NCBI GenBank assembly: GCA_020444065.1
Contig: JAHLLQ010000005.1
Span: 310,001 to 374,000, forward strand
DNA length: 64,000 nucleotides
Origin: a bacterium
GTDB lineage: Bacteria > Sumerlaeota > Sumerlaeia > SLMS01 > JAHLLQ01
Direction: 5' to 3'
Positions 1 to 64,000 of this stretch are shown piece after piece. Position 1 is the stretch's first letter. Each line of letters opens with the position of its first letter. Below the pieces are notes generated by a model. The model was not told where the DNA came from and did no database searches. It was given only the letters and a program-made list of their open reading frames with translations. The translations under genes and the position numbers were made by a program.

Positions 1-2
1 CA

Positions 3-53
3 CACGCCGTCGGCGAAGCCGGACTCCTGGGCGAGGAGTTCTATTGGTTCTGA
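3..53 (+). CDS. C-terminal end of an upstream gene (partial)
   Basis: An open frame enters from the left edge of the window and stops at TGA 51-53, encoding a 16-residue tail that ends in E-E-F-Y-W-F. The frame has no internal stop and the composition is protein-like, but the stretch is too short to prove coding or to assign a function. The next gene on the same strand starts about 155 bases later. Confidence 0.3.
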   Translation, partial: HAVGEAGLLGEEFYWF

Positions 54-209
54 CAATGTGGATCCCGGACTGAGGACCGACGTGTGCGCCAGCCCGTCTT
101 CCTTGACAATCCGGGATGCCGTCCGGGTGATTGAGTACACACCTTCGTCAAGTTGCTACTCGCTTCTGGCGATCGCGTGACCATGTTTCGTGCGCAGGGG
201 AGAGCGAGA

Positions 210-1334
210 ATGTCCATGTCCCACCGTTCCATCTTCGGATTCCTGACACTCTTGCTCTTGATGGCGATCGCGATTGGATGCGGTCCATCGACCAAAGAGT
301 TGAGCGGAATCGAGTATGCCCCCGCGGAGCGAAGCGATTGGAAGGTGGCTACGCCCGTCGAGCACGACCTCGATCCGATGCTCGTTGCCGATCTCTACTA
401 CAACGCGTCGAAGCGCCCGAAAATCCGGAGCGTGTTGGTCATCAAAGATGGCCATCTTGTGGCCGAGCGCTACTTCAACGACGGCTCGATCGATCAAAAA
501 GCCCGTCTCCAGTCCGTGACGAAGAGCTTCACGTCTGCGCTCGTCGGGATCGCCCTGAAGCAGGGATATCTGGAAAGCGTCGATCAACGGATCCTGGAGT
601 TCTACCCGGAGGTTGCAGACAAGATCACCGACCCAAGGAAGAAAGAGATCACGATCCGCCAGCTTCTGGAAATGCGTTCCGGATTCCCGCGGGAAGAATC
701 CGACGAGGGCCTGTGGGCGGGACTCCTGTCCGGGCACTACCCGCCGCTGATCGAGGGCTTTCCGCTGACCGCCGAACCCGGAACCAGGTTCCAGTACAGC
801 AACCTAAGCTCCAACTGGTTGGGGATTATCGTGGATCGATCATCCGGCAAGGATCGGATGACCTTCGCGACCGAAAACCTCTTCGAACCGCTGGGCATTG
901 AACCCGGCGAATGGGGCCAGGACGCCGACGGGAACTACAACGGCTGCGGCGACCTTCACCTGACCGCACGCGACGCGGCGAAGTTCGGCCTCCTGTATTT
1001 GAATGACGGTAAGTGGAACGGCGAGCAGATCGTCCCCGCCGAATGGGTGGAGGACTCACTCAAGACCTACTCAGTGAACGAAGCCTTCGTCAAAAGCGTC
1101 GGCGAATTCCGCGACATTGGCTACGGCTACCAATGGTGGTCCGCCAACGTCGGAGGCCGCCCCGTGAACTTCGCGTGGGGCCACGGCGGACAACTTGTCG
1201 TCTTGGTCGAAGACCAACAGATGGTGGTCGTTGTGACGTCCTACCCGTTCTGGCTCGATCACGATGGCGAGTCCTGGAAGCACGAAAAGGCAAACATCAA
1301 AATGGTCGGCGAGTTCGTTGCATCCCTGCCGTAG
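210..1334 (+). CDS. Serine beta-lactamase-fold hydrolase, lipoprotein
   Basis: The 374-residue protein belongs to the class C beta-lactamase / penicillin-binding-protein-like serine hydrolase family (esterase, carboxypeptidase or amidase types). The three family motifs are present: S102-V-T-K105 (nucleophile serine and general base), Y196-S-N198, and H325-G-G327 in place of KTG. The N-terminus is a lipoprotein signal, a hydrophobic stretch followed by the lipobox I-A-I-G-C, so the enzyme should be exported and lipid-anchored. ATG 210 is chosen because GGGGAGAG lies just upstream and the signal peptide starts there; earlier in-frame ATGs at 153 and 183 would bury the signal. The substrate cannot be told. 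It most probably is not a true antibiotic beta-lactamase, since such lipoprotein relatives are usually esterases or peptidases. Confidence 0.85.
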   Translation: MSMSHRSIFGFLTLLLLMAIAIGCGPSTKELSGIEYAPAERSDWKVATPVEHDLDPMLVADLYYNASKRPKIRSVLVIKDGHLVAERYFNDGSIDQKARLQSVTKSFTSALVGIALKQGYLESVDQRILEFYPEVADKITDPRKKEITIRQLLEMRSGFPREESDEGLWAGLLSGHYPPLIEGFPLTAEPGTRFQYSNLSSNWLGIIVDRSSGKDRMTFATENLFEPLGIEPGEWGQDADGNYNGCGDLHLTARDAAKFGLLYLNDGKWNGEQIVPAEWVEDSLKTYSVNEAFVKSVGEFRDIGYGYQWWSANVGGRPVNFAWGHGGQLVVLVEDQQMVVVVTSYPFWLDHDGESWKHEKANIKMVGEFVASLP

Positions 1335-1358
1335 TCGGCAAGAGGCGTGTGACCGCAG

Positions 1359-2606
1359 CTACAGCAGCTTCGCCGCGAGGACCAGGACCGCGAACTGGAT
1401 CAGGAAGAATCCGATCAGCGTGGAGGTCGCCTTCTCCTCCAGTACTTCCATCATTCCCATCAGGATGGCGCGCGCCGTGAAGTAGGCTCCGACAAGGCCG
1501 AGCCACAGGCCGAACCATGGAATGAATCGCAGACAGAGCAGGAAGACGATCAGCGGGATGATCGCCAGCATGCCGGCGGTGATGACGGCTTTCCAGAGCG
1601 GGAAGTCGTTGATCTTCTCGGCGCGGGCGGACATGAACAGCATGACGCCTCCGCAGATCATTGTCGCCGCCATCGAGATCACAATCGAGACGAGTCCCAA
1701 CGCCAGGCCGAACATTGAAAGACCAAGCGGACCCGCATCGAAGTCCTCATCCGAGCCGGAGGAGAACGCGCTGTAGTCGTAACCTCCGCCGCCGTTTCTC
1801 TTCGCGTTGCGGCGCTCAAGCTCGGCGCGCTTGTCCATCGCCATGATGACTTCGATGTCCGACATGCCCTCGGTGTTCAGGCTGCCGCCGCGCCAACGTT
1901 CCGCGTCCGCTTCGGTCCACTGAAAGTCGTCTTCGTACTCTTCATAATCATCGCTGTAATCTTCTTCGACGTACGAATCATCGTACGCGTCGAACTCGAC
2001 ATTCACATCGCCGTAGCCATCATCGTAGATGGGCTGCGCGACGACGGGCGTCGGCGCGACGGGGCGCTGGCGACGAGGTTGCAGGTTGCTGAACAGGCCA
2101 ATCGGCTGACTGCCGTCGGAGAGCGGAATCGTATCCGGCGGACCGAGATAAACGCGCGCCACGTTTGCGACGGCAAGCGGCAGCGCCGACGAACCCGCAT
2201 CGACGGCGGTCTGGCGCACGCGAAAACTCGCGGCGGCCCCGTCGCGCTGGAATTGTTCGACCCAGACGAGAGGCAACTCCTCGCCGCTTGTCATGAACAG
2301 GATGCCGCGGCGCCCGCCCGCGGGCTGGCCGCTGGCTGCCGGCTGGCGGAAATGAACCGAGGCCACGCGATCGGCTTCCACAAGGTTCGGCTCGGCCGAC
2401 GCCATGCCATCGGCAATCGTGCGCACCATGAAGTGCCCGCGGCCGTTGACGTTCGTGAAGGAATCCACCCAGACCGAGTCGAATTGCCGGCCATCCGTCA
2501 ACGTCATGACGTCGGCGCTAGCCACGCCCGCGGAGAGCAGACCCCAGGCCGCACACAGCCAGAGCGCTCGCACAAAGCCCCTTGCCGGACCGATCGCCAG
2601 GAACAT
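1359..2606 (-). CDS. Exported or membrane protein with acidic linker and C-terminal membrane helices
   Basis: The 415-residue protein has no recognised family. It begins with a signal peptide or anchor ending near A-S-A, then a globular part of about 160 residues, then a proline-rich stretch and a very acidic, tyrosine-rich linker (repeated D/E with Y, about residues 200-245). The C-terminal third holds about four hydrophobic helices. ATG 2606 is chosen because GGAGG lies about 9 bases upstream and the signal peptide begins there; the longer open frame to 2690 has no such support. It converges with the serine hydrolase gene, 24 bases apart. The topology suggests an extracytoplasmic sensor or envelope protein, but no function can be given. 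Confidence 0.6.
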   Translation of the reverse strand: MFLAIGPARGFVRALWLCAAWGLLSAGVASADVMTLTDGRQFDSVWVDSFTNVNGRGHFMVRTIADGMASAEPNLVEADRVASVHFRQPAASGQPAGGRRGILFMTSGEELPLVWVEQFQRDGAAASFRVRQTAVDAGSSALPLAVANVARVYLGPPDTIPLSDGSQPIGLFSNLQPRRQRPVAPTPVVAQPIYDDGYGDVNVEFDAYDDSYVEEDYSDDYEEYEDDFQWTEADAERWRGGSLNTEGMSDIEVIMAMDKRAELERRNAKRNGGGGYDYSAFSSGSDEDFDAGPLGLSMFGLALGLVSIVISMAATMICGGVMLFMSARAEKINDFPLWKAVITAGMLAIIPLIVFLLCLRFIPWFGLWLGLVGAYFTARAILMGMMEVLEEKATSTLIGFFLIQFAVLVLAAKLL

Positions 2607-2799
2607 CCCCGAACATGCCTCCGAAATGATACTCTCTTCTAGCGACACCGGTTCTACGCCGCAACGCGATTCCGCGGCGGACGGTGGCATAAAAAAACCG
2701 GCTGTGGGCCATTTGCACTTGACGGGCCCCCCACCTTGGCCCTACCCAAACGACTCCGATGGCGCGGGAGGAATTCCGCGCCGGGCGGTCCGGCACGAT

Positions 2800-2877
2800 G
2801 GCGGATGTAGCTCAGGCGGTTAGAGCACCAGATTGTGGATCTGGGGGCCGGGGGTTCGAGTCCCCTCATCCGCCCCA
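2800..2877 (+). tRNA. tRNA-His (GTG)
   Basis: The sequence folds as a full cloverleaf. The acceptor arms GCGGATG and CATCCGC pair fully, the anticodon loop TTGTGGA gives anticodon GTG, and the T loop is TTCGAGT. The base before the acceptor is G (2800) and the discriminator is C (2874), the G-1:C73 pair that marks tRNA-His. The CCA end is encoded (2875-2877). It is the first of three tightly spaced tRNA genes. Confidence 0.95.
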
Positions 2878-2905
2878 TCGCCAGCCCCCGCTTGGAGGAT
2901 ACGAC

Positions 2906-2983
2906 GCGCCCGTAGCTCAGCCCGGATAGAGCACTGGATTCCGGTTCCAGGTGTCGGGGGTTCAAATCCCTCCGGGCGTGCCA
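2906..2983 (+). tRNA. tRNA-Arg (CCG)
   Basis: Cloverleaf with acceptor arms GCGCCCG and CGGGCGT (one G-T pair), anticodon loop TTCCGGT giving anticodon CCG for codon CGG, T loop TTCAAAT, discriminator G and an encoded CCA at 2981-2983. It lies 28 bases after tRNA-His. Confidence 0.95.
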
Positions 2984-3000
2984 CTCTTTCGGAATTTTGT

Positions 3001-3077
3001 GGGTCATTAGCTCAATTTGGCAGAGCAGTGGACTCTTAATCCATTGGTTCCAGGTTCGAGTCCTGGATGGCCCACCA
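3001..3077 (+). tRNA. tRNA-Lys (CTT)
   Basis: Cloverleaf with acceptor arms GGGTCAT and ATGGCCC, anticodon loop CTCTTAA giving anticodon CTT for codon AAG, T loop TTCGAGT, discriminator A and an encoded CCA at 3075-3077. It lies 17 bases after tRNA-Arg and is followed at once by a strong terminator. Confidence 0.95.
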
Positions 3078-3091
3078 TAAACCTTTCACGA

Positions 3092-3128
3092 AGAAAACCC
3101 CTCGCTGCCTGCGAGGGGTTTTCTCGTT
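3092..3128 (+). terminator. Terminator of the tRNA cluster
   Basis: A perfect hairpin with arms GAAAACCCCTCGC (3093-3105) and GCGAGGGGTTTTC (3111-3123) around loop TGCCT, with a T-rich 3' side. It ends the tRNA-His/Arg/Lys transcript. Confidence 0.85.
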
Positions 3129-3239
3129 TCGTCGAATTGTGCAGACAACACGGGGCCGAGGGGCGATTCAGCTTGTCAAATCGGCATCGATGCGTTCTAT
3201 TGAAGACAACCTGAGCGGCCCCTCCGAGGAGCCAGCTCG

Positions 3240-3330
3240 TTCGGGCCACAGAGCCCAATAGGGGCGTATCGCCCCCGAGGCCATTTGGCCTCCACAGACG
3301 CGCGCCCGGGAGTTTTCACTCCCGGGCGCA
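3240..3330. repeat. Run of consecutive hairpins between the tRNA cluster and the oxidoreductase operon
   Basis: Four inverted repeats stand almost end to end: GGGC/GCCC near 3243-3255; GGGGCG-TAT-CGCCCC at 3261-3275; GAGGCC-ATTT-GGCCTC at 3277-3292; and GCGCCCGGGAGT (3302-3313) with ACTCCCGGGCGC (3318-3329) around TTTC. The last reads on the minus strand as a 12-bp stem with a GAAA loop just after the stop of the oxidoreductase beta subunit, so it probably is that operon's terminator. The others have no clear role. Confidence 0.6.
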
Positions 3331-3362
3331 GCTCTTTATTACTCTTTTGTTCGATTGCGAGG

Positions 3363-4400
3363 TCAGTCCAGATCTTCGCCGGCAACCTGCCACGTTGCGT
3401 GGCCTTGGATTAGCTCCTGCAACTTGCCCGGGCCTTTGCGTTCCGTGATCTCGGCGATCTGATCGTTGACGAGATCGTTGTAGGTCGGCCGCTCGACGGC
3501 GCGGATAACACCGATCGGTTCGGGGAAGTCCGGCTGGCGCAGGCGCGCGAGTTTGAAGTGCTCAGACATCGGGGCTTTCTCGTCGTGGACCAGAAGATCG
3601 TTCTTCGTGAATCCGCCCTGGCCGAGTGTCACGACGCGCACCTGGCCTTCAACATGCGCGAGGCCCTTGTCGTCTTCCTTGCCAAAGACCATCGGTTCGC
3701 CGTCGCGCAGTTCCACGATGTGGTCCGCGCGAATCTTGCGGTCCTGGGCATAGCTGAACGCGCCGTCGTTGAAGATGTTACAGTTCTGGTAGATCTCCAC
3801 GAACGCGGCGCCCTTGTGTTGGTGTGCGCGCGTCAGCACTTCAATCAGGTGCTTCGGATGCGTGTCGACAGCGCGCGCAACGAAGGTCGCTTCGGAAGCG
3901 AGCGCAATCGCGAGCGGCAGCACCGGCCAATCGAGCGACCCCATCGGCGTGGACTTTGTCTTCTTGCCGAACGGCGAAGTGGGGGAGTACTGACCCTTCG
4001 TCAGACCATAGATCTGGTTGTTGAAGAGCAGGATTTTCAAATCAACATTGCGGCGCAGTGTATGGATTGTGTGGTTGCCGCCGATCGAAAGGCCGTCACC
4101 GTCGCCGGTGATAACCCAGACGTTCAAGTCGGGCCGTGCGACCTTCAGACCGGTCGCGATCGACATCGCGCGGCCGTGGATGCTGTGAATGCCGTACGTA
4201 TTCATGTAGTACGGGAAACGACTCGAGCAACCGATGCCGGAGATGAACGCGTACTTCTCGGGCGGAACGTCGAACTGTGCGAGCGTCTTCTTGACCGCGG
4301 CCAGAATCGAGTAATCCCCGCAACCGGGGCACCAACGCACATCCTGATCGCTGGCGAAGTCTTTGAAGCTGTATTTCGGGGTTTCAACGGCGGTCGTCAT
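3363..4400 (-). CDS. korB: 2-oxoacid:ferredoxin oxidoreductase, beta subunit
   Basis: The 345-residue protein is the thiamine-diphosphate-binding subunit of a 2-oxoacid:acceptor oxidoreductase, which decarboxylates a 2-oxoacid to its acyl-CoA and passes electrons to ferredoxin. The N-terminus has W-C24-P-G-C27-G-D-Y, typical of the 2-oxoglutarate type. The thiamine-diphosphate motif starts at G99-D-G and ends at N127-N128, with the conserved Q-I-Y-G-L-T-K-G-Q-Y-S-P-T-S run after it. It is the second gene of a two-gene operon; its ATG overlaps the stop of the alpha subunit as TAATG, so the two are translationally coupled. The substrate is most likely 2-oxoglutarate, but pyruvate or branched-chain oxoacids cannot be excluded from sequence alone. 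Confidence 0.9.
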   Translation of the reverse strand: MTTAVETPKYSFKDFASDQDVRWCPGCGDYSILAAVKKTLAQFDVPPEKYAFISGIGCSSRFPYYMNTYGIHSIHGRAMSIATGLKVARPDLNVWVITGDGDGLSIGGNHTIHTLRRNVDLKILLFNNQIYGLTKGQYSPTSPFGKKTKSTPMGSLDWPVLPLAIALASEATFVARAVDTHPKHLIEVLTRAHQHKGAAFVEIYQNCNIFNDGAFSYAQDRKIRADHIVELRDGEPMVFGKEDDKGLAHVEGQVRVVTLGQGGFTKNDLLVHDEKAPMSEHFKLARLRQPDFPEPIGVIRAVERPTYNDLVNDQIAEITERKGPGKLQELIQGHATWQVAGEDLD

Positions 4401-6274
4401 TACTTCGCCTCCTCGTTCATCAACATCTCGACAGCGGTCACGATTTCACTGACCATGAAGGGGCGACCCTGAACCTTGTTCAAGCCGCGCGCATCGACCA
4501 GGAACCGGGCGCGAAGAATTTCGCGCAACTGGCCCTTGTTCAGTTCCGCAACCAGTACGTGTTTGTACTTCTTCAGAATCTCTGGCAAGTTTTTCGGGAA
4601 TGGATTCAGATAGCGCAGGTGAATGTTCGCAACGGGATGGCCGCGCTCGATCAGCTCGGCGGTCGCTTCGCGAATCGCACCATACGTACCGCCCCAACCA
4701 ATCAACAGAACATCTGCATCCGGATCGCCGTACACGATCTGGTCGGGAACAACGTCGACGACCTTCTCGACCTTCGCGTGACGGTAATCCGTCATGCGCT
4801 GGTGGTTATCCGGATCGTAGGAGACGTTGCCCGTGCCATCGGCCTTCTCCAGTCCACCAACGCGGTGCATCAGGCCAGGCGTGCCGGGCAGCACCCACGG
4901 GCGCGAGTAATCTTCGTCGCGCTTGTAGGGTAACAGCTCGCCGTCTGGGCCGTTGGTTTCTTCGAGGTGATGGACGGGAATCTCTTCCAGGTCATCGACA
5001 CTCGGAACCAGCCAGGGCTCCGCACTGTTGGCGATATAGCCATCGCTGAGGATCATGACCGGAGTCATGTACTTCAGCGCAATGCGCACGGCTTGGATCG
5101 CGATATCGAAGCAATCGCTTGGCGACCGCGGTGCAAGCACCGGCATCGGGCAATCGCCGTTGCGGCCGTACATGGCCTGCATCAGGTCGGATTGCTCAGT
5201 CTTTGTCGGGAGACCCGTCGACGGGCCGCCGCGCTGAACGTTCACGACGATCAGCGGTAACTCGAGGATCGTTGCGAGGCCGAGGGCTTCGCCCTTTAGG
5301 GCAATGCCGGGGCCGGACGACGCCGTCACGCCGAGCGAACCGCCGAAGGCCGCGCCGATCGTCGTGCAGATGCCCGCGATTTCGTCTTCTGCCTGCACGG
5401 TGCGAACGCCGAACTCTTTGTGTCGCGCCAACTCGTGCAGAATATCGCTGGCGGGAGTAATCGGATAGCCGCCGTAGAAGAGCTCTTTCTTCGCCAGGTG
5501 CCCCGCCGTCAGCAGGCCGAGGGCCAGGGCTTCGTTGCCGCGAACCTGGCGGTAGAGGCCCTTCGGCAGCGTGGCCGGTTTGACCTGGAAGTTGTTCTGG
5601 AACATCTCGGCGGTTTCGCCGAAGTAGTAGCCCGAGTGGAGAACCTTCAGGTTCGCCTCACGCATCTGCTCGTTCGACTTGAACTTCGAGTGGATGAACT
5701 CGACGACCGGATCGAGCGGCCGGCTATAGAGCCAGCACACGAGGCCGAGGGCGAAGAAATTCTTGCAGCGATGCGCATCGCGGCCGGTCACGCCGAGTTC
5801 TTCCACGGCGTGAGTGGTCGCGTTGGTCATCGGCACTTGGAAAACGCGATAGCCATCCAGGGAACCGTCATCCAGGGGGCTCTCTTCAAAGCCGGCAAGC
5901 TTCAGATTCTGCGTTGTGAAGCCGTCCTCGTTCGCCACGATAATCCCGCCGGGCTTCAGATCGCGCAGATTCACCTTCAGCGCCGCCGGGTTCATGGCAA
6001 CCAGGGTATCGACCTGGTCGCCCGGCGTGTGGATGTCCTCAGAACTGAAGTGAAGCTGGAAGCCGGAGACGCCATAAACGGTGCCGGCTGGGGCCCGGAT
6101 TTCGGCCGGGAAGTCCGGCAGCGTGCTGACGTCGTTGCCGTAAACGGCCGACGTATTCGTAAATTGCATGCCGGAAAGCTGCATGCCATCGCCGGAATCG
6201 CCGGCGAAACGCACGGTCGCTCGCTGGATGGATTGAATTGGCTTTTCGCCGGTTTCCGTGGTTTTTACGGACAT
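4400..6274 (-). CDS. korA: 2-oxoacid:ferredoxin oxidoreductase, fused gamma-alpha subunit
   Basis: The 624-residue subunit has two parts. Residues 1 to about 200 are the gamma domain, with the glycine-rich G25-D-S-G-D-G30 loop. The alpha domain begins near residue 235 and contains Y-P-I-T-P-A-S and Q-R-G-G-P-S-T-G-L-P-T-K, the thiamine-diphosphate and substrate region of this family. Together with the beta subunit it forms the complete KorAB-type enzyme; no separate ferredoxin-like delta subunit is encoded nearby, as is usual for this fused form. GAGGAG lies about 11 bases before the ATG. The enzyme either oxidises 2-oxoglutarate in the TCA cycle, which fits the succinate dehydrogenase genes in the same window, or runs reductively. 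Confidence 0.92.
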   Translation of the reverse strand: MSVKTTETGEKPIQSIQRATVRFAGDSGDGMQLSGMQFTNTSAVYGNDVSTLPDFPAEIRAPAGTVYGVSGFQLHFSSEDIHTPGDQVDTLVAMNPAALKVNLRDLKPGGIIVANEDGFTTQNLKLAGFEESPLDDGSLDGYRVFQVPMTNATTHAVEELGVTGRDAHRCKNFFALGLVCWLYSRPLDPVVEFIHSKFKSNEQMREANLKVLHSGYYFGETAEMFQNNFQVKPATLPKGLYRQVRGNEALALGLLTAGHLAKKELFYGGYPITPASDILHELARHKEFGVRTVQAEDEIAGICTTIGAAFGGSLGVTASSGPGIALKGEALGLATILELPLIVVNVQRGGPSTGLPTKTEQSDLMQAMYGRNGDCPMPVLAPRSPSDCFDIAIQAVRIALKYMTPVMILSDGYIANSAEPWLVPSVDDLEEIPVHHLEETNGPDGELLPYKRDEDYSRPWVLPGTPGLMHRVGGLEKADGTGNVSYDPDNHQRMTDYRHAKVEKVVDVVPDQIVYGDPDADVLLIGWGGTYGAIREATAELIERGHPVANIHLRYLNPFPKNLPEILKKYKHVLVAELNKGQLREILRARFLVDARGLNKVQGRPFMVSEIVTAVEMLMNEEAK

Positions 6275-6438
6275 TTTTCGCGTCGTTCTCCTCTAATTCG
6301 TGCTCAAGGGTCTCCCCCAGGGCGGGGGAAACGCATATTTTACGCCACAGCGCGGGTGGCTCGTCAGCGCCAGTCGATCAGAGCAGCGTATGGCCCTCGT
6401 TGCTGGCAGGCAATTCCAAAACGTTGAGAGGATGGGAG

Positions 6439-7308
6439 TTATTTGATAGCCAGCGCCGCCACGGCGTCTCGCGACAGGTTCGGCGCCAGTTCACAGGCCA
6501 GCGCAATCTCCCTCTCCATATCGAGAGACTCGTTGCTGGCAAGGCTGTCTGTGCCCAGATACGTCGGGATGTCTGCCGCCAGGAGCCGTTCCAGTGGAAA
6601 CGCCCCGCGCTCGAAGTAGACGTGAGTGCCCGGGCATACGACGGCGCTGGTTCCCGTTCGGCGCAGAATCGCCAGATCTTCGTCATCGATGTCGTTCAGA
6701 TGGGCCAGCAGTGTGCCCGGCCCCAGGACGCCGCAGGATTCCAGGTGGGGGACCGGCCGTAGGCCGGGCGGGCGCCAGTCTTCCGGCAGGAGATGGCGAT
6801 CTGCAAGGAACTCCAACATCGCCCCCTTCCCGTGGACCATCATCTCTGTTTCCTCGGGCGTCTCGGCCGCATGGATGCAGAGACGGAGATTCCGAGCCTT
6901 CGCCTCGCGGGCGCAGGCACGCAGAAGCTCGGGCGTCGTCGAGTACGGTGCGTGCGGCGAGAGCCCGACCTGCACGCCGGCCCGCGTGGCGGGCGCCAGT
7001 CGGCTGACCAGTGATTGTTCCGCCGTCTCCGGCTGGGTATTGATCACCTCGCGAAAAACCACCGCATCCAGGCCGGAACCTTCCCAGGCGGCCTCTGCCA
7101 ATCCACTGCGATCGATGTCCCAGACTTCGACGATGCGATTGGCGCGCATCTCCTCGATTTCTTTGCCCATCGCAGAGACGGCGTCCTCCACGGGACGATC
7201 GCGCTTCTCGATGAAGATGCGCTCCAGCCACTCCGCGAACGGCAATCCCGGTGGGATGACACCGCGCAGGTGGCTCAGTTCCAGATGGCAATGGGCGTTC
7301 AGATACAC
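6439..7308 (-). CDS. Amidohydrolase-family metal-dependent hydrolase lacking the N-terminal beta domain
   Basis: The 289-residue protein is a TIM-barrel metallohydrolase of the deaminase-like amidohydrolase group (relatives include aminodeoxyfutalosine, cytosine and S-adenosylhomocysteine deaminases). Metal and catalytic residues are in place: H6-C-H8, H146 in H-A-A-E149, H203, and D254 in G-T-D. Family members are normally near 380 residues and have a beta-sandwich strand set before the H-x-H. Here GTG 7308 starts four codons before the first histidine, and a TGA in the same frame at 7312-7314 forbids any longer start. The GTG is three bases after the stop of the YfbM-like gene, so the pair is co-transcribed. 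Substrate unknown; no other menaquinone or pyrimidine gene lies beside it. Confidence 0.8.
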   Translation of the reverse strand: MYLNAHCHLELSHLRGVIPPGLPFAEWLERIFIEKRDRPVEDAVSAMGKEIEEMRANRIVEVWDIDRSGLAEAAWEGSGLDAVVFREVINTQPETAEQSLVSRLAPATRAGVQVGLSPHAPYSTTPELLRACAREAKARNLRLCIHAAETPEETEMMVHGKGAMLEFLADRHLLPEDWRPPGLRPVPHLESCGVLGPGTLLAHLNDIDDEDLAILRRTGTSAVVCPGTHVYFERGAFPLERLLAADIPTYLGTDSLASNESLDMEREIALACELAPNLSRDAVAALAIK

Positions 7309-7311
7309 AGG

Positions 7312-7866
7312 TCAGTCTTCAAGGAACAGCATGCCGAGCAAGGCCGCTTTCGATTCGACGGCCATGTTCAGGAACTTCTTCAGCGCGAGAAAGCAATCCA
7401 GCAGGATCGCCAGATCCTCGCTTGAATCTTCTCCCCATCCGCCGGGCGGCACGCCGGATTCCTCCAGTTCAGCCGGATCGTATCGTTCCTGGATGATCTC
7501 CGGAGCGACCTTCTCCAGTGCATGATGGATCCGTTCGACTTCCACTGCGCCCAGCGTCGAAACGATCGGGCAAGCGGCCAATTCCTCGAACCACTCGGTG
7601 AGGGCCTCCTCATCTTCGCCGGCCAAGTCTTCATCATCGAGGTACCCGACGAGAAGGAAATCCAGGATCGGCTGGTCCTCGCCGACTGTATCGCTCAGCA
7701 GAAAATGCAGCGCCTCGTTCCATTCGCCGAGGTCGAGCGCATTACCTTCGCCGGATTCGGCGTTCTCCCATTCGATTGGGGGCAGCATTGTCTCGTCGAA
7801 TTCGTCGTCTTCCATCAGGCGGCGATGAACGTTCGTGCTAACGCGTTGCAGCAGGTAAGCGCTCAT
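7312..7866 (-). CDS. YfbM-like (DUF1877) protein
   Basis: The 184-residue acidic protein matches the DUF1877 / YfbM pattern by eye: a central W-N-E-A-L-H-F-L-L segment, a middle helix before E-R-Y-D-P-A-E-L, and a C-terminal D-L-A-I-L-L-D-C-F run followed by a long helix. The biochemical role of the family is not known; the protein should be soluble and cytoplasmic. It is directly upstream of the amidohydrolase (three-base gap, same frame) and 162 bases downstream of dapA, separated by a terminator. ATG 7866 has AAGGGGG upstream. Confidence 0.65.
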   Translation of the reverse strand: MSAYLLQRVSTNVHRRLMEDDEFDETMLPPIEWENAESGEGNALDLGEWNEALHFLLSDTVGEDQPILDFLLVGYLDDEDLAGEDEEALTEWFEELAACPIVSTLGAVEVERIHHALEKVAPEIIQERYDPAELEESGVPPGGWGEDSSEDLAILLDCFLALKKFLNMAVESKAALLGMLFLED

Positions 7867-7966
7867 GACAGGCCCCCTTTCCGGGGAAGGATGTTACCGC
7901 CAGTGCGCACGAAAACAGACGGCGCGTCAAGTGCCGCTGAAGATGCAGGACTGCTTGAGTCAGAAA

Positions 7967-7997
7967 AGGAAACCCGCCCCTGCGATGAGGGGCGGGT
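7967..7997 (-). terminator. Terminator downstream of dapA
   Basis: On the minus strand a hairpin with arms ACCCGCCCCT and AGGGGCGGGT (7972-7997) around a six-base loop is followed by TTTCCTTTTC. This is a textbook intrinsic terminator 31 bases after the dapA stop. It separates dapA from the YfbM-like/amidohydrolase pair. Confidence 0.85.
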
Positions 7998-8028
7998 GGA
8001 TATTCGATTGGAACCTGGTGCGACGAGC

Positions 8029-8997
8029 CTACGCCAGAGGGCCGACGTGCTTGCCAACGTGCGGGAACTCGGTAATAGCCAGGGCCTTGTCGATGGTCGC
8101 GATGGCCTTGGAGCGCCCGGGCTCGCGCAGGTCGCCGACCTTGACGAGCGGCAGGCGGACTTCGCTGTCCAGCATGTGGTGCAGCGCGATCGGATTCTTC
8201 ACGCAGAAGCACGCGTCGACGCAGGGCTGAAGGGCCTTCTGCAGTTCCTCGGCCTTCTCCCACTCGCCGGCGGCGCACAGTTCGGTCAGTACCTGGAACT
8301 CTTGCGGCCAGACGTTGGCGCTGGCGGAGATGACTCCGGTTCCGCCAAGCTTCATGATGTCGTACACCATGTGGTCTTCGCCGCTGACGACGGTGAAGTT
8401 CTCGCGATCGGTTTCATCCAGAATCCGACCGACCTGGTTCAGGTCGCCACTGGCTTCCTTGATCGCGACGATGGCCGGGTGCTGTGCAAGCTCGATCGTC
8501 GTGTCAGCCTCGATGTTCGACTTCGTCCGGCTCGGGACATTGTAGAGAATGATCGATGCATCGTTTTCCCCGGCCAGATCGGCCATGATACGGAAGTGAC
8601 GCAGCAGGCCTTCCTGGGGCGGGTTGTTGTAATAGCCGCTCACGTGAAGCAGCGCGTCCACTCGGCCTTCGGCCAGGATCGCGCGGCTCATCTCGACGGC
8701 TTCGTGCGTCGCGTTGGAGCCGGCGGAGGCGATGATCTGGACCTCGCGGCCCTTGCCGGCCGCATATCCGCGGGCGTACAGGGCGCCTTCGCTGACCAGT
8801 TCAATCTGTTCGTTGTGGGTGAGCGTGGCGCTCTGCCCGGTGGTGCCGGCGATCACGATACCGGTCACGCCGGCATCGATGAAGTGGGCAATCAGCTCGT
8901 GGTACTTATCAACGTCGACGACGACACGACCGCTTTCTTCGATCATCGGCGTAATGATGGCGGGGTAGCATCCTCTGATTTGCGTAGCAGATAACAT
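8029..8997 (-). CDS. dapA: 4-hydroxy-tetrahydrodipicolinate synthase
   Basis: The 322-residue (beta/alpha)8 aldolase condenses pyruvate with aspartate semialdehyde in lysine and meso-diaminopimelate synthesis. K180 in V-A-I-K-E-A-S-G-D is the Schiff-base lysine. Y152 and R157 in Y-N-V-P-S-R-T match the catalytic tyrosine and carboxylate-binding arginine, and T52-T53 sit in the A-G-T-T-G loop. Two positions differ from the commonest pattern: the loop reads G-T-T-G-Q rather than G-T-T-G-E, and Y-Y-N-N-P replaces Y-Y-N-K-P. The C-terminus is about 30 residues longer than in E. coli. ATG 8997 is preferred (AAGGAAG upstream) over the longer open frame. A related aldolase of the family, such as N-acetylneuraminate lyase, is less likely. 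Confidence 0.85.
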   Translation of the reverse strand: MLSATQIRGCYPAIITPMIEESGRVVVDVDKYHELIAHFIDAGVTGIVIAGTTGQSATLTHNEQIELVSEGALYARGYAAGKGREVQIIASAGSNATHEAVEMSRAILAEGRVDALLHVSGYYNNPPQEGLLRHFRIMADLAGENDASIILYNVPSRTKSNIEADTTIELAQHPAIVAIKEASGDLNQVGRILDETDRENFTVVSGEDHMVYDIMKLGGTGVISASANVWPQEFQVLTELCAAGEWEKAEELQKALQPCVDACFCVKNPIALHHMLDSEVRLPLVKVGDLREPGRSKAIATIDKALAITEFPHVGKHVGPLA

Positions 8998-9230
8998 AGT
9001 TTCATCTTCCTTTGGAACGGGATCGCAATGGGAGTGGGGCCGGAAGAGGTCCTGCATCCAGGCCACGCGCTATCCCTGGGGGTTCAACACTGTCAAGCGA
9101 GAGTCATTCCGGCCGTTCAAAATAATGAACCCTCTAGGGGCCTCTTTAGCGGAAGCCCTGGGCCTCAGTACAATGCCAATCTAGTGATATGACCCAAAGG
9201 GCATCAAAACTGGCATCCTGGGCGGCCAAT

Positions 9231-9247
9231 CGGGTCAGCCTGACCCG
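9231..9247 (-). terminator. Hairpin downstream of the 1313-aa secreted protein gene
   Basis: A perfect inverted repeat, CGGGTCA-GCC-TGACCCG, lies 11 bases after the stop of the secreted protein gene on the minus strand. There is no T-run, so it may be a weak or factor-assisted terminator or an mRNA 3' stabiliser. Confidence 0.45.
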
Positions 9248-9257
9248 GTGACACGGC

Positions 9258-12200
9258 TCACTTCAGCAGTTCCCGGGTGACTATATCGGCTGGATCGATC
9301 AGGTTGTCGTTGTTGAAATCCAGCCCTTGCGGGTCGGTTGTCCGACCCAGAATGACACTGATCACGGCGTCCGGTGGCGCCATGGGAGTGAACTCGGTTG
9401 TCATGTTATTGTCTTCGCTGTACTCGTCGATCAGGTTGTCCGGATCGATGACGGCGACGATGGAGTAGTCCTGGTCGTCCGGGATGACCCAGCGCGCTGT
9501 GATCGTCATGCTGCTGTTTCCGGAGAGACCTGTATTCGTGCGTTCATTCTCGACGATTGGGATCAGTTCGCGTGCATCGGGAGGCATCGCGTAGAGCGAG
9601 TAGTGGAAGTACCAGGCGCTCAGATCGCCGATGTTCTTCACTTCGGCAAAGACCGTGACTTCGTTGCCCGGTTCCGGGATGCCGCCCTGCAATCCTGTCT
9701 TGCCGACCGCCAGGTCGCGCACGGATTCGTGACTTAGCATCGAGAAGGTGCCATACTCGGCCAGGTCGCGTTCAATCACACCTGTTGTGACGCCGTCGAT
9801 CTCCGCAGTCGTCGGAGTCGACGTCAAATCGGCCTTCCAGAATCCGACGAGGAGACTGTCGTTCGCGTCCGGGAGCGCGACGAAATTCTTCTCAAAGGAA
9901 CGATCTGGACTCAGCGGTCCCGGCGCGCGCTCCAAACCCATGATCTCCAGCGCGGGCCCGCCGTCGACTTCGTGTCCCGGGCCTATGAATCCAAATCCTA
10001 TGCCGGCCAGGTTAACCATGTCCAGACCCTCCAGGCTCGCGCCTCGTGAGTAGTTCTCATCGCCTGGATCATGCGGCGCCGGTTGGCCCTCGGGGAAAAA
10101 CTTCTGTCCTTGATCCAGGTCACCAACGTGCACGGCGGGCGCCATGATCCCGGTGTCTTTGTAATCCTCCATTTCCACCCAACCGATCGCAATTCCCGCC
10201 AGATAGGCGTGCATCATCGGATGGAACGTCATCGTGGGTTCGGGCTGACGGAATTCACGATACAGCGTATTGTATATTGGCCCCACATAGACCGAGTGGC
10301 GCCACTTCTCTGCGCGAATATCTCCCTCTAACGGATCGACGCTTGTGACATCCTCCATGCGCGTGATGACGATTTCGATCGTATTGCCGTAAAGCGCGGC
10401 GGCGTACTCCAGAATATCGTCCGGAACGCCCGCTTCTGGATCTTCGTCGCCCAAGCGCCGGTGGTTTCCGAACTCGAAGTCATAGCCCATTTCGAGCATG
10501 TGCAGCGTAATTCCGCCCAAGCGCCCGCTACTAATTGGATCCGCCGACAAGTCCCACGGCAAGTAGTTGCCGTTCTCCGACTCCAGCCACAGCATCCAGG
10601 CCTGACCGAATCGCGCATCGGCGGACTGTACGTTGAAAGCCGTCTTACCCGTGATCGGGATTTCCCGCACCTCGGTCCATGTACGTGTCTCAGGATTGAA
10701 CGTCGCGTAAGCCGGAATCAGGTTCTGCATCATGGTCTCGTTGTCGGCTTGAGGGTCTCCGCTCGGCTGCAAATCTTCAATCGCCACGCGTTCCCACATC
10801 GCAACGAATCGCTCGTGAATCGGCTCGATGCTGGAGATCTTATAATAGCCGACATCCGGTTTGAAATCCATCTTGGCGTCTGCGCAAACCGGAGCCGGAT
10901 CGCTGAAACTCATTCCATCAAAGTAGCTGTACCAGATATCGGTTGCCTGCGTTGCGGGCCTGCCTTCGATCGGCTGCTCCCACAAGACCATGTATCGAAA
11001 GCCATCTGTCGAACGCCCGATGACCGGGCGTGTGCCATCTGGCAAGCCGCCGATCACGTCAGCTTCTGTGTCGAAGTCTGTGGGATCGTTTGGCACTCCG
11101 CGCGCGCGACGTTGGCGTTCAAACTCGTGGAATGGGTTTCGAGTGATGATGTGCGGGCGCTCTTCCAACGTTTTGACGGCGCGCCCCCCTGGTTCCGCGT
11201 ACGTGTACTGCCAGCCACTGTCGGAGACGATCGTTGGTTTCGATGGCGGGACTCCACTGCGAGCGGGATAGGTGCTCGTAAACGTGTACCCTGTCTGGAA
11301 CTCGCGGATGATGTTGTAGATACGCAGCTTGGCACCGATCAGCAGACTTGCTCCGATGGAACCCATTCGCAGGCCAGAAGTCTCGTCCGGCACGAGTGTG
11401 ACGCTACCCTTCCCTTCACCGAACGCAGTGGCCTCCATGTAGTCGCCGAGCACATCGACAACCGCCGTGATCGTCAGGGCGATGTAGCCGGTGATCTTGC
11501 CATCGAACGAGAGATCGCTGTTCTCGTTGACCTTGATCTGCGATTCCGCATCGATGCCGAGCGTAATCGCCGCGATCAATTTCGCACGTTGATCCAACCA
11601 GGCGACGGCGCTGCCGATGAAGGGCCATTGCTTCAACGGTGCAAGCTGCGGAAACACGACGGACATCTTGGCTTCTTCCTTCACGGTTCCCGCCAGTTTC
11701 ACGGTGACCAATCCGCCGGTGAAGTCGAGTCCTTCCGGAGTGAGCTGATTGATCACGCCACCACCGAGCTCTGTGCGCAGCACGCCCGAACCGACAAGGA
11801 ATTCACCACCGCCGGCAACGGAGATGTTTCCGTCGCCAACACTGGCGATTTCCGCCTTTGCCGACGCCTGAACTTCTTTGATGCCGTAGCGCTTTCCGCC
11901 GACCCACGGAATGCCGTCGATGAACTCCACCCACGCGTTGATGGGCGTTCGTGGTGCGACGCCGGAGTAACCCCACTTCACGACCTTATCGATGAACTGA
12001 TCGCCGAACGGGCCATAGCTTGGATCGAGCGAGTAGAACGGGATCGTGCCCGGGTAGGTTCGCAGTGGGATCGCCATCTGGATGGGCGTGCTGATCTGAT
12101 TGTTCGTATTCTGAAGCGTGAACAGCGAGTAGGGATTCTCAATGCCATCCAAGACATCGCGCCTGAAATATCCCGTGACCGTCCCAGCGTCGTACGTGCG

Positions 12201-13199
12201 AGGCCCGATGAAGACTCCATCATAGACGCGAAGTGCCTCGATATCGCTCCCGCCGCCGTACGCCGCGAGCGTCCAGTTCACGGGATATGATGCGGAATGC
12301 TCCGGGAATGTCCACAGAACGCCTTCTTGATTCAAATCGAACGATGTGACATCGGGCAGAGTCTGAGCCTGAAGCGAACGCTGCGTGATGTTCGCGTCCT
12401 TGGCGTTCAGAAACATGAACCCATCGTGGCTTCCGATCAGACGACAGGAACTGATAACCCCGCCAATGTATGCTCCATCGAATCGCCCTTTCTGGTAAAA
12501 CGTCTGCCCGTCGAGTCGATAGAACTTCCCGTAGTCATAACCATCCTCGATAATCATCACGTACAGATCGGATGAGACTCGATCGACAGCTAGGAAGTAG
12601 GGACTGAGTCCATAGCGATTCGGACTGGGAACACCGAAGATGTTCGTGAAGAGCTGCGAACGTGTCACTTGCTGCCGAATGGCGGTCGCATCGGGGCTCA
12701 GATTATATATCGAACTTCCGCAGATGACCCACCACGACCCGTCGTTCGCGCGATCGATCGCGTTTACGCATCCGGTAGATAGAACCGTACTAAAGTCGAT
12801 CGTATCGGTCTTTGTGATATCCGGCTCGCCCTCGGTTGTGGTCCCGAGCTGCCAGACGGTCATGGTCGTGAGGTCTTCATCGAGAACGTACCATGTGTCG
12901 TCATTCGCAACAAAGCAAGCCCCAAGCGTCGTGTATCCAAAGGCGTTGTGAAACCCGTAGTAATCCACGGGATAGCTGAAGGAGATCGTGGAGAGATGAC
13001 TCCCACCTCGATCGTAGGTGTTAATCTCGCCAAGCTTCTCTACGTAGTGTCGCCCGAGCGTCTCATCGAATGTCCAGCGAGCCTTATCTGTATTAGGCGG
13101 ATAGAGCGAATAGAGGACATCGCCTGGATTCTGTGCGAAGGTCTGACCGCAGAGAATCGGCAGGATAAACAGGGAGAGCACTGCGAGTCGCAGTTTCAT
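9258..13199 (-). CDS. Very large secreted protein with CARDB domain and dockerin-like C-terminus
   Basis: The 1313-residue protein starts with a signal peptide (M-K-L-R-L, hydrophobic core, cut near F-A-Q). The N-terminal ~470 residues contain repeating W- and Y-rich segments that suggest a beta-propeller. A middle part of about 180 residues is rich in alternating hydrophobic residues, followed by an R/P-rich segment and a second beta-rich domain. Near the end is a CARDB-type adhesion domain (V-F-A-E-V-K-N-I-G-D and D-N-L-I-D-E-Y-S-E-D-N-N), then a last segment with L-D-F-N-N-D-N-L-I-D-P-A-D-I-V, an EF-hand/dockerin-like calcium loop. ATG 13199 has GGAGGGG five bases upstream; the TTG at 13211 lies at that site and is rejected. 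Role unknown; probably surface or extracellular. Confidence 0.75.
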   Translation of the reverse strand: MKLRLAVLSLFILPILCGQTFAQNPGDVLYSLYPPNTDKARWTFDETLGRHYVEKLGEINTYDRGGSHLSTISFSYPVDYYGFHNAFGYTTLGACFVANDDTWYVLDEDLTTMTVWQLGTTTEGEPDITKTDTIDFSTVLSTGCVNAIDRANDGSWWVICGSSIYNLSPDATAIRQQVTRSQLFTNIFGVPSPNRYGLSPYFLAVDRVSSDLYVMIIEDGYDYGKFYRLDGQTFYQKGRFDGAYIGGVISSCRLIGSHDGFMFLNAKDANITQRSLQAQTLPDVTSFDLNQEGVLWTFPEHSASYPVNWTLAAYGGGSDIEALRVYDGVFIGPRTYDAGTVTGYFRRDVLDGIENPYSLFTLQNTNNQISTPIQMAIPLRTYPGTIPFYSLDPSYGPFGDQFIDKVVKWGYSGVAPRTPINAWVEFIDGIPWVGGKRYGIKEVQASAKAEIASVGDGNISVAGGGEFLVGSGVLRTELGGGVINQLTPEGLDFTGGLVTVKLAGTVKEEAKMSVVFPQLAPLKQWPFIGSAVAWLDQRAKLIAAITLGIDAESQIKVNENSDLSFDGKITGYIALTITAVVDVLGDYMEATAFGEGKGSVTLVPDETSGLRMGSIGASLLIGAKLRIYNIIREFQTGYTFTSTYPARSGVPPSKPTIVSDSGWQYTYAEPGGRAVKTLEERPHIITRNPFHEFERQRRARGVPNDPTDFDTEADVIGGLPDGTRPVIGRSTDGFRYMVLWEQPIEGRPATQATDIWYSYFDGMSFSDPAPVCADAKMDFKPDVGYYKISSIEPIHERFVAMWERVAIEDLQPSGDPQADNETMMQNLIPAYATFNPETRTWTEVREIPITGKTAFNVQSADARFGQAWMLWLESENGNYLPWDLSADPISSGRLGGITLHMLEMGYDFEFGNHRRLGDEDPEAGVPDDILEYAAALYGNTIEIVITRMEDVTSVDPLEGDIRAEKWRHSVYVGPIYNTLYREFRQPEPTMTFHPMMHAYLAGIAIGWVEMEDYKDTGIMAPAVHVGDLDQGQKFFPEGQPAPHDPGDENYSRGASLEGLDMVNLAGIGFGFIGPGHEVDGGPALEIMGLERAPGPLSPDRSFEKNFVALPDANDSLLVGFWKADLTSTPTTAEIDGVTTGVIERDLAEYGTFSMLSHESVRDLAVGKTGLQGGIPEPGNEVTVFAEVKNIGDLSAWYFHYSLYAMPPDARELIPIVENERTNTGLSGNSSMTITARWVIPDDQDYSIVAVIDPDNLIDEYSEDNNMTTEFTPMAPPDAVISVILGRTTDPQGLDFNNDNLIDPADIVTRELLK

Positions 13200-13304
13200 G
13201 GTCCCCTCCAAGAAGCCAACGAATGTTCAACCTTACGCAATCACTGGCCTGCGAGAGCGCGTTCTGTCAATCTGAGGTTGGAACAGAGGAAGGCCTGCAG
13301 GGCG

Positions 13305-14978
13305 CTACAACACGTGCCCGATCAGCTCTTTCGCTGACATGTTGCCCCAGTTGTCGACGCTGGTCGGTCCGGAGACTTCCTCGAGCAGATGGGCAAACTC
13401 CCGATTCGCCATCGGCCAGTTACCGCGCGCGTTCTGCCAGGCCCAATACAGGTACTCCGACGCACGCCGATCGCCACAGGAGAGGATGGCCTGCGCCGCT
13501 GCAAGGTGCGGATTCGAGAAATGTACCTTCAGGTTAGGAATCGATTTCAGCTCTCGTTGCAGCAGCTTCATTCGCCGGCGCGCCTCGCGCACGCCGACAA
13601 AGCCACCGGCGCGTTGTGGCGTTCCGGGCTTTGGCACGAACACGCCGACATTTAGCGCGAGATGACCGAGCCGACCGTGCGAGCGCGACGCGTCGACTTG
13701 AACATGGTGAAGCTCCCGTGTGAAGGACGCGATCGAGCGCACGTCGTCGTCCGTCTCGCCGTTCAGTCCGATCATGTAGTACAGCTTCAGGTTTCGCATG
13801 CCGCGCGAGACGGTGTCGTGCGTGAACTGACGAATCTTTTCATCGGTCAGGCGCTTTCGCATGCGAATGCGCAGGCGTTCGTTGCCGGCTTCGGGCGCGA
13901 TGGTCAGCGTGTTCTGTCCCGACTGCAGCAACGCATCGATCATGCGCGGCTTCACATCTTCGACGCGTAACGATGAGAAGGAGATGTTCATCCCGAGCCG
14001 AAGAAGTCGATCGCAAATCTCTTCGATCTCTTTGTGCACACCGACTGCCGAGGCGACCAGTCCGATGCGATCCGTTCGACCTTGGAAGAGGCGAGCCTGG
14101 CGCTCGATTTCTTCTGCGGAGCGATGGTGGTATTTGTACGGCATGTAGCCAAGAATGCAGAACTCACACTTGTAGGGGCAGCCTCGACTGATCTCGATCA
14201 GCGCGCGGTTGGCGAACTCCGTGTGCGGTGTCAGGATACCCGAGTGCGTGGGGAATCCCAACAGGCGATCGGCGTGGGAGATGCGCGTCGCCTTCGGCAG
14301 AGCAGACAGTTCGGAGCGATCGGAAGGTTCTGTGACTTCGAAGCCCGGAATTCGTGACAGCGCATCTCGCAACGCTGACTTCTTCGAGCCGTGCGCATTC
14401 AGCGCTTCCACGACCGCATCCATCGCCTCTTCGCCGTCGCCATGGACGATCACGTCGACGAAGTCGTACAGCGGAAGGCGGTTCATCGTCACGGCCGCGC
14501 CTCCGACGATGATCAATGGGTCCTTCGGTCCGCGCCGAGACGCCCACGGGGAAAGGCCCGACCGCTCCAGTATATCCACCACATGCAAGTAATCCATCTC
14601 GAACGCCACGGAGAAGGCCACGACCGGGAAGTCACCCAGGGGACGCTGGTTCTCAACGCTCAGAGGAGGATGCGTTGGCCAACTCCCCGCCGCGTCGCCA
14701 TCCGAACTCAAGTGCGGTCGCCGTCCGCCTGCGCCGAGCAGATCCGGATGCGTCTCGTTCCAGAACACGCGCTCTGCCGCTGCGTCTGGCCGCGCGTTCA
14801 ATCGGCGCACGAGCGTCTGAAAGCCAAGCGACGACATTCCCACATGGTACGTATTCGCGTAACACATCGCGATCGGCCACACCGAGCCAAATGGCTTCGG
14901 GCACGCGCCGTCTTCCGCCGCGAGCAAGGCACGCAGTGTCTCTTCGGTGGTGTAGGCTCTGCGGGGCTTGCGGGACAT
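13305..14978 (-). CDS. B12-binding-type radical SAM protein (TIGR03960-like)
   Basis: The 557-residue protein has an N-terminal cobalamin-binding-like domain (H45-V-G-M-S-S-L-G, I-V-G-G near 157-160, G180-D-G-E-E) and a radical SAM domain with the cluster motif C267-x3-C271-x2-C274, preceded by E-I-S-R-G. The layout follows the TIGR03960 family, whose genes often stand near ribosome or RNA-modifying functions; the reaction is not established. No DUF2344 partner is seen here. ATG 14978 is chosen (AGGAG close by) over the longer frame to 15077, whose first 33 residues look like non-coding sequence. It is transcribed divergently from folD, with about 200 bases between them. Confidence 0.82.
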   Translation of the reverse strand: MSRKPRRAYTTEETLRALLAAEDGACPKPFGSVWPIAMCYANTYHVGMSSLGFQTLVRRLNARPDAAAERVFWNETHPDLLGAGGRRPHLSSDGDAAGSWPTHPPLSVENQRPLGDFPVVAFSVAFEMDYLHVVDILERSGLSPWASRRGPKDPLIIVGGAAVTMNRLPLYDFVDVIVHGDGEEAMDAVVEALNAHGSKKSALRDALSRIPGFEVTEPSDRSELSALPKATRISHADRLLGFPTHSGILTPHTEFANRALIEISRGCPYKCEFCILGYMPYKYHHRSAEEIERQARLFQGRTDRIGLVASAVGVHKEIEEICDRLLRLGMNISFSSLRVEDVKPRMIDALLQSGQNTLTIAPEAGNERLRIRMRKRLTDEKIRQFTHDTVSRGMRNLKLYYMIGLNGETDDDVRSIASFTRELHHVQVDASRSHGRLGHLALNVGVFVPKPGTPQRAGGFVGVREARRRMKLLQRELKSIPNLKVHFSNPHLAAAQAILSCGDRRASEYLYWAWQNARGNWPMANREFAHLLEEVSGPTSVDNWGNMSAKELIGHVL

Positions 14979-15180
14979 GGCTCCTGCCGATGCGAAAGTC
15001 GCGCCGGGCGCGTTTTGGACTCTGAGAGCTGCGCCGCCGGCGTGAACAGAGAAATCTACACGGTCGACCAATTCCAAGGATTCCCTATGACGGCCGAGCG
15101 CTCAGATTCTCGTGGCGTCGCGCGGTCTGCGTCGGACAACCTTCGGGGCGCTGGACATCGCTGACCCGGGGGGATTCCGG

Positions 15181-16062
15181 ATGACCGCCAAGCTGATCGA
15201 CGGACGCGCTATTGCCGCCGGCATTCGAGCTGAAATCCGCGACGCCGTGGCCGAGCGACGCGCCGCTGGGCAACGTCCGCCGGGCCTGGCCGTGGCCATC
15301 GTCGGCGAGAACCCCGCCTCTCAATCCTACGTCCGCATGAAACGGAAGGCCTGCGAAGAGGTCGGCTTTCTGTCCGAGGTTCACGCCCTGCCCGTCGAGA
15401 CCTCGCAGGCGGAACTGCTGGCGCTTGTCCAGGAACTCAATTCACGCGACGAGATCGACGGCATTCTTGTTCAACTGCCTCTCCCGCCACAGATCGACGA
15501 AAGCCTGATCATCAACGCCATCGATCCGGAGAAGGACGTCGACGGGTTTCATCCGATCAATGTCGGCCGTCTTGTGATCGGCGAACGCGCCTTCGTGCCT
15601 TGCACACCGCTGGGTATTCAGGAGTTGCTGATTCGCTCCGACGTCGAAACCCGTGGGAAGTTCGCCGTTGTCGTTGGCCGCAGCAATATCGTCGGGAAAC
15701 CGATCGCGAACCTGCTGACCTTACGGGGACGCGGCGGAGACGCGACCGTCTGCGTTTGCCACAGCGCCACGCCGGATCTCGACGCCGTTACACGCCAGGC
15801 GGACATTCTGATCGCCGCGATGGGGCGTCCCCAAGCCATCAAGGCCGACATGATCAAGCCCGGCGCCGTCGTGATCGACGTTGGAATCAACCGCGTGCCG
15901 GACGCTTCGCGCGAGCGCGGTTACCGCATCGTGGGCGATGTCGATTTCGAGCCCGCCTGCGAGGTGGCCTCTCAGATTACGCCTGTTCCCCGCGGCGTCG
16001 GCCCAATGACCATCGCGATGTTGCTGCGTAACACGCTGGACGCCGCCCAGCGCCGCGAGTAA
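15181..16062 (+). CDS. folD: Methylenetetrahydrofolate dehydrogenase / cyclohydrolase
   Basis: The 293-residue bifunctional enzyme interconverts methylene-, methenyl- and formyl-tetrahydrofolate with NADP. Y50-V-R-M-K54 carries the catalytic lysine at the same numbers as in the E. coli enzyme. Further signatures are [20 protein letters not shown] and [11 protein letters not shown]. Length is normal. ATG 15181 is chosen with a G-rich site 8-10 bases upstream; the open frame extends to 15112 without family similarity. The FtsX-like permease gene follows on the same strand after 47 bases. Confidence 0.95.
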
Positions 16063-16109
16063 GCCTGGAGGCGCCGGTCCACCGGCACATTCCCCAGGAA
16101 TCCGCGCCC

Positions 16110-17405
16110 TTGTCCCTTCGCGCATGGCTTTACCTCATCCGCCGCGAGACCGCCGCCCAGCCCGGGCGAGCGGTGCTGCTGGTACTCTGCGCAGCGCTCA
16201 GTTGCGCGATCGGCGGCCTGGCACTGGCGGCGTTGTTCTATCTGCGCTCCGAAGTCCGTCCCCAGATTGAGAGCCTTTTCCCCGAAGAGCGCCTGGTCGT
16301 GCGCCGACCCGATGTCGACGTTTCGATCCTGAAGCTCCAGTTTGGCAAGATCACCGACGAAATCGTCGCCCAGATCGAAGCGATCCCCGAGGTCGAACGC
16401 GTCTCGCCCCAAATGCCCGCGCAGTTCCCGATTATGGCGGAGATGACCATCGGGCGGCTCGATGCGTCCTACGCCAGCGACGTGGTGCTTCACGGCGTGC
16501 CGGCGGAGCTGATCCAGGATGAACTGCCCCGCGATGCCGATTTCTCCTGGGATCCGGAGAGTGGCGACCCGGTCCCTGTGGCCGTGTCCGCCTACTTCCT
16601 CGACCTCTACAACCTGGGCCTGGCGGAAGGCGTCGGACTTCCGAAGCTCAGTCCAAATGCCGCCCGGAACCGCGAGTTCACGCTAATGCTCGGCGAATCG
16701 ACTCTCGGCTTCTCGAAGGGCGAGTCGCCCAAGTTCGTTCGAGCGAAGATCGTGGGGCTGACCAAGAACCCGCTGCTCGTCGGCCTCGTGGCGCCGATCG
16801 ATGTCGTGAGGCGCTGGAATGCCGAGTTCAACCCCGGCCAGCCTGCCAGCTACGCGATTTTGCACGTCGACGTGCGCCGGCCTGAGGATGCCCTGGCCGT
16901 TCGCGATCGATTGATGGCAATGGGGTTGCGTGTCGATTGGGCCGCGGAGGACCTGCAGCGATTCCAGCGCATGATCACAACCGCGGAACTCGTTCTTTTC
17001 GCCGTTGCTGCGGTGATTCTGGCCCTGACCAGCGTTGGAATCTTCTCGACGGTCGCGATGTCGACGCGAGAGCGCCGAGCTGCCTGGGGCCTCCATCGCG
17101 CGACAGGGCTCGGGCCGTGGTCATTGCTCGGGCTGGTGCTGGCCGAGGGCGCGATCCTCGGCGTTCTGTCCGCTGTGATCGGTGGGGCAATGGCCTGGGG
17201 CGTGGCGGCCGCGCTGCAATCGGCGGCGGGGGAGTACCTCGCCAACCTCTCTTTCATCCCTGGCCAGCCCTTCGCCCTCGGTGTGGAAACCTACGCGGCG
17301 ATCCTCATTCTGGCGCTGGGGCTGATCCTTGTACCGACGCTCCTCTTCGCCCTGCCTGCGTGCCGGGCCGAACCGACGCGGCTACTCGAGCGGCGGAGTT
17401 TGTAG
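16110..17405 (+). CDS. FtsX-like ABC transporter permease (MacB/LolC type), orphan
   Basis: The 431-residue membrane protein has the layout of MacB/LolC/FtsX permeases: one helix near residues 18-42, an extracytoplasmic domain of about 230 residues, then three C-terminal helices (about 290-320, 335-365, 390-415) with the typical S-T-R-E-R-R-A-A-W-G-L-H-R-A-T-G coupling segment. Such permeases pull lipoproteins or peptides from the membrane, or signal across it, driven by an ATPase of the LolD/MacB family. No ATPase gene is adjacent, so the partner must be encoded elsewhere. TTG 16110 is the likely start, with AGGAA 9 bases before it. Confidence 0.82.
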   Translation: MSLRAWLYLIRRETAAQPGRAVLLVLCAALSCAIGGLALAALFYLRSEVRPQIESLFPEERLVVRRPDVDVSILKLQFGKITDEIVAQIEAIPEVERVSPQMPAQFPIMAEMTIGRLDASYASDVVLHGVPAELIQDELPRDADFSWDPESGDPVPVAVSAYFLDLYNLGLAEGVGLPKLSPNAARNREFTLMLGESTLGFSKGESPKFVRAKIVGLTKNPLLVGLVAPIDVVRRWNAEFNPGQPASYAILHVDVRRPEDALAVRDRLMAMGLRVDWAAEDLQRFQRMITTAELVLFAVAAVILALTSVGIFSTVAMSTRERRAAWGLHRATGLGPWSLLGLVLAEGAILGVLSAVIGGAMAWGVAAALQSAAGEYLANLSFIPGQPFALGVETYAAILILALGLILVPTLLFALPACRAEPTRLLERRSL

Positions 17406-17488
17406 AATACTTCCAGTTGGAACGAGCGGGGCCGCTTGTTGCGCTCCCAAAACTTCGTCAGAAGTGCCATTCCCGTTGACACTGTAGG

Positions 17489-17508
17489 CCTATGGCTTGC
17501 GCCATAGG
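17489..17508. promoter_or_regulatory. Perfect inverted repeat upstream of the coiled-coil/zapA pair
   Basis: CCTATGGC-TTGC-GCCATAGG forms an 8-bp stem 66 bases before the coiled-coil gene and 84 bases after the permease stop. A TTGACA hexamer (17476-17481) stands just upstream, so the repeat would lie in or over a promoter spacer. It could be an operator or a weak terminator of the permease gene. Confidence 0.4.
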
Positions 17509-17573
17509 GGTCTGTCAGGGTACTAAGCTCCTGTTCCCGTTCAAACTGATATTCCCTGTGGAGGCAGCACTCG

Positions 17574-18413
17574 ATGGTTGAGCTTGTTCAACAGTTGGAA
17601 GAGCGCGTGACGCGCCTGATTGAAGAGTTGGAAAGCACACGGGTCGCAAAGACCCAGTTGGAATCGGAAAACGACGGCCTGCGGATCACCGTGGCCGATC
17701 ACGATCAAATAAAGACCGAGTTGGAAGAGGCCAAGGGCCAGATCGCCGGGTTCGAAGAAGAACGCCAGCAGATCGAGGGCCTGCGCGCGGCTGCGGCCGA
17801 GTTGGAAACGCTCAAGTCCGAACTCGAAGCAATCCGCGGCGACTTGGAGACGACCAACAGTCTGCTCTCCGAGGCCGAAAGCGAGCGCAACGACGCGATT
17901 GCCCAGCGCGATCATCTGCGGGGCGAGTTGGAAAGCGCCCAGGCCCGCGTGGCTGAGTTGGAAGAGTGGCACAACGGCACCGTCCGTCATCGCGACGAAA
18001 TCCAGGGACAACTGGAAGGCGCCAACAATCGCATGAGCGAAGTGGCCACCGAACGCGACGAGGCCCTCTCTGAACTGGAAGCCGCCCGCGCCCGCATCGC
18101 AGAACTGGAAGAGTGGCACAGCGGCACCGTTCGTCACCGCGATGAAATCCAGGAGCAGCTCGACGGCATGCGCAACGAGTTGGAAACGGCACGTCACCGC
18201 GTCGGCGAACTCGAGGGCCAGAACGGCGACTTCTCGCGCCTGGAGGAAGAAAACCAAACCCTGCGTCAGGAAATGGAAGCTCTCCAGTCTCGTGTCGACG
18301 AAGCCGGTGAGCGCGACCAGCGCATGCGCGACCGGCTGAATTCGCTGCTCGAGCGCATCGAGGCCGCCGAGGCCCACCTGGCCGAAGTGGAGATGGCCCA
18401 TGAAACAGCGTGA
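17574..18413 (+). CDS. Long coiled-coil protein translationally coupled to ZapA
   Basis: The 279-residue protein is almost wholly heptad-repeat coiled coil (E/L/Q/R rich), with no signal peptide or membrane helix, so it is cytoplasmic. Residues around W132 and W181 repeat each other (E-E-W-H-x-G-T-V-R-H-R-D-E-I-Q); the copies are exactly 49 residues apart. The gene overlaps the start of zapA by 14 bases, which points to coupled translation and a shared role. By position it may act with ZapA on the FtsZ ring, as the coiled-coil protein ZapB does in E. coli, but there is no sequence homology that proves this. GGAGG lies 9 bases before ATG 17574. Confidence 0.75.
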   Translation: MVELVQQLEERVTRLIEELESTRVAKTQLESENDGLRITVADHDQIKTELEEAKGQIAGFEEERQQIEGLRAAAAELETLKSELEAIRGDLETTNSLLSEAESERNDAIAQRDHLRGELESAQARVAELEEWHNGTVRHRDEIQGQLEGANNRMSEVATERDEALSELEAARARIAELEEWHSGTVRHRDEIQEQLDGMRNELETARHRVGELEGQNGDFSRLEEENQTLRQEMEALQSRVDEAGERDQRMRDRLNSLLERIEAAEAHLAEVEMAHETA

Positions 18414-18714
18414 GCAAATCGAAGTCAGCGTCGGCGGACACCAGATCAAAATGGAAATCGAGCCGGATGAGCGCGCTCACGTCGAGCGGGCCGCCCAGCA
18501 GGTCAACGAACGGCTGAAGCGCCTTGGTGATCGCGTTGCGACGCCTCAGAAGGCCGCCACCATGGTCGCGTTCCAATTCGCCTGCGACCTGTCCATCGCC
18601 AACGAATGCCTGGACGAAGCGGAGAAGCTCGCCGCCGATCTCCAGCGCCAGAAAGACGCCGTGAAGCGCCTCGAAGGCCTCCTGACAAAGGTCGACAGCG
18701 CGCTGGCTTACTGA
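18400..18714 (+). CDS. zapA: Cell division protein ZapA
   Basis: The 104-residue protein matches ZapA, the small FtsZ-ring stabiliser that bundles FtsZ filaments. The N-terminal beta-hairpin domain reads I-E-V-S-V-G-G-H-Q-I-K-M, followed by D-E-R-A-H-V-E-R-A-A and then a C-terminal coiled coil for dimer/tetramer formation. Its ATG lies inside the end of the coiled-coil gene (14-base overlap), with GGAG 7 bases upstream. A strong terminator follows 30 bases downstream, so the two genes form a short operon. Confidence 0.9.
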   Translation: MKQREQIEVSVGGHQIKMEIEPDERAHVERAAQQVNERLKRLGDRVATPQKAATMVAFQFACDLSIANECLDEAEKLAADLQRQKDAVKRLEGLLTKVDSALAY

Positions 18715-18743
18715 TCTCTCACGCCCAAACAGCAGGAATTCCG

Positions 18744-18778
18744 ACCGCCCGGTTCCCCCCGGGCGGTTCTTTATTGTT
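18744..18778 (+). terminator. Terminator of the coiled-coil/zapA operon
   Basis: Hairpin with arms ACCGCCCGG (18744-18752) and CCGGGCGGT (18759-18767) around TTCCCC, followed by the T-rich tail TCTTTATTGTT. Confidence 0.9.
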
Positions 18779-18922
18779 CCTGGCTTCGCTTGACCCCGCG
18801 GCCGCCTCATTGGCAGTATAGCGCCCGTACACACAGTAAACTCCGTCTTGTCGTCGCTGGGGGAAGGGGAGCCAGGCGACGGGCGCCGTTTTATATCGTC
18901 TTTTGACCTGGAGGAGGTCGAG

Positions 18923-21900
18923 ATGTCTCGTCATGTCTCTTGTGCCCTATTGGCACTTTCGATTCTCGTTATCAACAGCGCTTCTGCGGATCCACGACCC
19001 CCTGACTGGACGGTCGCCAGCACCGTGCTGCAAGGACAGGCCGGCGCAAGCGTCTGCACGGTCGGCGACATCAATGCCGACGGCTATCCGGACTTCGCGG
19101 TTGGCGCTCCGTACTACTGGACGTCCGCTTCGACTCTTGGGGAAGGCGCGGTCTTCCTCTTCTACGGCGGGCCGACCGGGCCTTCGACTACCCCAGACTG
19201 GATCGCCACCGGGACCGTACAGGGCGGGCATCTTGGCTGGTGCGTTGCCCCCGCAGGCGATGTGAACGACGACGGCATTGCCGATATGATTGTTGGTAGT
19301 CCCGATCGCACGATCGCGAATTCGGGCGATGGGTTGGCAGTGATCTACTACGGAGCCGTCGGTGGCCCTTCGCTGACTCCTGGCTGGTGGCAGGCCGGCA
19401 GCGCGTCCAACGAACACTTCGGCACCAGCGTCGCCGGCGTCGGCGACATCAATGGCGACGGCATCGACGACTTCGTTATTGGAAGCCCTGGTGCCACTGA
19501 TGGGCAAGCCAACGAGGGGCGTATCCAGGCGTACTACGGCACGACCGGCACGCCGGACCAGGTTGCGGACTTCACGTATTACTCAGACGAAGCCTCGGCG
19601 GCTCTCGGCAAATCCGTGGCGCCTGTCGGCGATGTGAATGGCGACGGGGTTTTCGACTTCGCAGCCGGTGCGCCGGCATACGACGGCTCTCGGGGGCGCG
19701 TTGTGGTTTTCTATGGAAGCGATCCCGCTCCCAGTTCCACCCCCGATGTAGTATACGATGGAATGAACACCGGCGATGCGTTCGGAACCTGCGTGGCGAT
19801 GGCGGGCGATGTGAACGGGGACGGCTATTCGGATCTTGCAGTGGGCGCTCCCAATTGGACACACCTGACCACACTCGGCGGTGTCGTCTATGTGTGGAAA
19901 GGTTCAAGTACCGGCCTGTCTTCGGGAGGCCCGGACTGGCAGATCGAGGGCACAGAGTCGAACGGTCTGTTCGGTACCTCCGTGGCCTGCGCCGGTGACA
20001 CGGATAGCAACGGCTTGGCGGACCTTGTTGTGGGCGCACCCGGAGTGAGTTCCAATACCGGACGAGTTTACTTCTACCAGGGATGGCGAGGAGATGGAAT
20101 CGACACCACCCCGGCCTGGACTTGTGATGGAGAAGCGACCGGTTCGAAGTTGGGGTTCGCAGTCTCTACGGCGGGAGACACCAACGGCGATGGTTACTCT
20201 GAAGTTCTCGTCGGTGAACCGGGATTCTCCAGCGTGGCGAACAATGCGGGACGGGCGCTCTGGTTCGATGGCGCGGTGAATCTCCCGAATGAAACGGCGG
20301 ATTGGCTGCACAGCCAGAACGTCGAAGATGTTCGCACAGGGCGTAAGATCATCTGCGCCGGCGACGTGAACGGCGACGGCTATCAGGACCTTGCGATTGC
20401 TTCGCCGCGATACACAAATCTGTACACGACCGAGGGACGAGTGAGCCTCTACCTCGGCTCTTGGCTGGGTGTTTCCGACACGCCCTCTCAGTCATTGTAT
20501 GGCGGCAGCACGGGCCTCGGCCTCGGCAACGTGATGGCGTCTGCAGGAGATGTGGACGGAGATGGACACGACGATCTCCTGATCGGAATCCCTGAGGCCT
20601 ATGTCCCCGGCATCGGCCAAGAAGCCGGGCGCGTGAATCTGTACCTTGGCACTTCCACCGGATGGAATTCGACCCCAGTTTGGAGTGCGACCGGTTCCGA
20701 CACTTGGCAACACGTCGGCTGTTCCGTTTCGACGGCCGGCGACGTCAACGGCGATGGATACGTCGATCTCATCATCGGCGTTGAAGGCTACTCTGAAACC
20801 GAAATCGGGCAAGGTGTGGCGATTGTTTATTACGGACCGATTATCGGTCACGGGAATGTTCCCGATTGGTATTACGCAGGAAGTGAGAATGGCGATCACG
20901 TTGGAGAGTGCGTTACCGGCGGAGGCGATATCAATGGCGATGGTTATGCGGATGTTGTTGTCGGTGCCCCCGGCTTCGACAACGGCACGCGGTACGGAAA
21001 GATCATGGTCTTCCACGGCTCGGCAACCGGCCTGTCATCCACACCAGATGCCGAAGCAACGCCCACCAGCGACATGAACAGCCTGGGCAATATCATGTCT
21101 ATGGCAGGCGATGTGAACGGCGATGGCTACTCCGATCTCATTGCCGGATGTACGGTTTGGAACAATGGCTCTTACGGATGTGGTGCCGGACTTGTTTACC
21201 TGGGATCGGCTGGAGGCCTCGTGACCGGCAGCCACATCGTCCTGTCCGGGAATGAGCAATTTGAATCCCGCATGGGCAAGTCCGTTGCCTGCGCGGGCGA
21301 CGTGAACGGCGACGGCTTCAGCGACGTTCTTGTCGGTGCGGACAACTACAGTGGCGCGACGGGCTACGAGCACGAAGGGCGCGCTTTCCTGTTCTACGGA
21401 AACGCCGGTGGAGTCGATCCGACCTACGTATGGACCGGCAATGGTGATCAGGGAGGGGCGTATTACGGGACATCCGTCGCCGGAGGAGATTTCGATGGCG
21501 ATGGATTCAGCGACTTCGCCGTCGGCGCCCCACAGTATGACGATGTCGAAACGAACGATGGTCAGGTGCGTGCCTACATGGGAAATGGCGGGCGTGGTCG
21601 CTACGTGACTCCCTATGTGCGAATCACCGGATCGAACCAGCGCATCGGCGTCTGGAATCGCAGCGATTACCTGACGGCGTTCAAGGGATTCCTCCGCGGG
21701 CGTAGCCCACAGGGGCGAGCCTATCTGCGCCTGCAATGGGAAGTCCACGAACACGGCACGGTATTCCCGGGCACGACTCTTCACAGTGGAAACTACTGGG
21801 CGCTGGCGCCGACGTTTGGCTCTCCACTCACCGCGACGATGGACTTCTTGACGGAAGACACTCTCTACAACTGGCGCGTGCGCACGGAGTACAAGCCGGG

Positions 21901-23053
21901 AAATCTTCTGGGCCTTGTACACAGCCGCTGGTATTGGGCTCCCTTCAACGGGCAGAACGAACCCGATGTGCGCACGGATTGGATCGAGCCAACCCCGACT
22001 CCGTCCCCAACGCCTTCGGATACTCCGACGCCGACGCCGTCCGATACGCCGTCACCCACACCAACGGAAACTCCATCGCCGACGCCGTCGCTGACGCCCT
22101 CACCAACGCCAACACCGACACCCGCGGAGATTGAACTGATTTCCCCCGAGGATCGTGAGGAAGGCGTCGAGTGCTGGACCAATCTGGAATGGGTTGTGAA
22201 CGAATTCCATCCAGCCGTGCACAACTTGCGGGTCTACTTCGAGGACGTCTATCCGCCGACGGTTGCCAGTTCAACTCTCAAGCCGGACGCGAGAAGCTAT
22301 CTGGTCGAGAATCTGGCGGCTCACACGGAGTACTACTGGTACGTCGTCCAGGAGAACATTGCTGGCGAGCAGCTGGTGAAGAGTAAGATCAACGTCTTCA
22401 TCACGGGGGAAACATGCCAATTCTTTGAAGCCATCAATCCCCCGGATCGTAGTTCCGACGTCCCCTGCGAGGGGGATTTGATTTGGGACTATCACGGACC
22501 CGACTTCAAACTGTTCGAAATCTACCTCAGCCCAATTAACCCCCCACTGACTCTGTTGGGTGACGTGCCTGGAAGCACAACCCAGATACCTTATTCGCAT
22601 CTGAAAGACGAGCAGGTCTACTACTGGGCGGTCGAGGCCGTCGCTTCTTCGGGAGCTGTGGTTGCGGAGAGTCCTGTCTTCTCCTTCCGCACTGGTATCT
22701 GTGCCACGCCGACGCCGTCCCCGACGCCCTCTCCGATCCCATCTCCAACGCCCGGGCCGATGATCGACTCGGATGGAGATGGATACGCGGATTGGTATGA
22801 GGAGTGGAAGGAGACGTCTCCCACAGATCCGAACGATCGCCCGCCGCTGGGCGATGTCGATGAAGACAATGCTACGAATATGGTCGACGCCCTCATCATC
22901 ATCCGGGCGGCGCTGGGATCGATCACGCCTCCGCCGGACACGGAACGAGGCGATGTGAATCTCGACGGAGTCTGTGATGAAACGGACGGATACAGCTTGT
23001 ACAACTGGTGTATTGGAGCCACGGGGTGGACAATCTTGCCCGATACGGAATGA
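18923..23053 (+). CDS. Giant secreted protein with 14 FG-GAP repeats, PT-rich linkers and EF-hand end
   Basis: The 1376-residue protein starts with a signal peptide cut near S-A-S-A-D. Residues ~30-900 hold 14 FG-GAP/integrin-alpha-type repeats, each with a calcium loop like G-D-V-N-G-D-G-Y-x-D and a following V-G-A-P. Fourteen repeats would give two seven-bladed beta-propellers. Next comes a beta-rich region, a T-P-S-P linker (about 45 residues), two Ig/FN3-like domains with Y-Y-W-x-V motifs, a second short T-P linker, and a calcium-loop region (D-S-D-G-D-G, G-D-V-D-E-D-N, G-D-V-N-L-D-G) resembling dockerin or thrombospondin type 3 repeats. Probably cell-surface or extracellular adhesion or carbohydrate binding. 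ATG 18923 has GGAGGAGG just upstream. It is followed by a second propeller gene on the same strand. Confidence 0.85.
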   Translation: MSRHVSCALLALSILVINSASADPRPPDWTVASTVLQGQAGASVCTVGDINADGYPDFAVGAPYYWTSASTLGEGAVFLFYGGPTGPSTTPDWIATGTVQGGHLGWCVAPAGDVNDDGIADMIVGSPDRTIANSGDGLAVIYYGAVGGPSLTPGWWQAGSASNEHFGTSVAGVGDINGDGIDDFVIGSPGATDGQANEGRIQAYYGTTGTPDQVADFTYYSDEASAALGKSVAPVGDVNGDGVFDFAAGAPAYDGSRGRVVVFYGSDPAPSSTPDVVYDGMNTGDAFGTCVAMAGDVNGDGYSDLAVGAPNWTHLTTLGGVVYVWKGSSTGLSSGGPDWQIEGTESNGLFGTSVACAGDTDSNGLADLVVGAPGVSSNTGRVYFYQGWRGDGIDTTPAWTCDGEATGSKLGFAVSTAGDTNGDGYSEVLVGEPGFSSVANNAGRALWFDGAVNLPNETADWLHSQNVEDVRTGRKIICAGDVNGDGYQDLAIASPRYTNLYTTEGRVSLYLGSWLGVSDTPSQSLYGGSTGLGLGNVMASAGDVDGDGHDDLLIGIPEAYVPGIGQEAGRVNLYLGTSTGWNSTPVWSATGSDTWQHVGCSVSTAGDVNGDGYVDLIIGVEGYSETEIGQGVAIVYYGPIIGHGNVPDWYYAGSENGDHVGECVTGGGDINGDGYADVVVGAPGFDNGTRYGKIMVFHGSATGLSSTPDAEATPTSDMNSLGNIMSMAGDVNGDGYSDLIAGCTVWNNGSYGCGAGLVYLGSAGGLVTGSHIVLSGNEQFESRMGKSVACAGDVNGDGFSDVLVGADNYSGATGYEHEGRAFLFYGNAGGVDPTYVWTGNGDQGGAYYGTSVAGGDFDGDGFSDFAVGAPQYDDVETNDGQVRAYMGNGGRGRYVTPYVRITGSNQRIGVWNRSDYLTAFKGFLRGRSPQGRAYLRLQWEVHEHGTVFPGTTLHSGNYWALAPTFGSPLTATMDFLTEDTLYNWRVRTEYKPGNLLGLVHSRWYWAPFNGQNEPDVRTDWIEPTPTPSPTPSDTPTPTPSDTPSPTPTETPSPTPSLTPSPTPTPTPAEIELISPEDREEGVECWTNLEWVVNEFHPAVHNLRVYFEDVYPPTVASSTLKPDARSYLVENLAAHTEYYWYVVQENIAGEQLVKSKINVFITGETCQFFEAINPPDRSSDVPCEGDLIWDYHGPDFKLFEIYLSPINPPLTLLGDVPGSTTQIPYSHLKDEQVYYWAVEAVASSGAVVAESPVFSFRTGICATPTPSPTPSPIPSPTPGPMIDSDGDGYADWYEEWKETSPTDPNDRPPLGDVDEDNATNMVDALIIIRAALGSITPPPDTERGDVNLDGVCDETDGYSLYNWCIGATGWTILPDTE
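21990..22127 (+). repeat. Low-complexity Thr-Pro/Ser-Pro coding repeat
   Basis: A C-rich tract of repeated ACG/CCG/TCG-type codons encodes an extended T-P/S-P linker in the FG-GAP protein. A shorter copy lies at about 22710-22757 in the same gene and a similar one at 59180-59299 in another secreted protein. Such linkers join domains of extracellular proteins and may be glycosylated. Confidence 0.85.
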
Positions 23054-23064
23054 GGGGCATCCGG

Positions 23065-23095
23065 CCTGTTTCCAGGAAACAGGTTGCTTCTCTCC
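23065..23095 (+). terminator. Terminator of the FG-GAP protein gene
   Basis: Arms CCTGTTTC (23065-23072) and GAAACAGG (23076-23083) around CAG, then TTGCTTCTCTCC. It stands 11 bases after the stop codon. Confidence 0.75.
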
Positions 23096-23174
23096 GATCG
23101 TGCAAATAGGTTAAGGATACCAATCGCCGAATGGTCGCCGGGTGATCGCTGTCGACCATGGAGGGGGATCGATC

Positions 23175-25526
23175 ATGGCAGTTTGCGCGCGTCGCGTGCC
23201 GGTGGGGCGAGTTATTCGCTCCTGGTACCTCATTGTTTTCTGTCTGCTTCTCACACTCTCCACCGCAGCCCAGACGCTGCATCCTGACGACGTTTATTGG
23301 GATGATCGGTTTGCTCCGCCGGGTGTAGCGGGAACCGTGCATGTCGTCGAAACCGACGGCAGCAACATCTACATCGGCGGCGAGTTCAATGCCGTTTGCG
23401 GCGTTCGTGCAAACAACGTTGCAAAGTGGAACGGATCATCGTGGTCGGCTCTGTGGACCGGCACAAACGGCCCCGTGTACGCCATCGATGTCGCTCCCGA
23501 CGGATCGGCGTACATCGGCGGTTACTTCACCGAGGCCGGAGGCATATCCGTGAACCACATTGCACGCTGGGGAGGCAACTCCTGGTCGAAGCTTGGCGTT
23601 GGCGACGACAATGGCGTTCATCCGGACGGCTCCGTGCGATCGATCTATGCCCGCGGGAATTCCGAGATCTATGTCGGCGGTGGATTCAGCAGAGTCGCAG
23701 GCAGCATCGTCACGGCGATGAACATTGCACTGTGGAACGGGCAGCAATGGAGCGCGCTCGATTGGGGCGTCGCGAATTCCTCGATGGGCGGAGGCGAGGT
23801 CAACTGCATGGTCGACATGGGCGGATCAATCTATGTCGGCGGCGGGTTCAGCGTCGCAGGATCAACCTACGAGAATGGCTTCATGGACGTTGCGCAATGG
23901 AACGGCACGTCGTGGAGCAAACTCGGCGGCGGTGTGGGTGGGTACGCACATGCAATGACGGAATACCAAGGCAATCTTGTCGTCACGGGCTTGTTCTATT
24001 CCGCCGGGCGAACCGACGTGGGCAACATTGCAAGCTGGAATCCCACGCTGCAGACCTGGTCGCCAATCGGCGACACGGGAACGTTCCAGGATACATTGCG
24101 TGCCGCAAAAGTGATCGGCGGAGATTTGTACGTCGCCGGAGATAGCGACTTCAATGGGTTGACGTTCAAATACTGGGACGGGGCCACGTGGAATCCCGTT
24201 AATGTCCAAATCCGCGGAGATCGAAATGGCGATCCGCTGATCTATTCGATCGCGACGAACGGGAATAACCGCGTCTACTTTGGCGGTTCGTTCCGCACGG
24301 ATACGCTCTTCCACGAGAACCTCGCGGGCTTCGGCGAGGTCACTGGCAACACCAGCGTCGTTCTGGTCGGCAATTACGACGACATGTGGGCGACCGGTCA
24401 CGCGAATGGTCTGGATGGAATCGTGCATGCCTTCGAGGCCACATCCGACGGCAGCGTCTACGCCGGCGGCGAGTTCATGAACGGTAGCGGGCAAACGCTG
24501 AATCGTCTCGCGCGCTGGACCGGAACATCATGGGAGCCAGTCGGTGGTGGTGTAAATAACACAGTCGAAGCACTGCACGCTTCCGGCACGGACTTGTATG
24601 TCGGCGGACAATTCACCCAGGCCGGCGGCGTGTCGTGCGAACATGTCGCGCGGTGGGACGGGAACGAATGGCATCCGCTCGGATTGGGATTGAGCGGCAC
24701 CGTTCTCTCCATTGGCTCGGTCGGCGACACGGTCTTCTGCGGCGGGTCGTGGTTGTACGCAGGCAACGAGGAAATTCACTACATCGCCCGTTGGGAGAAT
24801 GGCACGTGGTCGTCGCTCGCGAGCGGCGTCGACAACACCGTCATGGCGATGGAGCGCCACAATAATGACCTGTACGTGGGCGGCTCGTTTACCCAGGCGG
24901 GCGTTTACACTGCCAACTATGCGGCTGTTTGGGGAGCAAACTACTGGAGCACTCTCTCACCCGGACCGATCATCGGGCTGAACAATGTCGTGTACGAAAT
25001 GGCCGAATCGCCCGATTGGATTATCCTCGGCGGAGAGTTCACCGAAGCCGGCGGATCCGTCGCGAACCACGTCGTTGCGTGGAACGGCATTGGTTGGGTG
25101 CGCCTGGGCGACGGCATCGGAAATTCCACCTACGAAAATGTGCGCGCCGTGACCGCAAACGATGACAACGAAGTTTTCGTCGGCGGGACAATCAGCACAT
25201 TCGTCAATGACTACTCAGCCTACCCGAATCGAATTGCCAAGTACGCATCGAGTTCCTGGTCGATCCTTGGTTCCGGCGTCAGCGGCGGCGAGTATCTATT
25301 CGTCGACGCGCTCGAAGTCGGTGCCGGAGGCGAAGTTTTTGTCGGTGGCGACTTCACCGCGGCCGGCAACAAGGGCAGCATGTTCGTCGGCGCGTGGCTC
25401 GGCTCGTTGAGCCCGCAGAAGCAGACGGCCACGGTCCTTGTCGGCAACCTGCCCGATCCGGGCGATTTGGATCGTAACAGCGACGGACTTGTGGATGTGT
25501 CGGATATTGTGAAATCGGGTGTGTGA
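23175..25526 (+). CDS. Secreted beta-propeller protein with 14 G-G-x-F repeats and EF-hand-like tail
   Basis: The 783-residue protein begins with a signal peptide (R-S-W-Y-L-I-V, cut near A-A-Q). The rest is built of about 14 repeats of 45-60 residues with the pattern Y-V-G-G-x-F-x-x-A-G, then a hydrophobic A-x-W-x-G-x-x-W, which is a kelch/NHL-like propeller pattern; 14 repeats fit two seven-bladed propellers. The last 25 residues contain D-L-D-R-N-S-D-G-L-V-D-V-S-D-I-V, an EF-hand/dockerin-like loop shared with other secreted proteins here. ATG 23175 has GGAGGGGG 8 bases upstream; an earlier in-frame start at 23142 lacks one. It lies downstream of the FG-GAP gene, separated by a terminator. 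Function unknown, presumably extracellular binding. Confidence 0.82.
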   Translation: MAVCARRVPVGRVIRSWYLIVFCLLLTLSTAAQTLHPDDVYWDDRFAPPGVAGTVHVVETDGSNIYIGGEFNAVCGVRANNVAKWNGSSWSALWTGTNGPVYAIDVAPDGSAYIGGYFTEAGGISVNHIARWGGNSWSKLGVGDDNGVHPDGSVRSIYARGNSEIYVGGGFSRVAGSIVTAMNIALWNGQQWSALDWGVANSSMGGGEVNCMVDMGGSIYVGGGFSVAGSTYENGFMDVAQWNGTSWSKLGGGVGGYAHAMTEYQGNLVVTGLFYSAGRTDVGNIASWNPTLQTWSPIGDTGTFQDTLRAAKVIGGDLYVAGDSDFNGLTFKYWDGATWNPVNVQIRGDRNGDPLIYSIATNGNNRVYFGGSFRTDTLFHENLAGFGEVTGNTSVVLVGNYDDMWATGHANGLDGIVHAFEATSDGSVYAGGEFMNGSGQTLNRLARWTGTSWEPVGGGVNNTVEALHASGTDLYVGGQFTQAGGVSCEHVARWDGNEWHPLGLGLSGTVLSIGSVGDTVFCGGSWLYAGNEEIHYIARWENGTWSSLASGVDNTVMAMERHNNDLYVGGSFTQAGVYTANYAAVWGANYWSTLSPGPIIGLNNVVYEMAESPDWIILGGEFTEAGGSVANHVVAWNGIGWVRLGDGIGNSTYENVRAVTANDDNEVFVGGTISTFVNDYSAYPNRIAKYASSSWSILGSGVSGGEYLFVDALEVGAGGEVFVGGDFTAAGNKGSMFVGAWLGSLSPQKQTATVLVGNLPDPGDLDRNSDGLVDVSDIVKSGV

Positions 25527-25532
25527 TGCGTT

Positions 25533-25556
25533 GGGGAATCAGTTCCCCCTTGCTCC
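25533..25556 (+). terminator. Short terminator-like hairpin after the propeller gene
   Basis: GGGGAA-TCAG-TTCCCC (25533-25548) lies 6 bases after the stop codon and is followed by CTTGCTCC. The stem is short and the T-tail poor. Confidence 0.4.
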
Positions 25557-25616
25557 GGAGACGCCAAAGCACCACTGCTGAATTCTCACATATCCTCTGG
25601 GAGGGGGAGTTCCCGC

Positions 25617-26348
25617 ATGGCCGACACACAGTTCGCACTGATGGCAACCGCTGCATCGATTGGCTTCATCCACACCGTGATCGGACCGGACCATTACGTT
25701 CCGTTCATTGCAATGGCGCGCGCCGGTAAGTGGTCTTTCAAGAAGACCATGACGGTGACTTTCCTGTGTGGCATCGGGCACGTGTTCAGTTCCGTGCTGC
25801 TGGGCTTCGCCGGCATCGGGCTGGGTTTGGCCGTCGGGCACCTGACGAACGTCGAATCATTCCGCGGCGATTGGGCCGGGTGGCTTCTGCTCGGCTTCGG
25901 CATCGCTTACATGGCCTGGGGCATTCATCGGGCAATCCGAAACAAGCCCCACACGCACCTGCACGTCCACGGAGACGGTACAGTGCATACCCACGAGCAC
26001 ACTCATCACGAGGAGCACGTTCACGTCCACGAGGCTCCGGCCAAGACCGCTAAGAAGATGCTGCTGTTCACGCCCTGGGCGCTGTTTGTGATCTTCATTT
26101 TCGGCCCGTGCGAGCCACTCATCCCGCTTCTGATGTACCCGGCGGCAGAGGGCAGCTTGGCGACCGTGTTCTCCGTCGCGACGATCTTCGCCATCGCAAC
26201 CATTGGTACGATGAGCGCCATTGTTGTGGCCGGCTACTTCGGGCTGGGCGCATTGGCCAAGCCGTTGGCCGGGCTCGAGCGCTACAACCACGTGATCGCT
26301 GGATTCGTGATCGTGCTTTGTGGAGCGGCGATTAAGATCGGATTGTAA
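25617..26348 (+). CDS. NicO/UreH-like metal transporter with histidine-rich loop
   Basis: The 243-residue protein has about six membrane helices. H19 and D25-H26 in the first helix (I-H-T-V-I-G-P-D-H-Y) resemble the H-x4/5-D-H motif of NicO/RcnA/UreH nickel-cobalt transporters. Between the two halves is a histidine-rich cytoplasmic or periplasmic loop, residues 112-139, with 13 histidines. Ni(II) or Co(II) transport or efflux is the likeliest role; zinc cannot be excluded, and some TauE/SafE-like exporters look similar. GGAGGGGGAG lies 7 bases before ATG 25617. No urease, hydrogenase or metal regulator gene is adjacent. Confidence 0.7.
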   Translation: MADTQFALMATAASIGFIHTVIGPDHYVPFIAMARAGKWSFKKTMTVTFLCGIGHVFSSVLLGFAGIGLGLAVGHLTNVESFRGDWAGWLLLGFGIAYMAWGIHRAIRNKPHTHLHVHGDGTVHTHEHTHHEEHVHVHEAPAKTAKKMLLFTPWALFVIFIFGPCEPLIPLLMYPAAEGSLATVFSVATIFAIATIGTMSAIVVAGYFGLGALAKPLAGLERYNHVIAGFVIVLCGAAIKIGL

Positions 26349-26372
26349 CAGGGGCGGCGAAGGAATTCGCGT

Positions 26373-26930
26373 CTACAGTTTCCCCTGCCAGGTCCTGAGC
26401 AGCAGAACCCCGACGCCGATGCAGATCATGGAATCGGCGACGTTGAAGACTGGGAAGTGACTCGTGCGCCAGTAGGCGTCGAAGAAATCCACGACATAGC
26501 CCCGCAAGGCGCGATCGATCAGGTTGCCGACGGCCCCGGCTACGACCATGGAGAGGGCGGCGCGGCCGAGTAGTTCCTTTGCCGGCAGGCGCGTCCACCA
26601 GTAGGTCAGCCCCGCGGCGGCGCAGACGCTGATCAGCGCCAGCAAGCCAACGTTCCCCGTCAACATCGAGAAGGCCGCGCCCGTGTTCTCGGCGTAGCGC
26701 AACTGGAACAGGCCCGGAATGATTGAGACGGTCGGAAACGGCTCGAAGGCACTGGTTGGTTCGAGGGCAGATTTCGCGATGATCTTGCTCAGCTGGTCAA
26801 CTGCCAGCCCACCAACCAGAATGCCAAGGCACAGCGGCCAGTGCGCCCACATGCCGGGGGCCTGGTCGACCGCTTTCGCGCCGTCCTGCTCTTGCTCGGG
26901 TGTTTTGGCTTTCGGATCAGCGGATTCCAA
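26373..26930 (-). CDS. lspA: Signal peptidase II (prolipoprotein signal peptidase)
   Basis: The 185-residue integral membrane aspartyl protease removes signal peptides from lipidated prolipoproteins, of which several are encoded here. D139 in G-N-L-I-D-R and D166 in F-N-V-A-D-S are the catalytic pair; E-N-T-G-A-A-F (81-87) and V-D-F (147-149) are also conserved. Four membrane helices are visible. TTG 26930 is taken as start (AAGGA 7 bases upstream, 3 bases after the rnpA stop); it adds an acidic 26-residue tail absent from most LspA. ATG 26852 would give the usual length of about 160 residues, so the start is not certain. Confidence 0.93.
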   Translation of the reverse strand: MESADPKAKTPEQEQDGAKAVDQAPGMWAHWPLCLGILVGGLAVDQLSKIIAKSALEPTSAFEPFPTVSIIPGLFQLRYAENTGAAFSMLTGNVGLLALISVCAAAGLTYWWTRLPAKELLGRAALSMVVAGAVGNLIDRALRGYVVDFFDAYWRTSHFPVFNVADSMICIGVGVLLLRTWQGKL

Positions 26931-26933
26931 CGA

Positions 26934-27308
26934 TCAGTCCTTGGGTGGGAGCAGCCCGAGATTCCGGGCGGCGTTCCGGAAATCGTCCTGAAGCTCGTGA
27001 AAGGTCGCTCGTCTGGCGGGGGAGCGGGCGAGGAGTACGACATCGAATCCTGCCGCCAGTTCCGGCCGAGCCAGCCGGAATGCTTCGCGCAGCCGACGCT
27101 TCACGCGATTGCGGACAACGGCATTGCCCACGCGGCGGGACACCGTCAAGCCGAGCCGGCTGTCGCCTTCGTCACTGCGATTCATGACATGAACAACGAG
27201 AAAAGGGCGGACGCATTTGCGACCGCCTTGGAAAACCTGCAGGAATTCGGATCGACGTTTCAGACGCACCGAGGCGGGGAACCGCCGATCGGGGCCCGGA
27301 GTCGCCAT
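26934..27308 (-). CDS. rnpA: Ribonuclease P protein component
   Basis: The 124-residue basic protein is the protein subunit of RNase P, which trims tRNA 5' ends. R-N-R-V-K-R-R-L-R-E-A is the RNA-binding signature, preceded by R-L-G-L-T-V-S-R-R-V-G-N-A. It lies four bases after rpmH and three before lspA on the same strand, so the three are one operon. The usual yidD/yidC genes are not next to it. Confidence 0.95.
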   Translation of the reverse strand: MATPGPDRRFPASVRLKRRSEFLQVFQGGRKCVRPFLVVHVMNRSDEGDSRLGLTVSRRVGNAVVRNRVKRRLREAFRLARPELAAGFDVVLLARSPARRATFHELQDDFRNAARNLGLLPPKD

Positions 27309-27312
27309 CTTC

Positions 27313-27447
27313 TTAGGCAGAGAGGCGCTTGCGCCCTTTGGCCCGGCGGCGTGCCAGGACCTTCCGGCCGCTCTTCGTCGACATACGCTCGCGGAAGCCG
27401 TGCTTGCGCTTCCGACGGAGATTGCTTGGTTGGAATGTTCTTTTCAT
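27313..27447 (-). CDS. rpmH: 50S ribosomal protein L34
   Basis: The 44-residue protein is very basic and carries the complete L34 signature: [10 protein letters not shown] at the start, then [10 protein letters not shown] and [13 protein letters not shown]. It is the first gene of the rpmH-rnpA-lspA set, diverging from sdhC. AAGGAAACGGAGCT precedes the ATG. Confidence 0.97.
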
Positions 27448-27611
27448 AGCTCCGTTTCCTTACTTTGCGTTCCGCAAGGGGCTGTGTTTGTCTCCAGGAC
27501 CGACGCCCAAGTCAAGGCCTAATCGGCCCCCAAAATGCGTTGACGCTTCTCGGATAAGCCCGATACGTTTCGTCTTTGTTCTCTTGGGGACGATGTATCC
27601 CCATACAAGGA

Positions 27612-27629
27612 TTGTGAAAGGATTCACAA
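27612..27629. promoter_or_regulatory. TTGTGA-N6-TCACAA palindrome at the sdhC ribosome-binding site
   Basis: TTGTGA (27612-27617) and TCACAA (27624-27629) are perfect inverted half-sites with a six-base spacer, ending seven bases before the sdhC ATG. The arrangement equals the consensus of CRP/HcpR-type regulators. The spacer AAGGAT holds the Shine-Dalgarno AGGA, so either DNA binding or an mRNA hairpin at this point would block translation of sdhC. It is centred only about 16 bases from the start codon, which would suit repression rather than activation. Confidence 0.55.
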
Positions 27630-27636
27630 GCCCGTC

Positions 27637-28287
27637 ATGACCAACACACAGTACTTCCTGCTCCGCAGGCTCCACTCGCTGCTTGGCGTCATTCCCCTCG
27701 GTCTTTTCCTCTTTGCACACATGACGACAAACAGCATGGCCTTCTTTGGCCAGGGCGCCTTTGAACACAAGGTTGCCCTCATCCACTCGCTCGGGCCGAT
27801 GCTGCCGTTCGTCGAGGCGGCGATGATTTTCATCCCGCTTTGCCTGCACATCGCCCTCGGCATCTGGATCGCCCTGACGGCGAAGTCCAACATCGGCCGG
27901 ATCAACTACGGCCGGAACTGGGCCTACACGATGCAGCGCTGGTCCGGTTGGGCGGCGTTCGCCTTCCTGGCCTACCACGCAATCTGGCTCCGCATTCTGG
28001 ATAAACCCAACGGCCAGTATTACACCTACCTCGTGGATCTGTTCCAGAATCCGCTCTGGGTGTTGATCTACCTCGTCGGCAGCGCCGCGGTGATCTACCA
28101 CTTCGCCAACGGTCTGTGCACCTTCTGCATGACCTGGGGCATCACGGTGGGGCCGCGCAGCCAGAAGTGGATGGCAATCATCGCCCTGTTCGTCGGCCTC
28201 GGCCTGATGGGCATGATGATGGCCTCGCTTTACGGCTTCACGTTCGGCGCACCGGATGTTGTCCACACGATGCCGGTTATTCACTGA
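27637..28287 (+). CDS. sdhC: Succinate dehydrogenase / fumarate reductase cytochrome b558 subunit
   Basis: The 216-residue protein has five membrane helices and is the di-heme cytochrome b558-type anchor of the succinate:quinone oxidoreductase found in Bacillus, Bacteroidetes and delta-proteobacteria. Histidines stand within helices as expected for heme ligands (L-F-A-H, C-L-H-I-A-L, A-Y-H-A-I-W, V-I-Y-H-F). This single-polypeptide form replaces the SdhC/SdhD pair. It opens the sdhCAB operon and has an unusual palindrome at its ribosome-binding site. Whether the complex works as succinate dehydrogenase or menaquinol:fumarate reductase cannot be told. Confidence 0.92.
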   Translation: MTNTQYFLLRRLHSLLGVIPLGLFLFAHMTTNSMAFFGQGAFEHKVALIHSLGPMLPFVEAAMIFIPLCLHIALGIWIALTAKSNIGRINYGRNWAYTMQRWSGWAAFAFLAYHAIWLRILDKPNGQYYTYLVDLFQNPLWVLIYLVGSAAVIYHFANGLCTFCMTWGITVGPRSQKWMAIIALFVGLGLMGMMMASLYGFTFGAPDVVHTMPVIH

Positions 28288-28338
28288 TTGCCAAAGAGAA
28301 CGAACCTCTATTTCGGACTTCCTAAGGAGTAGCACCTG

Positions 28339-30300
28339 ATGTCACAACGCGTAATCGTGGTGGGCGGCGGACTGGCGGGACTGGCGGCGACGATCAAAGC
28401 CGCCGAAGCCGGCTTCAACGTCGACCTCTTCAGTGTCATCCCCGTCAAGCGGTCCCATTCCGTCTGTGCCCAGGGCGGCATCAACGCTGCCAAGAATCTC
28501 AAGGGCGAAGGCGACCACCCCGACATCCACGTGACCGACACGCTGTTCGGCGGCGAATACCTGGCCGACCAGACCCTGGTGAAGGAAATGTGCTACCAGG
28601 GCCCGGAAATCATCGACCTGCTCGATCGCATGGGCGTGACTTTCAACCGCACCAAGGAAGGCTTCCTCGACTTCCGGCGCTTCGGCGGCACCCTGCATCA
28701 CCGCACGGCCTACGCCGGCGCGACGACGGGCCAGCAACTCCTGTACGCTCTAGATGAGCAGGTGCGGCGCTACGAGGCCGCCGGCAAGGTCGACAAGTAC
28801 GAGTACTGGGAGTTCCTTTCCGTCGTGCTCGATGGCAAGGGCCAGTGCCGAGGCATTACGGCGATGAACATCTGGGATCGCAGCCTGCACGTCTTCAAGG
28901 CCGGCGCGGTTTGCCTGTGCGTTGGCGGGCCGGGATTGCTCTTCGGCAAGTCCACAAACAGCGCCATCAACACCGGCGCCGCGGCCAGTCGCGCGTTCCA
29001 GCAGGGCGTCCATTACGCCAACGGCGAGTTCATCCAGATTCACCCGACGGCGATCCCGGGCGCGGACAAGCTGCGTCTGATCTCTGAATCCGTCCGTGGC
29101 GAAGGCGGCCGCGTCTGGGTGCCGAAGGACAAGAGCGATCAGCGCAAGCCGACCGATATTCCGGACTCGGATCGCGATTACTTCCTGGAGCGCAAGTATC
29201 CGAAGTATGGAAACCTGGTGCCCCGCGACGTCGCGACGCGCGAGATTTTCCATACCTGCATCAACGAAGGCCGCGGTATCCACGGCGGGAACAAGGTCTA
29301 CCTGGACATCACGCCCGAGAAGTGCGGCCAGGCCGGCGACGTCCTCGAGACGAAGCTGGGCGGCGTTTTCGAAATCTACCGCAAGTTCGTCGGGACTGAT
29401 CCGCTGAAGGAACCGATGCAGATCTTCCCGGGCATGCACTACTCGATGGGCGGCCTGTGGGTCAGCCCCGTCGACGAAGGCGGCCAGGTCAAGCAGATGA
29501 CCAACGTTCCGGGCCTGTTTGCGGCCGGCGAATGTGACGGCCAGTACCACGGGGCCAATCGCCTCGGCGCCAACTCGCTGCTGAGTTGCATCTTCGGCGG
29601 CTTCATCGCCGGTCCGCGGATGGTCGAGTGGGCCAATAGCCACTCCGACGAGCCGGACGAGTCGGTGTTTAGCGACGAGCTCAAGCGCCAGGAAGAACTC
29701 CACGCCAAGATCGAAGGAATGACCGACGGCACCGAGAACGCCTTCCGCATTCACCAGGAACTCGGCGAGGCGGTGACTCGGTACGCATCCGTCGTTCGGA
29801 GAAACGACGGCCTGAACGAGCTGATGGGCAAGATCGGCGAATTCGAGGAGCGCTGGACCCGCGTGAACGTTCTAGACGGATCGACTTCGTTCAACCAAAG
29901 CTTCCAGTTTGTGCGCCAGTTGAAGGACATGCTGGAACTGACCAAGATCCTCAACAAGTCGGCCCTGCAGCGCGATGAATGTCGCGGCGCGCACTACAAG
30001 CCCGACTTCGATATTCCCCTTCCTGACAAGGACAAGATTGGCAACGCCACCGACACGCAAGTCTATCACGACTTCGTGAAGGAGTTGGAAGAGAAGAACA
30101 ACGCGACTTACAAGCCCCTGGCACCGGTCAAGGCCGACGCGAGCCCCGAGTTCCAGGAATACATGACCAAGTGGGTCGAAAAAGAGAAGAAGTGGAACAA
30201 GACGACTCTGGCGAAGTACAAGGCCGGGGATTTCCCCGAGATCGAGTACTGCGATGTCGTCATGACCGTCGAACCGCCCAAACCGCGCATCTACAAGTAA
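28339..30300 (+). CDS. sdhA: Succinate dehydrogenase / fumarate reductase flavoprotein subunit
   Basis: The 653-residue subunit oxidises succinate or reduces fumarate. The FAD-binding dinucleotide motif V-G-G-G-L-A-G-L-A starts at residue 8, the covalent-FAD histidine region reads R-S-H-S-V-C-A-Q-G-G, and the substrate region H-H-R-T-A-Y-A-G-A-T-T-G-Q is intact. Length and motifs match the b558-linked (Bacillus/Bacteroidetes) group. AAGGAG lies 9 bases before the ATG. The iron-sulfur gene follows after 42 bases. Confidence 0.95.
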   Translation: MSQRVIVVGGGLAGLAATIKAAEAGFNVDLFSVIPVKRSHSVCAQGGINAAKNLKGEGDHPDIHVTDTLFGGEYLADQTLVKEMCYQGPEIIDLLDRMGVTFNRTKEGFLDFRRFGGTLHHRTAYAGATTGQQLLYALDEQVRRYEAAGKVDKYEYWEFLSVVLDGKGQCRGITAMNIWDRSLHVFKAGAVCLCVGGPGLLFGKSTNSAINTGAAASRAFQQGVHYANGEFIQIHPTAIPGADKLRLISESVRGEGGRVWVPKDKSDQRKPTDIPDSDRDYFLERKYPKYGNLVPRDVATREIFHTCINEGRGIHGGNKVYLDITPEKCGQAGDVLETKLGGVFEIYRKFVGTDPLKEPMQIFPGMHYSMGGLWVSPVDEGGQVKQMTNVPGLFAAGECDGQYHGANRLGANSLLSCIFGGFIAGPRMVEWANSHSDEPDESVFSDELKRQEELHAKIEGMTDGTENAFRIHQELGEAVTRYASVVRRNDGLNELMGKIGEFEERWTRVNVLDGSTSFNQSFQFVRQLKDMLELTKILNKSALQRDECRGAHYKPDFDIPLPDKDKIGNATDTQVYHDFVKELEEKNNATYKPLAPVKADASPEFQEYMTKWVEKEKKWNKTTLAKYKAGDFPEIEYCDVVMTVEPPKPRIYK

Positions 30301-30342
30301 GTCAGGGCCTGGTGGCCAGGAAAGAAAGGAGCCCTCTCTCTG

Positions 30343-31101
30343 ATGGCCAGTGACAACGGACGCAAGATCGAGCTGCGCATCAAGCGCCAACTTGGTCCCA
30401 ATGAGAAGTCTTACTGGGAAGACTACGAGATTCCCTATCAGCCGGGTATGAACGTCATCTCCGCATTGATGGAGATCCGCAAGAACCCGGTGACCAAGAG
30501 CGGTCAGAAGGTCACGCCGCCCAGTTGGGACTCCGGCTGCCTGGAGGAAGTCTGCGGCGCCTGCTCCATGGTGATAAATGGCGTGGCACGCCAGTCCTGC
30601 ACCGCGCTGATCGACGAGCTGGAGCAGCCGATCGTGCTCGAGCCCTTCTCGAAGTTCCCCGTCGTGCGCGACCTCGTGATCGACCGCTCGCGCATGTTTG
30701 AATCCCTGAAGCGCGTTCAGGCGTGGGTGCCGATCGACGGCACGTATGCGCTGGGCCCCGGCGAGAAAATCGACCCGGACACGCAGCAGGAGATGTACAA
30801 GTTCTCGCGCTGCATGACGTGCGGCTGCTGCCTGGAAGTCTGCCCGCAGTTCAACTCGAGCAGTGCCTTCATTGGCGCCTCGAACGTCGGACAGGCGTAC
30901 CTGTTCAACCAGAACCCGACCGGTAAGAACCTGAAGACCGAACGCCTCGATGTGATGATGGGGACTGGCGGAGTCGTCGATTGCGGGAACGCCCAGAACT
31001 GCGTTCGCGCCTGCCCGAAGGAGATTCCACTGACGGATGCGATCGCAGCCATCGGCGGCCAGGTTACTGTCCACGGCATCAAGCGGCTACTGAAGCTGTA
31101 G
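30343..31101 (+). CDS. sdhB: Succinate dehydrogenase / fumarate reductase iron-sulfur subunit
   Basis: The 252-residue subunit passes electrons from the flavoprotein to the membrane anchor. The [2Fe-2S] ligands are C66, C71, C74 and C86. The first [4Fe-4S]-type motif is C157-x2-C160-x2-C163-x3-C167-P, and the last cysteine cluster reads C-G-N-A-Q-N-C-V-R-A-C-P. It is the last gene of sdhCAB and is followed by a terminator at 31133. Confidence 0.95.
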   Translation: MASDNGRKIELRIKRQLGPNEKSYWEDYEIPYQPGMNVISALMEIRKNPVTKSGQKVTPPSWDSGCLEEVCGACSMVINGVARQSCTALIDELEQPIVLEPFSKFPVVRDLVIDRSRMFESLKRVQAWVPIDGTYALGPGEKIDPDTQQEMYKFSRCMTCGCCLEVCPQFNSSSAFIGASNVGQAYLFNQNPTGKNLKTERLDVMMGTGGVVDCGNAQNCVRACPKEIPLTDAIAAIGGQVTVHGIKRLLKL

Positions 31102-31132
31102 CGCCCGTCTCACACCAACTCGAACCAATGAC

Positions 31133-31170
31133 CGGCCGTGGAGTTCATCCTCCGCGGCCGTTTCCTTTTC
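31133..31170 (+). terminator. Terminator of sdhCAB
   Basis: Hairpin with CGGCCG-T-GGAG on the left and CTCC-G-CGGCCG on the right (one mismatch), followed by TTTCCTTTTC. Confidence 0.88.
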
Positions 31171-31358
31171 TCCAGACACACCTCGGCCGATTGGGTGCAT
31201 CCCGCCACACTGCCTGGCGCATTCCGACCCATGCAATCTGCAGAGAGCAGATTCCGGCTTTCTAACCCTCGTGAAATCAGTCGATGAACCGCCCGCCGAT
31301 TCGGCAGTCTTCTTGCATTTCCGATCCCCTGGAATCTTGCGAAGGATCTGGAGGAAAC

Positions 31359-32336
31359 GTGGCGGTAAAGTTTCAAGACTACTACGAGACTCTCGGTGTC
31401 GGGCGCGATGCCAGTGCGGAGGACATCCGCAAGGCGTACCGTACGCTCGCGCGCAAGTTCCACCCGGACGTCAACAAGGACAGCGGCGCGGAAGATAAAT
31501 TCAAGCAAATCAACGAGGCATACGAAGTTCTGAAGGATCCCGAGAAGCGCAAGCGGTACGATGCGCTTGGGGCGAACTGGAAGTCTGGCCAGGAGTTCCG
31601 CCCGCCCCCGGGGTTCGAAGGCTTCTCCTTCAACTTTGGAGGCCCCGGCGGGGCTCAGGGCTTCGAGGGCACCGGCTTCTCGGACTTCTTCGATATGCTG
31701 TTCGGCCAGGTGGGCGGTGGCGGCTTCGGAGGCGGAGGCTTCGGTGGCGGTGGCGCGGGCGGGCGTCGAGTGCATCAACGGGCTCCCCGCGGGTTCACCG
31801 GATTTCAGGCCGACCCCGGCGCGATGAGCGGCGATGTCGAGTCCGAGATCAAGGTTCCGCTCGAGATGATTGCCACCGGCGGCACGATGAGTGTCCGCAT
31901 CGCCGTTCCCGGCCAGGCGCCTAAGTCCTACGAAGTGCGCATCCCGAAAGGCGTTCGCGAGGGGCGAAAGATTCGCCTGGCGGGCCAGGGGCGCAGCGGC
32001 GGCGACTTGTTCCTGAAGGTCAAGTACGAGACGCACCCGCGTTTCACGGTCGAGGGCCACACCGTGACGGTGGATCTGCCGGTTACCCCATGGGAGGCCG
32101 CGCTCGGCGCCAAGAAGGGCGTGCAAACGCTCGACGGCCGGCTGCAGGTCACCGTTCCCCCGGGCAGCAGTTCTGGGCGACGCATGCGCGTGCGCGGGCA
32201 TGGCCTGCCAAAGAGCGACGGCGCACGCGGCGATCTCTACGTGCGCATCATGATTGTGATTCCGGAGAAACTGAGCGACAAGGAACGCGAGTTGTTCGAG
32301 AAGCTCTCCAAGGTCTCTGACTTCACCGCGGAGTGA
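31359..32336 (+). CDS. cbpA: DnaJ-type co-chaperone without zinc finger (CbpA-like)
   Basis: The 325-residue protein has an N-terminal J domain with H35-P-D37, a glycine/phenylalanine-rich linker (about 75-150, with runs of G-G-G-F-G-G), and two DnaJ C-terminal beta domains. The four C-x-x-C zinc repeats of DnaJ are missing, so it is a type II co-chaperone of the CbpA group, stimulating DnaK ATPase. GTG 31359 is the start, since GGAGGAAAC stands directly before it; the ATG-led frame from 31284 adds a non-homologous tail. It heads a likely operon with ybeY and era. Confidence 0.88.
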
Positions 32337-32392
32337 GCCGCCTGGATGGGCGCAGTCGCATCGCCGACTCCGATTCACAAGGACCCCTGAAA

Positions 32393-32878
32393 ATGATCGA
32401 TGTGCGATTCGAGAAAGCCGGGCTGCAGAAAGGCCGGGCTGAGTTGGGGCGCTTTGCGCGCGAGGTTCTCGGCGCAGCAATGGCGGATCTTAGGTGGGAA
32501 GGCGCCGGCCTCAGCGTTCTGTTCTGCTCCGACGCTCGCATGCGCGCGTTGAACTTAGAGTTCCGTCACATTGACAAGGCAACCGACGTGTTGAGCTTCC
32601 CAAATGCCGACGATGCGGAGGAATTGCGCGGGGAGCCCGAGCCGTATCTGGGCGATCTGGCGATCGCGCTGCCCTACACAGCACGCCAGGCTGCCGAGCA
32701 CGGCCGCGCAGTAGCCGACGAAGTCGCGCTGCTTCTCGCGCATGGTCTGCTGCACTTGCTCGGCTGGGATCACGACACCGAGGATCGCGAGAAAGCGATG
32801 TGGGCAGAAACCGATCGGCTTCTCGCACTTTCGAAGCACTTGCTCCGTCCCTACTTTTCGGATCTGGAGTCGCGATGA
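32393..32878 (+). CDS. ybeY: Endoribonuclease YbeY
   Basis: The 161-residue zinc enzyme acts in 16S rRNA maturation and ribosome quality control. The metal motif H117-G-L-L-H121-L-L-G-W-D-H127 is intact, as is L-N-L-E-F-R-x-I-D-K-A-T-D-V-L-S-F-P. ATG 32393 is preferred over the earlier in-frame start (AAGGA 9 bases upstream). Its stop overlaps the first ATG of era in ATGATG, so the two are translationally coupled, a common ybeY-era arrangement. Confidence 0.94.
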   Translation: MIDVRFEKAGLQKGRAELGRFAREVLGAAMADLRWEGAGLSVLFCSDARMRALNLEFRHIDKATDVLSFPNADDAEELRGEPEPYLGDLAIALPYTARQAAEHGRAVADEVALLLAHGLLHLLGWDHDTEDREKAMWAETDRLLALSKHLLRPYFSDLESR

Positions 32879-33834
32879 TGTCCGATGAACTGCAGGACAT
32901 TGAGAACGGAGAATATCGCGCCGGATTCGTTGCGATTCTCGGGAAACCAAACGCCGGCAAGTCCACAATGGTGAACGCGCTACTGGGCGAAAAGCTTGCA
33001 GCCGTCAGTGGACTCGCCCAGACAACGCGGGACCGCATACATGCCATTCTCTCCGGCGACGATTACCAGATTATCTTTGTCGATCTTCCGGGGCTTGTGG
33101 AAGCAACGGACAAACTGAACGAGGCGCTGCGCAATCGTGTGCTCGATTCGATCGATGGAGTCGACTGCATCGTGCACCTGGTCGATGTCACCGACGATGA
33201 GCCGGTCACGGAAGACATGGCAGAGCTGATCGCGCGCATCAATGTCCCGATGATTCTAGCTGTGAACAAGATTGACAAGAAGTCCGCGGGGTTCGACGCG
33301 AAGTCCTGGGCCGGTGAGCTGCGTCCGCGCGTCGATCCGAAGAACTACCGTGCCATCTTTGGAATCTCTGCGCAGTTCGGCAAGAACCTCGATGCACTCC
33401 GCGAAGAGATTCGCGCAACGTTGCCTCCAGGCCCGCCGCTGTACGATCCGGAGCAACTGACCGACCGCGACATGCGCTTTCTGGCGGCGGAATTGATTCG
33501 CGAGAAAGTCTTTCACTTCACGCACCAGGAAGTGCCCTACTCGACCGCCGTGCAGATCGAAGAATTCGCCGAGCGCTCCACCGGAAAGTGGTTCATCAGC
33601 GCTGTGATTCATCTTGAACGCGACACCCAGAAGGGGATCGTCATCGGTAAGAAGGGCACGATGCTGAAACAGATCAGCATGGCCGCGCGCAAGGATATCG
33701 AAGCCCTGACCGGCGAAGGCGTGTTTCTGGAGCTGCACGTCAAGGTGACGAAGAACTGGACGAAGAACGAATCACGCCTGCGCGAATTCGGCTACGACAC
33801 CCGCCCCCATAAAGGGGGACGGAGACGCCGGTGA
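32875..33834 (+). CDS. era: GTPase Era
   Basis: The 319-residue GTPase binds 16S rRNA and assists 30S assembly. The G1 motif G23-K-P-N-A-G-K-S-T31, G3 motif D70-L-P-G73 (most Era have D-T-P-G), G4 N-K-I-D and a C-terminal KH domain ending in V-K-V-x-x-N-W are visible. Start is ATG 32875 or 32878; GGAG lies 5 bases before the first. It overlaps the ybeY stop and closes the cbpA-ybeY-era run. Confidence 0.95.
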   Translation: MMSDELQDIENGEYRAGFVAILGKPNAGKSTMVNALLGEKLAAVSGLAQTTRDRIHAILSGDDYQIIFVDLPGLVEATDKLNEALRNRVLDSIDGVDCIVHLVDVTDDEPVTEDMAELIARINVPMILAVNKIDKKSAGFDAKSWAGELRPRVDPKNYRAIFGISAQFGKNLDALREEIRATLPPGPPLYDPEQLTDRDMRFLAAELIREKVFHFTHQEVPYSTAVQIEEFAERSTGKWFISAVIHLERDTQKGIVIGKKGTMLKQISMAARKDIEALTGEGVFLELHVKVTKNWTKNESRLREFGYDTRPHKGGRRRR

Positions 33835-34004
33835 AGTTCTCCTGGGAGCGCCGGCTTCCAGCCGATCCCAGTCCCGAACACAATTCCGAGCCCGAGCACG
33901 ATCACAGCAAGCCTGTCGTAATGGTTTCTCGCCGGTTCCGCTTGCTTTTCGCATCGCCGCACGTCATGCTGAAACCGTGGGAATTCCCCTGGCGGAGGTG
34001 CATC

Positions 34005-34112
34005 ATGGATGCTCCGGCTACGACACCAGTTTCTCCGATCCAGCGCCTTTGGACGCGGATTCAGCATGCGTTTCTTTGGATCGTCTACTGGTTCTCGGAG
34101 GAGTTTGACTGA
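34005..34112 (+). CDS. Possible small membrane protein (35 aa)
   Basis: A 35-codon frame starts at ATG 34005 with GGAGG six bases upstream and encodes a short hydrophilic N-terminus followed by a hydrophobic, aromatic-rich segment (A-F-L-W-I-V-Y-W-F) and an acidic tail. The site and the amphipathic helix are what a real small membrane protein would show, but length and lack of a known family leave it uncertain. It ends four bases before the convergent WecG-like gene. Confidence 0.35.
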   Translation: MDAPATTPVSPIQRLWTRIQHAFLWIVYWFSEEFD

Positions 34113-34115
34113 GCG

Positions 34116-34874
34116 TCAGCGCCACGCGCGGCGTTTTTCCTGGTGCACGCGCCAGAGGAATACCGCATTGCCCAGCAGGTAGCGCCCGGCGAGCCGCCGC
34201 GGCTCCAGAACCAGGCGGAAGAGCCATTCCAATCCCGCGCGGCGCATCCACACGGGGGCGCGTCGACGTTGGCCGCTGAAGTACTCGAACAGCGCCCCGA
34301 CACACCATACCACTTTTGCGCCGCAATCCTGTCCCGGGCCGAGTGCCCAGGCTTCCTGTCGTGGGCTTCCCATCCCAACCAGCACGATATTTGCACCCGA
34401 ATCGCGCAGAACCCGGACAACCTCTTCGCCCGCGGGCCCATCCACTGCGAAGTGCCCGTGATGAACGCAGCAGAACTTCAGGCCGGCCACGCGTCCCTCA
34501 AAGTGTCGAGCCGTGGATTCCACGACTTCCTGTCTGGAGCCGAGCAGCGCGATCTTCAGCCCCGCGTCGTTCGCCGCCCACAGGAATCGCGGCAGGAAAT
34601 CGCCGGCGTTGACCCGCTCGGGAAGGTGTACTCCCAACTGCCGGGCTGCTTTGACGACAGCCATGCCATCGGCGTAACGCATGTCGGCGCGCTCGAGCAG
34701 GTCGCGAAACTCCGCGTTGCGATGCGCAAGATTCGTTGTGTGCGCGTTCAGATAAGTAATCACGCGCGGCGATGCGGAATCCGTATCCTGTGCCCATGTC
34801 AGAATCTGGTCGATGAAGTCGTTCACCGTGACCGTGGCCAGGAAGCCCGGCTTGCTGAGGAATCGCGGACTCAT
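34116..34874 (-). CDS. WecG/TagA/CpsF-family glycosyltransferase
   Basis: The 252-residue protein is a GT26-type glycosyltransferase. Family members add ManNAc, ManNAcA, glucose or similar sugars to lipid-linked intermediates of enterobacterial common antigen, teichoic acid or exopolysaccharide. Motifs seen are Y-L-N-A-H-T-T-N-L-A, R-Y-A-D-G-M-A-V-V, and V-G-M-G-S-P-R-Q-E. ATG 34874 overlaps the stop of the upstream kinase as ATGA; the frame runs on to 35030 but within kinase coding sequence. The overlap with a sugar-kinase-like gene points to joint action in envelope glycan synthesis. Acceptor and donor are unknown. Confidence 0.87.
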   Translation of the reverse strand: MSPRFLSKPGFLATVTVNDFIDQILTWAQDTDSASPRVITYLNAHTTNLAHRNAEFRDLLERADMRYADGMAVVKAARQLGVHLPERVNAGDFLPRFLWAANDAGLKIALLGSRQEVVESTARHFEGRVAGLKFCCVHHGHFAVDGPAGEEVVRVLRDSGANIVLVGMGSPRQEAWALGPGQDCGAKVVWCVGALFEYFSGQRRRAPVWMRRAGLEWLFRLVLEPRRLAGRYLLGNAVFLWRVHQEKRRAWR

Positions 34875-35581
34875 TTGCGGCCCTTCTTCGGCCGGCGCTT
34901 TCCGCGGCGCCAATGCTTGTAGGGGCGATAGATCTTCTTCTTCAGGAACTGGCCGACGCGCAAGTGCCAGGGCGCCGCGGCAAACTCCGCCTTTTCCTCC
35001 GCCGTCAGGACATCGGGCCCCAGGTACCACGCTTTCAGTTTCAGAAACGTCACGCGATCGACCTGCTGCGCCTGGCGCATGATCAGTCGATCAAACAGCG
35101 ACCCGCCCTTTGCGACCATCGATTGCGCCACATCCACAAGGCAGGGCTGGCCGCTCGTCCGCTCCTTCATCATGTTCTTCCGGCGCAGATCGCCGTGGTT
35201 CATTCCGCGGCGATGAATCTCCGCCAGCATGCTTTCCAACTCATCGAACCAGTCCCCGTCAATGCCATGGCCCGTCTTGGACTCTGCGACCGGCTCCGCA
35301 TCCAGCCAGGTCATCTCGATCGTCCAGGGCTCGGGCATTCCGAGCAGCCGCGGTGTTCGCGGCAGGCCATCGAGCAACCTCAGGTTGCGGGCTTCGCGTC
35401 GCGCCAGCCAGCGACAGAGCGTCGCACGGGCCGCCCGATTGCTTTCGCGGAAAGTCTTCCACACCACGCGATTGCCGTCGCGATGCAGTTCCCACACATC
35501 GGGCTGCAAGGCGGACTCGCCGACCTTCAGCAGTCGGGCGCCCGGTTCCGGTGGAGTGGGTGTGCGGCGGCGTTTCTTCAT
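34871..35581 (-). CDS. Lipopolysaccharide-core kinase-like protein (WaaP/Kdo kinase fold)
   Basis: The 236-residue protein keeps the active-site order of protein-kinase-like lipopolysaccharide kinases: a K42 in V-V-W-K-T-F, H129-G-D131-L-R-R-K-N136 as the catalytic loop, and D150 in L-V-D-V-A-Q as the metal aspartate. Such enzymes phosphorylate heptose or Kdo in the LPS core; others are RIO-like. The C-terminus is strongly basic (K/R-rich), typical of membrane-associated members. ATG 35581 is chosen over a TTG at 35617. It overlaps the WecG-like gene by four bases. Confidence 0.75.
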   Translation of the reverse strand: MKKRRRTPTPPEPGARLLKVGESALQPDVWELHRDGNRVVWKTFRESNRAARATLCRWLARREARNLRLLDGLPRTPRLLGMPEPWTIEMTWLDAEPVAESKTGHGIDGDWFDELESMLAEIHRRGMNHGDLRRKNMMKERTSGQPCLVDVAQSMVAKGGSLFDRLIMRQAQQVDRVTFLKLKAWYLGPDVLTAEEKAEFAAAPWHLRVGQFLKKKIYRPYKHWRRGKRRPKKGRK

Positions 35582-35633
35582 GGCCGCCAGTGGAGCCCAC
35601 CGCTCCGCGTGTGGCAACGGCGGAGTGGGGCTA

Positions 35634-37373
35634 TCAATCCAGGTCCAATTCGTCGAAGGAGGAATCCGTGTCGATGCGCTTCAGCAGAATCAGCGTGAAA
35701 TCGTCGAACTGATCCGCATCGCCTCGATGCTGCACGCACGCCTGGTAGACTCGGTTGCGAATGTCTTCAGCGCTCAGCGTCCGCAGGTCCTTCAGCATGT
35801 CGTAGAGGCGCTCGGTTCCGAACTGCACGCCCTCGGTATCCTGGATGTCGCTGACACCGTCTGTATACATCAGGAGGATGTCTCCCGCGGCCAGCTTCTC
35901 CTTGCCGGACTCGTACTCCAGATCCTCGCCAATTCCAAGGAACAGACCACCCTTATCGAGGAACCGGAACTCGCCGCTCTTCGACAGGATCACCGGATGC
36001 GTATGGCCAGCATTGACATATTCGATCTCGCCGGACTTCTGGTCCAGCGAGACCAGCGCCATCGTTACGTACATGTCGTTTGTCACATCGCGACAAACCA
36101 TGCGGTTGATCGTCTCAACCGTCTGTGCCAGCGCGGAGGAGCCGTGCTGCGCTTCGCTCTGCAGGTAACTGCGCGTCGTGGCCGTCAGGATCGCCGCTGG
36201 AACGCCTTTGCCGGAAACGTCCGCGATGGCCAAGCCGGCTTGGCCATCGGGCAGGGTCAGGAAATCGTAGTAATCGCCACCGACCTGCTTTGCCGGCAGG
36301 GACATCGCGGAGATGTCGTAGCCCGGCAGGTTGGGATAGACCTTGGGCAGCAGGTTCATCTGGATTGTGCGGGCAATCTCCATCTCGCGCGCCAGCTTGT
36401 GCTGCTCGACCAGTTGACTGTGCAGGCGAGCGTTCATGATCGCCATAGCCGCCTGGTTCGTAATTCCGGTTAGTAGCTCCAACTCCTCCTGAGTGAACGG
36501 AACCAGTCGCGTGCGCGTGTCGATGTAGACCACGCCCAGCGTGTCGCCCTTGTAGATAATCGGGGCCACCATTGCAGTGCGAATGCGATTGGCGATGATG
36601 GACTCGCTGGCGGCGAATCGGTCATCCGTAATTGCGTCCGAGACGAGCAGTGAAATGCCTTCGCTCATGCAGCGGTCGACGATGGAGCTGGAGATCTTGA
36701 TCTCGCGTTCTTCTTCGCCGCCCGGCGCCTTGATGACTTCCGGCGTCAGGTCGCCGGTTTCCTTGTCATGCAGTAGCAGGTAGCCGCGATCCGGATGGAG
36801 GACCTCGATGATGATGTCCATGATCCGCTCGAGCAACTCATCGAGCGTGAAGACGGACCGGATTGCCTCGGTCACCTGGTAGATAATCTCGAGGCGCTTG
36901 TGGCTTTCCTTCAGCAGTTTGCCTTCGCGCGTGTCGACGGAGACGGATGTGGTGGGGGAGATGCCCGCGCGGAGCTCGCCGCGGGTCGAACCCCACTGCC
37001 GCTCCTCGACCAGGCGATACGACGTGGCCGAGTCCCGTTTCCGGCGGGAGGGCTCGATCGGGACCGTGCCACCGTCGGTGGCCGTGTCGTCCTCGAAGGT
37101 CAGCCCCGTGTCGCCCACCTGCACGGTGTCGCCGTTGTGCAACTGGGTGCTCTCCTCGACCTGCACTCCGTTCAGGAGCGTGCCGTTCTTGCTGCCCATG
37201 TCCCGGACGTAGAACTTGTCGTCATGGAAGTAGATCTCGGCATGGGTGCGGCTCATGCGTCGGTCAACGATCTGAATGTCGTTGTTGACGCTCCGCCCCA
37301 ATGTGAGACGCTGACCCGTTATCTGATGAACGGTGTCTTTGTCCGGGCCGTTTTGGATTGTCAGGCGTGGCAT
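35634..37373 (-). CDS. FHA-GAF-SpoIIE serine phosphatase
   Basis: The 579-residue signalling protein has three domains. Residues 1-95 form an FHA phosphothreonine-binding domain (L-G-R-S, S-R-T-H-A-E-I, G-S-K-N-G-T-L-L-N-G). Residues ~165-320 are a GAF sensor domain, followed by a helical linker. Residues ~365-570 are a PP2C-type SpoIIE phosphatase with G-G-D-Y-Y-D, A-D-V-S-G-K-G and Y-T-D-G-V metal-binding motifs. Such phosphatases dephosphorylate STAS anti-anti-sigma factors in partner-switching circuits. A STAS-TPR gene lies nearby (39089), divergently, with a PilO-like gene between. No membrane helix is present. It lies 53 bases upstream of the kinase gene on the same strand. Confidence 0.9.
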   Translation of the reverse strand: MPRLTIQNGPDKDTVHQITGQRLTLGRSVNNDIQIVDRRMSRTHAEIYFHDDKFYVRDMGSKNGTLLNGVQVEESTQLHNGDTVQVGDTGLTFEDDTATDGGTVPIEPSRRKRDSATSYRLVEERQWGSTRGELRAGISPTTSVSVDTREGKLLKESHKRLEIIYQVTEAIRSVFTLDELLERIMDIIIEVLHPDRGYLLLHDKETGDLTPEVIKAPGGEEEREIKISSSIVDRCMSEGISLLVSDAITDDRFAASESIIANRIRTAMVAPIIYKGDTLGVVYIDTRTRLVPFTQEELELLTGITNQAAMAIMNARLHSQLVEQHKLAREMEIARTIQMNLLPKVYPNLPGYDISAMSLPAKQVGGDYYDFLTLPDGQAGLAIADVSGKGVPAAILTATTRSYLQSEAQHGSSALAQTVETINRMVCRDVTNDMYVTMALVSLDQKSGEIEYVNAGHTHPVILSKSGEFRFLDKGGLFLGIGEDLEYESGKEKLAAGDILLMYTDGVSDIQDTEGVQFGTERLYDMLKDLRTLSAEDIRNRVYQACVQHRGDADQFDDFTLILLKRIDTDSSFDELDLD

Positions 37374-37589
37374 GAAATGTTCTACCCCTGGCTAGAGAGG
37401 AAAAGTCTTTTTCGCCATCGGCGGGAAAGTTGTCAAGCCGCACTAAAGCCTTTGTCCTGAAGGGCCGCCTCGGGTGCAAGTGCATTTGGGTTGACACGAC
37501 TGACACCGGCCGGAACATAGCTTGGAATAGACTTGAACCCGTACGTCCAGGCTGCGGCGGGGGAGGATCATCCCAAGGGAATTTACCCC

Positions 37590-39029
37590 ATGCGCATTGG
37601 CAATCGTGAACGCGTAGTTATCGGAGTTATCGTCGCCATTGGAGCGATCTTCGCCCTCCATTGGTTCATTTTCCGCGAGCGCGCCCGCCAGTACGAAGCC
37701 GCCAAGGCTCAATTCGATGGAATTACGAGCACGCTTCAGCAAATCGGCTCTCCGCGTAGCCTGCCGGATATTTATAAGTTTCAATACGAGACGATCAACT
37801 ACGGACTCGATTTCTACCACCTGATCGAGGACGCAAAGCTCACTCTGCCCGCTTATTACTCGACGGAAGTCAGCGCCGACCGTCAGCATGAAGAAATCTG
37901 GGGCTACTACAACACGCTGATGGATATGTGGGGCAAGGAAGGCATCCCGCAACTTACCTTCATGGGTCCTGACCAGTGGGGTGGGCGCTTGCAGGGCTTC
38001 GACATGCATCGAAGCCTGCCGACCCAGATCGTGGAGTCCGGTACCCAGGTCAGCGACCTGGTGGCCCAATTGGTGGATGCGGACGCCGTGATCAATGCTT
38101 TGCCCGCCAACGCCCCGCTCCTGGAGCAGAAGCGCAATGAATACGCACAGATGCTTCTGCGGGTCGGTTTGAATCTGCGATTCCGCGATTATCTCGAGCA
38201 AACCTACGGCGAACCCGCTGCGTTGCTGTACTCGCTCAACCGAGTTGATCTGCTCCGAAAGAACATGGACTTCCGCGACATGGGCGGGGTCGAGAGCGAA
38301 GAGGAATTCGCAAAGCGGCTGGAAGGACTGCTGCGAGTGGCTTGGCCGGAATCGACCTTGGCCCACGCAAAGCAACTGTCAGGATTGATCGACCTCATTC
38401 AGCGGGCCGGAAAGCACGAGGTCCAAAGTGTCCAGACCGTCAATTTCTGGGATCCCGCCGTTGTCTACTGGTGGGCCGACCGCGATACTCCCCAGACCGC
38501 ACAGCAGGCCGCAGACCAGCAGTCTGGCGCCGCTGCCCGTCCCGGCGGGGGGTGGGGACAAAACTGGGGCCAGGGCCAAGAACAGGGAATGCAGCCGTCG
38601 GCGGCCCCAGGCGGCACAAAGGATGAGCGCGAGATTGTGGCGGTGAACGTACCCGTCGATATCACGCTCGTGGGCCCCAACCTGAGCGTCATGTCTTTCC
38701 TCTATGAGATCTGCAACATTCGCCGTTTCTATCAGATCGACGCGATGGATATCGCCTCCATTCCGAATCAGGAAAACGTGATCTACTGCCGCTCGACAAT
38801 CGGCATCATGACGCACTTCGCGACCTTCGCCTATCCCAGTGCAACGATTCAGGAGAAGCTCGACGAATTGGAGAAGACCAAGTCAGAGATCGCGCAGAAG
38901 TCCGGCGCGAGCGAGCTGGCCGCCGAGGAAGGCTATGTCCCTGGTGGACAGGAAACACCGGCACCGCCCGAGCAGCCGGCGGAAGAGGCTCCCACTACCG
39001 AAGGTGCCCCGGCAGACGCGGGAAGCTGA
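37590..39029 (+). CDS. PilO-like membrane protein
   Basis: The 479-residue protein has one N-terminal membrane helix (residues ~8-27), a short coiled segment, a long middle region without recognised domain, a G/Q/W-rich low-complexity linker (about 310-345), and a C-terminal segment with V-N-V-P-V-D-I-T-L-V-G, S-V-M-S-F-L-Y-E-I and R-R-F-Y-Q-I-D, which follows the ferredoxin-like fold pattern of PilO/GspM. The tail is rich in proline, alanine and glutamate. PilO is an inner-membrane alignment protein of type IV pili, but no pilM, pilN or pilQ gene is near. ATG 37590 is chosen (AAGGGAA upstream). It stands between the phosphatase and the STAS-TPR gene. Confidence 0.6.
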   Translation: MRIGNRERVVIGVIVAIGAIFALHWFIFRERARQYEAAKAQFDGITSTLQQIGSPRSLPDIYKFQYETINYGLDFYHLIEDAKLTLPAYYSTEVSADRQHEEIWGYYNTLMDMWGKEGIPQLTFMGPDQWGGRLQGFDMHRSLPTQIVESGTQVSDLVAQLVDADAVINALPANAPLLEQKRNEYAQMLLRVGLNLRFRDYLEQTYGEPAALLYSLNRVDLLRKNMDFRDMGGVESEEEFAKRLEGLLRVAWPESTLAHAKQLSGLIDLIQRAGKHEVQSVQTVNFWDPAVVYWWADRDTPQTAQQAADQQSGAAARPGGGWGQNWGQGQEQGMQPSAAPGGTKDEREIVAVNVPVDITLVGPNLSVMSFLYEICNIRRFYQIDAMDIASIPNQENVIYCRSTIGIMTHFATFAYPSATIQEKLDELEKTKSEIAQKSGASELAAEEGYVPGGQETPAPPEQPAEEAPTTEGAPADAGS

Positions 39030-39088
39030 CGATAATCGGCGCCACAGCGCGCCCATCCAAACTCTTTGGGGAAGCAGAGTCCTGAGAT

Positions 39089-39832
39089 ATGGAAATCAAG
39101 ATTTACCAGGATACCGACAAGATGCTCGTCCAACTCGTCGGGCGAGTCGTCCTCGATGAATGCGATCGTTTGAAGAGCGCCGTTGTCCCGCGCATCACGC
39201 CGGACATCAACAACGTGAACCTGGATCTGTCGAATGTCGACTTCATCGACAGCGCCGGCCTTGGTGTGCTTGTCGGGATGAAGGTCTCCTCGAACAAGAA
39301 CCGCGCTCGTCTCGCGCTGATCTCGCCTTCCAAGGGCGTCAGCGATATTCTGCTCGTCTCCAAGTTGGAGTCCATCTTTGACATCGTGACGGGCAACGAG
39401 GCGCAGACCATCGTGTCCTCCCTGGCCAAGCCCGAAAACGAGGCCTCGAGTGGCGAATCGGCTACTCCACCGCCATCCGGCAGCAAGCAGTCCTTCCAGG
39501 CGCCCCCCGCGGCCGCTTCGAAGCCTGAGGAACCCGATGCGGGCGACATGTCGCCCAAGCAGCAGATCGAGTCCTACTGCAAGAACGCCGTGGAGCACAT
39601 GCGCCAGCGCGACTACGAGCAGGCGGCCGGTTGCTATCAGAGCGCCCTCGAAATCGATCCGGACTACCTGCCGGCGCATAACAACCTGGCGATCGTCTAC
39701 GAGAAGAACCCCAAGTGGCAGGACAAGGCCATCGCTGCCTGGGAGCGTGTTCTTGAACTGAGCCAGTCGCGCGGCGACCAGAAGCACATCGAGCGCGCCC
39801 AAAAGCACCTCAACGCCCTGCAGCGCACCTGA
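39089..39832 (+). CDS. STAS-domain anti-sigma factor antagonist fused to TPR repeats
   Basis: The 247-residue protein has an N-terminal STAS domain (1-115) of the SpoIIAA type with the phosphorylation site D54-S55-A-G-L-G, a flexible S/P/A-rich linker (~120-155), and a C-terminal pair of tetratricopeptide repeats (Y-E-Q-A-A-G-C-Y-Q-S-A-L-E-I-D-P-D-Y and following). STAS proteins of this type are phosphorylated by serine kinases and dephosphorylated by SpoIIE-type phosphatases, one of which lies nearby. No anti-sigma kinase or sigma factor gene is adjacent. The TPR extension is unusual for an anti-anti-sigma factor. Confidence 0.85.
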   Translation: MEIKIYQDTDKMLVQLVGRVVLDECDRLKSAVVPRITPDINNVNLDLSNVDFIDSAGLGVLVGMKVSSNKNRARLALISPSKGVSDILLVSKLESIFDIVTGNEAQTIVSSLAKPENEASSGESATPPPSGSKQSFQAPPAAASKPEEPDAGDMSPKQQIESYCKNAVEHMRQRDYEQAAGCYQSALEIDPDYLPAHNNLAIVYEKNPKWQDKAIAAWERVLELSQSRGDQKHIERAQKHLNALQRT

Positions 39833-39861
39833 GTTTGTCGGGAGCGAAAGAAACAAGATTC

Positions 39862-39900
39862 CGAGCGGCGTGAGTCTCTGACCCGCCGCTCGAACCCGTT
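39862..39900 (+). terminator. Hairpin between the STAS-TPR and acyltransferase genes
   Basis: Perfect 9-bp stem, CGAGCGGCG (39862-39870) with CGCCGCTCG (39884-39892) and a 13-base loop, followed by AACCCGTTTGTG. It is a probable attenuator or terminator; the T-tail is weak. Confidence 0.5.
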
Positions 39901-39920
39901 TGTGCCCTGAGGAAAGCCCT

Positions 39921-40895
39921 TTGTCTCGCCGGGATAAGCCCAGTTTCAGTGACCGCCTCGTCTATCGGTTCGTGCTCGTCTTCGGGCGGCTCCTTACGCT
40001 GTTTCCGGCTGGTCTGATCGTCAATCTGGGCGCCCTTCTGGGCATTCTGATGGGGCGCTTCTTTCCTGTCCGGCGCAAGGTCGTGGCGGAGAATCTGAAC
40101 ATCGCATTCGGCAAGTCCATTGCCCCCGAGGAGCATCGGCGCCTGGTTCGCGAGGCCTACCGTCACCTGGGGATGCTGGCGGCGGAGACATTCTTCATCT
40201 CCTTTCGCCCTCCTGAATGGGTCGACGATCGCATCTCGGAGATCGAGGGGTGGGAGCACGCCGAGGCCATTCTGGCGCAGGGCGGCGCGATTTCCATTTC
40301 TGCGCACTTTGGGAATTGGGAATTGATGGGCGCCTATACGGCCCATCGGGCGCCGATCATTCCACTCTCCAAACCGATGCACAATCCGCTGTTCCAGGAC
40401 TTCATCGACCACACACGCCGGCGCCACGGGCTGGAGTTCATCTGGACGGACGATCCGAATCCCGCACGTCAGATTCTCAAGACCGTCCGGGATCGCAAAA
40501 TCGTCAACATCCTGCCCGACCAGGACATGCGTGGCGAAGGCATCATGGTGCCGTTTTTTGGGCGTCCGGCCTCGACGACGCCCGCGCCGGCTGCGCTGGC
40601 GCTTCGGTTGGGATGCCCGATCGTACCGGTATTCCTGGTGCGCCTCGGGCCTACCCGGCACCGGCTGGTGATCCAGCCGCCGATTCACCCCCAGGACTTC
40701 GCAGCGGACGATCGTGACGAAGCCACAAGGGCTCTGACCGCCCGGCTGAATCAGTGCATCGAGGACATGATTCGCCTCTATCCCGCCCAGTATTTCTGGC
40801 ATCACCGGCGGTGGAAGACCACGCCGGAGAAGGCCGCCAAACACGCCGCGAAGCTACAGCGCAAACGCCGTGAGCGTCGGGGGATCGAGGGCTGA
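39921..40895 (+). CDS. Lipid A biosynthesis-type acyltransferase (LpxL/HtrB family)
   Basis: The 324-residue protein has one N-terminal membrane helix and the acyltransferase motif H129-F-G-N-W-E134 (H-x4-E), followed by P-D-Q-D-M and P-F-F-G-R-P segments typical of the LpxL/LpxM/HtrB family. It transfers an acyl chain from acyl-ACP to a lipid A precursor or related lipid on the inner face of the cytoplasmic membrane. TTG 39921 is chosen since GAGGAAAG stands 5-6 bases before it and the protein similarity starts there. ispH follows after 63 bases on the same strand. Confidence 0.88.
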   Translation: MSRRDKPSFSDRLVYRFVLVFGRLLTLFPAGLIVNLGALLGILMGRFFPVRRKVVAENLNIAFGKSIAPEEHRRLVREAYRHLGMLAAETFFISFRPPEWVDDRISEIEGWEHAEAILAQGGAISISAHFGNWELMGAYTAHRAPIIPLSKPMHNPLFQDFIDHTRRRHGLEFIWTDDPNPARQILKTVRDRKIVNILPDQDMRGEGIMVPFFGRPASTTPAPAALALRLGCPIVPVFLVRLGPTRHRLVIQPPIHPQDFAADDRDEATRALTARLNQCIEDMIRLYPAQYFWHHRRWKTTPEKAAKHAAKLQRKRRERRGIEG

Positions 40896-40958
40896 CAGCC
40901 CAACGGGACCAAACCTTGCATCCGACTGGCAGCGCCAATCCCGGGAGGATGCGAACCG

Positions 40959-42197
40959 TTGTCCACGTCTTCTGACAAATCCTATTACCGCGCAAGTCTG
41001 GGGCTGAAGAAAGAAATCGCCTCGACCGTCGCCGAGGACTATCACAGCGCCCTGATCGAGGCGCTGCGGACCGCCGGCGGGCGGCTGGATCTGCCCGGAC
41101 TGACTTTCCATCTGGCCACGGATTTTGGGTTCTGCTATGGAGTGGACAAGGCCATCGATATGGCCTATGAGGCACGCAGCAAGTTCCCCAAGAAGCGCAT
41201 CTTCCTGCTGACGGAGATCATCCACAATCCGCGCGTGAACCGGCGCTTGTTGGACATGGGCATTGTCTTCCTCAGCGGCCAGTACGCCGGCGATGCGACG
41301 ATCGACGACATTGCGCCGGAAGACGTGGTTCTGATTCCCGCGTTCGGCGTCGATCGTCCGACGTTCGATCGCCTGCGAGAACTTGGCGCGATCCTGGTCG
41401 ATACGACATGCGGCAGCGTCGTCCATGTGTGGAAGCGCGTCGAGCGCTACGCCCGGGATGGATTCACGTCGCTCGTGCACGGCAAGCATTACCACGAAGA
41501 AACCTTGGCGACGGTCTCGCAGGCCATGGCCGACGGCGGGCACTTCCTGGTCGTCCGCGACAAACCGCAGACTCAGTTGGTTTGCGACTTCATCGAGGGG
41601 CAGATCTCCGTTGCCGATCTGATGAGTCATTTCCCGGAGGGCGCGATGTCCGAGGGGTTCGATCCCAAACGCGACCTGCGACGGATCGGCGTTGCAAACC
41701 AGACGACGATGCTGGCGAGTGAGTCTCTGGAAATCGCTGCGATGGTGGGGAATGCGCTGGCGCGGCGCTTCGGCGAGGACCATCGCGAGGAGCATTTTCG
41801 TAGCTTCGATACGATTTGCAGCGCCACCCAGGATCGCCAGGACGCCATCGAGAAACTAGTCGCCAAGCCCGATCTCGATCTCGTTGTCGTGATCGGCGGC
41901 TACAACTCCTCGAATACAGGGCACCTGCTCGCGGTCGCCGGGCGACAGCATCCGGCCTACCACATTCAGGATTCTACCGAGATCCTCTCCACCCAGGAAA
42001 TCCGCCACCAGATTCCAGCCGGGAAAGACAAGGAACTAAAGGTCACCGAGGGGTGGCTTCCGGACGGTCCGGTGCAAATCGGACTCACCTCCGGCGCCAG
42101 CACACCCAACAAGGCGGTCGCCGATACGATTGCAAGGATTGCCAAGCTGCGCGGCTTGTCGGAAGAGCAGGTTCTGGCAGCAGTCGAACCAGCATGA
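40959..42197 (+). CDS. ispH: 4-hydroxy-3-methylbut-2-enyl diphosphate reductase, long form
   Basis: The 412-residue enzyme makes IPP and DMAPP in the last step of the MEP pathway. The three [4Fe-4S] cysteines C59 (F-G-F-C-Y-G-V-D), C151 (D-T-T-C-G-S) and C287 (D-T-I-C-S-A-T) are intact. It is about 100 residues longer than the proteobacterial form and resembles the cyanobacterial/plastid long type, with an N-terminal extension of some 50 residues and an insert near 205-240. TTG 40959 has GGAGG about 11 bases upstream. Confidence 0.93.
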   Translation: MSTSSDKSYYRASLGLKKEIASTVAEDYHSALIEALRTAGGRLDLPGLTFHLATDFGFCYGVDKAIDMAYEARSKFPKKRIFLLTEIIHNPRVNRRLLDMGIVFLSGQYAGDATIDDIAPEDVVLIPAFGVDRPTFDRLRELGAILVDTTCGSVVHVWKRVERYARDGFTSLVHGKHYHEETLATVSQAMADGGHFLVVRDKPQTQLVCDFIEGQISVADLMSHFPEGAMSEGFDPKRDLRRIGVANQTTMLASESLEIAAMVGNALARRFGEDHREEHFRSFDTICSATQDRQDAIEKLVAKPDLDLVVVIGGYNSSNTGHLLAVAGRQHPAYHIQDSTEILSTQEIRHQIPAGKDKELKVTEGWLPDGPVQIGLTSGASTPNKAVADTIARIAKLRGLSEEQVLAAVEPA

Positions 42198-42221
42198 TTC
42201 ACCTGGAAGGGAATGGGAGTA

Positions 42222-42857
42222 ATGCGCTCTAAACCACTCATTATATTTGCTTTAATTGTGTCTTTGCTGGCGGTCGGATGCCAGAAGAAAGCCCCCGCAC
42301 CGGTCGCAGAAGTTGCCGCTGGGAATCTCAAGATCGGTGGCACTGCGCCCGATTTTGAGCTCGAGACCTTTGGCGGCGAATCGATCCGCCTTTCGGACAA
42401 GATCGACGGCGAGCATTTCGTCTGCGTGATCTGGCATTCTCCGGCTTGCCCGTGCGCTCGGAACTGCGCGACGGGGATCGCCAAGGAGTTGACTCCAGAC
42501 AAGTATCCCGACTTGACTATTGTTGGCGTTATGTCGGACGCAAATTGGGACTTCGATTACATGCAGGAAGACCTGAATCAGCAAATCGAAGATGGAATTG
42601 TGACGTTCCCCGTCGTTATCGACAAGGATCAGTCGATGATGGCGAAGTACGGCGCCGAGCGCACACCGACGGTCTGGCTGTTGGACAAGCAGGGACGGAT
42701 TCGCTATTGGGGCGCGCCGGAGTCGACGCTCGAGCCGACTTCCTCCGGCTATCGGTTCCTGCTGAAGGAGGCCGTGGATGCGCTGCGCAAGGGCCAGAAG
42801 CCGCCCGTGCAGACCTTCGACCCGATTGGCTGCAAGATCATGAAGTCGCTGGGATAA
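42222..42857 (+). CDS. Thioredoxin-fold (AhpC/TSA-like) lipoprotein
   Basis: The 211-residue protein has a lipoprotein signal with lipobox L-A-V-G-C20, then a peroxiredoxin/TlpA-like fold starting at G-G-T-A-P-D-F. Its active site reads H-S-P-A-C76-P-C78-A-R-N-C82, which has more cysteines than a normal peroxiredoxin; a cis-proline loop reads R-T-P-T-V. It should act in the periplasm on thiols or peroxides. ATG 42222 (with GGGAG and AAGGGA upstream) is preferred to ATG 42213. Its end overlaps that of the CPBP gene on the other strand by 20 bases. Confidence 0.82.
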   Translation: MRSKPLIIFALIVSLLAVGCQKKAPAPVAEVAAGNLKIGGTAPDFELETFGGESIRLSDKIDGEHFVCVIWHSPACPCARNCATGIAKELTPDKYPDLTIVGVMSDANWDFDYMQEDLNQQIEDGIVTFPVVIDKDQSMMAKYGAERTPTVWLLDKQGRIRYWGAPESTLEPTSSGYRFLLKEAVDALRKGQKPPVQTFDPIGCKIMKSLG

Positions 42858-43437
42858 CGCCCTCGCGGATCATCTGGCGGCGAAGAAGCAGCAGCACAAC
42901 GAAATCGTAGGTCGCGTGGGCCATCATTGCCGCGGCCAACCCCGCCCATTCATACAGAAGCCCGAGCAGCACCCCCGCACCAAAGAGGAACGCCGTGAAG
43001 GCGATCCTCCCCCAAGTGAGACGCGTAAGGACGCCGTGCCCCAGGGCAAACAACGCGGCGGCGATCCATAATCCCGTGACGGGCTGCACAGCCCCGCGGA
43101 AGAGCAATTCCTCCCCCCAGCCGGCGGCCAAGGACACCAACGCCATATCCAGGATCGTCGGACGGACCTGGCGATGAATGTCGCGGGTGACCTTCTGCAG
43201 ACCTTCCATCCCCGGCAGCACAGACTCCGAGAACGACACCACAAAGGCAGCCACGACACCGAATCCCAACCCAATCGGAAGCTGAAATGCGAGGGAGCGC
43301 TCCTGGTGGAGCATCTCGACCACTGATCCGTCGTGAAACAGAGCTGCAATCCCCCACGCCGTTGCCGTCATGATCACCGTCATGACGGCGGACAGGCGGA
43401 GGATGACGGTGCGATTGAGCGGTTGAGCGGTGGGCAT
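42838..43437 (-). CDS. CPBP-family intramembrane glutamic protease
   Basis: The 199-residue protein has about six membrane helices and the Abi/CAAX motifs: E109-E110-L-L-F-R114-G, H134 in A-L-G-H-G, and H174-A-T-Y-D178 near the C-terminus. Such proteases process prenylated or other membrane peptides, and some give bacteriocin immunity; its substrate is unknown. ATG 43437 is chosen because a longer frame to 43497 would include the terminator of the upstream gene. It converges with, and overlaps by 20 bases, the thioredoxin-fold lipoprotein gene. Confidence 0.78.
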   Translation of the reverse strand: MPTAQPLNRTVILRLSAVMTVIMTATAWGIAALFHDGSVVEMLHQERSLAFQLPIGLGFGVVAAFVVSFSESVLPGMEGLQKVTRDIHRQVRPTILDMALVSLAAGWGEELLFRGAVQPVTGLWIAAALFALGHGVLTRLTWGRIAFTAFLFGAGVLLGLLYEWAGLAAAMMAHATYDFVVLLLLRRQMIREGVIPATS

Positions 43438-43462
43438 TCGGGAAATCCACGCGGAAACAAGT

Positions 43463-43490
43463 GGTCCGGCAGCGCAACGGCTGCCGGACC
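43463..43490 (-). terminator. Terminator-like hairpin after the GDP-fucose synthase gene
   Basis: Perfect 11-bp stem GGTCCGGCAGC (43463-43473) with GCTGCCGGACC (43480-43490), six-base loop, about 30 bases after the synthase stop. The minus-strand tail is CACTTGTTTCC. Confidence 0.7.
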
Positions 43491-43521
43491 ATGTCACAAT
43501 CTCGTTGTTGGGCGCTACGGA

Positions 43522-44499
43522 TTATCCAGCGCGGCGTTCGGCGGGTTCGGGGACACAGCCGCGGCGCAGGCCGCCGCCGGAGGCCAGGAAATCCTCGTAG
43601 GCCAGGCGAATGCCCGCATCGAGCGGCGTCTTGACGTACCAGCCCATGCCGAGCAGCTTCGAGACATCGAGCAGCTTGCGGGGGGTGCCGTCCGGCTTCG
43701 AGGTGTCGAAGCGCAGCTTGCCCTTGTAGCCGACAGCATTGGCCACGATATGGGCCAGCTCGCCGATGGCAACCTCTTCGCCGCTGCCGATATTGACGAT
43801 GTCGGTGCCGTCGTAGCGTTCCATCAGGAAGACGCAGGCATCGGCCAGATCGTCGACGTACATGAACTCGCGCAATGGCTTGCCGGTGCCCCAGACGATG
43901 ACTTCCGGCTGCTGGTTGACCTTGGCCTCGTGGAAGCGGCGGATCAGGGCCGGCAGCACGTGGGAGTTCATGGGGTCGTAGTTGTCGTTCGGCCCGTACA
44001 GATTCGTCGGCATCACCGAGATGAAGCGGCTCCCGTACTGGCGGGCGTAGGCCTCGCACATCTTGATGCCGGCGATCTTGGCCACGGCGTAGGGCTCGTT
44101 CGTGGGCTCCAGCATTCCGGTCAGGAGGTACTCTTCCTTCATCGGCTGGGGGGCGTATTTCGGATAAATGCAGGAGCTGCCGAGGAAGAGCAGCTTCTTG
44201 ACGCCGTACTGATAGGCCGAGTGGATGACGTTCATCTGGATCTGCAGGTTGTTGTAGATGAACTCGCCCGGGTAGGTGTTGTTGGCGTAGATGCCTCCGA
44301 CCTTGGCGGCGGCCAGGAAAACGTAATCGGGGCGCTCGCGCTCGAAGAACGCGGCGACGGCCTGTTGGTCCTGGAGGTCCAGATCGCGGAACGAGGGACC
44401 GACGATGTTCTGGTATCCGATGCCTTCGAGGTGGCGGGCGATCGCGCTGCCGACCATGCCGTGGCGCCCTGCGACAAAGATTTTCGAATTTCTATCCAT
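43522..44499 (-). CDS. fcl: GDP-L-fucose synthase
   Basis: The 325-residue short-chain dehydrogenase epimerises and reduces GDP-4-keto-6-deoxymannose to GDP-L-fucose using NADPH. The N-terminal nucleotide motif is G11-R-H-G-M-V-G17, the catalytic serine region G-S-S109-C-I-Y-P, and Y137-x3-K141; A-A-A-K-V-G-G-I and R-E-F-M-Y-V-D-D are family signatures. The product feeds LPS or capsule assembly. GDP-mannose dehydratase is not adjacent, so it must be elsewhere. AAGGGGAAG precedes the ATG. Confidence 0.93.
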
Positions 44500-44701
44500 T
44501 ATGGCTTCTTCCCCTTGGGATCAGGCCTGGCACCTGCGGTTGTGCCGGCTCGCTGGGGTTGTTCTCTCCCACTGGTCGAGACGATTCGGCCGCCCTGAAT
44601 CGAGCGGCTTTCCGTTCTCAGACCCAATCGGTCTGGCTGCCATGCAGCTCTCGCTTGGTCGATGACAACAGGAAACACGTTTTATGCCGCAGAGCAACGG
44701 A

Positions 44702-44729
44702 AAACCCCTCCGATGACTCGGAGGGGTTT
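44702..44729 (-). terminator. Terminator of the permease/aminotransferase operon
   Basis: Arms AAACCCCTCCG (44702-44712) and CGGAGGGGTTT (44719-44729) around ATGACT, 28 bases after the aminotransferase stop on the minus strand. The T residues lie within the 3' arm and run on as TTTTCC. Confidence 0.8.
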
Positions 44730-44757
44730 CCAGGGGTTTTCTGAACTGGAAAACGGT

Positions 44758-46125
44758 TTAGCGTTTTTCTTCAATAATTCCAAGGGCTTCGTCGACGACA
44801 TCGGCCAGGAAATCTGCATCGTCGCGTGTCAAACACATCGGGGGTTTGATACGCAAAACGTTGCCGAAGAGGCCGCCTTTGCCGAGTAGCAGGCCACGCT
44901 CGCGTGCCAGTTCGAGGAGCTCAACTGCCTCAGTGTTAGCCGGCTCCTTGGTCTTTCTGTCACGGACGAGCTCGACACCGAGCATCAGGCCCATACCGCG
45001 GACCTCGCCGATCAACGGGTGTTTGTCCGCAAGTGCCTCGAGACGGCCCTTCAGGTGCCCGCCGATTTCCTTGGCCTTCTGCTGGATGTTTTCCTCATCG
45101 ATTACCTGCAGCGTCGCATTGGCGGCAGCCATCGAGACCGGGTTGCCACCGTAGGTGTTGAAGTGCAGGCGCTGCTTCATGGTCTCGGCGATTTCCATAC
45201 GGGTCGTCACACCGCCGCAGGCGTAGCCGTTGGCAATGCCCTTGGCCATGGTGACCAGGTCGGGCTTCACGCCCCAGTTCTCGAAGGCCCAGAAGTGCTC
45301 GCCGGTGCGTCCGAAGCCGCCCTGGACTTCGTCGGCGATCACGACGCCGCCGTACTTGCGGACCGTCTCGTAGATGATGCCGAAGTATTCCTTCGGCGGG
45401 ACCACGACGCCGCCGACGCCCTGGAGGCACTCGCCGATAAAGGCGGCGATCTTGCCGGTGCTCTCGTACCTCAGTTTCTCGTCCAGATCGTGGGCGCACT
45501 TCATCGCGCAGTTCGGGTAGGAAAGGCCGAACGGGCAGCGGTAGCAGTAGCCCGGCGTGGCGTGCATGACGTTCTGGGGCGGGCCGGCGGGATACTTCCA
45601 TGTGCCGTGAGCCGTCAGGCCCAGGGCGCCCGTCGTGCCGCCGTGGTAGGCGTTGCGGAGCGCGACGACCGTCTCGTTGCCCGTAAACAGGCGCGCCATC
45701 AGGATGGCCGTCTCATTGGCCTCGGAGCCGGAGTTCGTGAAGTAACTGACGTCCAGACCTTCGGGGAAGTGATCGGACAGGTTCTTCGCGTACATGCCGA
45801 TGTTCGGGTGCAGATAGATCGTGGTCGTGTGCTGGATATGATCGATCTGCTCCTTGACGGCGCCGTTGACTTTGGGGTGGCTGTGGCCGACGCTGACGGT
45901 GACGATGCCACCAAAGGCGTCCAGGTACTGCTTGCCGGTGTCGTCCCACAGGTACTGCATGCGGCCTTCGACGACCATGATGGGGTTCTTGTAGAGGTGG
46001 AAGATCCCCGGATTGACGTGTTTCTGGCGTGTTTCAAGCACCTCCTCGCGCGAGGGGCCCTTCCAGGCCGGCGGCTGATAATCCGCCTTGGGGGGTGAAA
46101 GCTTCGTGGTTGGTTCGACAGACAT
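44758..46125 (-). CDS. Class III aminotransferase (AGXT2-like)
   Basis: The 455-residue pyridoxal-phosphate enzyme follows the alanine-glyoxylate aminotransferase 2 / (R)-3-amino-2-methylpropionate-pyruvate aminotransferase pattern: N131-S-G-S-E-A-N-E, D265-E-V-Q-G-G-F-G-R, and K295 in T-M-A-K-G-I as the Schiff-base lysine. A cysteine-rich segment (C194-Y-R-C, C206, C210) also occurs in AGXT2. Family substrates are beta-alanine, beta-aminoisobutyrate and glyoxylate. The gene is 19 bases behind an NCS1 permease, which makes degradation of a pyrimidine, hydantoin or beta-amino acid likely. AAGGGAG precedes ATG 46125. Confidence 0.88.
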   Translation of the reverse strand: MSVEPTTKLSPPKADYQPPAWKGPSREEVLETRQKHVNPGIFHLYKNPIMVVEGRMQYLWDDTGKQYLDAFGGIVTVSVGHSHPKVNGAVKEQIDHIQHTTTIYLHPNIGMYAKNLSDHFPEGLDVSYFTNSGSEANETAILMARLFTGNETVVALRNAYHGGTTGALGLTAHGTWKYPAGPPQNVMHATPGYCYRCPFGLSYPNCAMKCAHDLDEKLRYESTGKIAAFIGECLQGVGGVVVPPKEYFGIIYETVRKYGGVVIADEVQGGFGRTGEHFWAFENWGVKPDLVTMAKGIANGYACGGVTTRMEIAETMKQRLHFNTYGGNPVSMAAANATLQVIDEENIQQKAKEIGGHLKGRLEALADKHPLIGEVRGMGLMLGVELVRDRKTKEPANTEAVELLELARERGLLLGKGGLFGNVLRIKPPMCLTRDDADFLADVVDEALGIIEEKR

Positions 46126-46144
46126 GGTGAAACTCCCTTAAAAA

Positions 46145-47650
46145 TCAGACGTCCGGCCGGTCTCTGCGTTCGCCCGGGTGAATTGTGTTCATTACGACAG
46201 GATAAAGGCACAGGGCAACAAAGAACCCGATGAACCAGGCGAAATTGTAGATTTTGCTGAAAATCGCCGGGAACGGGGCATTGTCGCCCATCACCGTGTT
46301 CACGAATCCAGGGAGGTTCGGAAGGATCGACACGAGAAGGACCGCAATCGCCACCAGATTGAAGCCGCGGAAGAACGAGTACTGGCCCTTCGGGTTGTAG
46401 AGATCCCGGACGTCCAAGACGGTTTTCCGATACAGGAAGAAGTCGGAGATCATGATGCCCGCCACGGGGCCCAGCAGCGCGCTGTATCCAATCAGCCACG
46501 TGAAGATGTAGCCGTTCGGATCCTCGTAGAGCTTCCACGGGAACATCAGGATGCCGATGATCGCCGTCAGGATACCGCCCATCTTGAACGAAATCAGCTT
46601 CGGTGCCAGGTTTGCCAGGTCGTTGGCGGGGGAGACTACGTTGGCGGCGATGTTCGTCGACAGCGTTGCGATGGTCAGTCCGAGCATGGCGACGATGACG
46701 ATCGAGGCATTATCGAATCTCTGGAAGAGCAGGACCGGATCCCAGAGGGCCTCGCCGTAGATGATGACGGTGGCCTGTGTCACCACGATGCCGATGAAGG
46801 CGTACAGCGTCATGGTCGTCGGCAGGCCGATCGTCTGTCCCCAGACTTGGTCCTTCTGGGACTTCGCGAAGCGCGAGAAGTCGGGGATGTTCAGCGAGAG
46901 CGTCGCCCAGTAACCCACGACGGCGGTCAGTGCCGGAACGAAGGCGCCCCAGAAGGCGCCGCCCTTGAGTGTGGATTTCGTGGCGAACAACTCGGCCGTA
47001 CCGACCTTGGCCCAGGCCCAGACAAGCATGGCCAGGCCCAGTGCGATCAGCAGCGGCGCAGCCAGCTTCTCAAGCCACTTGATCCACTTCATGCCGTTGA
47101 TGATGACGACCAGATTGATCGCCCAGAAGATGAAGAAGCAGATGATTTCGCCGGCGTTAATGCCGAGGATCGGAAGGTCCGCCTCCGGGCCGGGGGGCTT
47201 GCTGCCGGTCAGGGCCAGCGCCAGCGTGTAGATGGCAAACCCGCCCACCCAGGACTGGATGCCGAACCAGCCGCAGGCCACGATGCCGCGCATGAGCGCC
47301 GGCACATTCGACCCGAGCGTTCCAAACGAGGCCCGCACCAGCACGGGGAAAGGAATGCCGTACTTCGTGCCGGGCACCGCGTTGAACACCATCGGCACCA
47401 GGACGATCAGATTGCCCAGCAGAACGGTTAGCGTGGCCTGCCACCAGGACATGCCACCGCTGATCATGCTGGAGGCGAGCTTGTATGTTGTAATGCAGAC
47501 AGACATGCCGACCCAAAGGGCGGCAATGTCCCACATGCCCCAGGTTCGTTGCTCCGGTCGAACAGGGGCCAGGTCCTCGTTAAACAGCCGGCTCTCCCCA
47601 AGTTCGCCGGCTATCTCCTCCCGCCCCGCGGAGACTTCTTCCACGGCCAT
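46145..47650 (-). CDS. NCS1-family nucleobase/hydantoin/allantoin:cation symporter
   Basis: The 501-residue protein has about 12 membrane helices and matches nucleobase:cation symporter-1 carriers. The start region has W-D-I-A-A-L-W-V-G-M-S, the central part G-Y-W-A-T-L-S-L-N-I-P-D-F-S-R, and later N-I-A-A-N-V-V-S-P-A-N-D, all family signatures. Relatives carry uracil, cytosine, hydantoin, allantoin or thiamine. The aminotransferase downstream suggests an amino-acid-yielding substrate. GAGGAA precedes ATG 47650. Confidence 0.9.
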   Translation of the reverse strand: MAVEEVSAGREEIAGELGESRLFNEDLAPVRPEQRTWGMWDIAALWVGMSVCITTYKLASSMISGGMSWWQATLTVLLGNLIVLVPMVFNAVPGTKYGIPFPVLVRASFGTLGSNVPALMRGIVACGWFGIQSWVGGFAIYTLALALTGSKPPGPEADLPILGINAGEIICFFIFWAINLVVIINGMKWIKWLEKLAAPLLIALGLAMLVWAWAKVGTAELFATKSTLKGGAFWGAFVPALTAVVGYWATLSLNIPDFSRFAKSQKDQVWGQTIGLPTTMTLYAFIGIVVTQATVIIYGEALWDPVLLFQRFDNASIVIVAMLGLTIATLSTNIAANVVSPANDLANLAPKLISFKMGGILTAIIGILMFPWKLYEDPNGYIFTWLIGYSALLGPVAGIMISDFFLYRKTVLDVRDLYNPKGQYSFFRGFNLVAIAVLLVSILPNLPGFVNTVMGDNAPFPAIFSKIYNFAWFIGFFVALCLYPVVMNTIHPGERRDRPDV

Positions 47651-47807
47651 GGGAATTCCTCATGATGTAAGTTCAGGTCCTTCAACTCTGCAAGTCACCC
47701 TGCCAGAGCCGACCAAGTCAAGGAAGGAAAGTTGTTGAGCGCTCCAGAGAGCTTGGCGGTAGGAGGAGGGAAATGGACCGGCGCGAGAGCCGTGAGGACA
47801 AAGAAAT

Positions 47808-47833
47808 CCGCCCGCCGGGTGAGCGGCGGGCGG
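47808..47833 (-). terminator. Terminator after the TIGR04073 pair
   Basis: Perfect 9-bp stem CCGCCCGCC (47808-47816) with GGCGGGCGG (47825-47833), eight-base loop, followed on the minus strand by ATTTCTTTGTCC. It is 30 bases after the stop of the 177-residue gene. Confidence 0.85.
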
Positions 47834-47863
47834 TGAAGACTTGCTGGTTTGTGGCGCTGTGGA

Positions 47864-48397
47864 TCAGTAGGAACGCGAGCTGATCGTGGCGTGGATTCCG
47901 GCGCTGCGCGCGCTGGTGTCGCCATAGGTGGGGCCGCCGGTCGCTGTGCTCATGGCGGGGACGGCATTGGCCTCCGACGCCAGGAATTCATCCTGGTACA
48001 ACGGAAGCCTATCGCCCCAGACACTTGGGAGGACGAACTCCGGATACATGATGGGGGCATATTCACGGGGCACAGGGAACGGGAAGCTGATGATCTCATA
48101 GGCTCCCGCCAGAGTGCGGGCCACGCCCCAGCCCACGCCCTTCACGAAACCAACGATCGTGCCGGTGAAGGGGTCGGTCTGGTGCCATTCCTTGGCGATG
48201 CACTTGGGGACTTCGACCCAGCCGAGCAGCAGGTTCGAGACGCCGCGGCCCAGCTTGTGGAACATCATGTCGATGTCGGTGCTTTCACGGTAGACGTCCT
48301 CGTCGCCCTGTGCAGAGGCGAACTGGGGTACCACCGCGAGCATCGCGACCATGCCAAGCAGGCAGAAAATGCGGGAAAGTCCAAAGTTACGCAACAT
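47864..48397 (-). CDS. Exosortase-system-associated protein, TIGR04073 family (first copy)
   Basis: The 177-residue exported protein has a signal peptide (cut near A-S-A-Q) and the family core: K-L-G-R-G-V-S-N-L-L-L-G-W-V-E-V-P-K, Q-T-D-P-F-T-G-T-I-V-G-F-V-K-G, and a C-terminal hydrophobic segment with P-F-P-V-P. TIGR04073 proteins occur in genomes with exosortase/PEP-CTERM surface systems; the biochemical role is unknown. No exosortase gene is in this window. It follows its paralogue by 47 bases; GGAGGATTT stands before the ATG. Confidence 0.8.
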   Translation of the reverse strand: MLRNFGLSRIFCLLGMVAMLAVVPQFASAQGDEDVYRESTDIDMMFHKLGRGVSNLLLGWVEVPKCIAKEWHQTDPFTGTIVGFVKGVGWGVARTLAGAYEIISFPFPVPREYAPIMYPEFVLPSVWGDRLPLYQDEFLASEANAVPAMSTATGGPTYGDTSARSAGIHATISSRSY

Positions 48398-48444
48398 GGG
48401 GAAGAAATCCTCCTGAACGTCTGATCCGGGGCCAGGCCGCCGGG

Positions 48445-48828
48445 CTACTCGACTTCGTCAATAAATGGGAAATCAGTCCGCTGAATCGACTGATAGTTGT
48501 TTCCATACAGGTCGATGGGGAATGTGACCACATCGACGACACCGAGGACGAGGCGACGGCCGGTGTACCACAGGCCCTTGCCAAAGCCGACAAAGCTGCC
48601 GGTGAACGGATCGGTGTTCTGGATCTCGCGGTTGATCTCGATGGGGACTTCGCACCAGCAGAAGCCGATATTTGCGGCGCCACGGACGAGTTTTCCGGAG
48701 ATTTTGGAAGTGTACGTACTTCCGTAAAGGGGCCCTTCGGCGTGAGCTTGGGTCGGGACAAAGAGCAGCCCGGCGGCCAGGATCAGGGCCGAGAATAAGA
48801 GCCGAATACGAAATGCGTGAGAAACCAT
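48445..48828 (-). CDS. Exosortase-system-associated protein, TIGR04073 family (second copy)
   Basis: The 127-residue exported protein is a shorter paralogue of the 177-residue gene. It has a signal peptide cut near A-H-A, then K-L-V-R-G-A-A-N-I-G-F-C-W-C-E-V-P, N-T-D-P-F-T-G-S-F-V-G-F-G-K-G and F-P-I-D-L-Y. It differs by cysteines C-W-C in the core helix, which the first copy lacks. ATG 48828 has GAGGAGAG about 10 bases upstream; a longer frame to 48894 is unsupported. Both copies are one transcription unit. Confidence 0.8.
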   Translation of the reverse strand: MVSHAFRIRLLFSALILAAGLLFVPTQAHAEGPLYGSTYTSKISGKLVRGAANIGFCWCEVPIEINREIQNTDPFTGSFVGFGKGLWYTGRRLVLGVVDVVTFPIDLYGNNYQSIQRTDFPFIDEVE

Positions 48829-49109
48829 CGCGCGACGCTCTCCTCTGCGAGTCTTGTGAGCCTGAAGGCCAGTGGTGCAAGATCGCGGCTTCACTTCGAT
48901 GCGCTAGGCGCTCGTTCCTTCAGGCGCAACCCTAAAGTGGTTGGCCACGAACCCCCGTTCATCACCTCAGTGAAGTCGAGTATGCTTTTCAATCGCAGAG
49001 GTGTCGAGCGGGAAATGCCCTCGTCTGGCGCTTTTTCCCGGCATCGGCCCACGGAGAATCGAACACTACTGGCTTGCTTTTGATCGGGGACCGGTTTCAT
49101 AAGCGCCGT

Positions 49110-49805
49110 ATGCGGAATGGCGACCGAAATATCAGCGCCCGGGAACTGGCCGAATGCTTCCTCTTTCGCGGTCTCAGCACCCCCCAACGTGAGGCCGTCG
49201 CGCCCCACGTGAGCCGCATCTCAGCGCCGCGCGGGACGCTCCTGTTCAGCGAGGGTGACGAGGCGGACGGCTTTTTTGTCGTGAGTTCCGGGATCGTGAA
49301 GATCTTCCGCGTCACGGAATCGGGCCAGGAGGCCGTGATGCACATTGTTCGGCCGGGGGATACCTTTGGCGAGCCGGCCATTTTCCTCGATATGACCTAT
49401 CCGGCCGCCGCGATCACTCTCTCACGGGCCGAGATTTGGTTTGTCCCGAAAAAACCCTTCCTGAAGGAACTCGATGCCGATCCGCAGTTCGCCCGCCGTC
49501 TGCTGGCCGGTTTTTCAGCCAAGGTCAAGGAGTTCAATCAGCGATTCGAGTCGCTGACGGCGGACAAACTCGAGACGCGACTGGCGAAGTGGCTCCTGCT
49601 GGAGTTCGGCCGCGAAGGTCACCTGGTTGAGGAATACGAATACGAGTTGCCGATACCGAAGAATGCCCTGGCGGCGCACCTCGGGGCTTCGCCGGAGACG
49701 CTGTCGCGCAGTTTCCGTTCGTTGGTCGACGATGGGCTTCTGTCAGTGAGGGGGAAGACGATCGTCTTCCACGCGTTGGAAGCATTGCGCCGCCGCGGCG
49801 AGTAA
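49110..49805 (+). CDS. Crp/Fnr-family transcriptional regulator
   Basis: The 231-residue protein has an N-terminal cyclic-nucleotide-binding-fold sensor domain (about 15-130, with R-G-T-L-L-F-S-E-G-D, P-G-D-T-F-G-E-P-A), a long dimer helix, and a C-terminal winged helix-turn-helix (183-210). The recognition helix reads P-E-T-L-S-R, nearer to FNR-type E-x-x-S-R than to CRP-type R-E-x-x-G-R. There are no N-terminal cysteines for an iron-sulfur cluster, so the signal is probably not FNR-like oxygen sensing. ATG 49110 lacks a clear ribosome site; TTG starts at 49074 or 49080 would add about 10 residues. The gene stands alone on its strand, convergent with rarA. Confidence 0.87.
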   Translation: MRNGDRNISARELAECFLFRGLSTPQREAVAPHVSRISAPRGTLLFSEGDEADGFFVVSSGIVKIFRVTESGQEAVMHIVRPGDTFGEPAIFLDMTYPAAAITLSRAEIWFVPKKPFLKELDADPQFARRLLAGFSAKVKEFNQRFESLTADKLETRLAKWLLLEFGREGHLVEEYEYELPIPKNALAAHLGASPETLSRSFRSLVDDGLLSVRGKTIVFHALEALRRRGE

Positions 49806-49835
49806 GGCGCCGTTACTTCTTCCTGGCTTTCTTCT

Positions 49836-51233
49836 TCACGGTTTTTTCCGTGCCGCACGCTCTTCCGCTCGGGCAGCATCGAGTTCCGACAGCCGCTCCT
49901 GCAGGCGAGCCTCCTGTCCCTGGTCGGTGGGCTCGTAAAGCGCCGTCCCTTCCAACTCATCGGGAAGACCCTGCTTGGGAACGAAATGCCCCGCCTCGTC
50001 GTGATCGTACGTGTAGCCGTCGCTGTAACCTTCGCTCTTCATCAGTCCGGTCGGCGCATTTCGCAGGTGGAGCGGCACCGGTAACGTCCCAGTCTCCTGA
50101 ATCAGTGCTGCCGTTCGCTTGCTGGCCATGTAGATGGCGTTTGATTTCGGAGCCATCGCCAGGGCAACGGCGAGTTGCGAGACGAAGATATTCCCCTCCG
50201 GCTGGCCGATCTTCTCGAAGGCATCCAGACACGCCACGGCGTGAACGAGTGCATTTGGCGCTGCCAGGCCGACGTCTTCGGATGCGGCGCGGATCAGGCG
50301 GCGCAGGATGAAGCGCGGGTCTTCGCCCCCGGCCAGCATGCGCTCGCACCAGTAGAGGGCGCCGTGGGGATCGCTGCTGCGGATGGTCTTGTGCAGTGCG
50401 GAGATGAGGTTGAAGTGCTCTTCGCCGCCGCGATCGTACATCAAATGGCGCTGAACGACCGCTACCACGTCGTCGCGTGTGATCGGTGCCGCTTCTGCTT
50501 CGGCGTGCTGCTCGCGGGCGACGTCTGCCGCGATTTCAAGAATCCCCAGCGCACGCCGCGCATCGCCATCGCTGAGTTGCACGATCGCGTCGAGCGCTTC
50601 CGACTCCACTTCGATCGGCGGCTCTTCTTCGACCTCGTTTAGTTCAGGTACGGCGCGTTGGAGGAGTTGGACGAGGTGCGTGTCTTCAATCGCTGCCAGC
50701 GTGAATACGCGGCAGCGCGAAAGCAGCGGTGCGATAACGGAGAAGCTCGGATTCTCCGTCGTGGCACCGATCAACGTGATCAGGCCGCTCTCGACGTGCG
50801 GCAGAAAGGCGTCCTGTTGCGCCTTATTGAAGCGGTGAATCTCGTCGATGAACAGGATCGTCTTGCGGGCGTACTGACGGTTGACCTTTGCGATGTCGAT
50901 GACGCCGCGGACGTCCTTGATGCCGGATGTGACGGCGGACAGCGTAATGAAGTCGGAGTCCGTTGTGCGTGCGATCAGAGAGGCAAGCGTCGTCTTGCCC
51001 GACCCGGGCGGCCCCCAGAGGATCATGGAAGGAACGCGGTTTCCATCGATCAGTCGGCGCAGGGGAGCATTCTGGCCGACAAGCTTCTCCTGGCCCATGA
51101 AGTCGCCGAACTCGGTGGGGCGCAACCGATCGGCAAGCGGGCGTGCGGATCGATTCTCGCCCGAGTCCGACTGCCGGGCAGGCCACTCGGAGCGAGCGGG
51201 CTCTTGCGCTTCTTCAAACATGTCTTCGGCCAT
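49836..51233 (-). CDS. rarA: Replication-associated recombination protein A (AAA+ ATPase)
   Basis: The 465-residue clamp-loader-like ATPase acts at stalled replication forks. The Walker A loop is G74-P-P-G-S-G-K-T81, Walker B L-F-I-D-E-I-H, sensor 1 I-G-A-T-T-E-N-P-S-F, and arginine finger region L-L-S-R-C-R. The C-terminal part contains the MgsA signature A-S-E-D-V-G-L-A and M-A-S-K-R. ATG 51233 has GGGGAG about 10 bases upstream; the frame reaching 51416 adds 61 unrelated residues. Confidence 0.94.
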   Translation of the reverse strand: MAEDMFEEAQEPARSEWPARQSDSGENRSARPLADRLRPTEFGDFMGQEKLVGQNAPLRRLIDGNRVPSMILWGPPGSGKTTLASLIARTTDSDFITLSAVTSGIKDVRGVIDIAKVNRQYARKTILFIDEIHRFNKAQQDAFLPHVESGLITLIGATTENPSFSVIAPLLSRCRVFTLAAIEDTHLVQLLQRAVPELNEVEEEPPIEVESEALDAIVQLSDGDARRALGILEIAADVAREQHAEAEAAPITRDDVVAVVQRHLMYDRGGEEHFNLISALHKTIRSSDPHGALYWCERMLAGGEDPRFILRRLIRAASEDVGLAAPNALVHAVACLDAFEKIGQPEGNIFVSQLAVALAMAPKSNAIYMASKRTAALIQETGTLPVPLHLRNAPTGLMKSEGYSDGYTYDHDEAGHFVPKQGLPDELEGTALYEPTDQGQEARLQERLSELDAARAEERAARKKP

Positions 51234-51340
51234 CCGGCGACGCTCCCCGCGCAACAGTGCCGGGAGGATGGCGGCTGCCCGGGGGAATTGGCAAGCGGAC
51301 GTTGGGGATGACGCCGTCACCGCTTGCGTCAGGAAGGTGG

Positions 51341-51359
51341 TTCTGTCACCCTGACAGAA
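51341..51359. promoter_or_regulatory. Inverted repeat upstream of the DUF507 gene
   Basis: TTCTGTCA (51341-51348), CCC, TGACAGAA (51352-51359) is a perfect 8-3-8 inverted repeat ending 20 bases before the DUF507 ATG. It may be an operator or a 5' mRNA hairpin; there is no T-run after it. Confidence 0.4.
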
Positions 51360-51379
51360 ACTTATCTGCGGAGTTCTCC

Positions 51380-51658
51380 ATGCGTCTTTCCCAGAATCAC
51401 GTCGATTATATCGCATTCCTCGTGCATCAGGGAATGAGGCAGCATCCGAATGTGACGGTTAAGGACCCGAATGCGGTGGTCACGACGGTTCGGCGGCTGC
51501 TGGTGGAAAACCTGCAGATGGAGGCGCAGATCGAGCGGGAAGCGGAGGAGATGCTCAAACCGCATCGGCAGCAGATCTTGCGGGAAGGGGCAGATTACCA
51601 GGCGATGCTGCGCGAAGGGAAAAAGACGCTGGCCAAGAAGAAGGGATTCGTTTTCTGA
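51380..51658 (+). CDS. DUF507 family protein
   Basis: The 92-residue helical protein starts with M-R-L-S-x-x-H-V-D-Y-I and ends in A-K-K-K-G-F-V-F, the pattern of the DUF507 family (unknown function). It has a central E/R-rich amphipathic helix. ATG 51380 has GGAG 7 bases upstream; the open frame reaches much further left but covers the rarA promoter region. It is cytoplasmic. Confidence 0.75.
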   Translation: MRLSQNHVDYIAFLVHQGMRQHPNVTVKDPNAVVTTVRRLLVENLQMEAQIEREAEEMLKPHRQQILREGADYQAMLREGKKTLAKKKGFVF

Positions 51659-51904
51659 TTGTACTGGTGTCTATTGGGATTGTCACGCTGAGCCATCCAT
51701 CCCCGGTGAGCCCGCCTGACGATCGAGGAATCTGGAGCAAAGCGGTTACGATAACAAGGTCTGGCGCCACGCGCTTTGGGCCTCGCGCGGGTGATTCCCG
51801 GGGGAGGAGCCCTCTGGGCCGGCTGTGCGCTTATTCCTTGCCTTGTTCCGAAGGTGCTGGTGTAGTGCGGGGCAGAGACTGGACGATACTCGGAGCGTTG
51901 GAAA

Positions 51905-54748
51905 TTGTCAGAAGCCATTCGCATTGGACCGTATGAGTTCGACCGCGACCCAAGGGGTATTCGGCTACGTCGCTTTGAGGGCGACATGCCGGGGGCATCG
52001 CGGGCCGTCTTCTATTTGACGCTGACCGAACAGGGACGCGCGCCGGCGGTCTTCCAGATCGCGCGCATGGTCCCGTCCAGCGACACGTCGCTGGACCTGC
52101 ACGGCTATACGACGGATCACGTCGCGCTGGACGGCCAGTTGATTTATCGGCCGGAAATTGACGGCTTCGAGATCCAGTTGGGGTTGGTCAATTCAAGCGA
52201 AGACATGAAGATGCGCCTCGAGGTGCATCTGGAACTCGTCGGCGAGGCAGACCCGCGCTGGATGATTCCGGGACTGTTCTACAATGACAATCGCCACCGC
52301 GACTGCGGCCGTGTTTACCCTGGGTACTCAGAGATCCGTCGCGATCCAGCGAAGTTTCTTTCAAACCACTGGTCTTTCCGAAGCGATCGTACCGCGATGC
52401 CGGTCGTCTTCTGCACGACGTACAATGCATTCGCTTTCATCTCGACCGAAGAGACCGTGGAAGCCTCGCGAGAGAATCCGCTCGGCGTTGGAATGACGTC
52501 GCTCGGGATCAGTGCCGAGGAAGGCCACCCGCGACTGTCGGTGCATTTCCCATATTGCGAAGCGCCGGTGAAGTACTCGTACTGCCACGAGGATCGTACG
52601 GATCCCGTGGAGACGTACCTTCACCTGGAAGCGAAGACTCGTCTGAGTCTCAGTTTGGAATTGGGCTTCTCGCCCGTGGCGGAATCGTCCTGGGAGCGCG
52701 TCTATCGCGCGCTGTACCAGGAGAAGTGGCCGAATCATCCCGTGCGCCCGACGCTACATTTCCTGCAGGCGGAAGAGTTGGCAGCCGAGGGACTGATGCG
52801 TTGGCATTTGGACCTCGAACACGGCATGATCCACGAGACGACAGCGTTCGACAAGCACTTCGGGCGCCGCGGTACGAACGTCGAGCGCCAGCACATGCAC
52901 GTCGGATGGCTGAGCGGCGCATTCCCGGCATACACGCTCCTGTGGCACGGTCGCGACTCCAAGGACCCGAACTGCGTGCGGGCAGGAACGACCGTCATCA
53001 ATCTGATCTGCAGCGAACTGGCGCCCTGCGGAACGTTCTTCCCGCTCTATGCGCTTGGGCAAGGTTTCACCGCCGGCTTTGGCCCGGAAGATGGATTGGC
53101 GCACAGCCGAACCATCGCCGAGGGCGCAATGTTTGTGATGCGCGCCATTCGCTTGGAGATGCAGGCAAACACGATGCACGGCGAATGGTACGATGCCGTG
53201 CGAAGCAATTTGGAATACATCCTCTCCAAGCAGCGGGAAGACGGTGCGTTCCCTGCCTACTATCGCATTCGTGATGGGCATCCGTACTCTTACGAAGGCG
53301 CGGCCGGCATGGTGTGGATTGCACCGCTGGTGGCGGCTTCGTCGCTTGATGGGACTGGCCGATTCCGGAAAGCAGCCGTCAAGGCCGGCGAGTACTACAT
53401 GCACTTCCTCGAGGAAGGTTTTGTTTACGGGTGCGTGGAGGACTTGCCGCTGGTTCCGACGGCCGACGATTGCCATTGGGCGCTGATCTGCTACATGCTG
53501 CTGTATGAGCTGGATCACGACGAGCGTTGGCTGGAGTCTGCACGTAAGGCGGCCGACCTGGCGCTGACTTTCCGCATGACATACAACGTGGCGTTCGCTC
53601 CGTGGACGATGCTGGCGCGCAATGAGTTCAAGACGCGCGGCGGCGATATCGCTTCCGTTGCGACGCCGACCCTGGGTCCGGCGGGCTTGATGAGCTTTGG
53701 CGAGATGCTGAAGCTGGCGGCGCTGACGGGCGATTCGTACTTCCGGGAGCGCGCCTACGAGGCTCGCGTCTTTGCAACGCAATTGGTCGCTCGCGTCGAT
53801 GGCGAACACAACTCGCGCGTCGGCCAGACAATCGGCCAGGTTTTCTACACGGACTGGTGGCAGCCGAAGGGTATGGTGTTGTCCCTGGGACACGCCTGGG
53901 CCGGTGCGCTCGTCAAGTACATGGAACTGATCGAGCGCCATCTGAACATTCCGACGGCCGCGTTGGAACAGGGCGACACGGATAGCGTCGTGCAGGCGAG
54001 TCAAAGCGCGATCGTTTCGCTGGGTGAAGAGATCGTATTGCCGGATCCCGTGGAGGTCCGCCGCCGGCGCCAGGAAAGCCAGGCAGAGGATGTTCGTCCC
54101 TCAACGACCTCGGCTCGGCCTTCGAGTTTCTCGTCCGAGTTCACGAGCCGCATCAGCCAGATTGCATTGGGCGAGGACTCGACGCCTTCGCCAGTTGCGC
54201 ACAAGAGCCGGCCGGGATCTCGAAGCGATGTAACGCCCGCGCCGCCGAGCCGTGACGAGGACAAGCGGCCGCCGACTCGGGAGCAAAGCAAGGCGGAGGA
54301 ACGGCGTTCCAAGATGGTGCCACGTAGCCGCGGCGACGAGGAGCAGAAGCGCGGGCCCCAGAAGACGCCGCTGGCGAGCAGACACGTGCCGCTTCCGAAG
54401 GACGAGGATCTCGGCATCAACTGGCATGAGCCGTTCACCGATGAAGCGATCTCGAGTGAACTCGTGCCGAAGCTCGACAAGCTCCAGGAAGAGGGCATTG
54501 TGCCCTCGGTGACTCCGGAGCCCAGTTCGGGCAAGGGAATCCTCTCGAACCTGTTCGAGAACGATTCGGCATTCCAGACTCCGGCCCCGGAGACCGGCGG
54601 AGATGATCCGGAAGACGAAGACCAGACGACGCGGCCATTTTCCTTCGACACGCCGCCGACGAAGGCCATGGATGACCAGGATAAGAAAAAGAAGCCTGGG
54701 ATTCATCAGGATACGGAAGACATCGAGATCAAGTGGAAGATCTTCTAG
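51905..54748 (+). CDS. Large toroid-fold protein with disordered C-terminal tail
   Basis: The 947-residue protein has no signal peptide. Residues ~1-270 are a beta-rich domain, and ~285-690 an all-helical region with repeated aromatic helices (H-G-E-W-Y-D, D-G-A-F-P-A-Y-Y, G-A-A-G-M-V-W-I-A-P, D-D-C-H-W-A) as in (alpha/alpha)6 toroid enzymes such as glycoside hydrolases, lyases and epimerases. Acidic residues that could be catalytic are present but cannot be fixed. Residues ~700-947 are low-complexity and highly charged, with S/R/E/K-rich and P-rich segments; short conserved-looking islands include N-W-H-E-P-F-T-D-E-A. TTG 51905 is the only good start. It stands alone on its strand. Function unknown; a cytoplasmic sugar-active or regulatory role is possible. 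Confidence 0.7.
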   Translation: MSEAIRIGPYEFDRDPRGIRLRRFEGDMPGASRAVFYLTLTEQGRAPAVFQIARMVPSSDTSLDLHGYTTDHVALDGQLIYRPEIDGFEIQLGLVNSSEDMKMRLEVHLELVGEADPRWMIPGLFYNDNRHRDCGRVYPGYSEIRRDPAKFLSNHWSFRSDRTAMPVVFCTTYNAFAFISTEETVEASRENPLGVGMTSLGISAEEGHPRLSVHFPYCEAPVKYSYCHEDRTDPVETYLHLEAKTRLSLSLELGFSPVAESSWERVYRALYQEKWPNHPVRPTLHFLQAEELAAEGLMRWHLDLEHGMIHETTAFDKHFGRRGTNVERQHMHVGWLSGAFPAYTLLWHGRDSKDPNCVRAGTTVINLICSELAPCGTFFPLYALGQGFTAGFGPEDGLAHSRTIAEGAMFVMRAIRLEMQANTMHGEWYDAVRSNLEYILSKQREDGAFPAYYRIRDGHPYSYEGAAGMVWIAPLVAASSLDGTGRFRKAAVKAGEYYMHFLEEGFVYGCVEDLPLVPTADDCHWALICYMLLYELDHDERWLESARKAADLALTFRMTYNVAFAPWTMLARNEFKTRGGDIASVATPTLGPAGLMSFGEMLKLAALTGDSYFRERAYEARVFATQLVARVDGEHNSRVGQTIGQVFYTDWWQPKGMVLSLGHAWAGALVKYMELIERHLNIPTAALEQGDTDSVVQASQSAIVSLGEEIVLPDPVEVRRRRQESQAEDVRPSTTSARPSSFSSEFTSRISQIALGEDSTPSPVAHKSRPGSRSDVTPAPPSRDEDKRPPTREQSKAEERRSKMVPRSRGDEEQKRGPQKTPLASRHVPLPKDEDLGINWHEPFTDEAISSELVPKLDKLQEEGIVPSVTPEPSSGKGILSNLFENDSAFQTPAPETGGDDPEDEDQTTRPFSFDTPPTKAMDDQDKKKKPGIHQDTEDIEIKWKIF

Positions 54749-54896
54749 CGGCTGGCGGCCCTGGCTCCGTTCGGAGTCCGTCTCCCCCCTTTTCGTTTGT
54801 CTGTGAATCCAAAATGTCTTGACGGTGTTGGCTTTCGTTTCTCCTGCTGAGGGGCACGGTTTGTCGCCGTGATTCCCGTCCCCAGAAGGCCTGTTC

Positions 54897-55625
54897 ATGA
54901 CCTCCGTCACGATGTCTCCCGCCGATCTCGCTGCAGTCGCCCCGAATCCGAATCGTTCGCTTTCCATCGAAGTCGAAGGGCGCGAGTTCCTTCGCCTGCC
55001 GGTGACCACACCAGTGCTCACTGGGGTGGATGACATTGCGGAGGCGGCGCGTGTTCACGCGGCGCCCCGGTCGCAGCCTGGGGACATGCTCTTCATTTCA
55101 GAGAAAGCCGTCGCGGTGACACAGGGCCGTGCAATCCCGGAATCGGAACTTCGCATTGGCCTGACGGCTCGGTTGCTCTGGCGGTTTGTGCACAAGACGC
55201 CCGCGGGGATCGGCCTGCGCCGTCCCAGCAGCATGCAATGCGCGGTGAATGAGTGCGGCGCGTGGCGGATCTGGCTGGCGGCGATCGTTGGGGCTGTCGG
55301 GAAGGTGATCGGCCGCCGCGGGGATTTCTACCGCGTGGCGGGCCCCCAGGCCGCGATGATCGACGCGGCAACGACTTCGCCGCTGCAGCCCGATTGCGTG
55401 ATCATGGGGCCGAAAGATCCGGACATCATCGCCGAACGCGTCTTCAACGTGACTGGCCTGCCGACTGCGATCGTGGATGTGAACGACATCGGCGGCTCCT
55501 GGGTTGTTGGGGCCAGCGCCGGGATCGACCGACCGCTGGTGGAGAAATGCCTGAAGGACAATCCGCTCGGCCAGGGAACGGAATGCACGCCCATGGGGCT
55601 GCTCCGGGCCGCGAGTGAGAACTGA
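54897..55625 (+). CDS. CofE-like gamma-glutamyl ligase family protein
   Basis: The 242-residue protein matches the F420-0:gamma-glutamyl ligase family by its core: G-D-M-L-F-I-S-E-K-A-V-A, then I-D-A-A-T-T-S-P, I-M-G-P-K-D-P-D and D-V-N-D-I-G-G-S, with a closing G-I-D-R-P. CofE adds glutamate to coenzyme F420-0, but this shorter relative group also occurs in organisms without F420. No other cofactor F420 gene lies in the window. AGAAGG precedes ATG 54897. Confidence 0.75.
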   Translation: MTSVTMSPADLAAVAPNPNRSLSIEVEGREFLRLPVTTPVLTGVDDIAEAARVHAAPRSQPGDMLFISEKAVAVTQGRAIPESELRIGLTARLLWRFVHKTPAGIGLRRPSSMQCAVNECGAWRIWLAAIVGAVGKVIGRRGDFYRVAGPQAAMIDAATTSPLQPDCVIMGPKDPDIIAERVFNVTGLPTAIVDVNDIGGSWVVGASAGIDRPLVEKCLKDNPLGQGTECTPMGLLRAASEN

Positions 55626-55664
55626 CAACCGATGACCTCATAAACTGCAGGGGGTCGCGTGGTT

Positions 55665-55715
55665 AACCGGCAGTTCGATCAGTGAGATCGAACTGCCGGT
55701 TTCTCTTCTGTCTCC
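55665..55715 (+). terminator. Strong terminator after the CofE-like gene
   Basis: Perfect 16-bp stem: AACCGGCAGTTCGATC (55665-55680) with GATCGAACTGCCGGTT (55686-55701), loop AGTGA, then CTCTTCTGTCT. It stands 39 bases after the stop. Confidence 0.9.
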
Positions 55716-55921
55716 ACAACGCAAGTCAAACCAGTGATCTCCGGCCGCCAGGAGGCTGCCGGTCTTCGCATCACAGCAGACGTCTGCATGCGAATATTGG
55801 GGCTACTCAAGACGGGCAATATTCGTTGACGGGCAGCCGCCCAGGGTGGTCTGAATAGTAGAAGTAGAACATTCTGTAAATCCCCCGTATTGGGGGGGAA
55901 CTCGCAAGAGGGACTACCGAT

Positions 55922-58414
55922 ATGATAGCTCCACGAGATGTATTTGGGGCGATCCGCGGGATCGCCGTTAAGACTGTGCGTCCGACGGCTACAGGATTCG
56001 CGATCGCTGCGCTCGTCGGCGGCCTCGGTTGCGCGACGGCTCCGCGAACGGACTCGTCGGCAACCGGGATGACTCTGGCCGAAGCAAGTGCCGCCATGGC
56101 CGAATCCGGCGCCTTGAACGACTACATTTTCACCCGCACGAAGGTCGGGCGGCACACCTTCCCGAAGTACCCGGACAAGGCTTGGGAATGGTTCTGTGAG
56201 CGGCGCCTGGATGATGGCATGAAGAAACTGCCGGACTTCTATCGGCAGGAAGCCATGCTGGTGACCCAGAAGAACAACATGGATCGCCGGACGCTTCGGG
56301 CGAATGCGCAGTGGACATTCCTCGGGCCTGACGGCACGACCGTTCAGCCGTCCGGTCGCTTGATCGAGATGGTGGTGCATCCGCAGGATCAGAACACGAT
56401 CTGGGGCGCCTCCGCGAGCGGCGGCGTCTGGAAGACGACCGACCAGGGCGTGACTTGGGCGAACGTGACGGACGGCAGTCTGCCGACGATCGGCATGGGC
56501 AGCCTTCAGATCGATCCGCACAATTACAATCGCTTGTATTGCGGCTTGGGCGAAGGTGTGCCGGGCAGCTTCTACGAGCCGTTCGGCGCGGGCGTTTATC
56601 GCTCGACCGATGGCGGAAGCAGTTGGTCGATCGTCAGCGGCACCAACGTGATGAACTACGTTACGGATATCGATATTGGTGCCAACTCGGACACGTTGCT
56701 CGTCGCCGCGAAGGGGTCCGGCGGAACCGGCGCCGGTTTCTATCGCACGACAAATGGTGGGACAAACTGGACCGCCGTTTCTTCCGATCCTTTCTTCGAT
56801 ATCAGCGTTGACCCCGCGAATCGCAACAATGTCGTAGTGACGCGCGGATACAACACTGTCAACGCCGCGAGCGGCGCCATTTTCTATTCGACTGATGGCG
56901 GGGCGACACTGAGTCCCTCCACTACTCCAAGCACTACAAATGCCTTCCGCATCGAGTTGGCTCGCAACGGCACGACGGTCTACGCGCTTGTCGGCGCAAC
57001 GGATTCTTCGATTCTGGGCATCTGGAAATCGACGAATAACGGGCAGAGCTTCTCTGCAATGTCGACTTCCGGCATTCCGACAAGCGGCGACTATAAGCCT
57101 GGCCAGATGACGTATAACTGCTCGATCGGCGTTAGTCCGACCGATGCCAACGTCATCTATGTCGGCTCGAACCTGCGCATGTACCGGACGACGAATGGCG
57201 GAACGAGTTGGGCGGCCGTGACGGACTGGGCAGGCGAAGGTGGCTTGAAGTACATCCATGCGGATCATCATTCGATTCGCTTCGGTTCGACAGGCAGTAC
57301 GGTGTACATGGGCACGGACGGTGGATTCTTTGTCAGCACCGACAGCGGGGCAAATTGGACGGAGCGCAATGTCCACATGACGTCGACGCAGTGCTATCGA
57401 ATCGATTGCGATCCACAGAACGCGCAGCGCGTGATCATCGGCTGTCAGGACAACGACAAGTACGTCCGGCGGACCGATGGGACGTGGCATCATTATCCCA
57501 ACGCGTTCGGCGATTGTATGGAAGTGATTGCCTGGCCGAACGACCCGTCGACGTACATGGGCTGCAACTACTACGCTTCGGCAGTGCGCCTCACGCCCGA
57601 CGATGGTGCAAACTGGTACTTCCTCCGCTCGTACGGTACTTCGAACAATGGCATTCCGGACGCCGAGAAGGGGGCCTGGGTTACCCCGTTCTTCATCGAT
57701 CCGCAGAATCCCAAGGACATCTACATGGGCGTGAATGGCGTCTATAAGGGAACCTACAACGGCATCAATCAGCCGTTCAGTTGGACGAATCTGATCGCTC
57801 CGAATACGAGCTATTCCCCTGCCAGCCTCGACACGCTAACGATCACCAATGGCATGACCGGCCGGAAGCTTGTCGGTTTCAGGGCACGTCGGAATAACTC
57901 GACAGGTCAGTTGGGCGTCGAGTTGTTCCGGTCGAATACGAATGGCACGAGCATCGAGTCTCTGACACTGCCGTATCTGGGCTGGATCAGCGACATCGAA
58001 TGCGATCCGTCGGATAACGATACATTCTGGATGACCTACTCCAACCTGGGTCTTGGCACCGGAAGTCGCGGGCGCATTTACAAGACGACCGATCTTGGGA
58101 CCACCTTCCACGACATGACGAACAACTTCCCGCAGGACCTGCCGGCCAATGCCCTCTGGATCGATCCGACCAATTCGAACACGATCATCGTTGGCTCGGA
58201 TATCGGTGCGTATCGCTCCGACGATGGCGGCAACACGTGGGTGTATTGGAATGACGGTCTGCCGCCGGTTGTCATCACAGACATGGCCTACCTGGCAAAT
58301 GGCCGAAAGCTGCGGGCTGGCACGTACGGACGCGGAATCTGGGAGACGCCTTTGGATTCGCAGGGCGGCTCGCCGAGCATCCGCATTGAACCTTCGACAC
58401 TTCAGTTCCCCTGA
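55922..58414 (+). CDS. Secreted BNR/sortilin-like beta-propeller protein, possibly truncated
   Basis: The 830-residue protein begins with a hydrophobic segment ending G-G-L-G-C, a non-canonical lipobox, so it is exported and perhaps lipid-anchored. Residues ~130-820 contain repeated Asp-box/BNR motifs (Y-R-S-T-D-G-G-S-S-W, V-W-K-T-T-D-Q-G, Y-R-S-D-D-G-G-N-T-W) like sortilin/VPS10 and photosystem II assembly factor propellers. The chain ends just after S-I-R-I-E-P-S-T-L-Q-F-P, which resembles the first strand of an Ig-like choice-of-anchor D/ASH domain, while the domain itself is missing. GAGGG lies 9 bases before ATG 55922. The next gene, 41 bases on, carries the matching remainder of such a domain. 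Confidence 0.8.
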   Translation: MIAPRDVFGAIRGIAVKTVRPTATGFAIAALVGGLGCATAPRTDSSATGMTLAEASAAMAESGALNDYIFTRTKVGRHTFPKYPDKAWEWFCERRLDDGMKKLPDFYRQEAMLVTQKNNMDRRTLRANAQWTFLGPDGTTVQPSGRLIEMVVHPQDQNTIWGASASGGVWKTTDQGVTWANVTDGSLPTIGMGSLQIDPHNYNRLYCGLGEGVPGSFYEPFGAGVYRSTDGGSSWSIVSGTNVMNYVTDIDIGANSDTLLVAAKGSGGTGAGFYRTTNGGTNWTAVSSDPFFDISVDPANRNNVVVTRGYNTVNAASGAIFYSTDGGATLSPSTTPSTTNAFRIELARNGTTVYALVGATDSSILGIWKSTNNGQSFSAMSTSGIPTSGDYKPGQMTYNCSIGVSPTDANVIYVGSNLRMYRTTNGGTSWAAVTDWAGEGGLKYIHADHHSIRFGSTGSTVYMGTDGGFFVSTDSGANWTERNVHMTSTQCYRIDCDPQNAQRVIIGCQDNDKYVRRTDGTWHHYPNAFGDCMEVIAWPNDPSTYMGCNYYASAVRLTPDDGANWYFLRSYGTSNNGIPDAEKGAWVTPFFIDPQNPKDIYMGVNGVYKGTYNGINQPFSWTNLIAPNTSYSPASLDTLTITNGMTGRKLVGFRARRNNSTGQLGVELFRSNTNGTSIESLTLPYLGWISDIECDPSDNDTFWMTYSNLGLGTGSRGRIYKTTDLGTTFHDMTNNFPQDLPANALWIDPTNSNTIIVGSDIGAYRSDDGGNTWVYWNDGLPPVVITDMAYLANGRKLRAGTYGRGIWETPLDSQGGSPSIRIEPSTLQFP

Positions 58415-58455
58415 TCGAGAACGGGACAACGAGAAACCATGGAGGCTTCACAAAA

Positions 58456-59718
58456 ATGACAATGATGAAAAAGATGCTCCAACGAGCTCTCCCCGTTTTC
58501 GCAGGAATGACCTTGCTGGGCAGTGCGGCCGCGCTCGAACCGATCGCGATGGGTGGAGAACACACTGCGCCGCCAATTGCTCCCGAGATTCTCCAGATGC
58601 TTCGCGAAAATCAAAGCTCGCCCATCAGTTCAAGAACCGGGGCGGATGCTCGCGGAGAAGTGACACTTCTGGCTGAAGATTTTGAAGGGTCATTCCCAGG
58701 AGCATGGGTTGTGTACCCTGCCAGTGGGTCCACCGATGCATATTGGGGGAATCAATCGACTCACACTTACCAAGGAAATGGCTCGGTCTTCTGCGCCGGT
58801 GCCGGAACTGCGGCGGTTGCGCCGGGAAGCACATATCCGGATGGTATGGACGCTTACATGGTGTCGCCATACCTGGATCTGAGCGACGCGACTGCTGCCT
58901 CAGCCAGCTTCATTGTGGAGAACTATCTCGAGGAAACTTGGGACTACTTCTACTGCTACGCCAGCGCTGACGGTTTCACAACCTTCGACTACTGGTATGT
59001 GACCTCGGATAACGATTGGGCGGTCGGCTCTTATGATTTTGCCAACACGCCGAACGGCTATAGCCTACTTGGCAATTCTCAGGTTCAACTGATGTTTCGT
59101 TTCTACAGCGACACATCGACCGGAGAGACGGGGACTTTCATAGACAACGTTCTGATCACAAAGACCACTGCCGGCGGGACACCGACGCCGACGCCGACTC
59201 CATCGCCCACACCGACGGCAACGGCGACGGCTTCGCCGAGCCCGACTCCATCGTCGACGCCAACACCGTCGCCGACTCCGTCCCCGACGCCGACAGGGGC
59301 AATCCAGAAATCGTTCACCGTTTACAATGACGGCACCGCGAATCTGACCGTCAGCCAGGTCGATGAGGAAACGGGAAGCAACTGGCTCTCCGTCTCAGCG
59401 CCGACAGGATATCCCGTGACGATTGCTCCCAGTGGCAATGCAGTCTTTACGGTGACGGTGGATCCGACAGGTCTTTCGAGCGGAGACTACGCGGATCGAT
59501 TGCTGGTTTACTCAAACGACACGGCGCACAGCCCTTACAGCGGCGGCGTGAATATCAACCTGCGCGTCGGCAGCACGCTCACGCTCAACGACTTCATCAC
59601 GGCGCTGACGTCTGCGCCGGGAACGACTCCGCCGGATCAGAATGGCGATTCGCTCATCGACGCAGCGGACGTCATCAAGTTCCAGACTACTCGGCGCGCG
59701 ACGTTGACAATCAACTGA
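58456..59718 (+). CDS. Secreted protein with choice-of-anchor-like domain, Thr-Pro linker, Ig-like domain and dockerin-like tail
   Basis: The 420-residue protein has a signal peptide cut near A-A-A-L. Residues ~70-235 form a jelly-roll/choice-of-anchor J-type domain (E-D-F-E-G-S-F-P-G-A-W-V-V-Y-P). A T-P/S-P linker (~240-280) follows. Then comes an Ig-like segment starting directly at F-T-V-Y-N-D-G-T-A-N-L-T-V without the normal first strand, and a C-terminal dockerin-like loop (D-Q-N-G-D-S-L-I-D-A-A-D-V-I). GGAGG precedes ATG 58456. It probably belongs to the same extracellular set as the neighbouring BNR protein. Confidence 0.82.
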   Translation: MTMMKKMLQRALPVFAGMTLLGSAAALEPIAMGGEHTAPPIAPEILQMLRENQSSPISSRTGADARGEVTLLAEDFEGSFPGAWVVYPASGSTDAYWGNQSTHTYQGNGSVFCAGAGTAAVAPGSTYPDGMDAYMVSPYLDLSDATAASASFIVENYLEETWDYFYCYASADGFTTFDYWYVTSDNDWAVGSYDFANTPNGYSLLGNSQVQLMFRFYSDTSTGETGTFIDNVLITKTTAGGTPTPTPTPSPTPTATATASPSPTPSSTPTPSPTPSPTPTGAIQKSFTVYNDGTANLTVSQVDEETGSNWLSVSAPTGYPVTIAPSGNAVFTVTVDPTGLSSGDYADRLLVYSNDTAHSPYSGGVNINLRVGSTLTLNDFITALTSAPGTTPPDQNGDSLIDAADVIKFQTTRRATLTIN

Positions 59719-59742
59719 GACCGCCATTGCCATGCAGTTCTG

Positions 59743-59773
59743 ACCGCCCCCGAAACTCGGGGGCGGTTTTCTT
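59743..59773 (+). terminator. Terminator of the dockerin-tagged gene
   Basis: Perfect 11-bp stem ACCGCCCCCGA (59743-59753) with TCGGGGGCGGT (59757-59767), loop AAC, then TTTCTT. Confidence 0.92.
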
Positions 59774-59833
59774 GTGGAACCCATTGCCGCGAGGGACTGA
59801 CGATGCTATTGCCATGGGTTGAGGATAGGGCGC

Positions 59834-60679
59834 ATGGATTTCCAGAACCCGAGAGGCATCACCGGATTCGAGCGAGGTTTGCTTGGCGTACCGGAGTGGT
59901 TCCTGGATGAGAATCCCGTGGCGGAGAGGATTCTCGGTTCGACGGCGTGGCGCGGGTATCCACTGATCGGCGGCGCAATCGTGGGCGGCCTGCTCGGCGT
60001 GCTGGAGGGGAATGGGGCGATTCTTCCACTCGTGCTGCGAATCCTCGCCGGCGAGCTCTTCGCGATCGTCGGAGCGTTTCTGCTCATCTACTGGCTGAAG
60101 GAAAGGTGGCTGCGCAGCGTCCTGGTCGATGATCTCGACCTGACGCTGCTGAGCGACGGCGAGATTTGCCACGGGCTGTGGGTCTCGCACATGGTGCCGC
60201 TGCTGAGAGTCCTCTTCGGGATCCTGGTCGGTGAGTTCGTCACCTTCCTCGTTCTTGGCATCCACCACGTCTTTACGAAACGCGTCGGTTTGGAGGAGGT
60301 GATCCAGACCTTCATCTGGATTCTCTTGCCCGTGCTGATATTCTGGTTCAATGCGTTCACTCTTCGAATGCTGGGTCCGCGGTTCCTGTTTGCTTCCGTC
60401 CAGGGGCCCACGGAACGCAGTTACGTGGCAATGGTGCTGGTCATGTTGGCGGAAAGCTACGGCGTCCTATTGCTGACGCTGCCGGTGATCTTGTTCACTG
60501 CGCTCTTTGCGGGGATCCTGCTGTCAATGCTGGGCGCGAGCCCCATGAACACGGTTGTGCTGACGTTTCTTGTGATCCTGTCGATGTTCAAGCGCGACAT
60601 CAGCGAGTCCTATCACTTGTCCATCGAGGCCGGCTGGAGAGCATGGCTGGCCTGGCAGCGCGAAGGCATCAGGGATTGA
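59834..60679 (+). CDS. Polytopic membrane protein of unknown function
   Basis: The 281-residue protein has about six hydrophobic helices (I-G-G-A-I-V-G-G-L-L-G-V, G-E-L-F-A-I-V-G-A-F, and others) and no recognised motif. It is a possible transport or envelope protein; no partner is apparent. ATG 59834 is chosen over the TTG at 59819. Its stop TGA directly abuts the stop of the convergent hydrolase gene (TGATCA), with no spacer and no terminator between them. Confidence 0.65.
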   Translation: MDFQNPRGITGFERGLLGVPEWFLDENPVAERILGSTAWRGYPLIGGAIVGGLLGVLEGNGAILPLVLRILAGELFAIVGAFLLIYWLKERWLRSVLVDDLDLTLLSDGEICHGLWVSHMVPLLRVLFGILVGEFVTFLVLGIHHVFTKRVGLEEVIQTFIWILLPVLIFWFNAFTLRMLGPRFLFASVQGPTERSYVAMVLVMLAESYGVLLLTLPVILFTALFAGILLSMLGASPMNTVVLTFLVILSMFKRDISESYHLSIEAGWRAWLAWQREGIRD

Positions 60680-61768
60680 TCAAGGACGCATCTGGCCCGT
60701 GCGTGCAAACGTTGCGAAGTCTGCGATGAACTCCTCGGTTACGTAGCCCGCATTGGTGTGGCCCTCTGTGCGGCGAAGGTAGCGATCCGTGTCGCTGTAT
60801 TCGCGATGCGTGGCCAACTCATGATTGGGGTAGTCGCGATCCCACGCAAAAGCCGAGCGGGGATAGAAGAAGACGGTGGGGGAGGAAGCGCCATCGGTGC
60901 TCGTCACAATATTCACGACGGAGAGCGTCTTGGACGTCGAGGCGATGTCCGTCGCAAGTGAACCGAACTCCTGATAGCCCGCGAGGGTGATTCTCTCCAC
61001 GTCGACGGGCGGCTGTTGCTCGAGCCAACTAAGAACAGCCTTCGGATCGCGGCACTCGGTCTCGCGATAGGACGCCACGGCGACGCCGCGCGTGGCTAGG
61101 CCCTCCATCAGGTCGCGGGTCATTCCATTCCGAACGGACGACGCATCGGGCCGAATCGGGTGCATGATCAGAACTGTTGGGGCTGGTGTCTTCGGCCCAG
61201 CGATGGCGGGTACAAACAGAGCCACCGGGACCTCGCATCCGGCGATTTGGATCACGGACGATTCGCGACGGAAAAGTCGGGCATCCGCGTAGGGGGGAGA
61301 GAGTTCCGGGAAGGCTGCCGATGAGGGCGTGGGCGTGGGGCGAGTTGCATCCGCCTGCAGAGGCACGACCGAGAACTCCGAGATCTTGGCCATCGGCCCT
61401 TCGCGTTCGTACAAGATCTGTGCGGCGAGGCTAAGGCGTTCGAAATGCACCGGCACGATGGCAACCACGGTTCCATCCGGCCGGCGAGTCGCGGTGGCCC
61501 GGCCCACCTCGCGGAATCCGCCGCCCTCGCGGGTGAGACGGCCGAAGAGCTGCCGCATAGCCTCCTCGGTCAGCGCCCGGCGGGCGCCCACCGTCAGTTC
61601 GCCGCGAACACCGGACAATTGGCCGCGCATGATGGTCTCGACGAAGCGTTCGGCGCGTTCGGCGAGGATCTGCCTCGTTTTCTCATCGGTGGCCCCGGGG
61701 CGGGGCAGGAGAAAGAGCACCAGCGCAAAGGCGAGCAGGACGATACGGCGGGAAGTTGTGAGTTGCAT
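60680..61768 (-). CDS. Alpha/beta-hydrolase-fold lookalike without the nucleophile serine
   Basis: The 362-residue exported protein has a signal peptide (hydrophobic core, cut near G-A-T). Residues ~25-135 resemble a small DUF3887-like domain, and ~175-362 an alpha/beta hydrolase fold with I-M-H-P near 201-204. The nucleophile elbow reads G264-Y-Q-E-F-G269, so the normal G-x-S-x-G serine is replaced by glutamine and the second glycine is also changed. It is thus probably not an esterase, and may be a binding protein. ATG 61768 (GGAGGGC 10 bases upstream) is preferred to a longer frame. Confidence 0.6.
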   Translation of the reverse strand: MQLTTSRRIVLLAFALVLFLLPRPGATDEKTRQILAERAERFVETIMRGQLSGVRGELTVGARRALTEEAMRQLFGRLTREGGGFREVGRATATRRPDGTVVAIVPVHFERLSLAAQILYEREGPMAKISEFSVVPLQADATRPTPTPSSAAFPELSPPYADARLFRRESSVIQIAGCEVPVALFVPAIAGPKTPAPTVLIMHPIRPDASSVRNGMTRDLMEGLATRGVAVASYRETECRDPKAVLSWLEQQPPVDVERITLAGYQEFGSLATDIASTSKTLSVVNIVTSTDGASSPTVFFYPRSAFAWDRDYPNHELATHREYSDTDRYLRRTEGHTNAGYVTEEFIADFATFARTGQMRP

Positions 61769-61899
61769 GATGTCGAGCCCTCCGGCGGGCGATTGGACTT
61801 CCAAACCACGGAGCCGGGCTCAATGGCAACGGTTTCCAGGGGGCGGTCGGTTACTGAAAAGGGTTGCTTTTGGAAGATCGCGAAGGGTAAGCGGCTGTA

Positions 61900-61911
61900 G
61901 TTATCGATAAC
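61900..61911. promoter_or_regulatory. Perfect palindrome GTTATCGATAAC upstream of the aldo/keto reductase gene
   Basis: The 12-base palindrome ends 18 bases before the ATG. Related copies, GTTATCCATAAC at 62932-62943 and GGTATCGATAAC at 63126-63137, lie after the gene. They may be binding sites for one regulator. Confidence 0.4.
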
Positions 61912-61929
61912 AGAACGGGAGCAGAAAGC

Positions 61930-62907
61930 ATGAGCACACAACTAGAAGTCAGGACCTTGGGAAAAAGCAGAATCCCCGTCACCTCCGTTGGGCTGGGGCT
62001 TTGGGCTGTCGGCGGCGGCTGGGGCGAGCCGCGGGATGACGACTCCCTCCACGCGATCGAAGCAGCCCTGGACGAGGGGATTACCTTCTACGACACCGCC
62101 GATGTCTACGGCATGGGGCACAGCGAGGAGATTCTTGGGAAGGCCATGAAGGGCCGCCGGGATCGATTCGTCGTGGCGACGAAGATCGGCTGGATCGGCT
62201 ACGATGGCGAGCGCAACTGCTCGGCGTACGATACGGTGGAGAAGCTGATCGCCGGTGTGGAGGATTCCCTGCGTCGGCTGCAGATCGACTCTATCGATAT
62301 CATCCAGAGTCACATTCACTACCGAGAACCGAACTTTGAGGTATTCCTGGAGGGCTTTCAAAAACTGCAGGAACAGGGAAAGGTGCGTGCCTACGGAGTC
62401 AGCACGAGCGACTTTGAATATCTGAAGCAGTTCAACGCGGACGGCGGATGCGCGACGTTGCAGATCGACTACAGCCTGCTGAACCGGACGGCGGAGAAGG
62501 AGATTCTTCCCTACTGCCAGGAAAACGGAATCGGCGTGATCGTGCGTGGAGCACTGGCAATGGGCAGGTTGACAGGCAAGTTCACTGGGAAGGAACAGTT
62601 CGAGGAGGGGGATTTCCGGAGAAGCTGGGTGGAAAACGAAGACGAGCATCGGATCTTCATGGAGGACTTGGCGATCGTGGAGAAGCTCAAGGAGTTGGGC
62701 CAGGACGGGCGGACGCCGGCGCAGATTGCCCTGCAGTTTGTCCGGTCCAATCCGGCGGTGACCACCGTGATCCCGGGGGGGCGCTCGCCGCGCCAGGTGC
62801 GGGAGAATGTCATCGCGGGGCGTCTGCCGCTGCTGAGCAATGAAGATCGACGGTTTATCGACGGATTGGTGCCTCCCGGTGGGGGGCGGAAAATCTGGCC
62901 TGCCTGA
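61930..62907 (+). CDS. Aldo/keto reductase
   Basis: The 325-residue (beta/alpha)8 NAD(P)H oxidoreductase has the catalytic tetrad: D55, Y60, K85 and H128 (Y-D-T-A-D-V-Y-G, V-A-T-K-I-G, I-Q-S-H). The C-terminal I-P-G-G-R-S-P-x-Q-V-R-E-N is the cofactor-phosphate region of the YhdN/Tas-like aldo/keto reductases. Substrate unknown. GGGAG precedes ATG 61930. A palindrome lies just upstream. Confidence 0.9.
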   Translation: MSTQLEVRTLGKSRIPVTSVGLGLWAVGGGWGEPRDDDSLHAIEAALDEGITFYDTADVYGMGHSEEILGKAMKGRRDRFVVATKIGWIGYDGERNCSAYDTVEKLIAGVEDSLRRLQIDSIDIIQSHIHYREPNFEVFLEGFQKLQEQGKVRAYGVSTSDFEYLKQFNADGGCATLQIDYSLLNRTAEKEILPYCQENGIGVIVRGALAMGRLTGKFTGKEQFEEGDFRRSWVENEDEHRIFMEDLAIVEKLKELGQDGRTPAQIALQFVRSNPAVTTVIPGGRSPRQVRENVIAGRLPLLSNEDRRFIDGLVPPGGGRKIWPA

Positions 62908-63319
62908 TCCGACCGGGGGGCGTTTTCTGAAGTTATCCATAACCCGAGCGTTTTTGGAGGGGCGTGTTGAAGCACTTCAACTACGCCCCTCTTCTGCGTC
63001 TATACGTGCATTTATTAGGATTTTCTGGTTGTTTCGGACGATTCGGACGGATTTTCAGGGGAGGCTGTAAAAAAGTGGTACGGTCCAAGAATGTGCTTGA
63101 CCGTGAGCCGGAATTGGTATCAAACGGTATCGATAACGCCGAAAGAAGAACCCACGCGGCGGCAGATTTTCAGGAAAGGAGCACTTCTCAGTCCATCCCA
63201 GGCTTCTCCTCCAGAATGTGCCGACGATGGAATGCCAAACAGATTTTTTCAACTGACAGGACGGTCAATCCTAACCCTAAACTCTTTCGACCCATTTTTC
63301 GTGAAAGGAAATCACACGC
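62908..63319. other. Intergenic region between the aldo/keto reductase and the last secreted protein
   Basis: This 412-base stretch has no convincing gene. It holds a palindrome (62932-62943), the hairpin at 62957-62991, an AT-richer leader (63010-63080), and another GGTATCGATAAC copy (63126-63137). A TTGACC hexamer near 63098 with no good -10 is the only promoter-like sign. A frame starting at 62964 is rejected because it begins in the hairpin and has no similarity. Confidence 0.6.
62957..63000 (+). terminator. Long bulged hairpin after the aldo/keto reductase gene
   Basis: GAGGGGCGT (62957-62965) plus GTTGAAG (62966-62972) pair with CTTCAAC (62975-62981) and ACGCCCCTC (62983-62991), with one bulged base and a CA loop. 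It is followed by TTCTGCGTCT. Probable terminator. Confidence 0.7.
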
Positions 63320-64000
63320 ATGAAGTTTAAAGCGATTCTTCCAATCCTCGGCCTGATGCTGTTCGCTGCTAACGCCAGCGCACAGAACGTCATCGTCGAC
63401 GGCGACTTCGAGTCCGGGTCCGATTCTTCCTGGACCCTCTGGCTGGAGACAGCCGGCATGCTCACCGCAACATTCAACTACACCGCTGACGGCCCGACCT
63501 CGGGAACCGCCGGCGCCCTTCGCTACCAGATGGTCGGCGAATACACCAATGGCGGCGTTTATCAGGAAGTCACCCTGACCGGCGGCAACATCTACCAGGT
63601 CGACGGCCTCATCAAGGAAGTCTCTGCCGACCCGAGCACCACGTGGTTTGAGGTCTGGATCTCGGACACGGCTCCGGTCGATGGTTCCGACAATGGCGGC
63701 GTCATGCTGGCGAAGGTCAGCTCCTGGAATTGCGCGGGATACGATGGCGACTTCATTAACGGCTGCGATACGCCGGCTGGCGACGCGAAGTTCACGGTCC
63801 CGGGCAGCGGCCCGCAAACCTATTACCTGATTCTGGACGCCGGCGTCTGCTGCGGTGGTGGTGCTGCCGAGTACGTCATCGACGACGTGACGCTCACCGA
63901 TCTCGGTGCCCCGGCTGTCACCTACGACACGCCCCCGACCGAACTGAATGAAGACTTCAACGATGGCGACGACCAGAATAACTACGGCGGCACCTACCGC
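63320..64000 (+). CDS. Secreted protein with CBM/galactose-binding-like domain (partial)
   Basis: A frame of 227 codons starts at ATG 63320 (AAAGGAAA upstream) and is cut by the window end with no stop. It has a signal peptide (K-F-K-A-I-L, cut near A-S-A-Q) followed by a domain with V-D-G-D-F-E-S-G at its start, typical of carbohydrate-binding or choice-of-anchor jelly rolls, paired cysteines (C-C-G-G-G), and E-Y-V-I-D-D-V-T-L at its end. A second such domain seems to start at L-N-E-D-F-N-D-G-D-D. It is likely a long secreted protein like its neighbours. Confidence 0.8.
   Translation, partial: MKFKAILPILGLMLFAANASAQNVIVDGDFESGSDSSWTLWLETAGMLTATFNYTADGPTSGTAGALRYQMVGEYTNGGVYQEVTLTGGNIYQVDGLIKEVSADPSTTWFEVWISDTAPVDGSDNGGVMLAKVSSWNCAGYDGDFINGCDTPAGDAKFTVPGSGPQTYYLILDAGVCCGGGAAEYVIDDVTLTDLGAPAVTYDTPPTELNEDFNDGDDQNNYGGTYR

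Follow-up and report, generated by a model that had tools for sequence, protein, structure and literature searches.

Can one Ig-like domain be divided by a gene boundary? The question is raised by two adjacent genes, ORF1 and ORF2, in the 64,000-nucleotide stretch of Sumerlaeota DNA analysed here, which we call the window. A preliminary description had proposed that an Ig-like domain is split between them, and this reading is borne out: ORF1 ends in a candidate strand A, the Ig-like domain of ORF2 comprises strands B to G, and three relatives show the same arrangement. The features of the locus are listed in Table 1.

Table 1. Features of the ORF1-ORF2 locus (positions counted from the first letter of the window).
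Feature	Position	Strand	Length or basis
ORF1, lipoprotein-like BNR/VPS10-type beta-propeller, C-terminus a candidate free strand A	55922..58414	+	830 aa
ORF1 signal sequence, ending ...LVGGLGC	55922..56032	+	sequence; Cys at same place in relatives
ORF1 beta-propeller body, residues about 130-810	56309..58351	+	AlphaFold model
Candidate donor strand A, IRIEPSTLQF, residues 820-829 of ORF1	58379..58408	+	strand-A profile, conservation, AlphaFold
ORF1-ORF2 junction, 41 nt, with GGAGG at 58441-58445	58415..58455	+	sequence
ORF2, secreted putative acceptor protein, 420 aa	58456..59718	+	sequence, relatives
ORF2 Sec-type signal peptide, cleavage site placed by eye	58456..58533	+	sequence
ORF2 MAM/cleaved-adhesin-like domain	58669..59160	+	weak matches; conserved in relatives
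ORF2 Thr-Pro-rich linker, occupying the expected place of strand A	59179..59301	+	sequence, relatives
ORF2 incomplete ASH/choice-of-anchor-D Ig, strands B-G, starting with IQKSFTVYNDGTANLTV at 59302 after the Thr-Pro linker	59302..59568	+	profiles, model
ORF2 C-terminal tail, one dockerin-like loop at 59635-59670	59569..59715	+	sequence; low model confidence

ORF1 matched the Pfam profile Sortilin-Vps10 (PF15902; E 3.2e-25, 89.3 bits, above the gathering cut-off of 33), and it scored 111.1 bits with the NCBIfam glycosylhydrolase profile F510_1955, below the cut-off of 175. Its AlphaFold model (mean pLDDT 80.3 over the entire protein) is similar to GH74 propellers (Foldseek E about 1e-28). The end of the signal sequence, LVGGLGC, is presumably lipobox-like, with a residue at -3 that is not canonical under the lipobox rule, and a matching Cys is found in the relatives G010 (LAGC), G016 (FGC), G023 (IASC), and G027 (LGC). 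The protein has the C-terminal sequence SIRIEPSTLQFP, with GGSPSIRIEPSTLQFP as the last residues before the stop codon; the tail peptide in full is SPSIRIEPSTLQFP, and the tail follows the pattern P-x-I-x-[IV]-x-P-x-[ST]-[LV]-x-F. In the model of ORF1 alone this tail is disordered (pLDDT < 50 at residues 815-819 and 821-830).

The match of PF22544 to the Ig-like domain of ORF2 begins at profile position 22 of 100 and that of NCBIfam choice_anch_D at position 36 of 108, and this late entry therefore implies that the N-terminal strand is absent. AlphaFold builds the domain beginning with strand B. Profile scores were low: 28.0-29.9 bits with NF012200 for the domain alone and 31.6 with the ORF1 tail joined (cut-off, 45), and with PF22544, 25.5 for the domain alone (cut-off, 25.5) and 23.4 for whole ORF2, leaving the domain short of the curated cut-off for ASH/choice-of-anchor-D. 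The model is a PapD/ASH-type beta-sandwich (Z 9.5 to 2qsv, 9.3 to CEP192 7ptb, and 7.8 to HYDIN 2e6j), and solved relatives with a single domain have extra residues ahead of the region that aligns; in HYDIN 2e6j, for instance, the alignment covers 23-110. In profile and modelled fold, strands B to G correspond to the ASH/choice-of-anchor-D/HYDIN-VesB Ig (PF22544, NF012200); unlike in that family, strand A lies on the other gene here, or behind an inserted domain. The best solved-structure sequence match to the Ig profile, a nitrous-oxide reductase (E 0.0077 over 56 residues), was taken as chance.

Upstream of the Ig, the MAM-like region of ORF2 gave weak matches (PF20773, E 0.087; gingipain adhesin domain 3m1h, E 0.059). 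The dockerin-like tail noted earlier comes down to one D-x-N-x-D loop; Pfam Dockerin_1 (PF00404) found no match in ORF2 at E <= 1.

Does the ORF1 tail resemble the strand that ORF2 lacks? Contiguous relatives carry strand A about 20-23 residues ahead of strand B. No such same-chain strand was found in ORF2, where the best segment adjacent to the Ig scored 4.2 with a strand-A profile, trained on 52 contiguous domains only, and lies inside the Thr-Pro linker. With this profile the ORF1 tail ranked first of 834 sequence windows, and the tails of three relatives ranked 1 of 849, 1 of 815, and 3 of 842. The likeness exceeds chance: when all 1,833 distinct ORFs with a length of 150 aa or more and an end within the examined loci were scored, four reached at least 9 in their last 16 aa, three belonging to the ORF1 family and one being an unrelated open frame; L122, the fourth split relative, scored just 4.4. 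None of 82 remote BNR frames had such a tail. Joining tail and Ig moved the start of the choice_anch_D match from position 36 to 16 and added 1.7 bits in the window, and a control peptide ahead of the same Ig brought no gain. In the relatives, the change was +4.1 (G010), +0.9 (G023), and -0.4 bits (G016), the G016 tail being the one that begins with Ala and ranked third. Pro824 and Phe829 are invariant across five BNR sequences, and conservation alternates along the tail in a strand-like manner.

The same gene pair with the same cut point occurs in the window, G010, G016, and G023, four genomes from four Sumerlaeota families. In a fifth genome, G027, a single chain reads BNR-A-MAM-FN3-Ig(B-G), in two neighbouring paralogues, and a remote Hydrogenedentota BNR protein, L120, leads directly into a complete Ig (1 of 79 remote loci). 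These forms support the earlier claim that both pieces make up one Ig domain. In them the BNR protein does run on to the Ig, with MAM and FN3 lying between in G027; the members in G010, G016, and G023 end at strand A, an outcome that the preliminary description had counted against itself. Its suggestion of an insertion into an ancestral BNR-Ig-dockerin gene fits as a story, and the single-gene tree, whose Sumerlaeota root is a trichotomy, favours neither split-first nor fused-first. ORF1 is present in 5 of the 39 genomes of the class, and Ig matches at E < 1e-38 fall in the same five and no others. Relatives on viral contigs were found neither with the BNR profile nor for L200, and a DNA-pattern search of the 39 genomes turned up no further case of a gene exposing a strand A beside a headless Ig.

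The pair might be a relic, an ancestral BNR-A-MAM-Ig gene having been split so that the ORF1 tail is a functionless leftover and the ORF2 Ig copes without strand A. We consider this unlikely. The one-chain form does exist, and the lone Ig is modelled with fair confidence (block means 71-88 over residues 1-100, five rows) and might, by this model, be stable without a partner; however, all four split genomes share the residue at which the tail stops, and its pattern is kept at 45-56% protein identity to ORF1 of the window, whereas the signal region and N-terminus are conserved far less.

We give little credence to a second reading, in which the BNR protein carries at its C-terminus a signal for sorting or export whose likeness to strand A is no more than superficial. 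Its position at the extreme C-terminus and its predicted disorder would suit such a signal, yet the 1,833 frame ends yielded only the ORF1 family and one chance frame, and in G027 the motif is internal. Over the 39 genomes, the DNA pattern of the tail, a strict one that misses G016 and G023 by design, ends a long frame in the window and G010 only and therefore does not mark a general signal.

Is the strand needed at all? The Ig subtype could be naturally six-stranded, with the upstream motif coincidental or binding elsewhere, and many members do lack a strand A beside strand B. A search at E <= 1e-8 in 386 genomes gave 25 places for this Ig, sorted by us into 4 gene-split, 12 inserted-domain one-chain, and 9 contiguous cases. 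In this subtype, one-chain proteins from several lineages accommodate an entire peptidase between strand A and strand B, and a distant strand A is therefore a recurrent design. The inserted-domain members show a strand-A-like segment, initially chosen by eye, 331-801 residues upstream, which took first rank in 11 of the 13 rows for one-chain proteins (exceptions, L182 and L202); scores were low in L183, L180, and one of two rows in G096. Together with the strand A of the contiguous relatives, this makes a six-stranded domain improbable.

The preliminary description also raised an assembly error and a recombination event. Either of these, if particular to the window genome, or a sequencing error is hardly credible: in the window, a shift of one base would let ORF1 read on in the frame of ORF2, but the same break recurs in the separately assembled G010, G016, and G023, with other frame offsets, gaps of 17-64 nt, and a ribosome-site-like stretch and signal peptide for each ORF2. 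The differing offsets among the four split genomes (compared in the window, L002, and L005, and for G016 from coordinates) also argue against programmed fusion of the two ORFs, whether by frameshifting or by reading through the stop codon, and this option was rejected.

On sequence and model grounds, and with four split cases known, we consider it probable that the products of ORF1 and ORF2 are dedicated partners in a surface complex of two proteins, joined by a split Ig-like domain. Such a joint function of the two halves goes beyond what the preliminary description considered. ORF1 would be exported as a lipid-anchored propeller with its C-terminal peptide left free, and ORF2 would be exported on its own, its Ig without strand A presenting a matching groove. 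Entry of the ORF1 tail into this groove as strand A would constitute donor-strand complementation in trans, and the MAM-like domain and variable C-terminal modules of ORF2 would then be tethered noncovalently to the anchored propeller.

Donor-strand complementation is described in chaperone-usher pili for FimA (PMC6615685), in Porphyromonas gingivalis for Mfa4 (PMC4789730), and between two distinct proteins in TapA-TasA, where TapA supplies its terminus to TasA (PMC10151520). According to these accounts, an incomplete Ig-like fold is filled by a strand of another polypeptide; both halves of such a system, an acceptor Ig fold minus one strand and a free complementary strand on a second polypeptide, are predicted here. 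In contrast to those systems, one gene pair here encodes a propeller as putative donor and a MAM-Ig protein as putative acceptor, the candidate donor strand is a C-terminus, nothing hints at polymerisation, and the split falls within a domain that relatives make as one chain. Lipin/Pah phosphatases are described as co-folding two distant sequence parts, across a linker of 250-500 residues, into one Ig-like domain (PMC7066176); unlike ORF1 and ORF2, these are cytoplasmic eukaryotic enzymes, split after strand E within a single polypeptide. The Vpr subtilase of Bacillus, a structural neighbour (8jmw, Z 8.2), is likewise a peptidase with an Ig-like domain. Its fibrils were considered as a strand-donation precedent and set aside, as the section on fibril contacts describes these as mostly hydrophilic and makes no mention of strand donation (PMC10657474). 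The open-licence literature searched yielded no precedent for a single bacterial Ig domain encoded in parts by two genes.

It is tempting to speculate further that the ASH-type Ig is a general bacterial clasp whose strand A and strands B to G flank a large cargo (subtilase, papain-like peptidase, MAM, and others), cut in Sumerlaeota into a natural, obligate, noncovalent split-tag pair by which a secreted protein would be docked to a lipoprotein; we hold the arguments for this wider view to be evenly balanced. If the tail does complete the Ig, donor-strand complementation would be seen at work outside pili, in a connector of two genes that links a lipoprotein to a secreted partner, and a domain would have been cut by a gene boundary yet still be used, with split and one-chain forms to compare. 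This would also account for the headless Ig domains that profiles report after many bacterial peptidases, and the pair could serve protein engineering as a natural peptide tag and acceptor.

A single Ig-like domain is divided between two adjacent genes of the window, one for a BNR/VPS10 propeller protein (ORF1) and one for a putatively secreted MAM-Ig protein (ORF2). ORF1 carries a lipoprotein-like signal and ends on GGSPSIRIEPSTLQFP. ORF2 comprises, past its signal peptide, a MAM-like domain, a Thr-Pro linker and the Ig domain, and closes with a short tail that bears a single dockerin-like loop. Matches to this "headless" Ig (strands B to G only) enter late, at position 22 of 100 in the PF22544 profile and only at position 36 of 108 in choice_anch_D. 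This late entry and the anatomy of the two genes, with a segment like the first strand (strand A) in the ORF1 tail, therefore confirm the split Ig noted in the preliminary description. The ORF2 frame directly upstream of its start resembles the A-B loop of contiguous Igs, a likeness that may be coincidental or may be a remnant of a formerly continuous gene. A large secreted protein elsewhere in the window has the same type of tail; two instances of the loop pattern were counted in the window and none across 100 shuffles, and the one-loop tail may be a group-wide C-terminal tag.

Features of the window that bear on the divided Ig domain and the dockerin-like tail
Feature	Position	Strand	Description	Pfam match
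ORF1	55922-58414		BNR protein, VPS10 kind	PF15902, E 3.2e-25
ORF2	58456-59718		start 41 nt past ORF1, with GGAGG and signal peptide	
ORF2 frame 5' of its start	58408-58455		PLIENGTTRN	
Large secreted protein	9261-13226	-	ORF2-type one-loop dockerin-like tail	
Loop of that tail	9285-9320			

ORF1 orthologues were present in 5 of the 39 genomes that represent the class in the collection, among them Sumerlaeota (BRC1) ADurb.Bin183 (MWCT01000008.1), and Ig matches with E < 1e-38 were confined to these five. The split is found in the window genome, in one genome of the same order (G010) and in two from other families of the class (G016 and G023). In all four, ORF1 is cut at the same point (IRIEPSTLQFP in the window, IRISPETLNFN in G010, ARVEPSTLIFP in G016 and IKVVPNSVQFP in G023), and the downstream gene encodes a signal peptide, MAM domain, Thr/Pro linker and headless Ig. 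Past the Ig lie a short loop tail in the window and G010, TSP3 repeats with a weak dockerin match in G016, and carboxypeptidase-regulatory repeats in G023. In G027, both halves occur in a single chain, in two adjoining BNR-MAM-FN3-Ig paralogues (L123, G027:C174, and L014). One chain reads BNR-DIEVTPESLAFTF-MAM-FN3-FN3-QDIVIKNIGDATLEITG and the other, interrupted by the contig end, BNR-DIAVQPASVNF-MAM-FN3 repeats-QTFTVRNIGNASF; these Igs are likewise headless, with strand A placed ahead of the MAM domain. L123 has an in-frame TAG within its BNR part, reflecting a broken gene or an error. The contiguous BNR-Ig arrangement that the preliminary description suggested looking for exists in Hydrogenedentota, where 1 of the 79 remote loci kept from the BNR search (L120) encodes a BNR protein leading straight into a complete Ig.

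A tree of 19 BNR proteins grouped the window with G010, G016 with G023, and the G027 pair, each with full or nearly full support, and left the branching order of these groups undecided. A single change, in either direction, accounts for split versus fused forms, and the insertion into an ancestral gene proposed earlier could be correct. Recombination confined to the window genome is contradicted, the same split being present in G010, G016 and G023. The gaps between ORF1 and ORF2, taken from coordinates, are 41 (window), 21 (G010), 64 (G016) and 17 nt (G023), and the reading-frame offsets are of three different kinds; because of this variation in a shared layout, neither an assembly error at the junction nor a programmed fusion explains the split.

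An 11-residue strand-A profile was trained by expectation-maximisation on the 30 residues preceding strand B in 52 contiguous-type Ig domains and mostly converged on one distance (44/52 at offsets 9, 11 or 12). By this profile the C-terminal segment of ORF1 ranked 1/834 in the window, 1/849 in G010, 1/815 in G023 and 3/842 in G016. Its score was matched by 11, 0 and 2 of 400 shuffles in the first three, respectively, and by 297 in G016, so that the G016 tail taken alone does not reach significance. Across 82 remote BNR frames, no score of at least 9.9 occurred in the last 30 residues; of the 1833 distinct frames that end inside a locus and span 150 aa or more, four had a score of at least 9 within their final 16 residues, and three of these four belong to the ORF1 family. 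Among controls 400 aa or longer, 21 of 342 frames attained 9.6 at any position. Conservation along the tail alternates, with I, I, P, L and F high and most neighbouring residues low. Joining tail and Ig moved the choice_anch_D entry to profile position 15-18 in three of the four split pairs (gains of 1.7, 4.1 and 0.9 bits); the G016 pair gave no earlier entry (-0.4 bits).

The AlphaFold model of ORF1 (36 relatives) is a GH74-enzyme-like propeller with a mean pLDDT of 80.3, in which residues 815-830 fall almost entirely below 50. That of the ORF2 Ig (5 rows) has strands at 7-14, which is strand B, 21-28, 45-47, 52-59, 67-77 and 89-95; as far as residue 100, its confidence averaged by block is 71-88. 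Its structural neighbours are PapD/ASH-like (2qsv, Z 9.5; CEP192, 9.3; HYDIN 2e6j, 7.8), and the HYDIN alignment begins at HYDIN residue 23. The fair confidence with which the lone Ig is modelled counts against an absolute requirement for strand A.

Beyond the anatomy, conservation, fused form, co-occurrence and strand-like ORF1 tail, which are established, we propose that ORF1 would be lipidated and anchored, that ORF2 would be secreted, and that the ORF1 tail might insert into the groove of the ORF2 Ig, tethering ORF2. By the lipobox rule, the motif is canonical in G010 and G023 and near-canonical in the other ORF1 proteins. A carbohydrate-related role for the pair is only suggested by the modelled GH74-like fold. 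TapA donates a strand to TasA (PMC10151520), Mfa4 is another case of donor-strand complementation (PMC4789730), and lipins have a split Ig-like domain (PMC7066176); all are akin in kind to ORF1/ORF2 but not the same system.

Searching 386 genomes with a B-G profile gave 25 places in 22 genomes at E <= 1e-8, which, sorted by reading the upstream sequence, comprised 4 split over two genes, 12 one-chain cases with a long insert separating a strand-A-like segment from strand B, and 9 contiguous domains. Of 10 inserts submitted to Pfam, those of L198, L199, L200, L202, L203, L183 and L182 contained a subtilase and those of L201 and L176 a papain-like peptidase, and that of L180 had no match; the 25 places do not include L183, L203 or the second of the two L182 Igs. 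L201 (G167) and L176 (G020), with the peptidase between strands A and B, share the same Ig subtype, and one has a Lectin_like domain. L197 (G096) combines a MAM-like domain and a T9SS sorting tail with two Ig units in tandem, in each of which some 200 residues separate strand A from strand B. In L180 (G035), the strand-A-like segment directly follows the signal peptide, the B-G part lies 331 residues on, and within the insert is the sequence HEFGHN, which by eye resembles a metallopeptidase motif. The strand-A segment, first picked by eye, ranked top in 11 of 13 one-chain rows; the choice is doubtful in L182 (rank 9) and in L202 (rank 4), and scores were low for L183, L180 and the second segment of L197. 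A strand A far from strand B is thus a recurrent design, of which the two-gene case looks like an extreme form.
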